NCBI GenBank assembly: GCA_902790525.1
Contig: CADASI010000023.1
Span: 1-40,451, forward strand
Source of the DNA: an uncultured Eubacteriales bacterium
Lineage (GTDB): Bacteria; Bacillota; Clostridia; Christensenellales; Aristaeellaceae
DNA length: 40,451 nucleotides
Direction of reading: 5' to 3'
Shown here: positions 1 to 40,451 of the stretch, piece by piece
Numbering within the stretch: position 1 is the first letter of the stretch
Layout of the letters: each line of letters opens with the position of its first letter
Translations under genes and position numbers: made by a program
Notes under the pieces: generated by a model
What the model was told of the DNA's origin: nothing
Databases searched by the model: none
What the model saw: the letters and a program-made list of their open reading frames with translations, nothing else

Positions 1-761
1 CCGAGGTCGTCGACGGGCACCAGCCCGGTCACCCCAAGCTCAAAGAAGCTGTCCCCAGGCTGCTCGAAGGGCCTGCCGGTGGTGAAGATCACGACGCAAT
101 CCTTTTTCTCGCCGCCGATGTCGAAGCCCGCATGGGGATTGTGGTGCTCCACGTCCGGATTGCTGATGATCCGCTCCCGGATCTCCTGCGGGAAGTCATA
201 GTCCTCCCCGACCACCGTGAAGCCCAGTACGGCGTACATCTTCGCGCGGAAATCGGGATGGTTGCGGGTCAGGCAGTGGAAGAGCTCTTGGGCCAGGATC
301 TCGTCAAAAAACGCCTGCTCGTCCGGATCGTCGCTGAGGGCGTAGTCCATGAGTATTTCGCCCAGATAGATCTGCGTGCCGTGGGTATAGCCGCCCGCGT
401 CGTTCTCCTCGGCCATCGTGGTCTTGACGAATACGATGTCGTCCGTCGCCGGGAGGGCGTAGCCCCGCTCGGCGCAGAGGTTTTCGATGCGCGCCATGGC
501 CCCGTCGACGGCGGCCCGCTCCGCCTCGGTGTAGTCGCGGACCTGGGCGGCGGCGAAGGTCTCCATCTCCTCGAGGGTCACATCCGTCTATTGCAGGCGG
601 AAGCACAGGTCGTTGCGGTTGAAGTTTTCGTAGTAATCCCGGTTGGAGAGCAGCAGCTTCGCGCCCTCGTCGGCGTCGGCGAAGCGGTAGCCGAAGACCT
701 CGGCCTGCGCGGACGCGGCGACGATCAGCAGGCACATCAGCAGAACCAGCAGCTTTTTCAT
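1..761 (-). pseudogene. Secreted metallopeptidase-like gene, broken by an amber stop, partial
   Basis: The start ATG at 761 has GAGGAGG nine bases upstream. Codons 1-20 encode a signal peptide (MKKLLVLLMCLLIVAASAQA). Codon 58 (588-590) is TAG, but the same frame stays open to the window edge, for about 195 further codons. The downstream part has a clear zinc-peptidase-like segment, LAQELFHCLTRNHPDF, where an HExxH motif is expected; the first His is Gln (codon 288-290, CAA). So there are two lesions: a stop that one C-to-T change from CAG would explain, and loss of a zinc ligand. The C-terminus lies outside the window. The gene still has a good promoter. The metallopeptidase assignment rests only on the degenerate motif. 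A sequencing error could explain the stop but not the missing His. Confidence 0.6.
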
Positions 762-797
762 GGGTATACGCCTCCTCAGCGTCACCGTGTTGTCCTC

Positions 798-826
798 ATT
801 GTAGCAGACACATCGCCGCGTGGCAA
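798..826 (-). promoter_or_regulatory. Promoter of the broken metallopeptidase-like gene
   Basis: On the minus strand the -35 is TTGCCA, then a 17-base spacer, then -10 TACAAT with an extended TGC before it. Transcription would start about 30 bases before the ribosome site. It lies back to back with the promoter of the plus-strand gene at 904. Confidence 0.6.
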
Positions 827-839
827 GCGCTTTTCGGGC

Positions 840-868
840 TTGTCCGCGGCGTTTGGATGTGATAAAAT
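840..868 (+). promoter_or_regulatory. Promoter of the small membrane protein gene
   Basis: TTGTCC, 17-base spacer, TAAAAT with TGA just upstream as an extended -10. It is about 35 bases before the start codon at 904 and divergent from the promoter at 798-826. Confidence 0.5.
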
Positions 869-903
869 GACGGTGCGACATTGACGACAAGGGGGGCACG
901 CCC

Positions 904-1524
904 ATGGACGATGCGTTTGAGAGGTACACCGACCGGGTGACGCTGTGCGACGACGGCGTCTACCGCTGGTACTACGACATGGACATGTACAAGAACAAAT
1001 CCATGCTCTGGATGCTTTTGCGGATCAACCTGTTCATCATGCTGGGCGCGAGCCTCGGCGGCGCGGGGCTCGTCGGCCTCGTCAAACACGACTTTAGGGA
1101 CCCCATGGTGCGGGGCATCCTCGTGGTCGGCCTGGCCCTGCTGGCCCTCATGTCGGTACTGTACGTGATCGGCTTCTACATCGCCGCCGCCGTCAAGCGC
1201 GGCAACTACCGGGTGCACTTCGACATGCGGGAGGACGGCATCGAGCTGGTCTGGTCCCCCGGGGTCAAACAGACCTTCGACACCGGCAAGAAGGTCCTTT
1301 CGCTGGCGGGCAACGCCATGGGCTCCCGCCGGGTCCGGGGGCGCTACCGGCCCTCACTGGACGAGGTGTCCAACCTCGCCTTCTCCTCGGTGTTCCGGCA
1401 CAAGAGCTATCCCCAGTGGGACATGATCGACCTGTACGTGCCCGGCGGGAAGTTTCAGGTGTATGCAAAAACGGAAGACTTTGATTGGATTGAAAGCTTT
1501 ATCCTTGAGCGCATAAGGAAGTAG
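904..1524 (+). CDS. Hypothetical two-span membrane protein
   Basis: I do not recognise the family with certainty. The 206-residue product has a short cytoplasmic N-terminus, two hydrophobic segments (about residues 37-60 and 71-97), then a soluble C-terminal part of about 105 residues rich in beta-strand-like stretches. It ends in a short helix (DFDWIESFILERIRK). That arrangement, two membrane spans followed by a small beta domain, resembles YcxB-like or PH-like membrane proteins of Firmicutes, but this is only a resemblance. The start ATG follows AAGGGGGGC. The gene stands alone with its own promoter. It converges on the sugar permease gene, with a heptad-repeat element in between. No catalytic motif is visible. 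Confidence 0.75.
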   Translation: MDDAFERYTDRVTLCDDGVYRWYYDMDMYKNKSMLWMLLRINLFIMLGASLGGAGLVGLVKHDFRDPMVRGILVVGLALLALMSVLYVIGFYIAAAVKRGNYRVHFDMREDGIELVWSPGVKQTFDTGKKVLSLAGNAMGSRRVRGRYRPSLDEVSNLAFSSVFRHKSYPQWDMIDLYVPGGKFQVYAKTEDFDWIESFILERIRK

Positions 1525-1539
1525 CATACAGGATGGAGA

Positions 1540-1619
1540 GGGATTAGGGATTAGGAATTAGGGATTAGAAATAGCTACGGCGGCATTTTCTAATCCCTAG
1601 TCCCTAATCCCTAATCCCT
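1540..1619. repeat. GGGATTA heptad inverted-repeat element, copy 1
   Basis: The left arm is four period-7 units of GGGATTA (one degenerate, GGAATTA). A core of about 25 bases follows, then a right arm of four inverted units (TAATCCC, one TAGTCCC). The core begins TTAGAAA and ends TTTCTAA, so the palindrome extends inward. On the minus strand the right arm has four GGG runs with four-base loops. It sits between two convergent genes. Confidence 0.85.
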
Positions 1620-1623
1620 TCAA

Positions 1624-1650
1624 CATGGAATTTGCGAAGCAAATACCATG
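1624..1650 (-). terminator. Stem-loop directly after the sugar permease stop codon
   Basis: A 27-base near-perfect inverted repeat abuts the TGA at 1651-1653. Its core is ATTTGC-gaa-GCAAAT inside CATGG/CCATG outer arms. No T-run follows on the minus strand, so it may protect the mRNA 3' end or act as a weak terminator. The same core recurs at 10871-10899, also beside a GGGATTA element. Confidence 0.5.
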
Positions 1651-2487
1651 TCAGCCCTTCACCGCCCCGGCGGTCAAACCGCTCATGAACTGCTTCTGCA
1701 TGCACAGGTACAGTATCACGATGGGGAAGGAGGCCAGTATCACGTTGGCGAACACCAGGTTCCACTGGGAGGTATACGCGCCGATGGCGTTATAGATGCC
1801 GGTGGTGATGGTGCGGCCCGAGGTGGAGCCCAGTATGTACATAGGATTCAGAAAGTCGTTCCAGATCCACATGCCCATCAGTATGACGGCGGTGGCCGTG
1901 CAGGGCTTGAGCAGCGGGAAGATGATTTTGAAGAATATGCCGATGGTGCTGGCCCCGTCGATGTAGGCCGACTCGTCGAGGCTCGCGGGGATGGAGTTGA
2001 TGAACCCCGTGTAGAGGAATATGGTGGTCGAGAAGTACGCGCCGCCGTAGAACATCAGAAGGCCCGTGGGCTTGTACATCAGGTGAAGCATTGACAGGGT
2101 CTTGATGCTGGGCACCAGCGTGACCACCGGCGGCACCATGATGCCGATCAGGGCGTAGGCGTACAGGAATTTGCAGGCTTTGTTGTTCCTGCGGGTGATC
2201 ACGTAGGCCGCGCTGGAGGAGATGAATATCAGCAGCGCCACGGAGCTTACGGTGATCAGCAGGCTGGTGCCGTACAGCGAGGCGATGTTCGAGGAGTGGA
2301 ACGCCTCGACGAAGTTGTCCAGCGTGGGCCGCGTCGGCAGCGCCAGCGGGGACTTTATGATGTCCCCGTAGGACTTGAAGGAGTTCGACACCGCGATGTA
2401 CAGCGGGAACAGGTAGATCAGCGCGAAGAGTATCGCGAGGGCGCTGCCGATCCCCTCCCGGGGCAGACGATTCCTTTTAACGCTCAT
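1651..2487 (-). CDS. Carbohydrate ABC transporter permease, MalG type
   Basis: This 278-residue inner-membrane protein is one half of a sugar import channel. It has six hydrophobic segments, starting near residue 14. The conserved cytoplasmic EAA loop that docks the ATPase is visible around residues 170-195 (AYIDGAS then FFKIIFPLLKP). Length and motif order fit the MalG/LacG family. The start ATG is one base after the stop of the MalF-type partner, so translation is probably coupled; the ribosome site lies in the end of that gene. The gene ends the transport operon and is followed by a stem-loop. No ATPase gene is nearby, so a shared MsmK/UgpC-type ATPase encoded elsewhere is inferred. The substrate is probably a galactoside, judging from the linked GH36 gene. 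Confidence 0.93.
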   Translation of the reverse strand: MSVKRNRLPREGIGSALAILFALIYLFPLYIAVSNSFKSYGDIIKSPLALPTRPTLDNFVEAFHSSNIASLYGTSLLITVSSVALLIFISSSAAYVITRRNNKACKFLYAYALIGIMVPPVVTLVPSIKTLSMLHLMYKPTGLLMFYGGAYFSTTIFLYTGFINSIPASLDESAYIDGASTIGIFFKIIFPLLKPCTATAVILMGMWIWNDFLNPMYILGSTSGRTITTGIYNAIGAYTSQWNLVFANVILASFPIVILYLCMQKQFMSGLTAGAVKG

Positions 2488-2488
2488 A

Positions 2489-3358
2489 TCAGTATTTCAC
2501 CTCGCGTCGCTTCGTGATGCTGAGCTGTATCGCGGATACGATGAGGATCATCACAAACAGCACCAGTATGATGGCGGAGGAGTAGCCCCGCCGGTTGTAT
2601 TCGAAGGCCTTCTCCACGGACAGCAGCGTGATGGTCTGCGTGGCCCCGCCGGGGCCGCCGCCGGTGATGACCTTCACGTGGTCGTACTGCTTGAGCCCGC
2701 CGGCCATGGACAGTATGCTGTTGATGGTGATGCCCGGCATCATCAGCGGCAGCGTGATCTTGAAGAAGCGCTGCACGCCGCTGGCGCCGTCCACCTCGGC
2801 GGCCTCCATGAGCTCCGTGGGGATGGTGTTGAGGGTGGCGACGTAGATCACCAGGAACAGGCCCAGGCCGTTCCAGGCGATGATCACGGAGATCATCACG
2901 ATGGTGCGCAGCGGCGTGGCGTAGAAGTCATACGGCGCGATGCCGAACACCCCCAGCACCGTGTTGATCACGCCGCCGTCGGTCTGCATGATGTAGGACC
3001 AGATGAAGGCCACGACCACGCTGCTCAACACCGTGGGCACGAACACCGCGCTCTTGGCAAAGGCGCAGGCCCGGCGCTTGCGGTTCAGCAGCACCGCCAG
3101 CAGCACGCCCAGCACGTTGTAGATCAGCACCGTGATCACCGTGATGATCAGGGTCACCTTCAGCGCGTTGTAGAAGTCGGCGTCCGCGAACAGCCGGCGG
3201 AAGTTCTTCAGCCCGATCAGCTTGTAGTTCTTGCTGATGCCGTCCCAGTTGGTGAAGCTGTAGAAGAAACACATGCCCAGCGGGATGATCATGAAGATGG
3301 TGTAGATCAGGTATCCCGGCGCCACCAGCAGGGTGTCGTGCAGCTTGTTGTGCTTCAT
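2489..3358 (-). CDS. Carbohydrate ABC transporter permease, MalF type
   Basis: 289 residues with six predicted spans. The first covers about residues 10-33 and the last is near the C-terminus. The EAA loop is visible around residues 185-205 (AAEVDGAS then FFKITLPLMMPG). This is the usual MalF/LacF partner of the downstream MalG-type permease. Start ATG at 3358 follows AAGGAGG. It is separated from the upstream binding-protein gene by 189 bases holding two hairpins, which is a common way to give the binding protein more mRNA than the permeases. The product would form a heterodimer with the downstream gene product. Confidence 0.93.
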   Translation of the reverse strand: MKHNKLHDTLLVAPGYLIYTIFMIIPLGMCFFYSFTNWDGISKNYKLIGLKNFRRLFADADFYNALKVTLIITVITVLIYNVLGVLLAVLLNRKRRACAFAKSAVFVPTVLSSVVVAFIWSYIMQTDGGVINTVLGVFGIAPYDFYATPLRTIVMISVIIAWNGLGLFLVIYVATLNTIPTELMEAAEVDGASGVQRFFKITLPLMMPGITINSILSMAGGLKQYDHVKVITGGGPGGATQTITLLSVEKAFEYNRRGYSSAIILVLFVMILIVSAIQLSITKRREVKY

Positions 3359-3380
3359 CGGTCCCGTCCTCCTTTAAGCA

Positions 3381-3450
3381 ACTTCGAAAAACCCTGTTTT
3401 CGCAAGCATTGCCTCGTAAAGAAACCTTGTTTTACAGGGCTTTCCGAAGT
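3381..3450 (-). repeat. Imperfect long inverted repeat between binding protein and permease genes
   Basis: The arms at 3381-3400 and 3427-3450 match at about 15 of 17 outer positions (ACTTCG..AAA.CCCTG). The loop is about 25 bases. Located in the intercistronic gap of the sugar transport operon, it could slow transcription or shield mRNA ends. Confidence 0.5.
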
Positions 3451-3497
3451 AAAGTATGCGGCAAAGTGATGTTTTTCGAGGTCCCCTTTATATGGAA

Positions 3498-3523
3498 GGG
3501 AGGGGTATGCGCCTACCCCTCCC
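3498..3523 (-). terminator. Strong GC stem-loop after the sugar-binding protein gene
   Basis: A perfect 10-bp stem (GGGAGGGGTA / TACCCCTCCC) with a six-base loop lies 25 bases after the stop codon of the binding-protein gene. There is no T-run on the minus strand, so it is more likely a 3'-end stabiliser or partial attenuator than a full terminator. Confidence 0.6.
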
Positions 3524-3547
3524 GATGATTGGCCGTTTGACCGTGAC

Positions 3548-4804
3548 TTAAGCCGCGTCGTCGATGGCCTCCTTGGCGATCTCCCACTCCTCGTCAAAGG
3601 CGTCCAGCTCGGAGGCGACGTCGGCGCCGATGGCGATGTTCTGGGTCATCTTGTTGGTGAAGTAATCCTTGAGGCCCGGCAGGAAGGCGTCGTCGCCGGT
3701 CATGCTCTCGAAGCCCTCGACCTCGGTCATGTTGGCGATCTGCTCCTCCATGTTCTTGCGCAGCGGGATCATCTCATACTCGACAGGGTCCTTGGTGGTG
3801 CTGAACAGCTGCTCGGACTTGAGGAACTCGCCGTAGAGCTCCTTGTCGGTGAAGAAGAAGTGGATGAAGTCCTTGCAGACCTCGGGGTACTTGGTGTCCG
3901 CGCCGATGGACAGGCCCTCGTTGACGAACACGGAGACCACGTTGGCGTCCTCGTCGCCCGGGATCGGGAACCAGCCGACCTCAAAGTCCTGCTCGGCCTT
4001 GGCGACCTCGGCGTTGACCCAGGAGCCGATGGGCAGCATGGCGGCCTTGCCGGTGAAGAACTGCTCGAGCATCTGGGTGTAGGTGATGCCGGTGATGTTG
4101 GAGCCGCAGTACTTGGTGCAGATGGTCTGGTACTTCTCCATGGCCTTGACCAGGTCGGGGTTGTTGAACTTCACCTCGTCGGCGTTGCGCTTGGCGCCCC
4201 AGTGCGGGTCCTTGGCCAAGAGGTCGGTGCCGGCAAACATGTTGGCGAGCTGTCCCTGCGGCCAGCCGTCCTTGAGGCCCAGGGAGAAGGGCTGGATGCC
4301 CGCGGCGAGCAGCGTCTCGCTGGCGTCGACCAGCGCCTGCCAGGTCTGGGGCACCTCGATGCCGTTGGCGGCGAACATGTCCTTGTTGTAGAACACGCCG
4401 ATGATCTGCTTCTTGTAGTTGGCCACGTACTGCTTGCCGTCGATCTTGCCCACGTTCGGGTCGGCCAGGTAGTCCAGGTCGCCCTCGTCAAAGGCCAGCA
4501 GCGCGCCGGAGGGCACGAAGTCGGCGGGGTTCTGCATGACCATGATGTCCGGGAACTGATCCGTCGCCAGCAGGGTCTTCTCGTACTGCGGCAGCGTGAC
4601 GTTGGAGGAGGGGTTGCCGATGATCTCCACCTTCACGTCCGGCTTGGCGGCCATGTAGCGGTCGGCGATGGACTGCCAGAACTCCAGCGGCAGCTGCGGC
4701 TGGATGTTGACGCAGAATACGATCTTGGTCTCCTCCGCGAACGCGGCGCAGGCCGTTCCACAAATCAAAAGCGCGCACAGGATCAGCGACAGGATCTTCT
4801 TCAT
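3548..4804 (-). CDS. Carbohydrate ABC transporter solute-binding protein
   Basis: The 418-residue extracellular binding protein belongs to the extracellular solute-binding family 1 (MalE-like). The N-terminal signal sequence (about residues 1-24, MKKILSLILCALLICGTACA) contains a possible lipobox ending at a Cys; signal peptidase I cleavage after AFA is the alternative. Typical family segments follow, such as GVFYNKDMFAANGIEVPQTW. The start is ATG 4804, preceded by AAAGGAAGAG; an upstream in-frame extension to 4894 would cross the promoter and is rejected. The gene has its own promoter 55 bases upstream of its start, separating it from the regulator gene. It delivers sugar to the two downstream permeases. 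Confidence 0.93.
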   Translation of the reverse strand: MKKILSLILCALLICGTACAAFAEETKIVFCVNIQPQLPLEFWQSIADRYMAAKPDVKVEIIGNPSSNVTLPQYEKTLLATDQFPDIMVMQNPADFVPSGALLAFDEGDLDYLADPNVGKIDGKQYVANYKKQIIGVFYNKDMFAANGIEVPQTWQALVDASETLLAAGIQPFSLGLKDGWPQGQLANMFAGTDLLAKDPHWGAKRNADEVKFNNPDLVKAMEKYQTICTKYCGSNITGITYTQMLEQFFTGKAAMLPIGSWVNAEVAKAEQDFEVGWFPIPGDEDANVVSVFVNEGLSIGADTKYPEVCKDFIHFFFTDKELYGEFLKSEQLFSTTKDPVEYEMIPLRKNMEEQIANMTEVEGFESMTGDDAFLPGLKDYFTNKMTQNIAIGADVASELDAFDEEWEIAKEAIDDAA

Positions 4805-4858
4805 GATTGACTCTTCCTTTCCAATCTTAATTCTTGGCGTTCTCCGCCTCACGATTCC

Positions 4859-4887
4859 ATTATATTTGATCCCGCTGATTTGTACAA
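4859..4887 (-). promoter_or_regulatory. Promoter of the sugar-binding protein / permease operon
   Basis: On the minus strand: TTGTAC, 17-base spacer, perfect TATAAT, about 50 bases before the start codon. The -35 overlaps the palindrome TTGTACAA (4880-4887), a candidate site for the adjacent AraC-type regulator. The weak -35 with a perfect -10 fits an activator-dependent promoter, but that is inference. Confidence 0.65.
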
Positions 4888-4919
4888 TGTGCAATATTCT
4901 TGATTGTGGTATAAATTTC

Positions 4920-6476
4920 TCAACTCCTCAAATCCGACGGCGTGATGCCGGTGACCTTTTTGAATATCTTGAGGAAATAGTGATAATCGGTAAAGCCCAC
5001 CTGTTCGGCGACCTCGTAGACCTTGAGCGTGGGGTTATTCAAAAGCCGCCGGGCCTCGGCGATGCGCAGTGCGTTGACGTAATCGGTGAAGGCGCTGCCG
5101 GTCTCCTTGTGGAATACCTGTCCCAGGTAGGAGGTGTTGATGTGGCACTCCGCCGCCACCTGCTTGAGGGTCACGCCCTCGCGGTAGTGCCGGTTGATGT
5201 AGGCGATGGCGAACCCCACCACCGAGGCGCTCCTGCCCAGCACCGACTCGTTCCGGGTGAACAGCTCGTCGCACAGCTTGAACAGCCATTCGCGCATGTC
5301 CGAGAACCGGCGCAGGGTGAACAGCTGGGCGTAGTCGAAGTCCCGGGGCTCCCGAAAGGCGTTCATGCCGCCGTAGATCTCCCGGAAGCAGTCCGTCGTG
5401 CGCACGGCGATGTGCATCAGCAGGTTGCGCACCTGGTTGACCGAGGGCGCGGTCTCGGCGGTCAGCGCCGTCAGCTCCCTGTCCAGGTAGTCCTTGAGCC
5501 CCTTGGGGTCCCCGCGGCGTATGAAGCCCTTGAGCTTTTCCATGTCGATGCGGTCGTAGGCGTGCACCGGCAACGTGGCCTCCGGCACGCCGTCGTACCA
5601 TATGACCCCGCTGTTTTTGAGGAACGCGCCGTACTCCAGGCTCTCCTTCGCGCTCTGGTAGGCCCGGGGGATGTCCTCCAGGCGCTCCACCGGCTTTCCG
5701 ACGCCGATCATCAGCGTGGGCTCCCCCTCCCGGGCGGAGCGCGCCACCACCAATTCCAGCGTGCGCTGGAGCCGTATCCGGTCGTCGGGCGAGCCGTCGC
5801 AGGCGGCCAGCAGCGCCAGGTTGCCGTCCGCGTCGAGGAAGGGCATCAGCCAGTCCCCCGCGGCGATGTCGGCCGCGTCCCCCATCAGCGCCCGGAAAAG
5901 CCGCTCCCGCGCCTGTGTCGGCACCTGCCGGCCCAGCGCGCACACCGCGCACACGTAGCTCTCGGCGTAGAGCGAAATCTTCAGAAACTCGGCCTTTTCC
6001 CGCAGCTCCTCGGGGCTGATGTTGCCCGTCACCAATCGGCGCAGCGTGTTGGAGCGCAGAAGCTCGCTGCCCTGCCGGATCTGCAGGTCGATGACCGCCT
6101 CGCGCTCGATCTCTCCGACGGCGTTTTTGAGGTTGGAGATCAATTCGTCGTTGTCGATGGGCTTGAGCAGGTAGTTGTCCACCCCCAGCCTGATGGCGGC
6201 CTTTAAGTAGCTGTAATCGCTGTAGCCGCTCAAGATGGTGATCTTGACCTCGTAGTTCAGCTTCCGGACCTCCTGGATCAGCTCCAGGCCGTCCATGCCG
6301 GGCATGCGGATGTCGGTGATGAGTATCTCCGGGCGGATGGCGCGCACCAGCCTTAATGCCTCCACGCCGTCGGCGGCCTCCCCCGCCACCTCCAGGCCCA
6401 GGCTGTCCCACTCGATGGTCTCCCGAAGGCCCCTGCGGATCATGGGCTCGTCATCCACGATGATCACTCTGTACAT
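4920..6476 (-). CDS. YesN-type response regulator with AraC DNA-binding domain
   Basis: 518 residues. The N-terminal receiver domain (1-120) has the acidic pair D8/D9, phosphorylatable D55 in ILITDIRMPG, and K105 in LLKPID. A long middle region (about 130-400) links it to two C-terminal AraC helix-turn-helix motifs (about 415-518), including the signature ending near AEQVGFTDYHYFLKIFKK. This architecture is typical of YesN-like regulators of sugar transport. The start overlaps the end of the sensor kinase gene by 26 bases, so the pair is probably translated together. It likely activates the sugar transport promoter just downstream at 4859-4887. Confidence 0.93.
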   Translation of the reverse strand: MYRVIIVDDEPMIRRGLRETIEWDSLGLEVAGEAADGVEALRLVRAIRPEILITDIRMPGMDGLELIQEVRKLNYEVKITILSGYSDYSYLKAAIRLGVDNYLLKPIDNDELISNLKNAVGEIEREAVIDLQIRQGSELLRSNTLRRLVTGNISPEELREKAEFLKISLYAESYVCAVCALGRQVPTQARERLFRALMGDAADIAAGDWLMPFLDADGNLALLAACDGSPDDRIRLQRTLELVVARSAREGEPTLMIGVGKPVERLEDIPRAYQSAKESLEYGAFLKNSGVIWYDGVPEATLPVHAYDRIDMEKLKGFIRRGDPKGLKDYLDRELTALTAETAPSVNQVRNLLMHIAVRTTDCFREIYGGMNAFREPRDFDYAQLFTLRRFSDMREWLFKLCDELFTRNESVLGRSASVVGFAIAYINRHYREGVTLKQVAAECHINTSYLGQVFHKETGSAFTDYVNALRIAEARRLLNNPTLKVYEVAEQVGFTDYHYFLKIFKKVTGITPSDLRS

Positions 6477-8298
6477 AGCGCTCCAGCTCCTCCTTTCTCC
6501 GGGCGGGCATCACGATGCGGATCACGGTCCGCACGCCCGGCTCGCTCTCGATCTTCAAGCCGTAGGGTTCCCCGAACAGTATGCGCAGGCGCTGGTGCAC
6601 GTTGCTTAAACCGATGCTGGTCTGGTCCCCGGGCTCGGCCTCCGCCTCGGGCTGATCCAGCCGCGCCTCGATGTGCCTGACGGTCTCCGCGTCCATGCCG
6701 CGGCCGTTGTCCGCCACGGAGATCACCAGCGTCCCGTCCTCGCGCTCCTCGGCCCCGATGGTGATCACGCCGCCCTCCGACACCCCCATCTGCCCGTGCT
6801 TGATGGCGTTCTCCACCAGCGGCTGGAGGATGAACCGGGGCACGCCCAGCGTCATCAGCCGCTGGGGCACGTCCATCACCACGTCGAAGGCGTCGGCGTA
6901 GCGTATTTTCTCGAGCTCCACGAATGCGGAGGCGTACTCGATCTCCTCGTGAAGCTCCACGAACATGCCGCGGGTCTTGATGTTCCATCGGAACAGGTTG
7001 CCCAGTATGTGGATCATCTTCGCGGTCTCGGCGTCCTTGTTGATCAGGGCGTTGACGCGAATGGACTCCAGCGTGTTGAACAGGAAGTGGGGGTTGATCT
7101 GGGCCTGCAGCGCCTTGAGCTCGGCGGTCTTGGACTTGAGCTGGTACACGTAGGCGGTCTGGATGTGCTTGTCCAGGCTGGTGATCATGTTGTTGAAGCT
7201 CTGCTCCAGGTAGCCGATCTCGTCGTTGGCCGCCGCCGCGGGGTAGCCGTCGAACTCGCCGTGCTCCAGCGCGCGCATCTTCCGCACCAGCTGCTCGATC
7301 CTGCGGGAGAAGAGCTGGGCGGACACCATGCTGATGACCATCGCCAGCGCGATGCACACCACCAGCACGCCGTAGAGGCTTCGGCGGATGGCGTCGGCCT
7401 CCCGGCGGATCACCGCGCGGCTGACGACGTTCATGAACCGGTAGCCGGTGCGCTCCGAGCGCAGCATGTTGACCACCCAGTCCCGGTTGGACGCCGCCGC
7501 GTCCAGATCCGCGATGCCGAAGCGGGAGCCGTCGAAGGGCGTCCCCGCCATCGCCCCGGAGGAATCGAACAGCGTCATGCCGTCGCCGTCCACCACGAAC
7601 AGCGTGCCGTTCAGGCTGTCGGCGTTCTGGTACGCCTCCTTGAAGTGGTCCGCCCACACGTTGACCACGATGTAGCCCAGCGGGCGGTTGAAGCGCACCG
7701 CGTTCTCGTCGAACAGGTAGATGCAGTAGGAGATCACCGCGTAGTCGTTGACGCTCGAGACGTTGATGTACTCCGGGATGTGGTTGGGGACGCAGCGGAT
7801 CTTGTTGTCCACCGGGCCGCCGGGCAGGTCCCGGCCGTAGAAATCGTAGTCCAGCGAGGTGTCCCTGCCCGCCACGCTGGAGAAGAAGAACACGTCCCGG
7901 TCGCCGTAGTCCACGATGAATATGTCGGAGATGAAGGCGTTGGCCGCACAGATGTCCTGGAGATAGCTGGAGATCACGCCCCGCTTGGCCTTGCGGTCCA
8001 GCGTCTCGAGCTTGCGGGGGTTTAAGTAATCCACGATGCTGTAATTGTCGTAGTAGCTCAGCGGCATGTACAGCCGGGAGAATATGCCCTGTACCGTCTT
8101 GTAGGTGCCGTCGCTGTACGCCCGCACCTGCTGCACGATCTCGCGGTCCACCCGGGACTCCTTCTCCGTCAGCGTCCGCACCACCCGGGAGGTGGTGAAC
8201 GCAAACACCAGTCCCAGCGCGATGATGATCACCACGCCGTAGGACAACAGCATCTTGATAAAGTACCGGCTCACAAACCGCGGCTTCTGTCGGGACAT
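6451..8298 (-). CDS. YesM-type sensor histidine kinase
   Basis: 615 residues. A first membrane span at about 13-36 and a second at about 306-329 flank an extracellular sensor region of about 270 residues, probably Cache-like. HAMP follows the second span. The His_kinase domain (PF06580 type) carries the phosphoacceptor in INPHFLFNTLESI (H404). The ATPase domain shows the N box (NAIKHGQ) and DNGRGMD. Start ATG 8298 is chosen for the AAAGGAGG seven bases upstream; a longer frame to 8370 starts inside a repeat and lacks a ribosome site. It pairs with the overlapping YesN-type regulator and presumably senses extracellular sugar or the loaded binding protein. Confidence 0.93.
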   Translation of the reverse strand: MSRQKPRFVSRYFIKMLLSYGVVIIIALGLVFAFTTSRVVRTLTEKESRVDREIVQQVRAYSDGTYKTVQGIFSRLYMPLSYYDNYSIVDYLNPRKLETLDRKAKRGVISSYLQDICAANAFISDIFIVDYGDRDVFFFSSVAGRDTSLDYDFYGRDLPGGPVDNKIRCVPNHIPEYINVSSVNDYAVISYCIYLFDENAVRFNRPLGYIVVNVWADHFKEAYQNADSLNGTLFVVDGDGMTLFDSSGAMAGTPFDGSRFGIADLDAAASNRDWVVNMLRSERTGYRFMNVVSRAVIRREADAIRRSLYGVLVVCIALAMVISMVSAQLFSRRIEQLVRKMRALEHGEFDGYPAAAANDEIGYLEQSFNNMITSLDKHIQTAYVYQLKSKTAELKALQAQINPHFLFNTLESIRVNALINKDAETAKMIHILGNLFRWNIKTRGMFVELHEEIEYASAFVELEKIRYADAFDVVMDVPQRLMTLGVPRFILQPLVENAIKHGQMGVSEGGVITIGAEEREDGTLVISVADNGRGMDAETVRHIEARLDQPEAEAEPGDQTSIGLSNVHQRLRILFGEPYGLKIESEPGVRTVIRIVMPARRKEELERYVQSDHRG

Positions 8299-8312
8299 GG
8301 GAACGCCTCCTT

Positions 8313-8481
8313 TGAGAGTGGAGAATGCAGAGTTGAGAGTGGAGATAAAGAATGCCTGAGAACGGAGCAACGTGGTTCCCTGTTATGAAGCACATTTATC
8401 CGCGGGAACATAGTATTGTCATCCGTCATGTAATGTGCGCGGCTGACTATATCTTCACTCTCCACTCTCCACTCTCCACAC
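8313..8481. repeat. GAGAGTG/CACTCTC heptad inverted-repeat element
   Basis: The left arm (8313-8346) has two GAGAGTGGAGA blocks. The right arm (8456-8480) has three exact CACTCTC units. About 110 bases separate the arms, with no ORF and no clear promoter. The right arm runs directly into the TAG stop of the alpha-galactosidase gene (8481-8483). The architecture matches the GGGATTA elements but the units lack GGG runs. Confidence 0.7.
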
Positions 8482-10571
8482 TATTCCTTCTTGAGCAGCA
8501 CCGCAAACGCACTATCCGCGTCCACCTTCGCCTCGATCACGCCATCCTCGAAGCGGATGTCCCCGGGGTGTTCGGCGTACAGGCATTCCACGGCGTAGCC
8601 GTCCCCGACGGGAAGCGCCAGGCGCTCGGGCGCATCGTCGAACACGTGGACCACGATGAGCTTTTGCCCGCCGTCCACAGACGTGCGCTCCACTGCCTGC
8701 CAGAGCGTGGGGTGGCGGTAGCTCACGATCTCCGGGCCGCGCCGCACAGAGACGCCGTCGCGTATGACCCCCTCAGCGCGGCGGTAGAAGGCGATGCCCC
8801 GATCAACCGCGTCCCACTGTTCCGGGCTGAGCGCCTCCACGTCGCCGGACAGGCACATCACCCCCAGGAAGGTGGCGGCGACGGACCACACCAGCCGTTT
8901 GATCGAGTCCTCCCTGCGCAGTACCGCCCAGATCAGGCTCTGCTCGGGCAGCATGGCGCGGTGCAGGTTGGCCGCCACGATGGGCAGCTCCCGCACCTCG
9001 TGGGCGTCCGTGGCCGAGGCGAGCTGGCACAGTCCCAGGAACGAGGGCTCCAGCCGGTGCCCGCCGGAGGCGCAGTTTTCGATGATCAGCCCCGGCACCC
9101 GCGCGCGCATCTCCCGGAAGAAGTCCTGCGTGGCTTCGACAGACTGCCGCATTCCCTCGCCCAGGCTCTCCGCGCCGTCGCAGCCCACGCCGACGCACTC
9201 GTTGTAGTCGATCTTGACGTATTCAAAGCCGTTCTCCGCCAGCGTGCCGATGACCTTCTCCCGCAGGTAGTCCCGCACCCAGGGGTCGCGCATGTCCCAG
9301 AACCGCCTAAAGCCCGCGGTGATCGGCGCGCCGAAGCGCCTGAGCTGGTGGGCCTCCTGATGGAAGGCGTCGGCCTCCCGCCCGCAGTTTTCCGCCTCGA
9401 ACCATATCCCCGGGCGCATGCCGGCCGCACGGATGGCCTGCGCCGCCGCGCCGAGGCCCCGGGGAAACTGGTCCGCGTTGACGCGCCAGTCCCCCATGTT
9501 CATCTCCCAGCTCTTCCCCGGCTGGGCGTACCAGCCGCAGTCGATGACAAAGCAGTCGATGTCCCGCCCCTTCAGCACCGCCGCCATGGCCTCGATCCGC
9601 TGCTGCGTCGGGCAGCCCCAGGTGGCGCAGTATTCGTTGAACACCACCGGCAGGCGCTCCGGGCGCGGCAGGTCGTTGAGCGGGCGCTTCATCATGCCCG
9701 TCAGCCGGTCGCACAGCGCGTCCAGGCCGTCCGCGCAGGCGGTCAGGTGCGCCGCGGGCGTCTCAAAGACCTCCCCCGTGCGGACGGTCTTTGCCCAGTG
9801 GCCGAAGTCGTAGTCCGCCAGGCCGCCGGACAGGCACAGGCCGTCGTCCCGGCGGTAGACCTCGATCTGCCAGGACGCCGGGGCGTGGAGCTGCACGCCC
9901 CAGAACACCCCACTCTGACGGTCCTCCACGGCAGCGAAGGGGAACCACCTGCGCACCGGCATAGAGCCGACCTGCCCGAACTTCTCGCTGGCCGCGCCGT
10001 GCCGGGCCCAGGAGGGCTCGAGCTGGAGGTCCTCGATGGCCTCGCTGACCAGCCGCCCCTCGTTGCTCCACTTGCTGCGCAGGCGGTGCAGCTTAAGCGT
10101 CCCCGGGGCGTCCCCCGGGGCGTAGGGCGTCAGCCCGAACAGGCTGAAGCTGGACAGCATCTCGAGCGTCACGGCCTCCGGGCCGCCGTTGATGAGCGCC
10201 GACCGCACCGCCACGCCGTGTTCACCGCGATGATGGGTCAGCCGGTGCTCGATCGACAGGCCCCCCGGCGCGGCCAGGGTGGTGACGATGGTCGTCACAT
10301 CCCCCTCCCGTCGGACCGTCTGATCCCTGTATCTGAAGCGGAACGCGCCCTCGCCGTTTCGCAGGGTGTGGCCGTTGGCGAAGCCGAAGGGAAAGTCGTC
10401 ACCCCTCAGCCGTACCTGCACCAGCGCGTCCGGATTAAGATGCTTCTCCGGCCACGCCCCTTCCCGCCCCGCCGGGTCGATCCGCAAGCCGACGACGCCA
10501 TCCGCCTCCCACAACCAGTAGCTCACGTAAAGGTCCCCGAGGGTTTCTCCATGCAGTAGACGCGCTTCCAA
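8481..10571 (-). CDS. Alpha-galactosidase, glycoside hydrolase family 36
   Basis: 696 residues, the usual length of GH36 monomers. The N-terminal beta-sandwich (1 to about 310) precedes the catalytic barrel. GMRPGIWFEAE lies in the barrel, the nucleophile is D455 in YVKIDYNE, and the likely acid/base is D522 in ATDAHE. The 67-residue spacing fits GH36 retaining enzymes. A small C-terminal beta domain follows. No signal peptide is seen, so it acts in the cytoplasm on imported alpha-galactosides such as melibiose or raffinose. The start is an unusual TTG at 10571, chosen because AGAGGTG is seven bases upstream; the nearby ATG is out of frame. Sequence around the catalytic site differs from the classical KWDMN and CWTSDNTD motifs, so specificity could be shifted. 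Confidence 0.88.
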   Translation of the reverse strand: MEARLLHGETLGDLYVSYWLWEADGVVGLRIDPAGREGAWPEKHLNPDALVQVRLRGDDFPFGFANGHTLRNGEGAFRFRYRDQTVRREGDVTTIVTTLAAPGGLSIEHRLTHHRGEHGVAVRSALINGGPEAVTLEMLSSFSLFGLTPYAPGDAPGTLKLHRLRSKWSNEGRLVSEAIEDLQLEPSWARHGAASEKFGQVGSMPVRRWFPFAAVEDRQSGVFWGVQLHAPASWQIEVYRRDDGLCLSGGLADYDFGHWAKTVRTGEVFETPAAHLTACADGLDALCDRLTGMMKRPLNDLPRPERLPVVFNEYCATWGCPTQQRIEAMAAVLKGRDIDCFVIDCGWYAQPGKSWEMNMGDWRVNADQFPRGLGAAAQAIRAAGMRPGIWFEAENCGREADAFHQEAHQLRRFGAPITAGFRRFWDMRDPWVRDYLREKVIGTLAENGFEYVKIDYNECVGVGCDGAESLGEGMRQSVEATQDFFREMRARVPGLIIENCASGGHRLEPSFLGLCQLASATDAHEVRELPIVAANLHRAMLPEQSLIWAVLRREDSIKRLVWSVAATFLGVMCLSGDVEALSPEQWDAVDRGIAFYRRAEGVIRDGVSVRRGPEIVSYRHPTLWQAVERTSVDGGQKLIVVHVFDDAPERLALPVGDGYAVECLYAEHPGDIRFEDGVIEAKVDADSAFAVLLKKE

Positions 10572-10631
10572 GACGTATCACCTCTTTGTGGATGTTTGGT
10601 TCGGACGGGATATTCGGCGGGGTAATAGAGA

Positions 10632-10869
10632 GGGATTAGGGACTAGGGATTAGGGATTAGAAATAGTGGCTACCGCGCTTTCTAATCCAGGGATTTCAAC
10701 AGAAATGGCGGCAGCAGCATTTCCTAATCCCTAGAGTGTGTTTCTAAATGCCGGGAGATGCAGTTTCGAGCGGATTTGGCTGCATTTCAAGGCGATTTTC
10801 CGCAGGCTTAGTGGGGCTAAGTAATGCGCTTCAGGCATTTTAGAAACACACTCTAGTCCCTAATCCCTC
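10632..10869. repeat. GGGATTA heptad inverted-repeat element, copy 2, interrupted by a MITE
   Basis: This fills most of the 326-base gap 10572-10897. The left arm (10632-10662) is four units of GGGATTA/GGGACTA. The inner parts resemble copy 1 at 1540-1619 but are roughly doubled, with a second AGAAATGG..CATTTCC core. The right arm is split by the MITE at 10734-10853; removing it rejoins CCCTAGTCCCTAATCCC, the same right arm as copy 1. No gene was seen in the gap. Confidence 0.85.
10734..10853. mobile_element. MITE-like element, 120 bp, copy 1
   Basis: Terminal inverted repeats GAGTGTGTTTCTAAA(A)TGCC lie at both ends, flanked by TA on each side (10732-10733 and 10854-10855). TA duplication is characteristic of IS630/Tc1-mariner transposition; the responsible transposase is not in the window. 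An internal hairpin (CTTAG-tgggg-CTAAG) is present. The first 89 bases are identical to copy 2 at 14484-14572. It is inserted in a heptad-repeat arm. Confidence 0.85.
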
Positions 10870-10870
10870 C

Positions 10871-10899
10871 AATTGAAATTTGCTTCGCAAATTTCAATT
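10871..10899 (-). terminator. Perfect stem-loop overlapping the sensor kinase stop codon
   Basis: A 13-bp perfect stem (AATTGAAATTTGC / GCAAATTTCAATT) with a three-base loop overlaps the TAA at 10898-10900. It shares the TTTGC-loop-GCAAA core with the stem-loop at 1624-1650, which also sits between a stop codon and a GGGATTA element. No strong T-run follows. Confidence 0.55.
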
Positions 10900-12196
10900 A
10901 CGCCCCTTCCTCCATCGCCTCAACCGTCTCCTCCGCGCGGGGCAGCACCACCCTGATCCGCGTGCCGAGGCCGGGGCGGCTGAGGACCTCGAACCAGCCG
11001 CCGTGGCGCTCCACGATCCAGCGGGCGATGGACAGCCCCAGTCCGGTGCCGCCGCTCTGGCGGGCGCGGGCGGGGTCGGCGCGGAAGAAGCGGTCGAAGA
11101 TGTGGGGCACGTCGGCCTCGTCGATGCCGATGCCGCCGTCCTGCACCTCGAGCCAGCAGTTCTCGTCCCCGCCGCCGCAGCTCAAGCGTATGATGCCGCC
11201 CTCCGGGGAGTAGCGCATGGCGTTGTCAATCAGCACCCGCGCCGCCTGCTTGATCAGCGCCGGGTCGGCCGTCACCGGGGCGGCGTCCATGCTGCCCTGC
11301 CGCCAGTCGTGGGTAGCGTCGATCATGCGGTACTCGTCGAGCGTCTCGGTCAGCAGGTCCTTCAGGTCCATGCGCTCCGGGCTCAGCTGCATGCGGCCGT
11401 TGTCGCCGCGGGCCAGGAACAGAAGCTGCTCCACCAGCGTCTTCATGTGCTCCGTCTCGCTCTTGATGGCGGCGATGGACTCCTCCAGCACCTGCGGGTC
11501 GTCCTTGCCCCAGCGGTCCAGCATGCCGGCGTAGCCCTGCAGCACCGCGATGGGGGTGCGCAGCTCGTGGGAGGCGTCGGACACGAACTGGGCCTGCTGC
11601 CGGTAGGCCGCGTGCATGCGGGCGAGCAGGTTGTTGATGGCGTCCTCCAAACCCTTCAAATCCTTGTCGCCGGTGGACAGCCTGTCGCCGATGTCGATGC
11701 GCCCGAGGGCGTCCTCCAGGTCGTGGAACTTGGCCTCGTCCACCCGGGGGCGCGCAGAGGCGGCCTCGGACAGCCGCTGGGCCTTCTCGGCCATCCTGTC
11801 CAGGGGCTTGAGCAGCCGCCGCGCGCTGCGCGCGCCGCCCAGGAAGCCCAGCAGCCACACGACGCCCTCGACGATCAGCAGCGGCCGCCCGAACACCCAC
11901 GCCAGGTGCAAGAAGGGCCGAAGCGGCACCACGTGCGCCTCGCCCGCCCAGGTGAAGGTGTAGCAGAGGGACCGAACCCAGTCCAGGTTGCTCAGCCCTT
12001 CCTGCGCCGTGAACCCCCGGGCAATGCCCAGCCCCGCGAACGCCCCGGTAACCTCCGTCTCCCGGACGTACAGGTACGCCGCCGCGCAGGCGAGCAGCGC
12101 GGCGGCGTCCACCAGCAGCGTGACCCACAGCTTCTTCCACTGCCAGGCGCGATGGATGCGGCGCGCGATGGAATTGAACCGTCGATTCGCGTTCAT
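10898..12196 (-). CDS. Sensor histidine kinase, OmpR-partner type
   Basis: 432 residues. Two membrane spans (about 24-44 and 102-121) flank an extracellular loop of about 57 residues. A HAMP-like linker follows. The HisKA domain has H210 in SDASHELRTPIAVLQG. The ATPase domain shows the N box around NAMRYSPEGG, DGGIGID, and GGTGLGLSIARWIVERHGG. All catalytic motifs look intact. The start is four bases after the stop of the cognate regulator, so translation is coupled. It is the last gene of a three-gene operon with the DUF4342 membrane protein. Signal unknown; an envelope stress role is a guess from the operon. Confidence 0.92.
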   Translation of the reverse strand: MNANRRFNSIARRIHRAWQWKKLWVTLLVDAAALLACAAAYLYVRETEVTGAFAGLGIARGFTAQEGLSNLDWVRSLCYTFTWAGEAHVVPLRPFLHLAWVFGRPLLIVEGVVWLLGFLGGARSARRLLKPLDRMAEKAQRLSEAASARPRVDEAKFHDLEDALGRIDIGDRLSTGDKDLKGLEDAINNLLARMHAAYRQQAQFVSDASHELRTPIAVLQGYAGMLDRWGKDDPQVLEESIAAIKSETEHMKTLVEQLLFLARGDNGRMQLSPERMDLKDLLTETLDEYRMIDATHDWRQGSMDAAPVTADPALIKQAARVLIDNAMRYSPEGGIIRLSCGGGDENCWLEVQDGGIGIDEADVPHIFDRFFRADPARARQSGGTGLGLSIARWIVERHGGWFEVLSRPGLGTRIRVVLPRAEETVEAMEEGA

Positions 12197-12200
12197 ATCC

Positions 12201-12875
12201 TTACTCTTTTCTCAGGACGTACCCCACGCCCCGCACCGTGTACAGCAGCTTCACGCCGTAGGCGTCGTCGAGCTTGCTGCGCAGGTAGCGCATGTACACG
12301 TCCACGATGTTGGTCTCGCCCATGTAGTCGTAGCCCCACACCTGCTCCATCAGCGTGCTGCGGGCCATGACGATGCCCTCGTTCTCCATCAGTATCTTCA
12401 ACAGCTCGAACTCGCGGTGGGTCAGCTCCACCGGGTGGCCGTCGTATTGGACCGTATGCCGGTCGGGATCGAGCGAGAGCTTCCCCACCTCCAGCGCCCT
12501 GGACGCCCGGCGCTCGGTTCTGCGCAGGCGCACGCGGATGCGGGCCAGCAGCTCCTCGATTTCGAAGGGCTTGGTGATGTAGTCCTCCGCGCCCATGTCC
12601 AGGCCCGTGACCTTGTCCATCACCGTGTCCCGCGCGGTGAGCATGATGACCGGGGTGTCCACCGTGCGCCGGGCGCGCCTCAAAACCTCCAGCCCGTTCA
12701 AGCCGGGCAGCATGATGTCCAGCAGCACCAGGTCGTACTCGCCGGACTCCATGCGCTCAAGCCCCGTGCGGCCGTCGGCGGCCTTGTCCACCGCGTAGCC
12801 CTCGTGCCTGAGCTCCAGCTCCACAAACCGCGCGATGCGCTCCTCGTCCTCGACGATCAGTATGCGGTCCGACAT
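12201..12875 (-). CDS. OmpR/PhoB-family response regulator
   Basis: 224 residues. The receiver domain (1-115) has D9/D10, phosphorylatable D53 in LVLLDIMLPG and K102 in YITKPF. The winged-helix effector domain occupies about 125-223 and ends with LLYTVRGVGYVLRKE, the typical family ending. Start ATG at 12875 follows GAGGAG, which overlaps the stop region of the upstream DUF4342 gene. Its partner is the kinase immediately downstream. It may regulate its own operon through the inverted repeat at 13411-13444. Confidence 0.94.
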   Translation of the reverse strand: MSDRILIVEDEERIARFVELELRHEGYAVDKAADGRTGLERMESGEYDLVLLDIMLPGLNGLEVLRRARRTVDTPVIMLTARDTVMDKVTGLDMGAEDYITKPFEIEELLARIRVRLRRTERRASRALEVGKLSLDPDRHTVQYDGHPVELTHREFELLKILMENEGIVMARSTLMEQVWGYDYMGETNIVDVYMRYLRSKLDDAYGVKLLYTVRGVGYVLRKE

Positions 12876-12884
12876 GGTTTACGT

Positions 12885-13394
12885 TCACTCCTCGTGTTTG
12901 ATCTCATCGACCACGCGGCCGGCGGCCTCGGCGGCCTTGTCCATGGCCTTGTTGATGCTCTCGCGGCCCAGCTCCGCGCCGTTGAAGGCGTAGCGGAACC
13001 CGGCGAACAGCCCGATCACCAACAGCGGCACGCACACCCAGAAGGCGAACAGCAGAAGCACCACCAGTATGGTCACCGGCAGCTCCAGCACGACCTCGTC
13101 GGAGCCCTTGCGCCGCACCTCGAAGCGGTTACGGTTGCCGCAGGCGATGGCCTTGCGCAGCAGCCTGCCGATCTGCCGAAGGATGCCGCGGTCCTCGCGC
13201 CGGGCGTCGGAAGCTTCCTCGTCCCGCGCCTCCTGCCGGGTGGAGTAGGCTTCCTTCTCGCCGCCGTGGGCCTTTTCCAGCATCAGCGCCGCGTCCAGCA
13301 TGTCCCAGTCACACGCCTCCAGCGCTTCCTTGGCCTCCTCCATCGTGACGCCCATCTTCTCGCTCAGCTTTTCAGTCATTTCGTAATTCGTCAT
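12885..13394 (-). CDS. UBA-like/DUF4342 membrane protein
   Basis: 169 residues. The N-terminal part (about 5-45) is a UBA-like helical domain (MGVTMEEAKEALEACDWDML). A charged linker rich in Glu and Arg follows. The DUF4342 part has a beta-rich segment (NRFEVRRKGSDEVVLELPVTILVV) leading into one or two membrane helices (about 106-136) and a charged C-terminus. Function is unknown; such proteins often sit beside two-component systems or envelope-stress genes in Firmicutes. It is the first gene of an operon with a response regulator and a kinase. Start ATG 13394 follows GAGGAGG. Promoter and 5' hairpin are visible upstream. Confidence 0.85.
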   Translation of the reverse strand: MTNYEMTEKLSEKMGVTMEEAKEALEACDWDMLDAALMLEKAHGGEKEAYSTRQEARDEEASDARREDRGILRQIGRLLRKAIACGNRNRFEVRRKGSDEVVLELPVTILVVLLLFAFWVCVPLLVIGLFAGFRYAFNGAELGRESINKAMDKAAEAAGRVVDEIKHEE

Positions 13395-13410
13395 GGTGAT
13401 AACCTCCTCG

Positions 13411-13444
13411 AATGATCCGTTGTTTTCCTGTTGACGGGATCATT
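13411..13444. promoter_or_regulatory. Inverted repeat around the transcript start of the DUF4342-kinase operon
   Basis: The arms AATGATCCGT (13411-13420) and ACGGGATCATT (13434-13444) are complementary except for one bulged base. The repeat starts at the -10 end and runs to just before the ribosome site. It could be an operator for the operon's own response regulator or a leader hairpin. Confidence 0.5.
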
Positions 13445-13469
13445 ATAGCGCCCCAACATGAAATGACAA
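13442..13469 (-). promoter_or_regulatory. Promoter of the DUF4342 / two-component operon
   Basis: TTGTCA (one mismatch to consensus), 16-base spacer, perfect TATAAT on the minus strand, about 48 bases before the start codon. It looks like a strong vegetative promoter. Confidence 0.75.
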
Positions 13470-13511
13470 GAAAAACAGATTAGAGAAAGATTAGAAACCC
13501 GTGAGCTTAGC

Positions 13512-13883
13512 TTATTCCTTTACTGCGACAAACTCTATCTCCACCAGGCCGTCCTTGGGTAGGCGCGCGACCTCCACGCAGGAGCGGGCGGGCTTGCTGT
13601 CGCCGAAGAAATCGGCGTAGATGGCGTTGACCGCGCCGAAGTCGTTCATATCCTTGATGAACACGGTGGTCTTGACGATGTCGGACTTGGCAAAGCCCGC
13701 TTCGTCCAGTATCGCCTGGATGTTCATGAGGGACTGCCGGGTCTGGGCCTGCACGCCCTCGGGCAGCGCGCCGGTCTCGGGAATCAGGCCGAGCTGGCCG
13801 GATGAAAACAGCATGTTCCCCGCCTTGACGGCCTGCACGTAGGGACCCACCGCCGCGGGCGCCTTGTTGGTATTGATGATCAT
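13512..13883 (-). CDS. ridA: RidA family reactive enamine/imine deaminase
   Basis: 123 residues, the standard length. The family hydrolyses reactive enamines/imines from PLP enzymes such as threonine dehydratase, in the cytoplasm as a trimer. Visible signatures are the N-terminal APAAVGPYVQAVKAG, SGQLGL, and the C-terminal PARSCVEVARLPKDGLVEIEFVA, which includes the active-site Arg. ATG 13883 is chosen over the GTG two codons upstream because AAGGAGG is eight bases before the ATG but only two before the GTG. It follows msrA closely on the same strand, so both are probably co-transcribed as damage-repair functions. Confidence 0.93.
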   Translation of the reverse strand: MIINTNKAPAAVGPYVQAVKAGNMLFSSGQLGLIPETGALPEGVQAQTRQSLMNIQAILDEAGFAKSDIVKTTVFIKDMNDFGAVNAIYADFFGDSKPARSCVEVARLPKDGLVEIEFVAVKE

Positions 13884-13907
13884 GTTCACAACCTCCTTGT
13901 ATTGTCG

Positions 13908-14405
13908 TTATTTTTGGTTCAGATTAAGCATGGACTTCGGGATGTGGCAGTAGCCGCCGGGGTTCTTCTCAAGGTACTTCTGGTGGTATTCCTCGGCGCT
14001 GAAGAAGTTTATAAGGGGCTTGATCTCCACCGCCAGCTTCGCGCCGAGCTTCGCCTCCTCGTTCCGGCAGACCGCCTCGATCTCCTCAAGCTGCGCCGGG
14101 TCGGCGTAGTAGATGCCGGTGCGATACTGTATGCCGGTATCGTTGCCCTGACGGTTGACCGACAGCGGGTCGATGACCATGAAGTAGTACCCCAGCAGCG
14201 CCGTCAGGGAGATGACCTCCGGGTCGTAGTCGACGCGCAGTGTCTCGGCGTGGCCGCTGTCCTGGCAGACCTGCTGATAGGTCGGGGCCATGTCCGGCCC
14301 GTTGGCGTAACCCACCTCGGTGCCGACCACGCCCTCAAACTGGTCGAAGAACTTTTGCATCCCCCAGAAGCAGCCCCCCGCCAGGTAGATCGTGCGGGTG
14401 TTCAT
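13908..14405 (-). CDS. msrA: Peptide methionine sulfoxide reductase MsrA
   Basis: 165 residues. It reduces S-methionine sulfoxide in proteins using thioredoxin. The catalytic motif GCFWG is at residues 11-15 (C12), followed by the conserved GYANG, GHAETLRVDYDP and GIYY segments. The sequence ends with GGYCHIPKSMLNLNQK; the Cys in GYCH may act as the resolving residue. No MsrB is fused or adjacent. Start ATG follows AAAAGGAGG. Its upstream flank has been overwritten by remnants of an alpha/beta hydrolase gene and a MITE, so its promoter is not evident. Confidence 0.95.
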   Translation of the reverse strand: MNTRTIYLAGGCFWGMQKFFDQFEGVVGTEVGYANGPDMAPTYQQVCQDSGHAETLRVDYDPEVISLTALLGYYFMVIDPLSVNRQGNDTGIQYRTGIYYADPAQLEEIEAVCRNEEAKLGAKLAVEIKPLINFFSAEEYHQKYLEKNPGGYCHIPKSMLNLNQK

Positions 14406-14426
14406 GGTGCATCCCTCCTTTTGACA

Positions 14427-14841
14427 TAGCGTGTGCTTCGCCCCTGTTGACGTACCGCCTGCCGGGCAGCTTCGGCGGGCCTAGAGTGTGTTTCTAAATG
14501 CCGGGAGATGCAGTTTCGAGCGGATTTGGCTGCATTTCAAGGCGATTTTCCGCAGGCTTAGTGGGGCTAAGTCAAGGGAAACACACTCTAAGTCGTTTGA
14601 CCGGTTCCTGACCCAGGCGGAGGCCTGCGCCGCCCACGACGCCTGGGACGCGCTGCCCCGCATCGGCTGCCCCGCGCTGGTGATCGGCGGCACCGAGGAC
14701 AAGATCGTCACCGGCCAGGCGTCGCCGGACATGGCGTCGCGCATCCCCGGGTGCGAACTCTTCATGTATGAAGGGCTCGGCCACGCCCTCTACGAGGAGG
14801 CCCCGGACTTCCAGCGGCGCGTCGCGGAATTCTCAAGGTAA
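14427..14841 (+). pseudogene. Alpha/beta hydrolase remnant interrupted by a MITE
   Basis: After the MITE, an open frame encodes about 83 residues matching the C-terminus of alpha/beta-fold hydrolases. It has a DRFLTQAEAC helix, CPALVIGGTEDKIV with the catalytic-triad Asp, and YEGLGHALYEEAPDF with the catalytic His. Before the MITE, about 18 codons (ending LPGSFGGP) lie in the frame that continues if the MITE and one TA copy are removed, giving GGPKSFDRF, which fits the family. Everything upstream, including the nucleophile elbow, is gone; msrA begins there. So this is a 5'-deleted relic with a transposon inside. The left boundary is approximate. Confidence 0.75.
14484..14588. mobile_element. 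MITE-like element, 105 bp, copy 2
   Basis: It begins with the same 89 bases as copy 1 (10734-10822) and ends GAAACACACTC, the inverted complement of its start. TA flanks it on both sides (14482-14483 and 14589-14590). Near the right end, 20 bases of copy 1 are replaced by five different bases, so the right inverted repeat is shortened to 11 bp. It lies in the hydrolase relic. Confidence 0.8.
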
Positions 14842-14847
14842 AACAGA

Positions 14848-15498
14848 TTACCCACCGGAAAACCCGTCGATCTCCCTCTGCAGCAGATCAAACACCTTTG
14901 CCACCAGATAGCCGTCGGCGACGGCGTGGTTCAGCCGCACGCTGACGGGCATCATCAGCCGGTCGCCCTCCCGGCGGTAGCGGCCCCAGTTGACGATGGG
15001 CGCGAAGAACAGGTGCCCGTCGGGCAGCTCGATGTTCAGCGAATCGTAGGACAGCCACGAGATGTAGGAGGCGTCGAACCAGTTGGGATGGTTCTGCGCG
15101 TCCAGCCCGTACGCCCGCGTCTGTTGGGCGCGCTCCACGTCCCGCACGGCGTTCGCATAGAAGGTCTCGTAGTCCGGATCGTAGGTCGTGTAGACCGGGG
15201 TGCAGGTCTCGGTGTCCTCGTGGAACACGTACTGCGTGGGGTGGATCACGTCGTAACAGATCAGCTCGCCCGTCTGCCAGAGGTAGCCCATCCGGTAATC
15301 CTCCCGCGAATTGAGCGCCTTCGACAGTATATAAAGAAAGTTGATGTAGAACTTCGTGCCCGCGCGCCGGGAGTGCTCGACCAGCGGGGTCACGTCGAGC
15401 CGCGCCGTCATGGAGGTGGAGCACCGGCAGTCCTCCGAAAAGTGCCGAAACACGCCCTTCCGGTAGTAGGTTTCCAGGTCGATCACCCTGTAATTCAT
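14848..15498 (-). CDS. Chloramphenicol acetyltransferase-like (CatA-type) protein
   Basis: 216 residues, typical CAT subunit length. The C-terminal active-site motif is present as LNHAVADGYLVAKVF, with catalytic H191 and structural D195 at the expected spacing. The His before the catalytic one in classical CAT is Asn here. The WLSYDSLNIELPD segment matches the conserved region around the Ser that stabilises the intermediate. Whether it acetylates chloramphenicol or is one of the many CAT homologues of unknown substrate cannot be said. Start ATG 15498 overlaps the stop of the degraded hybrid kinase (ATGA); GGGGGG serves as ribosome site. Its expression may therefore depend on that damaged gene's transcript. 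Confidence 0.85.
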   Translation of the reverse strand: MNYRVIDLETYYRKGVFRHFSEDCRCSTSMTARLDVTPLVEHSRRAGTKFYINFLYILSKALNSREDYRMGYLWQTGELICYDVIHPTQYVFHEDTETCTPVYTTYDPDYETFYANAVRDVERAQQTRAYGLDAQNHPNWFDASYISWLSYDSLNIELPDGHLFFAPIVNWGRYRREGDRLMMPVSVRLNHAVADGYLVAKVFDLLQREIDGFSGG

Positions 15499-16576
15499 AG
15501 CAGTCCCCCCAGCGTCTCCCTGAGCTTGTCGATGTCCACGGGCTTGGACAGGTGGGCGTTCATGCCGGCCTCGAGGCACTGTCGCACATCCTCCTCGAAG
15601 GCGTTGGCGGTCAGCGCGACGATCGGTATCGTCCGGGCGTCGGGCCGGGACAGCTTCCGAATCTCCCGGGCGGCGGTCAGGCCGTCCATGACGGGCATCC
15701 GCATGTCCATCAGTATCGCGTCGAAGTGCCCCGCCGCGCTCTTTTCAAACATCTCCACGGCCTTTTGGCCGTTTTCGGCCCACTCGCAGGTCACGTCCTC
15801 CATCTCCAGTAAGTCTGTGAGCACCTCGGCATTCAATTCCTGGTCCTCCGCGATCAGCACGCGCCTGCCCGCGATGGACGCGCCCGCCGGGACCCCTTCG
15901 GCCTGTGCCGGGGCGTCGGGAAGCGCCTCGGGCGCGACCCGGCCCAGCGCCACGGTCACGGTGAAGGTGGTGCCCAGGCCCTTCTCGCTCTCGACGCCGA
16001 TCTCGTCGCTCTGGGCCCGGGAGAGGTTCAGTATCAGCGCCACGTTCATGATGATGACCGCCAGGAGCGTCAGCGCCACGGCCGCGGTCGCGCCGCCCCG
16101 GAAGCGGCGGTCAACGCCCCGCGGGTCCTCGCCCCGCCTGCGCAGCGCCGTTGCGCCGAACAGCGCCACGGCCTCGAAGAACAGGTCCACCCGGACGTGC
16201 CAGATAAAGCGGACCGCCACGCCGACCGCGGCCACCAGCAAGAGCGGCAGCGCCGCGGGGGCGTCGCCCCCGCGGGTCAGAAGCGCGGCGACGTACAGTA
16301 TAAAGACAATGAGCAGCCCGATCTGAAGGACCAGCTGCGCGCCCCTCAGCCCGGACAGCACCCCCGCCCCCGCCCCGAAGGCCAGCGCGACGCCCTCCGC
16401 GACGGCCGCCGCCGCGCAGAGCGCCAGCAGGCCATGGCGGTCAGGAGGGCGTGCGCGTCCCCCCGCAGGGCCGACAGGCCCCGCCGCGGCAGCGCGCCGG
16501 GCTTGCGTCTCAGGCCGTAAACCAGGCAGAACAGGGCCAGGAGGAGCGCCGCCAGGTTGAGTATGATCTCTGTCAT
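15495..16576 (-). pseudogene. Hybrid histidine kinase missing its kinase core, with a frameshift
   Basis: The start ATG 16576 (AAAGGAGCGG upstream) opens a frame with one membrane span. Around 16430-16440 the reading must shift by one base (TAMA to GLLALCAAAAV) to continue through about five more spans. The frame then jumps from the last span (NVALILNLSRAQ) straight to IGVESEKGLGTTFTVTV, the final strand of a histidine-kinase ATPase domain. The whole HisKA domain and most of the ATPase domain, normally some 200 residues, are absent. A complete receiver domain follows, with phosphorylatable Asp in ILMDMRMPVMDG and Lys in HLSKPVD. So there is both a large in-frame deletion and a frameshift. The receiver could in theory still be made. 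Confidence 0.8.
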
Positions 16577-16648
16577 TGTGTGCCGCTCCTTTCGTTATTA
16601 CTTCGGCAGTTATATATTGCCAATGAGATGCGCAGGATAAAGCGTCAG

Positions 16649-16731
16649 ATGCAAGGCGGAGGAGGGAGGCGATGCCGTAGCATCGGCGACTGCGAAGTAA
16701 TAATGCCCCGGCGAGGGCATGCCTGCCGTCC
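16649..16731. repeat. Dispersed GC-rich repeat (GCAAGGCGGAGG type)
   Basis: In the gap 16577-16847. It starts GCAAGGCGGAGG and contains a short palindrome (CGATGC-cgta-GCATCG) and a second GC-rich inverted patch. The same 12 bases open the sequence at 40412-40451, followed by related but diverged sequence. No ORF is present here. Confidence 0.45.
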
Positions 16732-16802
16732 CCTGTGACATTGCGCCACTGCTCTCCGGTTAAGTATATCACATCTGCCCCGGCTTTACAATACAGAACG
16801 AT

Positions 16803-16832
16803 CGGCGCCACCGGAAACCTCCGGTGACGCCG
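16803..16832 (-). terminator. Stem-loop terminator of the HAD phosphatase gene
   Basis: A 12-13 bp stem (GGCGTCACCGGA pairing with TCCGGTGGCGCC, one wobble pair) with a four-base loop lies 16 bases after the stop codon on the minus strand. The sequence beyond is GATCGTTCTG, with only a weak T content. Probably a terminator. Confidence 0.6.
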
Positions 16833-16847
16833 AACCGTCATATGGAA

Positions 16848-18371
16848 TCAGTTTTTCCCCGCGTAGAACTCGGTCTGCGTCGGGTTGGTCTGGATCATCA
16901 CGGAGCTCTGGCGGAAGGTCTCCACCAGCTCGTCCGCCGCGGCGTGGACCGCCTCCGGCGTGGTGTCGCTCAAATAGATCACCAGCGTGTACTCCTGATA
17001 CAGCTTGCCGTCGTCGCCGAGCCAGCCGCCGTGGGCCTCCTGGATGGTGTAGCCGCCGAAGTGGCGCACGAGGATCTCCTTTGCCCTGTCGATGGCCTCG
17101 GCCTGCGTGAACACGGGGGTGTTGGTGTCCTTGTCGTTGGTGCCGAGGTACATGACGTACTGCACGTCCCCGGTCGTCGGCTCCGCCGCGGCTTCCGCCT
17201 CTTCCGGCGCTTCCGCCTCTTCCGGCGCTTCCGCCGCCGCTTCGACCTCCGCCGCGTCGGAGGGAGTGATGTTCTCCGCCAGGTCGTCCAGCCAGTGGAA
17301 CTCGTCGGTCCTGACGACGTCCTCGCCGTAGATGGTCTTCCAGTCGTTGGCCATCGAGATCACGGTGAAGCCCATGTCCTCCCACTTTTTGCGCAGCTCG
17401 GGCCCCTTGGCGGCGCTGCCGTAGTCGCGGACCTCGTCGTCGGCGATGAGCTGGAAGGCCGCGCTCCGGTAGGGGTTGTCGTAGAGCGTGTAGTTGTGCA
17501 TGGCCACGTCGCCGCCGGAGTTGCCGAAGGACAGCACCGGCTGCTTGCCGATGTCCCGGGCGATCTGGAACACCTTGTTGGTCTTGAGGTTTTTGATCAG
17601 CAGCTTGTCCGTGCGCTCCAGCGCGTCGCCCTCGCTGAACACGTAGTGCAGGCCGTCCTCGTCGCCCTGGTTGGTGGCTTTCAACTGGACGTCCATGCCG
17701 ATGATGTTCTCATACGGTATGTCCAGCATGCCCTCGACGTAGGTGCGGCAGATGAAGCGGTCGCTGCCGGAGCAGATGTAGCAGTTGAAGCCGTTGTCCT
17801 GCAGGTACTCCACGACCTCGATCATCGGCAGGTAGAACGTCTCCGCGTAGGTCATGCCCTCGAAGCCGTCGGCATCGCGCACGAGCTGGCGGGTGACGAA
17901 GTCCGCGAACTCATCAAGCGTCATGCCCGCGTAGGCCTTCGCCGCGTGGGTGGCGTGCAGCATGTCCATGCCCTCCGGGAAGGAGCGGTCCATCGCGTGA
18001 TCCCGCAGCATCCGCCCGAACTCCAGCATCTCCGCGTCCGGCGTGTAGCTGGGGTCGGCCAGTATGCGCCGCGCCAGCAGGTAGTACTCCAGATAGGTGG
18101 GGTTCAGCTCCGCGCACAGCGTGCCGTCCATGTCGAAGGTGGCGATGCGGTACGGCTCGGGGATGAAGTCCTCGGAGTTCTCGTCCGTCACCGCCTCCAC
18201 GTACTCGATCAGCGCCCTGAGCGACGGCGCGTCCGGGTTCCACTCCTCAAACGCCCACTCGTCCGCGTCGTCGTCAGCCTCTTCCGCAAGCGCAAAGCCC
18301 GCCGTGCCCGTGAGCGCCAGCAGTATCGCCGTCATCAGCGCCAGAAGCGCCAGCATCGAATGCCTCATCAT
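16848..18371 (-). CDS. Secreted HAD-superfamily phosphatase with extra C-terminal domain
   Basis: 507 residues. A signal peptide covers about 1-29. The HAD core has motif I ATFDMDGTL (nucleophile D80, D82), motif II YICSGSD, a conserved Lys region, and motif IV LSFGNSGGDVAM. Its layout resembles phosphorylcholine-phosphatase-like secreted HAD enzymes. After residue about 375 comes an Ala/Glu linker with the repeat EAPEEA. A separate about 105-residue alpha/beta domain follows (VQYVMYLGTNDKD to TQTEFYAGKN) that looks like DUF3574-type small domains. Substrate is unknown; extracellular phosphate scavenging is a guess. ATG 18371 is used (GGAGGG five bases upstream); the next codon is also ATG. 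Confidence 0.82.
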   Translation of the reverse strand: MMRHSMLALLALMTAILLALTGTAGFALAEEADDDADEWAFEEWNPDAPSLRALIEYVEAVTDENSEDFIPEPYRIATFDMDGTLCAELNPTYLEYYLLARRILADPSYTPDAEMLEFGRMLRDHAMDRSFPEGMDMLHATHAAKAYAGMTLDEFADFVTRQLVRDADGFEGMTYAETFYLPMIEVVEYLQDNGFNCYICSGSDRFICRTYVEGMLDIPYENIIGMDVQLKATNQGDEDGLHYVFSEGDALERTDKLLIKNLKTNKVFQIARDIGKQPVLSFGNSGGDVAMHNYTLYDNPYRSAAFQLIADDEVRDYGSAAKGPELRKKWEDMGFTVISMANDWKTIYGEDVVRTDEFHWLDDLAENITPSDAAEVEAAAEAPEEAEAPEEAEAAAEPTTGDVQYVMYLGTNDKDTNTPVFTQAEAIDRAKEILVRHFGGYTIQEAHGGWLGDDGKLYQEYTLVIYLSDTTPEAVHAAADELVETFRQSSVMIQTNPTQTEFYAGKN

Positions 18372-18403
18372 TCAAGCCCTCCGTTTTCATAAGATTTATA
18401 CGA

Positions 18404-18432
18404 ATTATAGCATATTCCCCGACAAATCACAA
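18404..18432 (-). promoter_or_regulatory. Promoter of the HAD phosphatase gene
   Basis: TTGTGA, 17-base spacer, TATAAT with an extended TGC before it, about 32 bases before the start codon on the minus strand. Confidence 0.7.
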
Positions 18433-18587
18433 GAACGAAATCCTGCGGTCGCGCTGCCCGCAGGAGGGGGCGCAGCGGGGCCCGGCGCCGTGATCGCGCC
18501 GGTAAAAGCGCCGCGCCGCGGCACTTTCGCCCGATGCGCGAAGGGCGGGCGCGCACCGTTAAATTTTGACGAGCCGCCGGATTGCCC

Positions 18588-18616
18588 TTTACTTTACCGC
18601 GTTAATGTGATATCTT
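18588..18616 (+). promoter_or_regulatory. Candidate promoter of the amino acid importer operon
   Basis: TTTACT, 17-base spacer, TATCTT with an extended TGA. It lies in an A/T-rich stretch 40-70 bases before the start at 18656, divergent from the phosphatase promoter. The rest of the gap (18433-18587) is GC-rich, with a small CCTGCGG/CCCGCAGG hairpin and no ORF. Confidence 0.4.
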
Positions 18617-18655
18617 ATATCTATGTCTTATCAAATACTATGGAGGAATTGAAAA

Positions 18656-19429
18656 ATGAAGCGTATCGTAGCATTGATGATCGCCCTGATGCTCTGCCTG
18701 TGCATGGCGGCCCTGGCCGAGGACAGCGACATGGCCTATGTGAAGGCCAACGGCAAGCTGGTGGTGGGCATCACGGACTTTGCCCCGATGGACTACAAGG
18801 ACGAATCCGGCGAGTGGATCGGCTTTGACGCCGACATGGCCAAGGCGTTTGCCGAGAGCCTGGGCGTGGACGTGGAGTTCATCGAGATCGACTGGGACAA
18901 CAAGATCATGGAGCTGGACAACAAGTCCATCGACGTGGTGTGGAACGGCATGACCCTGACCGATGACGTCAAGGCCGCCATGGAGTGCTCCAACGCCTAC
19001 GCCAACAACGCGCAGGTGGTGATCGTGCCCGCGGACGTGGCCGATCAGTACCAGACCGCCGAGAGCATCGCCGAGTTGAACATCGCCGTGGAGAACGGCT
19101 CCGCCGGCGAGGAGGTCGTGAGCGCGCTGGGCTACACGATCACCGAGGTCGCCACCCAGGCCGACGCGCTGATGGAGGTCGCCGCGGGCACCTCCGACGC
19201 CGCCGTGATCGACAGCCTGATGGCCGCCGCCATGGTCGGTGAGGGCACCGGCTACGCCAACCTGACCTACACCGTCGGCCTCAACAGCGAGGAGTACGGC
19301 GCGGGCTTCCGCAAGGGCTCCGACCTGGCCGCCGCGCTGAACGACTTCATGAAGGCCGCCTGGGACGACGGCACCATGTCGACCATCGCCGAGACCTACG
19401 GCGTGCAGGCCGCGATCATCGCGCAATAG
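18656..19429 (+). CDS. Polar amino acid ABC transporter substrate-binding protein
   Basis: 257 residues, extracellular solute-binding family 3. The signal peptide is about residues 1-21 (MKRIVALMIALMLCLCMAALA); a Cys within the hydrophobic core is not in a good lipobox, so lipid anchoring is uncertain. Family signatures are GKLVVGITDFAPMDY near the N-terminus, IGFDADMAKAFAESLGVDVEFIEIDW, and IDVVWNGMTLTDD. Start follows TGGAGGAATT. It is the first gene of a three-gene importer. A strong stem-loop follows it, which commonly keeps binding-protein mRNA more abundant than permease mRNA. Confidence 0.94.
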   Translation: MKRIVALMIALMLCLCMAALAEDSDMAYVKANGKLVVGITDFAPMDYKDESGEWIGFDADMAKAFAESLGVDVEFIEIDWDNKIMELDNKSIDVVWNGMTLTDDVKAAMECSNAYANNAQVVIVPADVADQYQTAESIAELNIAVENGSAGEEVVSALGYTITEVATQADALMEVAAGTSDAAVIDSLMAAAMVGEGTGYANLTYTVGLNSEEYGAGFRKGSDLAAALNDFMKAAWDDGTMSTIAETYGVQAAIIAQ

Positions 19430-19471
19430 GCGGGCTGCGCCCGCGGGCAATCGCTGCCGCGCGGATATGAC

Positions 19472-19508
19472 GGACACTGGGGGCCATTGATTCAAGCCCC
19501 CAGTGTCC
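19472..19508 (+). terminator. Perfect 13-bp stem-loop between binding protein and permease
   Basis: GGACACTGGGGGC pairs with GCCCCCAGTGTCC around an 11-base loop, about 42 bases after the stop codon. The tail TGTCTTGCGTTT is only moderately T-rich, so partial termination plus mRNA stabilisation is likely. Confidence 0.7.
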
Positions 19509-19546
19509 TGTCTTGCGTTTCGGGCAAAACGGGCGGTGTATCCGTA

Positions 19547-19581
19547 ACCCTTACTCCCTACTCCCTACTCCCTACTCCCTA
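19547..19581 (+). repeat. CTACTCC heptad array in the operon leader of the permease
   Basis: Four to five tandem period-7 units (CCCTACT) follow GTAACCC and end at CTAAA. They sit directly before the permease ribosome site (AGAAGG). The complementary strand has five GGG runs with four- or five-base loops. The same GTAACCC..CTAAA unit, shorter, is at 38150-38175. Confidence 0.85.
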
Positions 19582-19598
19582 AAGAAGGCCGTGAACCC

Positions 19599-20288
19599 AT
19601 GCAGTTATTCCTCGAACAATTTCCCATCGTCGTGCGCTCGCTGAACGTGGGCTTTTTGCAGACGCTGAAGCTGTTTTGCGTGACCCTGATCGGCGCGCTG
19701 CCCCTGGGGCTGGTGATCGCTTTCGGGTCCATGTCCAGGATCAAGCCGCTGAGCATATTCACCCGCATCATCGTGTGGATCGTGCGCGGCTCGCCGCTGA
19801 TGATACAGCTTCTGATCATATTCTACTTCCCCGGCATCGTGCTGCACAAGACCGTTTGGGGCGGCGGCGAGGCGGGGCGGTTCGCGGCGGCGTCCACGGC
19901 GTTCATCATCAACTACGCCTGCTACTTCTCCGAGATCTACCGCGGCGGCATACAGTCCGTGCCGGTGGGCCAGGAGGAGGCCGGGCTGGTGCTGGGCATG
20001 ACCAAGCCGCAGATATTCTTCCACGTCAAGCTCTCGCAGGTCATCAAGCGCATCGTGCCGCCCATGTCCAACGAGATCATCACGCTGGTGAAGGACACCT
20101 CGCTGGCGCGCATCATCGCGCTGCAGGAGATCATCTGGGCGGGCCAGGCGTTCATGAAGTCCAGCCAGGGCATCTCCGGCGCCATCTGGCCGCTGTTCTT
20201 CACGGGCGTGTACTACCTGGCATGCAACGGGCTGTTGACGCTGCTGTTCGGCTGGGTGGAGCGCAAACTGGGATATTATAAGGTGTGA
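19599..20288 (+). CDS. Amino acid ABC transporter permease
   Basis: 229 residues, HisM/GlnP family. Membrane segments begin at about residue 20. The conserved EAA-type loop is seen in the segment QEEAGLVLGMTKPQIFFHVKLSQ (about 125-150), where E-A-G-x-x-x-G is the family signature. It ends at TGA 20286-20288, six bases before the ATPase start. A single permease of this kind usually works as a homodimer with two ATPase subunits. The weak ribosome site AGAAGG is ten bases upstream and directly follows the heptad array. Confidence 0.94.
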   Translation: MQLFLEQFPIVVRSLNVGFLQTLKLFCVTLIGALPLGLVIAFGSMSRIKPLSIFTRIIVWIVRGSPLMIQLLIIFYFPGIVLHKTVWGGGEAGRFAAASTAFIINYACYFSEIYRGGIQSVPVGQEEAGLVLGMTKPQIFFHVKLSQVIKRIVPPMSNEIITLVKDTSLARIIALQEIIWAGQAFMKSSQGISGAIWPLFFTGVYYLACNGLLTLLFGWVERKLGYYKV

Positions 20289-20294
20289 TAGGCT

Positions 20295-21089
<795 letters not shown>

Positions 21090-21584
21090 TCATCCTTTGC
21101 CCGTACTGCCGAAGCCGCCCACGCGCGCGCCGTCGGCATGATCGTCCTCGGTGATGCCGAAGGGCAGGAACACCCCCTGTGCGAAGGCTTCGAGGGCCTC
21201 GACGCGCAGGGGTTTTTCGCCGGCGTTGGTGAGCTTGATGAATATGTGCCCCTCGTTGCGGGCGTCGAAGTAGTCCGCGTCCACCACGCCCACGGTGTTG
21301 TTGAGCTGCACGCGGTACTTGAACCCCAGCCCGCTGCGGGGAAACAGCATCAGCACCCAGCCCGGGGCGATGCGCGCCCGGATGCCGGTGGGGATGCGGA
21401 TCGTCTCGCCGGGGTTGAGGGCGAAGGCCAGCGGCGCGTAGAAGTCGTAGCCCGCCGAGCCCGCGGTGGCCCGCCGGGGCAGGCGCAGCACGTCGTAGGG
21501 GTTGGGCAGCATGGGGAAGCACTCCCGCCAGTCGGCATCGAAGCGCTCCGTGCTGACCTTCATAAATCGGGCGATTCTCTCCAT
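21090..21584 (-). CDS. dut: dUTP diphosphatase, trimeric type
   Basis: 164 residues. It converts dUTP to dUMP and pyrophosphate. Motif 1 is TAGSAGYDFYAP, motif 2 LFPRSGLG, motif 3 NNTVGVVDADYFDA (catalytic Asp kept, usual RG replaced), motif 4 EAFAQGVFLPF, and motif 5 GGFGSTGKG at the C-terminus. Start ATG 21584 follows GGAGGAGG; a longer open frame to 21896 is only read-through on the opposite phase of the upstream gene. It overlaps the end of the RadC-like gene by 25 bases. The diverged motif 3 is noticeable but the phosphate-binding and P-loop-like ends are intact. Confidence 0.9.
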   Translation of the reverse strand: MERIARFMKVSTERFDADWRECFPMLPNPYDVLRLPRRATAGSAGYDFYAPLAFALNPGETIRIPTGIRARIAPGWVLMLFPRSGLGFKYRVQLNNTVGVVDADYFDARNEGHIFIKLTNAGEKPLRVEALEAFAQGVFLPFGITEDDHADGARVGGFGSTGKG

Positions 21585-22333
21585 GACGCATCCTCCTCCG
21601 TATAGCGCTCGTGCAGCCGCAGGTCGTCGCAGACCGCGCGCACGTCGTCCATCTCGCGGGCCTGGTTCAGGCTGTGAAAGCCCGCCTCGCCCACCAGCAG
21701 CACATCCAACAGCTCCACCCGCACCGCCCGGAGGGTGACCGCCAAGCTGTTTAAGAACTCGCGCTCCTCCGGGGTGAGCTGAAGCGGCTCCGGCCCGGCG
21801 AAGCACACCAGGAACGCCCGCCGGGCCTGCAGCGCCAGCGCCTCCCGCAGGATCTGCTGGGCGATCATCGGGTCCGCCCAGCCCAGGGAGTCGCACAGCA
21901 CCGAGCGCATCAGCAGCCGGTCCTCGTAGTCGGTGTAGAGCATCCAGGTCTGGGGCGCGGGCACGTCCCGCCAGCCGGGGGAGACGAAGCGTATCAGGTC
22001 CCGCGCCCGCCAGATCCGCAGCTGCGGCGCGACGCTGGCCTCGGCGAAGCGCCGGGTCAATTCGCCGGTGCGCAGTATCCAGTCCGCCGCCTGCCGCTTC
22101 ATGCCCGCCACGGCCATCAACTGATCCCGCGGGGCCGAGAGCACCGCCTCGATGGTGCTGAACCGCCCGATCAGCGCCCGGGCCAGTTCGGCCATGTCGG
22201 CGCGCAGGTCGGACTGGTACAGTATCAGCTCCACGATCTCATAGGGGCGCAGGGCCTCTATGCCCACCGTCCGCGCCTTGTCACGCAGGCGCGCGCGATG
22301 GCCCAGCCAGTATTGTTCCGCGTCGTTGGGCAT
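21560..22333 (-). CDS. RadC-like protein with degenerate metalloprotease motif
   Basis: 257 residues. The N-terminal half matches the UPF0758/RadC helix-hairpin-helix region (GHRARLRDKARTVG, LRPYEIVELILYQ, FSTIEAVLSAPRDQLMAVAGM). The C-terminal half aligns with the RadC JAB1/MPN domain by position. However, where HNHPSG is expected the protein has CFAGPE, and the later Asp-His pair reads LDVLLVG. No zinc ligands remain, so it is probably not a peptidase. The biological role of RadC is itself unclear. AAGGAG precedes the ATG. It sits between cls and dut on the same strand, and the three likely form one transcript. Confidence 0.82.
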   Translation of the reverse strand: MPNDAEQYWLGHRARLRDKARTVGIEALRPYEIVELILYQSDLRADMAELARALIGRFSTIEAVLSAPRDQLMAVAGMKRQAADWILRTGELTRRFAEASVAPQLRIWRARDLIRFVSPGWRDVPAPQTWMLYTDYEDRLLMRSVLCDSLGWADPMIAQQILREALALQARRAFLVCFAGPEPLQLTPEEREFLNSLAVTLRAVRVELLDVLLVGEAGFHSLNQAREMDDVRAVCDDLRLHERYTEEDASWRESPDL

Positions 22334-22372
22334 GGTCGGCGTCTCCTTGTCGTTTCTTTTGTACAGAGGTGT

Positions 22373-23968
22373 TTACATCAGCGGGGCCAGCACCTTCAAC
22401 AGCCAGCCCATCACCCGCGTGGTCAGCTTTTCGTGGCGCAAATCGTCCAGGTGGATCTCCTGGCACTTGGCGGCGGTGTCCCGGAAATCGCGCTCGATGT
22501 CCCCGATGGCAGGCATGCCGTACAGGTACGCGGCGCACTCAAAGTGCAGGTAGAGACTCCGGTAGTCCAGGTTGATGGTGCCCACCACGGCCTTGACGTC
22601 GTCGGACACGAACACCTTCGCGTGCACGAAGCCCGGGGTGTACTCCAGTATGCACACCCCCGCCTCCAGCAGCTCCCGGTAGTGGGTCTTGGCCAGGGCG
22701 AAGGCGTACTTCTTGTCCGGGATGTGGGGCAGCAGCAGCACCACCTCCACGCCGCGCTTGGCCGCGAAGCTCAGCGCCGTGACCATCTCGCAGTCGAGGA
22801 TCAGGTAGGGGGTCATGATGTGCACGTAGCGGTTGGCGCGGTTGATGATGTCCAAATACACCATCTCGCCCACGCGCTCGTCGTCCAGCGGGCTGTCGCC
22901 GTAGGGCAGCACGTAGCCCGGCGCGGCCACCGGCGGGTTTTTGACCTCAAGATACCGGGCGAAGTGCTCCGATTTGCCGTCCAGGTTCCACATCTGCAAA
23001 AACATCAGCGTGAAGGACTGCACCGCCTCGCCCCGCAACAGCACCGCCGCGTCCTTCCAGTGGCCGTAGAGCTGCTTTGCGTTGATGTACTCGTCGGCCA
23101 GGTTCACGCCGCCGGTGAGGGCGGTCTTGCCGTCCACCACCAGTATCTTGCGGTGGTCGCGGTTGTTGTAGTGGGGGGAGATCACCGGGCGCAGGGGGGA
23201 GAACATCTTGCACTGTATGCCCAGCTGTTCGAGCATCTTCGGGTAGCTGTACGGCAGCCGGAACAGCGCGCAGGTGCCGTCGTACAGGAGCCGCACCTCC
23301 ACGCCCTGGGAGATCTTCTCCTCCAGCTTCTGGAGGATCCGCCCCCACATGACGCCCTCGTCCACGATGAAGAACTCCATGAAGATGAAGTGCTCCGCCT
23401 CGTCCAGCATCCCGAGTATGGCCTCCAGCGCGGCCTCGCCGGAGGGCAGGTATTCCGCCTGCGTGTTGGCGTAGGGGGCGAAGTAGCCGGTGCGCCACAT
23501 GTACTCCGACAGCGCGCCGAGATCGGGGTTCTCCCGCGCGAGGCGCTTGCGTAGCTCGGACTGGTCCGGCTGCAGCGGCGCGGTGCGGCTTATGAGCTCG
23601 CTCAGGCGGCGGTTGAGCATGCGGTGGCCCAGGTCGAACTCCGAAAACAGGTAGAGCGTCACCCCCACCGGCGGCAAGAGCACGATCAGCAGTATCCAGG
23701 TGATCTTGCTGACCGGGTCGGAGGACTTGTTCACCAGCCGCACGATGATGACGCCGTAGAACACCATCAACAGGCCGTAGAAGTAGGGAATGAACCGGCG
23801 CATGGATCGGAAAGCCCAGTACAGCAGGAAGATTTGCAGCGCAAACAGCACGATGATCAGCATCGTACGCCCGAACAGCACGTGCAGTATGCCGCGCCTG
23901 CTCTTCTCCACCAGCCGGATGCCGGTGTTGTCCCTGCCGGATTTGTCCCGGATTTTCTGCTTGTCCAT
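22373..23968 (-). CDS. cls: Cardiolipin synthase, phospholipase D family
   Basis: 531 residues. Two N-terminal membrane spans lie at about 30-75, with a short cytoplasmic tail before them. The first HKD motif is HRKILVVDGKTALTGG (H272) and the second is VHAKVFVSDD (H449). This is the bacterial Cls architecture that joins two phosphatidylglycerols at the membrane. Start ATG 23968 is preferred to the ATG four codons earlier because GGAG lies six bases before it, while the earlier one has no ribosome site. A promoter-like TTGATT-16-TATATT lies just upstream, overlapping the tail of the oppA terminator. The downstream RadC-like gene follows after about 40 bases. Confidence 0.93.
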   Translation of the reverse strand: MDKQKIRDKSGRDNTGIRLVEKSRRGILHVLFGRTMLIIVLFALQIFLLYWAFRSMRRFIPYFYGLLMVFYGVIIVRLVNKSSDPVSKITWILLIVLLPPVGVTLYLFSEFDLGHRMLNRRLSELISRTAPLQPDQSELRKRLARENPDLGALSEYMWRTGYFAPYANTQAEYLPSGEAALEAILGMLDEAEHFIFMEFFIVDEGVMWGRILQKLEEKISQGVEVRLLYDGTCALFRLPYSYPKMLEQLGIQCKMFSPLRPVISPHYNNRDHRKILVVDGKTALTGGVNLADEYINAKQLYGHWKDAAVLLRGEAVQSFTLMFLQMWNLDGKSEHFARYLEVKNPPVAAPGYVLPYGDSPLDDERVGEMVYLDIINRANRYVHIMTPYLILDCEMVTALSFAAKRGVEVVLLLPHIPDKKYAFALAKTHYRELLEAGVCILEYTPGFVHAKVFVSDDVKAVVGTINLDYRSLYLHFECAAYLYGMPAIGDIERDFRDTAAKCQEIHLDDLRHEKLTTRVMGWLLKVLAPLM

Positions 23969-24026
23969 GAAAGACTCCATGTTCAGGAGATATTTTTTCC
24001 ATTAATTAATATACCCCAAACCGGGT

Positions 24027-24064
24027 AAAAAATCAAGTGCCGACAGTCGTGAGACTGTCGGCAC
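24027..24064 (-). terminator. Rho-independent terminator of the opp operon
   Basis: A perfect 12-bp stem (GTGCCGACAGTC / GACTGTCGGCAC) with a four-base loop is followed on the minus strand by TTGATTTTTTA. It lies 18 bases after the oppA stop codon. The clearest terminator in the window. Confidence 0.9.
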
Positions 24065-24082
24065 AAATGGCGTTCTGCCGGA

Positions 24083-25771
24083 TCAGCGGCCGAACTGCAC
24101 GTCGTTGTTGCCGGAATCAGTGGTCCACATCTCCAGCATGTTGATGGGATCGTTGAAGTCGGCGAGCCAGCCGTTGCGGGCTACGTCGTAGTTGCCGGCC
24201 TTGCGGTCGTTCAGGAACACGTTCCAGTCGCAGGTGCGGATGGTCATGTTGATGCCCACGGCCGCCAGGTCCTGCTGCATGCACTCGGCGATGGCGATGT
24301 GGGCGGAGGACTCGTTGGTCAGGTACTCGAAGGAGATGGGGGTGTTGGCGGACAGCATGCCGTTGTCGTCGAACTCAAAGCCCGCTTCCTTCAGCAGCTC
24401 GATGGCGCCGTCCACGTCGACCTCGAAGTCGTAGTAGCCGGCCAGCGCCTCGCCGTCGGCGGTCTCGGCGGTCACGGGATAGGTGTAGGCGTCGTCGTTG
24501 ACCTTGAACACGCCGCCGTTGCCGTCGGCCATGCCCTCGGGGATGAAGGCGTTGGCGGGCTTCTGCTCGCACTGGCCCACGGTCTCGATGATGTACTCGC
24601 GGTCGATCAGCTTGGAGATGCCCTTGCGCATCGCGGCGGCCTGCTCCACGGTCATGCCGTCAAACAGCTTGGACTTGATGTTGAAGTTCATATAGTAGGT
24701 GCCCAGGTTGTCGATGATGTGGAACTCGGGATCGTCCTTGAGGGTCTGGATCTCGTCGGTGGGCACGGAGTCGATGAAGTCCACGTCGCCGGCCTGATAG
24801 GCGGCATAGATGGCGGTGTCGTCGGCGGAGAGCATGAACTCCAGCTTCTCCAGCTTCACGTTGTCGGCATCCCAGTAGTTGGGGTTCTTGGTGTAGACCA
24901 TGGACTCGTTGTGGGTCCACTCGGTCAGCACATAGGGGCCGCAGCCCACAAAGCCGGCCTCGTTGGCCCAGGCGCCGGGGTTGTTCTCCCAGTCCTCAGC
25001 GGACTCGACGGCGGCCTGCTGCACGGCGTAGAAGGCGGGGAAGGCCATCAGGTCCAGCATGTAGGCGCAGGGCGCTTCCAGCTCGACGGTCAGGGTCTTG
25101 CCATCCTCGGAGGCGGTCACGGCCAGGTCCTCGGGATAGCCCTTAATGCCGTTGAACATATAGCTGTAGTCCGCGGCGGTCGCGGGATTGGCGGCGCGCT
25201 TCCAGCTGTACTCGAAGTCCTTGGCGGTCAGCTCGCTGCCGTCGGACCACTTCAGGCCTTCGCGCATGGTGAAGGTGTAGGTCAGGCCGTCCTCGCTCAT
25301 CTCATAGCCGGTGGCGAAGTCGGGCTGGAGCTGACCCTCGGCGTTGTAGGTATACAGGCCGCCGAAGTTCACGATGGCCAGGCAGGCGCCGTCCACGGAG
25401 CTGTTCAGCGCGGGATCGAGGTGATCCGGCTCGGACGCCAGGTTCAGGCGCAGGGTGTCGGAGCCCTCCACGGTCGCGTACTGGAAGTACTTGAAGCCGA
25501 ACAGGTTGGCGTAGACGCCTTCCACGGTGGAGCGCTGCATGTACAGGTCGTTGTAGTGATAGATCGGCACGATCGCGCCGGTGTCCATCAGGATGTCCTC
25601 GGCCTGGTGCATCTTGGCTTCGCGGGCGACGAAGTCGGTCTCGGACTTGATGTCCGCGATCAGCGCATCGTATTCGGTCCAGTCAGGCTCGGAGCCCTTG
25701 TCCGCCATCGCGGGGATGGCGCAGGCCAGGAGCATCAGCGCGGCCAGCAGGATCGCAAGCAGCTTTTTCAT
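24083..25771 (-). CDS. oppA: Oligopeptide-binding protein, apparently circularly permuted
   Basis: 562 residues, solute-binding family 5. After the signal peptide (1-23) comes a segment (about 30-102; EYDALIADIKSETD, AEDILMDTGAIVPIYHYNDLYMQ, FGFKYFQYATVE) that in this family normally forms the extreme C-terminus. The usual N-terminus (SDTLRLNLASEPDHLDPALNSS) begins only at about 104. The protein then stops at DSGNNDVQFGR, exactly where the usual C-terminal segment should begin. Total length is normal. The termini of this fold both lie in domain I, so such a protein could fold. The motif LLAC at 14-17 might be a lipobox. Start follows TTAGGAGG. It is the last gene of the opp operon, followed by a strong terminator. 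Confidence 0.88.
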   Translation of the reverse strand: MKKLLAILLAALMLLACAIPAMADKGSEPDWTEYDALIADIKSETDFVAREAKMHQAEDILMDTGAIVPIYHYNDLYMQRSTVEGVYANLFGFKYFQYATVEGSDTLRLNLASEPDHLDPALNSSVDGACLAIVNFGGLYTYNAEGQLQPDFATGYEMSEDGLTYTFTMREGLKWSDGSELTAKDFEYSWKRAANPATAADYSYMFNGIKGYPEDLAVTASEDGKTLTVELEAPCAYMLDLMAFPAFYAVQQAAVESAEDWENNPGAWANEAGFVGCGPYVLTEWTHNESMVYTKNPNYWDADNVKLEKLEFMLSADDTAIYAAYQAGDVDFIDSVPTDEIQTLKDDPEFHIIDNLGTYYMNFNIKSKLFDGMTVEQAAAMRKGISKLIDREYIIETVGQCEQKPANAFIPEGMADGNGGVFKVNDDAYTYPVTAETADGEALAGYYDFEVDVDGAIELLKEAGFEFDDNGMLSANTPISFEYLTNESSAHIAIAECMQQDLAAVGINMTIRTCDWNVFLNDRKAGNYDVARNGWLADFNDPINMLEMWTTDSGNNDVQFGR

Positions 25772-25855
25772 GGGTCGTTCCTCCTAAGAAAGATGTATTA
25801 TCTGAAACGGCGCGGGGCCGTTAGAGATTCGGGGAGTGGGGCGGACGCAGGGGTT

Positions 25856-25935
25856 CCGGACGCCCCGTGGGACGTCCCTACGGCGGCGTGCGTATGTTGG
25901 CGGGGTTCCCGGACGCCCCATGGGGCGTCCCTACG
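25856..25935. repeat. Two tandem palindromes between oppF and oppA
   Basis: CGGACGCCCCGTGGGACGTCCC (about 25857-25878) and CGGACGCCCCATGGGGCGTCCC (about 25910-25931) are both followed by TACG. Their starts are 53 bases apart. Each is self-complementary (GGACGCCCC / GGGGCGTCC). They fill much of the gap 25772-25944. The ends resemble the TAGGGGCGG palindromes at 31823 and 40247. Confidence 0.7.
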
Positions 25936-25944
25936 AAGATTCGG

Positions 25945-26913
25945 TCAGATGTGCGGGTTCCAGCAGGCGATGCTGTGGTTCGGGGCGATCTCCGCAAGCG
26001 GGGGGCGCTCCTGGGCGCAGCGCTCGGTGGCGTAGCGGCAGCGGGTGCGGAACGCGCAGCCGGAGGGGGTGTTCAGCGGGCTGGGCACGTCGCCCTCCAG
26101 CGGAATGCGCTTGCGCGCGCGGGCGGTGTTGGGGTCGGGGATCGGTATGGCGGAGATCAGCGACTGGGTGTAGGGGTGCGCCGGGTGGGTGATGATCTCA
26201 TCCGAATCGCCGGTCTCCACGATGCGGCCCAGGTACATCACCGCGATGCGCTGGGAGATGTGCTGCACCACCAGCAGGTCGTGGGCGATGAACAGGTACG
26301 CGATGCCCAGCTTCTTCTGCAGATCCTCGAAGGTGTTGATGACCTGCGCCTGTATGGACACGTCCAGGGCGGACACGGGCTCGTCGCACACGATGAACCG
26401 CGGGTTCACGGCCAGGGCGCGGGCGATGCCGATGCGCTGGCGCTGGCCGCCGGAAAACTCGTGGGCGTAGCGGCGGGCGTGGTCGGAGTTGAGGCCCACC
26501 AGGTTCAATAGCTCCGTGATGCGCTCGGCGCGCTCGGCCTTCGACTGGTAGAGCTGGTGGATGTCCAGCGGCTCGCCCACGATGTCCGACACGGTCATGC
26601 GGGGGTTCAGCGACGAATAGGGGTCCTGGAACACGATCTGCATCTTCTGGCGGAACTGGTGCACGTTCTGGGGCGTGATCCGGGTGCCGTCGTAGATGAT
26701 CTCACCGGCGGTAGGCCTGTACAGGTGCAGTATGGTGCGGCCTACGGTGGTCTTGCCGCAGCCCGATTCGCCCACCAGGCCCAGGGTCTCGCCGGGCTTG
26801 ATGGCAAAGGACACGTCGTCCACGGCCTTCAGGGGCCGGATGCCGAACCAGCCGGTGCGGATCGGGAAGTACTGCTTCAGGTTTTTGACCTCGAGGAGGT
26901 ATTCGCTGCTCAT
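25945..26913 (-). CDS. oppF: Oligopeptide ABC transporter ATPase OppF
   Basis: 322 residues. Walker [10 protein letters not shown] (48-56), Q-loop [15 protein letters not shown], signature [15 protein letters not shown], Walker [15 protein letters not shown], switch His IAHDLLVV. The C-terminal oligopeptide-family extension has the Cys pattern [11 protein letters not shown]. The ATG overlaps the oppD stop by four bases (ATGA). It forms the ATPase heterodimer with OppD on the cytoplasmic face of OppBC. Confidence 0.95.
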
Positions 26914-27914
26914 TTGGCAATGCCTCCCTTCGCTTCTTCATAGACCTGCTTGACGTTCATCCAGCAGGACGCCTTGTGGCAGTCGTTGATGTCCAGCTCC
27001 TCCGGCAGCTCGCTTAAGCATATCTTCATGCAGTTGTCGCAGCGGGAGGCGAAGGCGCAGCCCTTGGGCATGTTGGTCAGGTCCACCGGGGAGCCGGAGA
27101 TCGGGATCAGCCGGGCGTGGTTGGTATCCAGCCGCGGGATGGACCTCAGAAGCCCCTTGGTGTACTCGTGGCGGGGGTTGTAGAAGATCTCGTCGGCGGT
27201 GCCGCGCTCGCAGATGCGGCCGGCGTACATCACGATGATCTCGTCGCACATGTCCGCGATGACGCCCAGATCGTGGGTGATCATGATGATGGCCATGCCC
27301 AGCTTCTTTTGAAGCTCCTGCATGAGCTCCAATATCTGGGCCTGTATGGTCACGTCCAGGGCGGTGGTGGGCTCGTCGGCGATGAGGATGTCGGGCTCGC
27401 AGCACAGTGCCATGGCGATCATGATGCGCTGGCGCATGCCGCCGGACAGCTCGAAGGGGTACTGCTTCAAGCGCTGCTCCGGGGAGTTCACGCCCACCAG
27501 CTTGAGCATCTCCAGCGCCCGCTCGTCGGCCTGGGCGCGGTTGCGGTCGGTGTGCAGCATGATGGCCTCGCGAAGCTGGTTGCCGATGGTGTACACCGGA
27601 TTGAGGCTCGTCATGGGGTCCTGGAAGATGATGGACACCCGCTTGCCGCGGAACTCGCGCATCTGCTTTTTGGAATACTGCACGATGTCCTCGCCGTTGA
27701 ACAGTATCTGTCCGCCGGTGATGCGGCCCGGCTCCACCAGTATGCGCATGATGGAGTAGGCGGTGACCGACTTGCCGGAGCCGGACTCGCCCACGATGCC
27801 CAGCACGCGGCCCTTGTCCAGGTTGAAGGAAATGCCGTTGACGGCGCGCACCTCGCCAGAATCGACCTTGAAGGACGTACACAGGTTCTTGACCTGCAAA
27901 AGCGGTTCGTTCAT
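26910..27914 (-). CDS. oppD: Oligopeptide ABC transporter ATPase OppD
   Basis: 334 residues. Walker A GESGSGKS (42-49), Q-loop [16 protein letters not shown], signature [15 protein letters not shown], Walker [15 protein letters not shown], switch His in [11 protein letters not shown]. The C-terminal region is rich in Cys ([15 protein letters not shown], then two more), the type of cluster that in some DppD/OppD proteins binds an iron-sulfur cluster. Start six bases after the oppC stop, within one operon. Confidence 0.95.
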
Positions 27915-27920
27915 CCTGAA

Positions 27921-28997
27921 TTACCTCCTCAGCTTGGGGTCGAAGGCGTCGCGCAGGCCGTCGCCCAGCAGGTTGAAGCTCAGCACGATCAGGCAGATGA
28001 TGATCGCGGGGAAGACCATCTTGTAGGGGTAGCTCTGCATGCCGCCGCGGGCCGCATTGGCCAGCGAACCCAGGGACGGCATCGGCGCCTGCACGCCCAG
28101 GCCGATGAAGGAGAGGAAGCTCTCGGTGAATATGGCCGAGGGGATCTGGAGCGCCACGGAGATGAATATGACGGACATGCAGTTGGGCAGTATGTGCCGC
28201 CGGATGATGCGGCCTGACTTCGCGCCCAGGGCGCGGGCGGCCAGCACATATTCATTGGTTTTGATGGAAAGTATCTGGCCGCGCACCAGGCGCGCCATGC
28301 CCACCCAGTACAGTACGCCGAACACGATGAACAGCGAGATCATGTTGTTGCCCACCCGGGCGAGTATGGTGCCCTGCAGCGCGGAGCCGAGGATCTGGTT
28401 CAGCACCACCGACAAAAGCACCACCATCAGCGTGTCGGGCAGGGAGTAGATGATGTCCACGATGCGCATCATCACCATGTCCACCTTGCCGCCGAAGTAG
28501 CCGGAGATGGAGCCGTACAGAAGGCCGATCACCAATACGATCAGGCTCGCGAACAGCCCGACCGCCAGCGACACCCGCGCCCCGTAGAGCACGCGGATGA
28601 AGTAGTCGCGGCACAATTCGTCGGTGCCGAAGAGGTGCGGGAATATCTTCTGCCCCTCCTCGATGGCCTTCATCTCGTTCTTGGAGTAGGTCATCGGGGC
28701 CAGGTTCTTGGCGGTCTTGTCGCGCTTGCCGTTGACGGTGATCATCTGCTCGTAGCTGTACGGGTAGAACATCGGCACCACGACGATGGTCAACACCAGG
28801 CAGAACAGCACGATCAGGCTCATCATCGCCAGGGGGTTCTTCCGCAGCTTGCGCATGCCGTCGCGGAAGAAGGTGGTGGACTCGCGCATGGTCTCGTGCT
28901 GGGCCTTTTCGTCCTCCGAGGCCATCTCAAACTTGCTCAGATCCAGCTGGAGACTGAGGAGCTGCTTGCGGGGCAGCTTGTCCGTGTTGTAATTCAT
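27921..28997 (-). CDS. oppC: Oligopeptide ABC transporter permease OppC
   Basis: 358 residues. Start ATG 28997 is chosen because GAGGAGG lies eight bases upstream; an ATG seven codons earlier overlaps the oppB stop and lacks such a site. A cytoplasmic N-terminus of about 65 residues precedes the first span (about 69-93). Then comes a loop containing FPHLFGTDELCRDYFIRVLYGARVSL, the usual OppC entry (GTDxxGRD variant). The EAA loop AARALGAKSGRIIRRHILPN is visible before the last spans. It ends with GDGLRDAFDPKLRR, the typical family ending. Confidence 0.94.
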   Translation of the reverse strand: MNYNTDKLPRKQLLSLQLDLSKFEMASEDEKAQHETMRESTTFFRDGMRKLRKNPLAMMSLIVLFCLVLTIVVVPMFYPYSYEQMITVNGKRDKTAKNLAPMTYSKNEMKAIEEGQKIFPHLFGTDELCRDYFIRVLYGARVSLAVGLFASLIVLVIGLLYGSISGYFGGKVDMVMMRIVDIIYSLPDTLMVVLLSVVLNQILGSALQGTILARVGNNMISLFIVFGVLYWVGMARLVRGQILSIKTNEYVLAARALGAKSGRIIRRHILPNCMSVIFISVALQIPSAIFTESFLSFIGLGVQAPMPSLGSLANAARGGMQSYPYKMVFPAIIICLIVLSFNLLGDGLRDAFDPKLRR

Positions 28998-29010
28998 CTG
29001 CGCATCCTCC

Positions 29011-29922
29011 TCAGTCAAAGGTAATCTTGGGATCGATCAGCTTGTACACCAGGTCGCTGATCAGCGTGGCGATGACCATCAATACCGCCAGGAAGATCGT
29101 GGTGGCCATGATCATCGGGTAGTCCTGATTGTTGATGGAGCGCACGAACTCGGTGCCCAGGCCGCCGATGGTGAACACGGTCTCGATGACCATGGAGCCG
29201 GTCAGTATGCCCGCGATCATCGGGCCCACGTAGGTGACCACCGGGATCAGCGCGTTGCGAAGCGCGTGCTTGAAGATCACAAAGCCCTCCCGGACGCCCT
29301 TGGCCCGCGCGGTGCGGATGTAATCCTGCCCCAGCACGTCCAGCATCGAGGACTTCGTGAGGCGCGTGATGTAGCTCATCGGGTAGAGCATCAGCGAGAT
29401 CACCGGCAGCACGTAGTTGGGATTCTCCGTGGAGAACACGCCCACCCACTTGAGCTGCAGCGCGAACACCAACAGCAGTATCGTCGCCAGTATGAAGCTC
29501 GGCACCGACACGAACAGCGTGGTCAGGAATATGATCAGCCGGTCCGGCCAGCGGTTTCGGCAAAGCGCCGCCGTCGAGCCCAGCACGAGCCCCAGCACGA
29601 TGGCGCAGGCCGCCGCCATGCCGCCCAGCTTGGCCGACACGGAGAACTTCTCCCGGATGATCTGGGAGATGTCGCGCCCCGTCTTCAGCGAGATGCCGAA
29701 GTCCCCGTGGGCCAGGTTTTTCAGGTAGATCAGGTACTGCTGCCCCACCGGCTTGTCCAGATTGAAGCGCGCCTCCAGCGCGGCCTGCACCGCGGGGTCC
29801 GGGGCCTTTTCCTTGGAAAACGGCCCGCCGGGGATGGCGTTCATCGCAAAGAAGGTGACCGCGGATATGATAAACACGGTCACGATGGCCAACAGCACCC
29901 GCTTAATCGTGTACTTTAACAT
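29011..29922 (-). CDS. oppB: Oligopeptide ABC transporter permease OppB
   Basis: 303 residues. The first span begins at residue 7 (IKRVLLAIVTVFIISAVTFFAM). The EAA-type loop is RTARAKGVREGFVIFKHALRNALIP. It ends LVYKLIDPKITFD, typical of OppB (DPR..Y variants). Start ATG 29922 follows AAAGGTTG; the longer open frame to 29970 crosses the 5' leader hairpin and is rejected. First gene of the oppBCDF-A operon, with a clear promoter, an operator-like palindrome and a leader stem-loop. Confidence 0.94.
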   Translation of the reverse strand: MLKYTIKRVLLAIVTVFIISAVTFFAMNAIPGGPFSKEKAPDPAVQAALEARFNLDKPVGQQYLIYLKNLAHGDFGISLKTGRDISQIIREKFSVSAKLGGMAAACAIVLGLVLGSTAALCRNRWPDRLIIFLTTLFVSVPSFILATILLLVFALQLKWVGVFSTENPNYVLPVISLMLYPMSYITRLTKSSMLDVLGQDYIRTARAKGVREGFVIFKHALRNALIPVVTYVGPMIAGILTGSMVIETVFTIGGLGTEFVRSINNQDYPMIMATTIFLAVLMVIATLISDLVYKLIDPKITFD

Positions 29923-29940
29923 CGGGAAACAACCTTTCTT

Positions 29941-29962
29941 TTGCCGGTCGTGCAACCGGCAA
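29941..29962 (-). promoter_or_regulatory. Leader stem-loop of the opp operon
   Basis: TTGCCGGT pairs perfectly with ACCGGCAA around a six-base loop. It lies in the transcript leader, 18 bases before the oppB start and directly before the ribosome site. It may influence translation or mRNA stability. Confidence 0.55.
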
Positions 29963-29976
29963 TCATCCATTCCATA

Positions 29977-30005
29977 ATTATAGCACCCGTTTCACGGGTT
30001 CGCAA
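29977..30005 (-). promoter_or_regulatory. Promoter of the opp operon with embedded palindrome
   Basis: TTGCGA, 17-base spacer, TATAAT with extended TGC. The spacer itself contains the perfect palindrome ACCCGT-gaa-ACGGGT (29985-29999), a likely operator. An A/T-rich stretch with TGCAT..ATGCA ends (about 30026-30050) lies upstream. Confidence 0.75.
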
Positions 30006-30137
30006 CAAAAACCCCTGACTTTGTGCATGAAATTATTGTAAATTATGCAATTTAGCCATATTTTGACGGGAAAGTTGGGCATTATGCAGGAGTTGTTTGT
30101 TGAAAATGTCGAAAAGGGGACCGAAAGCATCGGGGGA

Positions 30138-31667
30138 TTATCCCCAATACTTCCGGTCCAGCGCCCGGTACTGCACGGCCTCGGCGATCTGTTCTTCGCC
30201 GATGAGGTCGAAGCCGTCCAGATCGGCGATGGTGCGGGCCACCTTGAGGATGCGGGTATAGGCGCGGTTGGACAGCCTGAGCGTCTCCGTGGACTGCAAC
30301 AGCAGCGCCTGCGCGTCGGGGGTCATCGTACAGGCCCGGGCCAGCGTGCGGGCGTTCAATTCGGCGTTTGAGTGGATGCCGATGTCCTTATAGCGCGCAA
30401 GCTGCACCTGCCGCGCGGCCTCCACCCGGGCGCGGATGTGGGCGCTGTCCTCAGAAAGCCCGGTGTCCGACAGGTTCTCCGCGGGGATGGACTCCACCTC
30501 GATGTGCATGTCGATGCGGTCCAGCAGCGGGCCGGAGACGCGGTTTAAGTACCGCCTGATCTCGTTGGGCGTGCAGCGGCACTGCTGGGTGCGGCTGCCC
30601 AGGTGGCCGCAGGGACAGGGGTTCATGGAGCACACCAGTATGAAGCGGGAGGGGTAGGTGGACTGGGCGTTGACGCGCGTGATGGTGACGAAGCCGTCCT
30701 CCATGGGCTGGCGAAGCGCCTCGAGAACGTCGCGCCTGTATTCCGGCAGCTCGTCCAAAAACAGCACGCCGTTGTGGGCCTTGGAGATCTCCCCCGGCAG
30801 CGCGTTGGGGCCGCCGCCCACGAGGCTCGCGTGGCTGGCGGTGTGGTGGGGCGAGCGGAAAGGGCGCTCGGTCAGCAGCCCCGTGGGCGGCACGATGCCC
30901 GCCACGGAGTGGATGCGCGTGGTCTCCAGCGCCTCCTCGAAGGTCATGTCCGGCAGTATGGTGGGCATGCAGCGGGCCATCAGCGTCTTGCCGGAGCCCG
31001 GCGGGCCGATCAGCAGCACGTTGTGGCCGCCCCCGGCGGCGATCTCCAGCGCGCGCTTGGCCTTGTGCTGGCCTTTGACGTAGCGGAAGTCCTCGGCGTA
31101 GTGCCGCTCGTTGATCAGCTGGCGGTAGGACGCGGGCTTCACCGGTTCGATGGGCAGCTCCCCGGTCAGGTGCCGCGCGGCGGCGTGGAGGGTGCTCACG
31201 GGGTAGATCTCGATGCCGTCCACGCAGCGGATCTCGTTGGCGTTGGCCTCCGGCACCATGATGCGCTTCACGCCCCGCTCCACGGCGGAGATGGTCATGG
31301 GCAGCACGCCGCGCACCGGGCGCACGGTGCCGTCCAGCGAGAGCTCGCCGAACACGCAGACGTCGCGGGCGGCGTCGGGCGGGAGGATGCCCATGCAGGT
31401 CAGTATGCCCAGCGCGATGGGCAGGTCGTAGGCGGGGCCCTCCTTCTTCTGGTCCGCGGGGGCCAGGTTGACCGTCAGCCGATCGCCGGGAAAGTAGAAG
31501 CCGCTGTTCTTGAGCGCCGCCCGCACGCGCTCGCGGCTCTCCTTCACCGAGGCGTCCGGCAGGCCCACGACCTCGAAAAGCGGCATGCCCCGGGCCAGGT
31601 TGACCTCCACGGTCACCTGGTAGCCCTCGATGCCGGATAGTCCGCAGCTTTCGATGAATGCAAGCAT
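30138..31667 (-). CDS. comM: ComM/YifB-type Mg-chelatase-like AAA+ ATPase
   Basis: 509 residues, full length. The N-terminal ChlI-like domain (about 1-170; LFEVVGLPDASVKESRERVRAA, DLPIALG, GELSLDG) precedes an AAA+ core with Walker A GPPGSGKTLMA, Walker B GVLFLDELPEY and the Cys-rich segment NPCPCGHLGSRTQQCRC. A C-terminal Mg_chelatase_C domain has LSNRAYTRILKVARTIADL. In Gram-negative bacteria ComM helps branch migration during natural transformation; the role in Firmicutes is less clear. AAGGAGAG precedes the ATG. It stands alone, divergent from gpsA. Confidence 0.93.
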   Translation of the reverse strand: MLAFIESCGLSGIEGYQVTVEVNLARGMPLFEVVGLPDASVKESRERVRAALKNSGFYFPGDRLTVNLAPADQKKEGPAYDLPIALGILTCMGILPPDAARDVCVFGELSLDGTVRPVRGVLPMTISAVERGVKRIMVPEANANEIRCVDGIEIYPVSTLHAAARHLTGELPIEPVKPASYRQLINERHYAEDFRYVKGQHKAKRALEIAAGGGHNVLLIGPPGSGKTLMARCMPTILPDMTFEEALETTRIHSVAGIVPPTGLLTERPFRSPHHTASHASLVGGGPNALPGEISKAHNGVLFLDELPEYRRDVLEALRQPMEDGFVTITRVNAQSTYPSRFILVCSMNPCPCGHLGSRTQQCRCTPNEIRRYLNRVSGPLLDRIDMHIEVESIPAENLSDTGLSEDSAHIRARVEAARQVQLARYKDIGIHSNAELNARTLARACTMTPDAQALLLQSTETLRLSNRAYTRILKVARTIADLDGFDLIGEEQIAEAVQYRALDRKYWG

Positions 31668-31719
31668 GTCTCTCTCCTTCGCCGGATGCGGCTGGTTGAT
31701 GGGGGTGGGGGATGAGTTT

Positions 31720-31748
31720 ATTATAGCATTTTTTTAGAAATAAGTGAA
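31720..31748 (-). promoter_or_regulatory. Promoter of the comM-like gene
   Basis: TTCACT, 17-base spacer with an A-run, TATAAT with extended TGC on the minus strand. The -35 touches the outer end of the GGGAACA/GGGAATA repeat element. The leader before the ATG is about 45 bases. Confidence 0.55.
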
Positions 31749-32000
31749 TAGGGAATAGGGAATAACCGGGGAGGGAACAGGGAACAGGGAACAGGGAATA
31801 GGGAACAGGAATAGCTGAGCCACCGTAGGGGCGGCGATGCGCCGCCCGCCCGAACGGGACCGTGGATTCGCATTGGGCGGGCGCCGAATCGGCGCCCCTA
31901 CGGGGATCGCGATCCCAACGCGGCAGCGGCCATTCCTGTTCCCTGTTCCCTGTTCCCTGTTCCCTCCCCGCTATTCCTATTGCCTATTCCCTATTGCCTG
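31746..32000. repeat. GGGAACA/GGGAATA heptad inverted-repeat element with nested palindrome
   Basis: This fills most of the divergent gap 31668-32099. The left arm (31746-31813) is period-7 GGGAATA and GGGAACA units with several consecutive GGG runs. The right arm (31931-32000) is TTCCCTG and TTCCCTA units in inverted order. An 82-bp GC-rich palindrome (31823-31904) sits between the arms. No gene was seen in the gap. Confidence 0.85.
31823..31904. repeat. REP-like GC-rich palindrome, copy 1
   Basis: The outer arms, CGTAGGGGCGGCGATGCGCC and its near complement, are about 28 bases each and face each other across a variable centre. The same arms with a different centre occur at 40247-40328. Confidence 0.8.
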
Positions 32001-32035
32001 TCTCTCTATTTCTCCCCACATTATCGCCTGCAACC

Positions 32036-32064
32036 TATCAATCTTTAAAAAACTGTGCTATAAT
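32036..32064 (+). promoter_or_regulatory. Promoter of the gpsA-trmD operon
   Basis: TATAAT with a good extended -10 (TGTGC before it) and a poor -35 (TATCAA) at 17 bases. About 35 bases before the gpsA start. Confidence 0.55.
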
Positions 32065-32099
32065 CAAAATGAAAGATTATCGCCAATGGAGGACTGAGC

Positions 32100-33089
32100 A
32101 TGCGAATCGGAGTGATCGGCGCCGGCACGTGGGGCATGGCGCTGTCGAGGATGCTGTACAATACGGGCAACGCGGTGACGGTGTGGTCGGCGCTGTCCGA
32201 GGAGATCGACCAGCTCTCGCGGGACCGGGTGCAGAAGAACCTGCCCAACATGGTGATCCCCTCGGGCATCGCCTTCACCAAATCCATCGAATCGGCCTGC
32301 GCGGACAAGGACATCTTGCTGTTCGCGGTGCCCTCGGTGTTCGTGCGGTCCACGGCCAAACAGGCCGCGCCGTTCGTGCCGGATCAACAGATCATCGTGG
32401 ACGTGGCCAAGGGGCTGGAGCCCGGCACGCTGATGACCATGTCCGAGGTGATCAACGACGAGATCCCCTCAGCCCGCGTGGTAGCGCTGTCCGGGCCCAC
32501 CCACGCCGAGGAGGTGGCGCAGGACCTGCCCACCACCATCGTGTCCGCCTGCGCCGACCACGACGCCGCGGCGTTCGTGCAGGGCGTATTCATGAACGCC
32601 TGCATGCGGGTATACACCAATACCGACGTCAAGGGCGTGGAGCTGTGCGGCGCGCTGAAGAACATCATCGCGCTGGCGGCGGGCATCTCGGCGGGCATCG
32701 GCTACGGCGACAACGCCAAGGCCGCGCTGATCACCCGGGGGCTGGCGGAGATCGAGCGCCTGGGCGAGAGGATGGGCTGCCGGCGGAGCACGTTTTCGGG
32801 GCTTGCGGGCATGGGCGACCTGATCGTCACCGCCACCAGCCGCCACAGCCGCAACAACCGCTGCGGCATGCTGATCGGCCAGGGCGTGCCGCCCGAGGAG
32901 GCCATCCGGCAGGTGGGCATGGTGGTGGAGGGCGTCAACGCCATCCCCGCGGCCATGACGCTGGCGGAAAAGTACGGCGTGGAGATGCCCATCGTGCGCG
33001 CGGTGGACGCCGTGGTGCACCACGGGGCCGACCCGAAGGACGTGGTGTACGGGCTGATGACCCGCGACCCCAAGACCGAGCACGAGTGA
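32100..33089 (+). CDS. gpsA: NAD(P)H-dependent glycerol-3-phosphate dehydrogenase
   Basis: 329 residues. It makes sn-glycerol 3-phosphate from dihydroxyacetone phosphate for phospholipid synthesis. The Rossmann motif GAGTWGMAL is at residues 8-16. Family signatures are the FAVPS segment, VAKGLEPGT, SGPTHAEEVA, the catalytic Lys region VELCGALKNIIALAAGISAGIGYGDNAKAALITRGLAEI, and GLAGMGDLIVTATSRHSRNN. Start ATG follows TGGAGG seven bases upstream. Its stop is one base before the trmD start, so the two genes are tightly coupled. Confidence 0.95.
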   Translation: MRIGVIGAGTWGMALSRMLYNTGNAVTVWSALSEEIDQLSRDRVQKNLPNMVIPSGIAFTKSIESACADKDILLFAVPSVFVRSTAKQAAPFVPDQQIIVDVAKGLEPGTLMTMSEVINDEIPSARVVALSGPTHAEEVAQDLPTTIVSACADHDAAAFVQGVFMNACMRVYTNTDVKGVELCGALKNIIALAAGISAGIGYGDNAKAALITRGLAEIERLGERMGCRRSTFSGLAGMGDLIVTATSRHSRNNRCGMLIGQGVPPEEAIRQVGMVVEGVNAIPAAMTLAEKYGVEMPIVRAVDAVVHHGADPKDVVYGLMTRDPKTEHE

Positions 33090-33090
33090 T

Positions 33091-34248
33091 ATGAAGATCA
33101 AGGTATTCACGCTGTTCCCGGACATGCTTCGGGCGATGCTGTCGGAATCCATACTGGGCCGCGCCATACAGGCGGGGCTGATCGAGGTGGAGCTCATCAA
33201 CATCCGGGACTACACGCTGGACAGGCACCGCGCCACCGACGACTATCCCTTCGGCGGCGGGGCGGGCATGGTGATGATGGCCCAGCCCATCGTGGACGCC
33301 GTGCGGCAGAACACGGATCCCGGCTTTCACGGGCGGCGCATCTACCTGTCCCCCCGGGGGCGGCGGCTCGACCAGAAGATCGTGGAAGCGCTGGCCCGGG
33401 AGGAGGCGCTCATGCTGCTGTGCGGCCACTACGAGGGCGTGGACCAGCGGGCGCTGGACGGCGTGATCGACGAGGAGCTGTCCATCGGCGACTACGTGCT
33501 CACCGGCGGCGAGCTGGGCGCGCTGGTGGTGATCGACGCGGTGGCGCGGCTGGTGCCCGGGGTGCTGGGCAGCGACGAATCCAGCGCCGACGAGAGCTTC
33601 ACCACCGGGCTTCTGGAGTATCCGCAGTACACCCGGCCCGCGGACTTCCGGGGACAGAGGGTCCCGGAGGTGCTGCTCGGGGGCAATCACGCCGACATCG
33701 CCGCCTGGCGGCGGGAGCGGGCGCTGGAGATCACGCTGGAACGCCGACCGGAACTATTGGACGCCGCGCCGCTGACCGACGATGACCGCGCAGCGCTTCG
33801 GCGCATCCGCCGGGGGCGGGAGGTCGCGGCGCTGCTGGAATCCCATGGTGTCAAAGCCGAGCGCCTGGAGCTTCGGCTGGCGGACCAGTGGCCCAAAAAG
33901 TGGTTTGCGGCCTTCGTGCCCGGGGACCGGCGCAAGGCGGCCAAAAAACACTGCCTGTCCGGGCGGCGGCACGTCGGCTTTCTGTGGCGGGCGTTTTCGA
34001 TGGGCTTCGCCCGGGCGCTGGAGGGCGACGCCGCCCGCCGCGCCTGGGCGGAGGACCGCCCCGACCCCTGCCTGATCTACCTGCCCGACGACGGCCTGCT
34101 GTTCAGGACATCGGGCGCGCTGCCCGACGCGCTGATGGAGCGGCTCGGCCATTTCGCGCTGGCGGACGAGGCGCTTGGCCGCACCTTCGTCGCCACGAGC
34201 CGGGGGGACGCGGGTCCCTATTATTCAAAATCCGAGGAGAACCCATGA
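33091..34248 (+). CDS. trmD: tRNA (guanine-N1)-methyltransferase TrmD fused to a DUF4275-like domain
   Basis: 385 residues against about 240-250 for TrmD alone. Residues 1-240 are a complete TrmD, which methylates G37 of tRNAs with SAM: DYPFGGGAGMVM (51-62), the knot LLCGHYEGVDQR (109-120), GDYVLTGGELGALVVIDAV (133-151), and RVPEVLLGGNHADIAAWR. Residues about 255-375 resemble DUF4275, a domain of unknown function in Firmicutes (WPKKWFAAF, FLWRAFSMGF, PCLIYLPDDGLLFRT). No stop or ribosome site separates the parts. It is not in the usual rpsP-rimM-rplS cluster. Its TGA overlaps the ATG of the next gene. Confidence 0.9.
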   Translation: MKIKVFTLFPDMLRAMLSESILGRAIQAGLIEVELINIRDYTLDRHRATDDYPFGGGAGMVMMAQPIVDAVRQNTDPGFHGRRIYLSPRGRRLDQKIVEALAREEALMLLCGHYEGVDQRALDGVIDEELSIGDYVLTGGELGALVVIDAVARLVPGVLGSDESSADESFTTGLLEYPQYTRPADFRGQRVPEVLLGGNHADIAAWRRERALEITLERRPELLDAAPLTDDDRAALRRIRRGREVAALLESHGVKAERLELRLADQWPKKWFAAFVPGDRRKAAKKHCLSGRRHVGFLWRAFSMGFARALEGDAARRAWAEDRPDPCLIYLPDDGLLFRTSGALPDALMERLGHFALADEALGRTFVATSRGDAGPYYSKSEENP

Positions 34249-37200
34249 AGAAAATCCTGTGCGCCTGGATGGCGCTGCTTCTGCTGGCCGCGGTGTCTTT
34301 CCCGGCGCTGGCGGAGGAAAACCTGATCAAAAACGGCGATTTCTCCGAGATGGAGGGCGACCTGCCCGCCCACTGGCGCAAGGAGATGTGGGAGACCGAC
34401 CCGGGCATCAGCATCCTGACGGTGGAGGCGGACGGCTACGAGGGCAACAGCCTGAGCGTGGTCAACGTGGACCCCAACGACGCCCGCTTCGTGCAGACCG
34501 TGGAGGTCGAGCCCAACACCCTCTACCGCATCACCGGCATGGTGTGGGCGAGCGACTGCGAGTCCGGCGGCTACGGCGCGACGCTGTCCATAGGCAACAC
34601 CTTCGTCTATTCCGAATCCCTCTACGACACCGAGGATTACTACGACTACGTGACCCTCTACGGCAAGACCGGCCCCAGCCAGCGCACGCTGGACGTGTAC
34701 TGCCGGGTGGGCGGCTACGGCTCCGAGGAGCGGGGCCGCGCCGTGTTCGACAACATCGAGATGGTGAAGCTGGACGAGCGGCCCGCCGACGGCATGGTGT
34801 ACGACTTCTTCCGGGAGGACAGCAACAACGCGCAGCCCAAGGCCACGACGAATCCCGGCGAGCCGGAGCGCTTCACCGAGGCGTGGCTGCTGTTCACGTT
34901 CGTCTACGTCTGCCTGGCCGCCGGGGCCATTCGCAAGCGCGGCCGCGCGTGCGTCGAGGCGGGGCGGGAGGACCGGTCCGGCAAGATGATATGGCTCCTG
35001 CTGGGCGTCGCGCTGCTCGTGCGGCTGATCGTGGCGCTCAGGGTGCCCGGCTACCACACGGACATCAACTGCTTCTCCGGCTGGTCGGACCGCATATTCT
35101 CCGTGGGGCTGACCCGGTTCTATTCTCCGGACTACTTCTGCGACTATCCCCCGGGCTACATGCTGCTCCTGTGGCCGGTGGCGCTGATCAGGCGGGCGCT
35201 CGGCCTGCTCCTGAACACGGCGCTGTACCGCATGTTCCTGAAGCTCTTGCCGATGCTGGCGGACGTCGCGGGGGCGTACCTGCTGTGGCGGACGGCGAAG
35301 AAGCGCATGTCGCCCCGGCTGGCGCTACTGCTCGCGGGGCTCTATGCCTTCAACCCCGCCGCCATCTGCAACAGCGCGGCGTGGGGGCAGATCGACGCGC
35401 TGCTGACGCTTTTGATCGCGCTGTGCGCGCTGTCGGCGGCGGAGGACCGCTACTTCAAGGCGCTTCTGTGGTTCGCGGCGGCGCTGCTGGTGAAGCCCCA
35501 GGCGCTGCTGTTCGCGCCGCTGGGGCTCGTCGCCATGCTGACGGGCATCGTCATGGCGCCGGACGCCGAAACCCGCGCGCGCCACCTGAAGGGCTTTCTG
35601 CTCGGCGCGCTGGCCTGCGTGGGAATACTCTACGCCGTGGCGCTTCTGTTCTGCGCGCGGCAGGCGACCGGCTTCGCGCACTTGCTCGCGCGCCCGGTGA
35701 CGTGGATGATCGAGCTGTACTCCGGCACCATGCAGGGCTACCGCTACATGACCATCAACACGCTGAACCTGCACTGCCTGCTGGGGCTGAACTGGGCCCG
35801 CATGGAGGCGCACCCCTTCGCGGAGCGCGTCGCGTGGGCGCTGTTTGCGCTGTCGTATGTCTACACCGCCGCGCTGTGCATCATCTCGCATAAAAAACCG
35901 CGCCGCCTGCTGTTACTGGGGGCGACGCTGATCATGCTGGTGTGCGCCTTCGGGCCGATGATGCACGAGCGCTACGTGTTCCCGGCCATGCTGCTCTTGG
36001 CGCTGGCCTTCGCCATGGACCGGGACGTGCGGCTGCTGGTCGGGCTGGTCGCGCTGACCGCCACGCTGTTTTTAAACGAGACGCTGGTATTGCAGGGCGG
36101 CATGACCGAGGCCAACTTCGGCCACCTGCAGGAGGCGGAAAGCTGGCTCAACGGCCCGCTGTCGCTGGTGGTGGTGCTGAACGCGCTGTTCATGGCCTGG
36201 GTGAGCTTCGACATCTGCGCCCGGGGCCATGTGACGGCCCTGCGCGCGGTCCAGAGCGAAGCCGTCCCCGCGGGGCAATACACGCTGTCTGAGCCTTCCC
36301 GTTATAAACTGAACCTGCGCCGCGTCGACTATCTGCTGATGGCGGCGGTCACGCTGGCCTATTCCGTGGTGGCGTTTGTGAACCTGGGCGACGTGAAGGC
36401 CCCCCAGCGCGGCTGGCTGTCCGAGCGGTCCGGGGAGTCGGCGGTGTTCGACCTGGGACAGGTCGAGACCTTTCGCATGACCTACTTCGGCGGCATCTGC
36501 AATTCGACCTTCACGGTGCAGATCTCCGACGACGGCGAGCACTGGTCGCCGGAGGTGTTCGCCAGGTACAACCAGGGCGAAATCTTCCGCTGGCTGTGGT
36601 TCGTGCCGCTGGACGAGGAGATGGCCACGCTGTACGAGGGCGCGCTGGACGAATCGCCGGACGCGGCGCAGTGGACGCTGGCCACCGCCCGGGACGGCAA
36701 TCCCCGGCAAACGGCGCGCTACGTCCGCATCACGGCGGAGTCGGCGGGGCTGAACCTGCTGGAGCTCGGCTTCCTGGACATGGAAAACCACCCCCTGCCG
36801 GTGACGGTCGCCTCGGCGGACCGTCCCGGGGAGGCGGCGAAGCTGATCGACGAGCAGGACACCGTGGCGGCGTATCCCAGCTACCTCAATTCCACCTACT
36901 TCGACGAGATCTACCACGCCCGCACCGCCTACGAGCACCTGCACGGGCTGAACACCTACGAGTGGACCCACCCGCCGCTGGGCAAGGTGTGGATGATGCT
37001 GGGCATCAAGATCTTCGGCATGACGCCCTTCGGCTGGCGCTTCATGGGGACGCTGGCGGGCGTTATGATGCTGCCGGTGATGTACCTGCTGGTGAAGCAG
37101 CTGACCGGGCAGACCCGGCTGTCGATGATCGCCATGTGCCTGCTGGCGCTGGATTCGATGCACTTCACGCAGACCCGCATCGCCACCATCGACAGCTACG

Positions 37201-38135
37201 CGGTGTTCTGGATCATGCTGACGTACCTGTTCATGTTCCGCTACTGCCGGATGAGCTGGAACCGGGAGCCTTTGAAAAAGACCCTCGTGCCGCTGGGGCT
37301 GTGCGGCGTGACCATGGGCATGGCCTGCGCCACCAAGTGGATCGGCATCTACGCCGCGGCGGGGCTGGCGGTGCTGTTCTTCTGGACGATGGCCGTCCGC
37401 CTGCGGGAATCGCGCTACATCGAGGGCGAAAACCCCACCCGGCGCAACCTGGTCGTCACGCTTTTGTGCTGCGTGGTGTTCTTCATCGTCGTGCCGGTGC
37501 TGATCTACTATTTCAGCTACTACTGGTACCTGAAGGCCGAGGGGCTCACGGGCTTCTTCGGCATGTTCTCGAAGCGCTGGGTCGAGCGGGTCATACAAAT
37601 CCAGAAGAACATCTACGGCTACCACTCCGGGCTGGGCGGCGACACCCACTTCTTCCGCTCCCCCTGGTACCAGTGGCCGGTGATCTGGTGGCCGATGTGG
37701 TATTACTCCGGCACGGCCTACATGCCCCCGGGCACCATCTCCTCCATCAGCTGCATGGGCAATCCCGCGGTGTGGTGGTTCGGCCTGGCGGCGCTGATAT
37801 TCGTGTTCGTGCGGGCCTGTTATGACCGGCGGGCGTCGCGGAGTTACGTGATGGTGGTCATAGGCTTCGCGTCCCAGTTTTTACCCTGGGTGCTGGTGCC
37901 GCGCTCCACGTTCATCTACCACTACTTCGCGTCGGTGCCCTTCATCATCATCGCCTCGGTGCTGATGCTGGACGCCGTGCGCCGGCGCTCCCCGAAGGTG
38001 TTCGACGTCGCCGCCTGCGTGCTGCTGGCCTCCGCCGCCGCGCTGTTCGTGATGTTCTACCCCCTGGAGAGCGGCCTGCCCTGCGCCCGGGCCTACGCCC
38101 AGCATTTGAGATGGTTCAAGTGGTATAATTATTGA
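34245..38135 (+). CDS. Giant secreted-domain and double GT-C membrane glycosyltransferase
   Basis: 1296 residues. Signal peptide 1-23. Residues about 25-178 form a jelly-roll carbohydrate-binding-like domain (NLIKNGDFSEM to FDNIEMVKL). A span at about 213-230 leads into a first GT-C multi-span unit (about 248-665; HTDINCFSGWSD with D273 as likely catalytic Asp, and YPPGYMLLLWP). A span near 695-716 is followed by an extracellular discoidin-like (F5/8 type C) domain (about 728-855). A second GT-C unit of the PMT/GT39 family follows, with the DE motif at D887-E888 (YFDEIYHARTAYE) and HPPLGK. It probably transfers sugars from polyprenyl-phosphate carriers outside the membrane; the acceptor is unknown. 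The start overlaps the trmD stop; GAGGAG precedes it. Confidence 0.88.
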   Translation: MKKILCAWMALLLLAAVSFPALAEENLIKNGDFSEMEGDLPAHWRKEMWETDPGISILTVEADGYEGNSLSVVNVDPNDARFVQTVEVEPNTLYRITGMVWASDCESGGYGATLSIGNTFVYSESLYDTEDYYDYVTLYGKTGPSQRTLDVYCRVGGYGSEERGRAVFDNIEMVKLDERPADGMVYDFFREDSNNAQPKATTNPGEPERFTEAWLLFTFVYVCLAAGAIRKRGRACVEAGREDRSGKMIWLLLGVALLVRLIVALRVPGYHTDINCFSGWSDRIFSVGLTRFYSPDYFCDYPPGYMLLLWPVALIRRALGLLLNTALYRMFLKLLPMLADVAGAYLLWRTAKKRMSPRLALLLAGLYAFNPAAICNSAAWGQIDALLTLLIALCALSAAEDRYFKALLWFAAALLVKPQALLFAPLGLVAMLTGIVMAPDAETRARHLKGFLLGALACVGILYAVALLFCARQATGFAHLLARPVTWMIELYSGTMQGYRYMTINTLNLHCLLGLNWARMEAHPFAERVAWALFALSYVYTAALCIISHKKPRRLLLLGATLIMLVCAFGPMMHERYVFPAMLLLALAFAMDRDVRLLVGLVALTATLFLNETLVLQGGMTEANFGHLQEAESWLNGPLSLVVVLNALFMAWVSFDICARGHVTALRAVQSEAVPAGQYTLSEPSRYKLNLRRVDYLLMAAVTLAYSVVAFVNLGDVKAPQRGWLSERSGESAVFDLGQVETFRMTYFGGICNSTFTVQISDDGEHWSPEVFARYNQGEIFRWLWFVPLDEEMATLYEGALDESPDAAQWTLATARDGNPRQTARYVRITAESAGLNLLELGFLDMENHPLPVTVASADRPGEAAKLIDEQDTVAAYPSYLNSTYFDEIYHARTAYEHLHGLNTYEWTHPPLGKVWMMLGIKIFGMTPFGWRFMGTLAGVMMLPVMYLLVKQLTGQTRLSMIAMCLLALDSMHFTQTRIATIDSYAVFWIMLTYLFMFRYCRMSWNREPLKKTLVPLGLCGVTMGMACATKWIGIYAAAGLAVLFFWTMAVRLRESRYIEGENPTRRNLVVTLLCCVVFFIVVPVLIYYFSYYWYLKAEGLTGFFGMFSKRWVERVIQIQKNIYGYHSGLGGDTHFFRSPWYQWPVIWWPMWYYSGTAYMPPGTISSISCMGNPAVWWFGLAALIFVFVRACYDRRASRSYVMVVIGFASQFLPWVLVPRSTFIYHYFASVPFIIIASVLMLDAVRRRSPKVFDVAACVLLASAAALFVMFYPLESGLPCARAYAQHLRWFKWYNY

Positions 38136-38149
38136 GGCAGTATGCAGTC

Positions 38150-38175
38150 GTAACCCCTACTCCCTACTCCCTAAA
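38150..38175. repeat. Short CTACTCC heptad array between convergent genes
   Basis: GTAACCCCTACTCCCTACTCCCTAAA type, 2-3 units. It is the same unit as 19547-19581. The CTA at 38171-38173 inside it is the TAG stop of the C11 peptidase gene on the minus strand. It fills the gap between two convergent genes, and no terminator hairpin is seen there. Confidence 0.75.
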
Positions 38176-40132
38176 TCTTAAACGCGATCGGGTCGGTCAT
38201 GGTGTACTCGCCGAACACGTCGTTGAGCACGAAGCAGAACATCACGTCGAGGGGCTCGTCCTCGTCGCTCAGGTCCTCGTAGGTGACGGTCATGTCCTTC
38301 GACCATACGATCTCGTCGCCGTCAAACTCCGTCTCCTCCATGTCCTTCGCGCCGGTGTCGACGTACATGGTGTACACGGGGACGATGCGGTCCCCCTCCT
38401 TGAGGCCCGTGGTGGTGCGGATGGGCAGGCCGCCGTCGTCATAGCCGGCGTTCGCCCCGAGGATGCGCCCCTCGCCGCCCTCGGCGGGGAACTCCACCAC
38501 CAGGTAGGTATCCTCGCCGTTGAGCTTCACCCGCATGAGGCTTCTGCGGCCGTGGGCGTTGCTCACCTGGTCGAACAGCGGCACGAGCTGTTCGCCGAAC
38601 ACCGGCAGCTTGCCGTCGAACAGGCTGTACACCACGCCCTTGTTCCAGTCCACCAGGTTGTCCCGCATCAGGCCGAACGCCACGTAGCCCTCGGCGTCGT
38701 CGTCGGTGATGTCGATGGCCAGCATGCCCTCCACGTAGTCCAGGTACTTCATGTCCTCGGCGGTGAGGCTGGCGGTGAAGGCGTACTCGTCCTTTGAGAG
38801 GTCCGTCGGCACGCTCTGCTGCGGCGGCTTGGGCACGTAGGTCTCCGCGTCCTCGCTCCAGCCGAGGCCGTCGGGCTCCGCGTTCAGCAGCGCGGAGATC
38901 TGCTGGAAGAAGCCCTCCCCCGACGCCTGCGTCGCCGTCGGGGCGGTGATGGTGTAGCCGCCGCCCTTGAGCCCGGCGGCGTAGGCCTTCACGAAGCCGA
39001 ACCAGTTGGGCATGTAGAAGGAGAGGTCCAGCCCGTCCACGTAAGTCTCAAACTCGTCCTTGGTGTCCTGGGGGATCAGCACCGACAGGCCGCAGCAGGG
39101 GTCCAGGTTGTCGGTCTGGCGGTTGATGAGCATCGCCCGGGCGAGGCTCTTGCGCGCTCGCGCGGCCAGGTCGGGGTCGAATTGGGCGTAGGCGTCCAGC
39201 ACGGCGACCATGTCCACCATGTCCCAGCTCCCGTCGACAAACGAGCCGAAGGTGTACATGCGGCTGCGCCCGCGGCGCACGTCCGCGGCGTTGCCCTGCT
39301 CGAGCTGGCCCATCAGGGCGGCGGCAAACTCCTCGAACACGTTCTGGAGGTCCTCCATGGCCGACAGGTCCACGGCGCTCATGGTGAGGTAGTCGTTCGG
39401 GTTTTCCCTGAGGGCCGCGTCCATGTAGCCGTCCACGATCATGCGGCACATATCTTCGCCGGACATGCCGGGGTCCTTATCCAGCGCCTTGAGCCAGGGC
39501 GTGTAGTGCCAGCCGAGGCCCGACTCCAGCTCCTCGCTGGCGATGTAGTAGTCGATGTCGTAGTACGAGAGCATCGCGGCCATCTCATAGGTGGCCATCA
39601 TGCAGGCATCGCAGCCCAGCACGTCGATGTGAAAGCCGCCCAGGTCCTCGTCCAGGTCGTAGAGCACGTCGTTGATCTCGTTAAGCGACAGGCCGTCCTG
39701 GTCCTGGGTGGTGTAGTCGAAGCACACCCCCGCCTCGGACCCCGCGCCGTGGTTCCATAAAATCACCACCGTGCGGTCCGCGGGGAATTTGGTCAGGCCG
39801 TACTTCAAAAACTCCAGCAGGCTCTCCTCGCTGCCCATGGACTTCCAGCCCCAGTCCTCCAGGTCCTCGATGTCGCCGTCGCGCAGGGTCATCAGCGTGC
39901 GGCTGCCGCCCTTGATCTCGTCGATGTCCCATTGCTTCGCGCCGCCCGCCAGTATCGCCACGTTGACATTCTCGCCCGTCTCCGCCAGCGCCATCTCGTA
40001 GATGTCCTCGCAGGCCTCCGACTGGATGCTCGCCCCGGCCATGTAGACCAGCGCCGTGGCCGTCTCCGCCCGCGCCGCCGCGAAGGCGCACGCCAGCAGC
40101 ATGAGCAGCAGGCATAAGCAGGTCCGCTTCAT
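38171..40132 (-). CDS. Clostripain-family (C11) cysteine peptidase, secreted
   Basis: 653 residues. Signal peptide about 1-22. The catalytic dyad is H128 in ILWNHGAGSE and C177 in VLGCDACMMATYEMA, the hallmark spacing of family C11. The domain runs to about residue 400. The remaining about 250 residues are beta-rich, with no family I can name, and may be a binding or autoinhibitory module. Known C11 enzymes cleave after Arg or Lys and are activated by self-cleavage; no obvious processing site was identified. Start ATG 40132 follows AAGGAGG. It has its own promoter at 40180-40208. Confidence 0.9.
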   Translation of the reverse strand: MKRTCLCLLLMLLACAFAAARAETATALVYMAGASIQSEACEDIYEMALAETGENVNVAILAGGAKQWDIDEIKGGSRTLMTLRDGDIEDLEDWGWKSMGSEESLLEFLKYGLTKFPADRTVVILWNHGAGSEAGVCFDYTTQDQDGLSLNEINDVLYDLDEDLGGFHIDVLGCDACMMATYEMAAMLSYYDIDYYIASEELESGLGWHYTPWLKALDKDPGMSGEDMCRMIVDGYMDAALRENPNDYLTMSAVDLSAMEDLQNVFEEFAAALMGQLEQGNAADVRRGRSRMYTFGSFVDGSWDMVDMVAVLDAYAQFDPDLAARARKSLARAMLINRQTDNLDPCCGLSVLIPQDTKDEFETYVDGLDLSFYMPNWFGFVKAYAAGLKGGGYTITAPTATQASGEGFFQQISALLNAEPDGLGWSEDAETYVPKPPQQSVPTDLSKDEYAFTASLTAEDMKYLDYVEGMLAIDITDDDAEGYVAFGLMRDNLVDWNKGVVYSLFDGKLPVFGEQLVPLFDQVSNAHGRRSLMRVKLNGEDTYLVVEFPAEGGEGRILGANAGYDDGGLPIRTTTGLKEGDRIVPVYTMYVDTGAKDMEETEFDGDEIVWSKDMTVTYEDLSDEDEPLDVMFCFVLNDVFGEYTMTDPIAFKI

Positions 40133-40179
40133 CCCGATGACCTCCTTCTTTGTGACTGGATAATATTGCTTTCATTTTC

Positions 40180-40208
40180 ATTATACCGCAATAATTGGCC
40201 CGTGTCCA
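40180..40208 (-). promoter_or_regulatory. Promoter of the C11 peptidase gene
   Basis: TGGACA (one mismatch), 17-base spacer, perfect TATAAT on the minus strand, about 48 bases before the start codon. Confidence 0.7.
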
Positions 40209-40246
40209 CATGATAGTGGAACGCATATCATTCAGATATGTACATG

Positions 40247-40328
40247 CCGTAGGGGCGGCGATGCGCCGCCCGCCCATGAAGTACGTTGCATTTCGTACCC
40301 GGGCGGGCGCCGCATCGGCGCCCCTACG
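40247..40328. repeat. REP-like GC-rich palindrome, copy 2
   Basis: The outer arms are nearly the same as in 31823-31904 (CGTAGGGGCGGCGATGCGCC and inverted complement) with a different 25-base centre. It lies in the 319-base gap from 40133 to the window end, which holds no gene start. Confidence 0.8.
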
Positions 40329-40411
40329 CAGGTTTCATGATTCCATATGTGCTTTGATACTAATTTCAGTCTAAAAGTTAGACAGACTGCGAGGGGATTT
40401 TTTGTCATGGC

Positions 40412-40451
40412 AAGGCGGAGGTCCGCAGGCTTGCTGGCGCATAGCAGTCGC
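40412..40451. repeat. Partial dispersed repeat at the window edge
   Basis: Opens with GCAAGGCGGAGG, as does 16649, and continues with diverged GC-rich sequence to the edge. Cut off by the window, so its extent is unknown. Confidence 0.35.

Follow-up and report, generated by a model that had tools for sequence, protein, structure and literature searches.

Circular permutation of an oligopeptide-binding protein in an Opp-type operon and changes of chain order in binding-protein family 5

Gene, operon, and chain order

The window, i.e., the whole stretch of 40,451 nucleotides analysed here, carries an oppBCDF operon on its minus strand, in which the last gene encodes a substrate-binding protein of family 5 (SBP_bac_5). 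The region comprises the following features.

24037..24064, minus strand: intrinsic terminator with a 12-pair stem and a T tail, 3' of the binding-protein gene
24083..25771, minus strand: gene of the permuted family-5 (SBP_bac_5) substrate-binding protein, 562 amino acids, ATG start
24086..25462, minus strand: canonical N-terminal and middle parts, residues 104-562, profile positions 41-471, ending in ...SGNNDVQFGR
25466..25684, minus strand: canonical C-terminal segment, now in front, residues 30-102, profile positions 473-544
25703..25771, minus strand: putative signal sequence, residues 1-23, judged by eye (the model has a helix at 2-17)
25769..25785, minus strand: AGGAGG ribosome-binding site and start codon, exact match
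25945..26913, minus strand: oppF-type ATPase, best match NF008453 at 402.7 bits, below the cut-off of 408
26910..27914, minus strand: oppD-type ATPase, best match NF007010 at 400 bits, below the cut-off of 575
27921..29018, minus strand: oppC-type permease, best match Opp3C at 320 bits, below the cut-off of 450
29011..29970, minus strand: oppB-type permease, best match Opp3B at 315 bits, below the cut-off of 480

A preliminary description of this DNA credited the gene with a good start, a promoter-driven operon, and a terminator. The ATG is preceded by an exact AGGAGG, and the binding-protein gene closes an oppB-oppC-oppD-oppF row whose four members have Opp/Dpp-type models as best matches, with every score under the cut-off of its model. 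The terminator is present as a 12-pair stem at 24064-24037, and the region holds seven terminator-like sites against 3.3 in shuffles. The operon stands, whereas its promoter is only putative: the site 5' of oppB (30005-29977) is one of two promoter-like sites against 1.8 in shuffles, which is chance level. A 25-base palindromic repeat occurs twice between oppF and the binding-protein gene (25858-25882 and 25911-25935). It is dispersed across the genome, with 45 copies at one mismatch or fewer and none for the reversed control.

Sequence comparison confirms that the window protein is a circularly permuted family-5 binding protein. Alignment to OppA and DppE, which the preliminary description had asked for, finds the front segment homologous to the C-terminus of the family. 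When PDB chains were searched with phmmer, residues 102-426 aligned to residues 17-345 of Bacillus subtilis OppA (8are), residues 479-558 to 371-450, and residues 32-99 to 455-522, the true C-terminus of OppA, the last match being weak alone (E 0.0054). Residues 32-96 aligned in the same way to residues 451-515 of DppE (8ay0), with E 2.6e-8. Both proteins are homologous to the window protein over the whole chain, 8are being its best match in sequence and fold and 8ay0 the second by sequence, but their C-terminal 70 residues lie at the chain end, whereas those of the window protein lie behind the signal. A canonical-only HMM of 545 positions, derived from 24 proteins in canonical order, places residues 31-102 at positions 473-544, which are its last 72, and the remainder at 41-471. 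The front segment by itself scores 82.0 bits and the best of 5000 shuffles 9.5, which excludes chance similarity.

The canonical order of SBP_bac_5 proteins, which are cluster C binding proteins, is N-terminal, middle, and C-terminal part, whereas the chain order of the window protein is C-N-M. All segments are homologous to those of the family, the cyclic order is kept, and so is the total length, as expected of a natural permutant. The body reaches profile position 471 and the segment starts at 473, so the stop falls where the C segment would canonically begin; canonical relatives continue into the segment after the point that corresponds to ...SGNNDVQFGR. Thus, the permutation, the identity of residues 30-102, the position of the protein end, and the conserved length (562 amino acids, inside the range of canonical relatives) were all correctly described beforehand. 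The Pfam model SBP_bac_5 (PF00496, 'Middle') scores 293.4 bits against a cut-off of 32.4 but matches only residues 148-556, so the permutation is invisible in annotation. The NCBIfam OppA equivalog PRK15104 gives 203.6 bits over residues 106-559 only and does not reach its cut-off of 947. With the order hidden from both kinds of match, permuted forms are filed as ordinary peptide-binding proteins. Eight further family-5 ORFs fetched from the source genome (L002-L009) are all canonical against the profile.

Occurrence, fold, and putative function

The same order of segments, for which the preliminary description proposed a search, recurs in many genomes. A match of at least 83% identity that spans the junction was found in 18 of the 28 genomes of the genus (own genome included; counted by hand). 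At E 1e-95, 86 of 300 genomes of the family match (hand count): 56 span the junction (own genome included), two are partial and end short of it, and 28, at 45-49% identity, begin at residue 80-106. Nineteen of these 28 were fetched (L138-L156), and all 19 are canonical. About 25 additional residues are found in these canonical sisters at precisely the loop that carries the cut in the window type.

A genome_contigs search, from which the best 80 of 336 relatives were kept, gave 77 permuted ORFs, two fused doubles, and one ORF cut by a contig end; these loci were picked by similarity to a permuted query, so the counts are uninformative on frequency. Record titles of the best 80 loci name Lachnospiraceae, Christensenellaceae, Anaerolineaceae, and Chloroflexi bins. 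The oppB-oppC-oppD-oppF-binding protein row is present in 70 of the 80 (62 exact, eight with additional genes); in the other ten, the gene starts less than 280 bases from the start of the locus, with the upstream genes out of view.

The source genome is fragmented (199 contigs), and a misassembled or chimaeric contig with a true gene of canonical order would give the same picture. This explanation has a negligible chance of being right, because the same junction is conserved, in one open frame, over many separate assemblies. The window order also occurs in two records without a MAG label in the title, Lachnospiraceae bacterium COE1 (a 1.3-Mb scaffold) and Proteiniclasticum aestuarii SCR006, and permuted forms cut at profile positions 303 and 382 occur in the single-contig genomes G636, G336, and G874. 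The permuted receptor is a widespread type, shared by many related gut bacteria, and not a one-genome curiosity, and it is among several separate permutations in family 5.

An AlphaFold model of the window protein, with an input alignment of 46 permuted rows, has a pLDDT of 87.5 and a pTM of 0.84, with block means of 88-93 over residues 31-100. Entries of OppA, MppA, and DppE are its best Foldseek matches in the PDB, with 8are at the top (E 1.6e-35, TM 0.71 by target length); the Foldseek alignment follows chain order, and this TM is therefore sequential. Together, sequence and pLDDT suggest that the front segment occupies the old place of the OppA C-terminus. The peptide-Asp motif GWLADFNDPINMLEMW of the window protein aligns to GWLGDFNDPINFLELF of OppA. 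The motif GW-ADFNDPINMLEMW (GW-ADFNDPI), which we take to surround the Asp that holds the amino group of the peptide, is invariant in the 46-row alignment. Its homology and operon make the window protein the likely receptor for peptides in an Opp importer; it would fold and bind peptide between two lobes, as OppA does. It is very unlikely that the protein has lost its function and persists as a broken or neutral relic. Internal stops do occur in two permuted relatives, L193 and L270, which belong to other breakpoint classes, but the best 80 loci keep their frames open at 61-92% identity, the GW-ADFNDPINMLEMW motif does not vary, and the operon row is kept in 70 of the 80 loci.

Other breakpoints and the number of order changes

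Cut sites in family 5 lie near profile positions 156, 303, 382, and 472, which define four breakpoint classes. In the model of the window protein, these sites are predicted to lie in loops or at the edges of short helices. A total of 244 distinct ORFs had an HMM hit, and after 17 partial ones were dropped, 227 remained: 100 canonical, 97 of the window type, 19 cut near 382, eight near 303, one near 156, and two doubles. A junction query was matched over its whole length (E 1e-25) in at least nine of 391 genomes of the class, and a junction profile in at least 11 of 398 genomes of the phylum, one of them with an internal stop; both counts include the source genome. A match over 45-175 in G458 in the class search was a false lead, as L164 is canonical, and so counting was restricted to matches that cover the junction query in full. 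A plasmid search matched 2560 records, of which H1, H2, H3, H8, H9, and H32 were inspected; the candidates from Sinorhizobium (H3) and Ilyobacter (H2) are both canonical by HMM.

The cut near 382 is found in L160, L161, L163, and L185-L192, and also in L158 with L264-L268. The cut near 303 is found in L159, L162, and L273-L276, in L184, and in L269. Only L178, from an unannotated Subdoligranulum variabile plasmid record, is cut near 156; its relatives at 59-63% identity, present in three of six genomes searched, are canonical. L179 from the haloarchaeon Natrononativus amylolyticus and L180 from Salipiger are cut somewhere in 344-399. The front match of L179 reaches 48 bits, that of L180 is weak at 24.5 bits, and Pfam matches the later part to profile positions 1-285 and 1-278, respectively, plus a second stretch. 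Both were counted among the 227 ORFs and kept outside the trees and AU tests. A Neorhizobium protein is 54% identical to L180 over 218 residues; in Neorhizobium L259, only the later part is visible to the HMM. L193 (G1049) and L270 (G1227) are permuted genes whose internal stops mark them as pseudogenes or sequence errors.

Before alignment for the trees, permuted proteins were restored to canonical order. Near-identical rows were thinned, and the rows of the 62- and 82-protein sets were picked manually. The 62-protein tree requires eight order changes. AU tests reject one clade of all permuted forms (p 1.3e-41) and, in the 62-protein tree, one clade of the three position-303 proteins (p 6e-4). 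A clade of the position-382 forms with the L158 group was not rejected (p 0.053), nor was a clade of the window type without L166 in the 62-protein tree (p 0.09), and a tree that joins L159 and L162 but keeps L182 out is no worse than the free one (p 0.53). In the G612 family, whose closest named entries are Lachnospiraceae, 16 of 150 genomes have relatives at E 1e-130, seven canonical and nine of the window type. With relatives from this family added, a 44-protein tree requires four changes, three of them forced by starred branches. Here, AU rejects single clades both for the window type (p 5.4e-7) and for the seven canonical proteins (p 1.3e-57), and L166, L244, L245, and L249 together without L248 fit like the free tree (p 0.58). 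The window-type tests were devised after the trees had been viewed, so their p values are generous. The 82-protein tree requires ten order changes over the four breakpoint classes, nine of which are forced by starred branches. Three of the changes depend on the single sequences L178, L184, and L269, and without these, seven changes are left, by subtraction and not by a new run. The family of G728 consists of one genome, and the broken gene L270 resembles L269. Family 5 has changed chain order several separate times at a few sites.

Permuted and canonical proteins stand close to each other in these trees. In the body, permuted L248 shares 66% identity with canonical L166, and canonical L247 shares 68% with L252 and 66% with L253. 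In the segment, L248 is 74% identical to canonical L245, with permuted proteins as the next nearest, and L252 and L253 stay by L247. The canonical partner of the L159 group in G1272 has 62-68% identity in two stretches. By and large, the segment tree and the body tree give the same neighbours (no support values; segment of 70-odd columns). Gene conversion from a permuted donor was considered as the cause of the interleaving and set aside because the two trees, without support values, mostly agree.

These results make it improbable that a single ancient permutation took place and that the orders were scattered later by horizontal transfer, recombination, or tree error. Transfer between phyla is indeed likely, given the window type in Chloroflexi-named bins, and the test at p 0.09 in the 62-protein tree accommodates a single clade of window-type proteins that leaves out L166. 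However, one clade of all permuted forms is rejected, one clade of the window type is rejected when more relatives are present (with its generous p value), and segment and body trees alike put L252 and L253 by canonical L247 and L248 by canonical L245 and L244. With four breakpoint classes, one event is insufficient unless additional permutations are granted.

The window type could reflect a single permutation that was undone several times, with the canonical order restored, or else repeated permutation at the same loop, and we give the returns somewhat less than even credence. Permuted proteins make up most of the sampled clade, a group of eight (95/89) joins canonical L166, L244, L245, L247, and L249 with three permuted proteins, and the C-N-M-C-N-M doubles L089 and L090 contain a canonical N-M-C, all of which would suit returns. 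Against them, canonical L231 and then L246 with L250 branch first among the 82 proteins (next node 92/78, not starred), which suits canonical ancestry with repeated gain, and the canonical L166, L244, L245, and L249 can be held together without L248 at p 0.58. The base of the 44-protein tree is unresolved in this respect, and change counts are blind to gain versus loss. Taken as a whole, family 5 is probably a hotspot of recurrent and possibly reversible permutation, with at least four sites, reuse of the same site, and a range from Clostridia to haloarchaea and alphaproteobacteria.

Origin, known permutations, and the signal

The best explanation, which we consider very probable, is that the window gene encodes a working Opp-type ABC peptide receptor whose termini would have been moved by tandem duplication, fusion, and trimming. 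Two tandem copies would fuse in frame into ...N-M-C-N-M-C..., and trimming of the fused double at both ends would leave signal-C-N-M. The opposite trimming of a C-N-M-C-N-M double would give the canonical order back. Duplication, fusion, and trimming are named as a permutation mechanism in the accessible part of a methods paper (PMC11757225). The preliminary description suggested that this mechanism could be traceable, and it fits the tandem and fused relatives, but at the window locus no repeat joins the two gene ends. The repeats found there are pairs of 14-30 bases inside genes and a 36-base intergenic repeat.

Fused C-N-M-C-N-M frames of 1307-1329 codons are found in Anaerolineaceae- and Chloroflexi-named bins (L089, 5607-9593; L090, 5673-9593). 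L089 has a lipobox-like signal, and its units are joined by an Ala/Glu/Val-rich linker; the doubles are perhaps two-headed receptors. Because they are built from permuted units, they may be later duplications and not intermediates. L068, L037, and G012:C260 carry a further permuted copy in tandem, with about 61% identity to the window protein, a truncated upstream copy survives as a fragment in L061, and canonical tandem copies occur elsewhere (L168). L094 was considered as a half-trimmed intermediate and rejected, as its supposed second copy of profile positions 338-471 is an Ala/Glu/Val-rich linker.

Natural permutation is known from other binding proteins. According to the available sections of PMC4990184, TpMglB-2 (Tp0684) of Treponema pallidum, described as 'Type Ic / Cluster Bc', is a natural circularly permuted ABC binding protein, in which the first strands of the N-lobe now stand at the C-terminus and there is an additional, fourth crossing. 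It has a sugar-binding cluster B fold, unlike the window protein with its family 5 and OppA matches. The same sections place its relatives in Gram-positive gut bacteria and raise tethering as a possible reason, and they mention no repeated origin of the permutation. Glycine-betaine-binding and molybdate-binding proteins and CysB are related by circular permutation detected by structure (CPSARST, PMC2395249), with identities below 24% and partly between families, as far as the accessible text goes. In contrast, permuted and canonical neighbours in family 5 retain 66-68% body identity (L248-L166, L252-L247, L253-L247). No report of permuted family-5 binding proteins was among the matches listed in an open-access library; in the accessible parts of PMC10326533, PMC2588589, and PMC8023567, both words are present but used apart. 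Permutation is already known in sugar- and betaine-binding proteins, and what is surprising here is repeated, partly convergent permutation.

Most natural circular permutations on record link distant proteins, so their origin is seldom traceable. With neighbours at 66-68% identity, surviving doubles, and repeated changes, models of origin (duplication and trimming versus fission and fusion), site preference, and reversibility become testable. If family 5 is indeed such a hotspot, it would supply natural examples of each stage of the duplication-and-trimming model, from before through double to after, and the best attachment point for a membrane tether would perhaps be the driver. For biosensor design, nature has already tried out OppA-type receptors in permuted form, with the termini relocated to four sites.

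The cut relocates the signal or anchor, which stands no longer at the canonical start but at the loop ahead of the C-terminal segment; this loop presumably belongs to the other lobe, by OppA domain limits. As the protein start now precedes the old C-terminal segment, the tether or free end would lie elsewhere on the protein. For the signal sequence of the window protein, lipoprotein cleavage at Cys17 and signal peptidase I cleavage after AMA could both be read from the residues. Judged by eye, a lipobox-like signal is present in the seven non-window ORFs L094, L178, L158, L159, L160, L162, and L163 and in L184, and absent from L185 and L192; L180 has a TAT signal. In near relatives of the window protein, signal peptidase I cleavage is also conceivable by eye. 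Some close relatives, e.g., L077 and L092, apparently lack the lipobox cysteine in the stretch that corresponds to window residues 14-25 (by eye), which may mean that this lineage releases its receptor instead of anchoring it.
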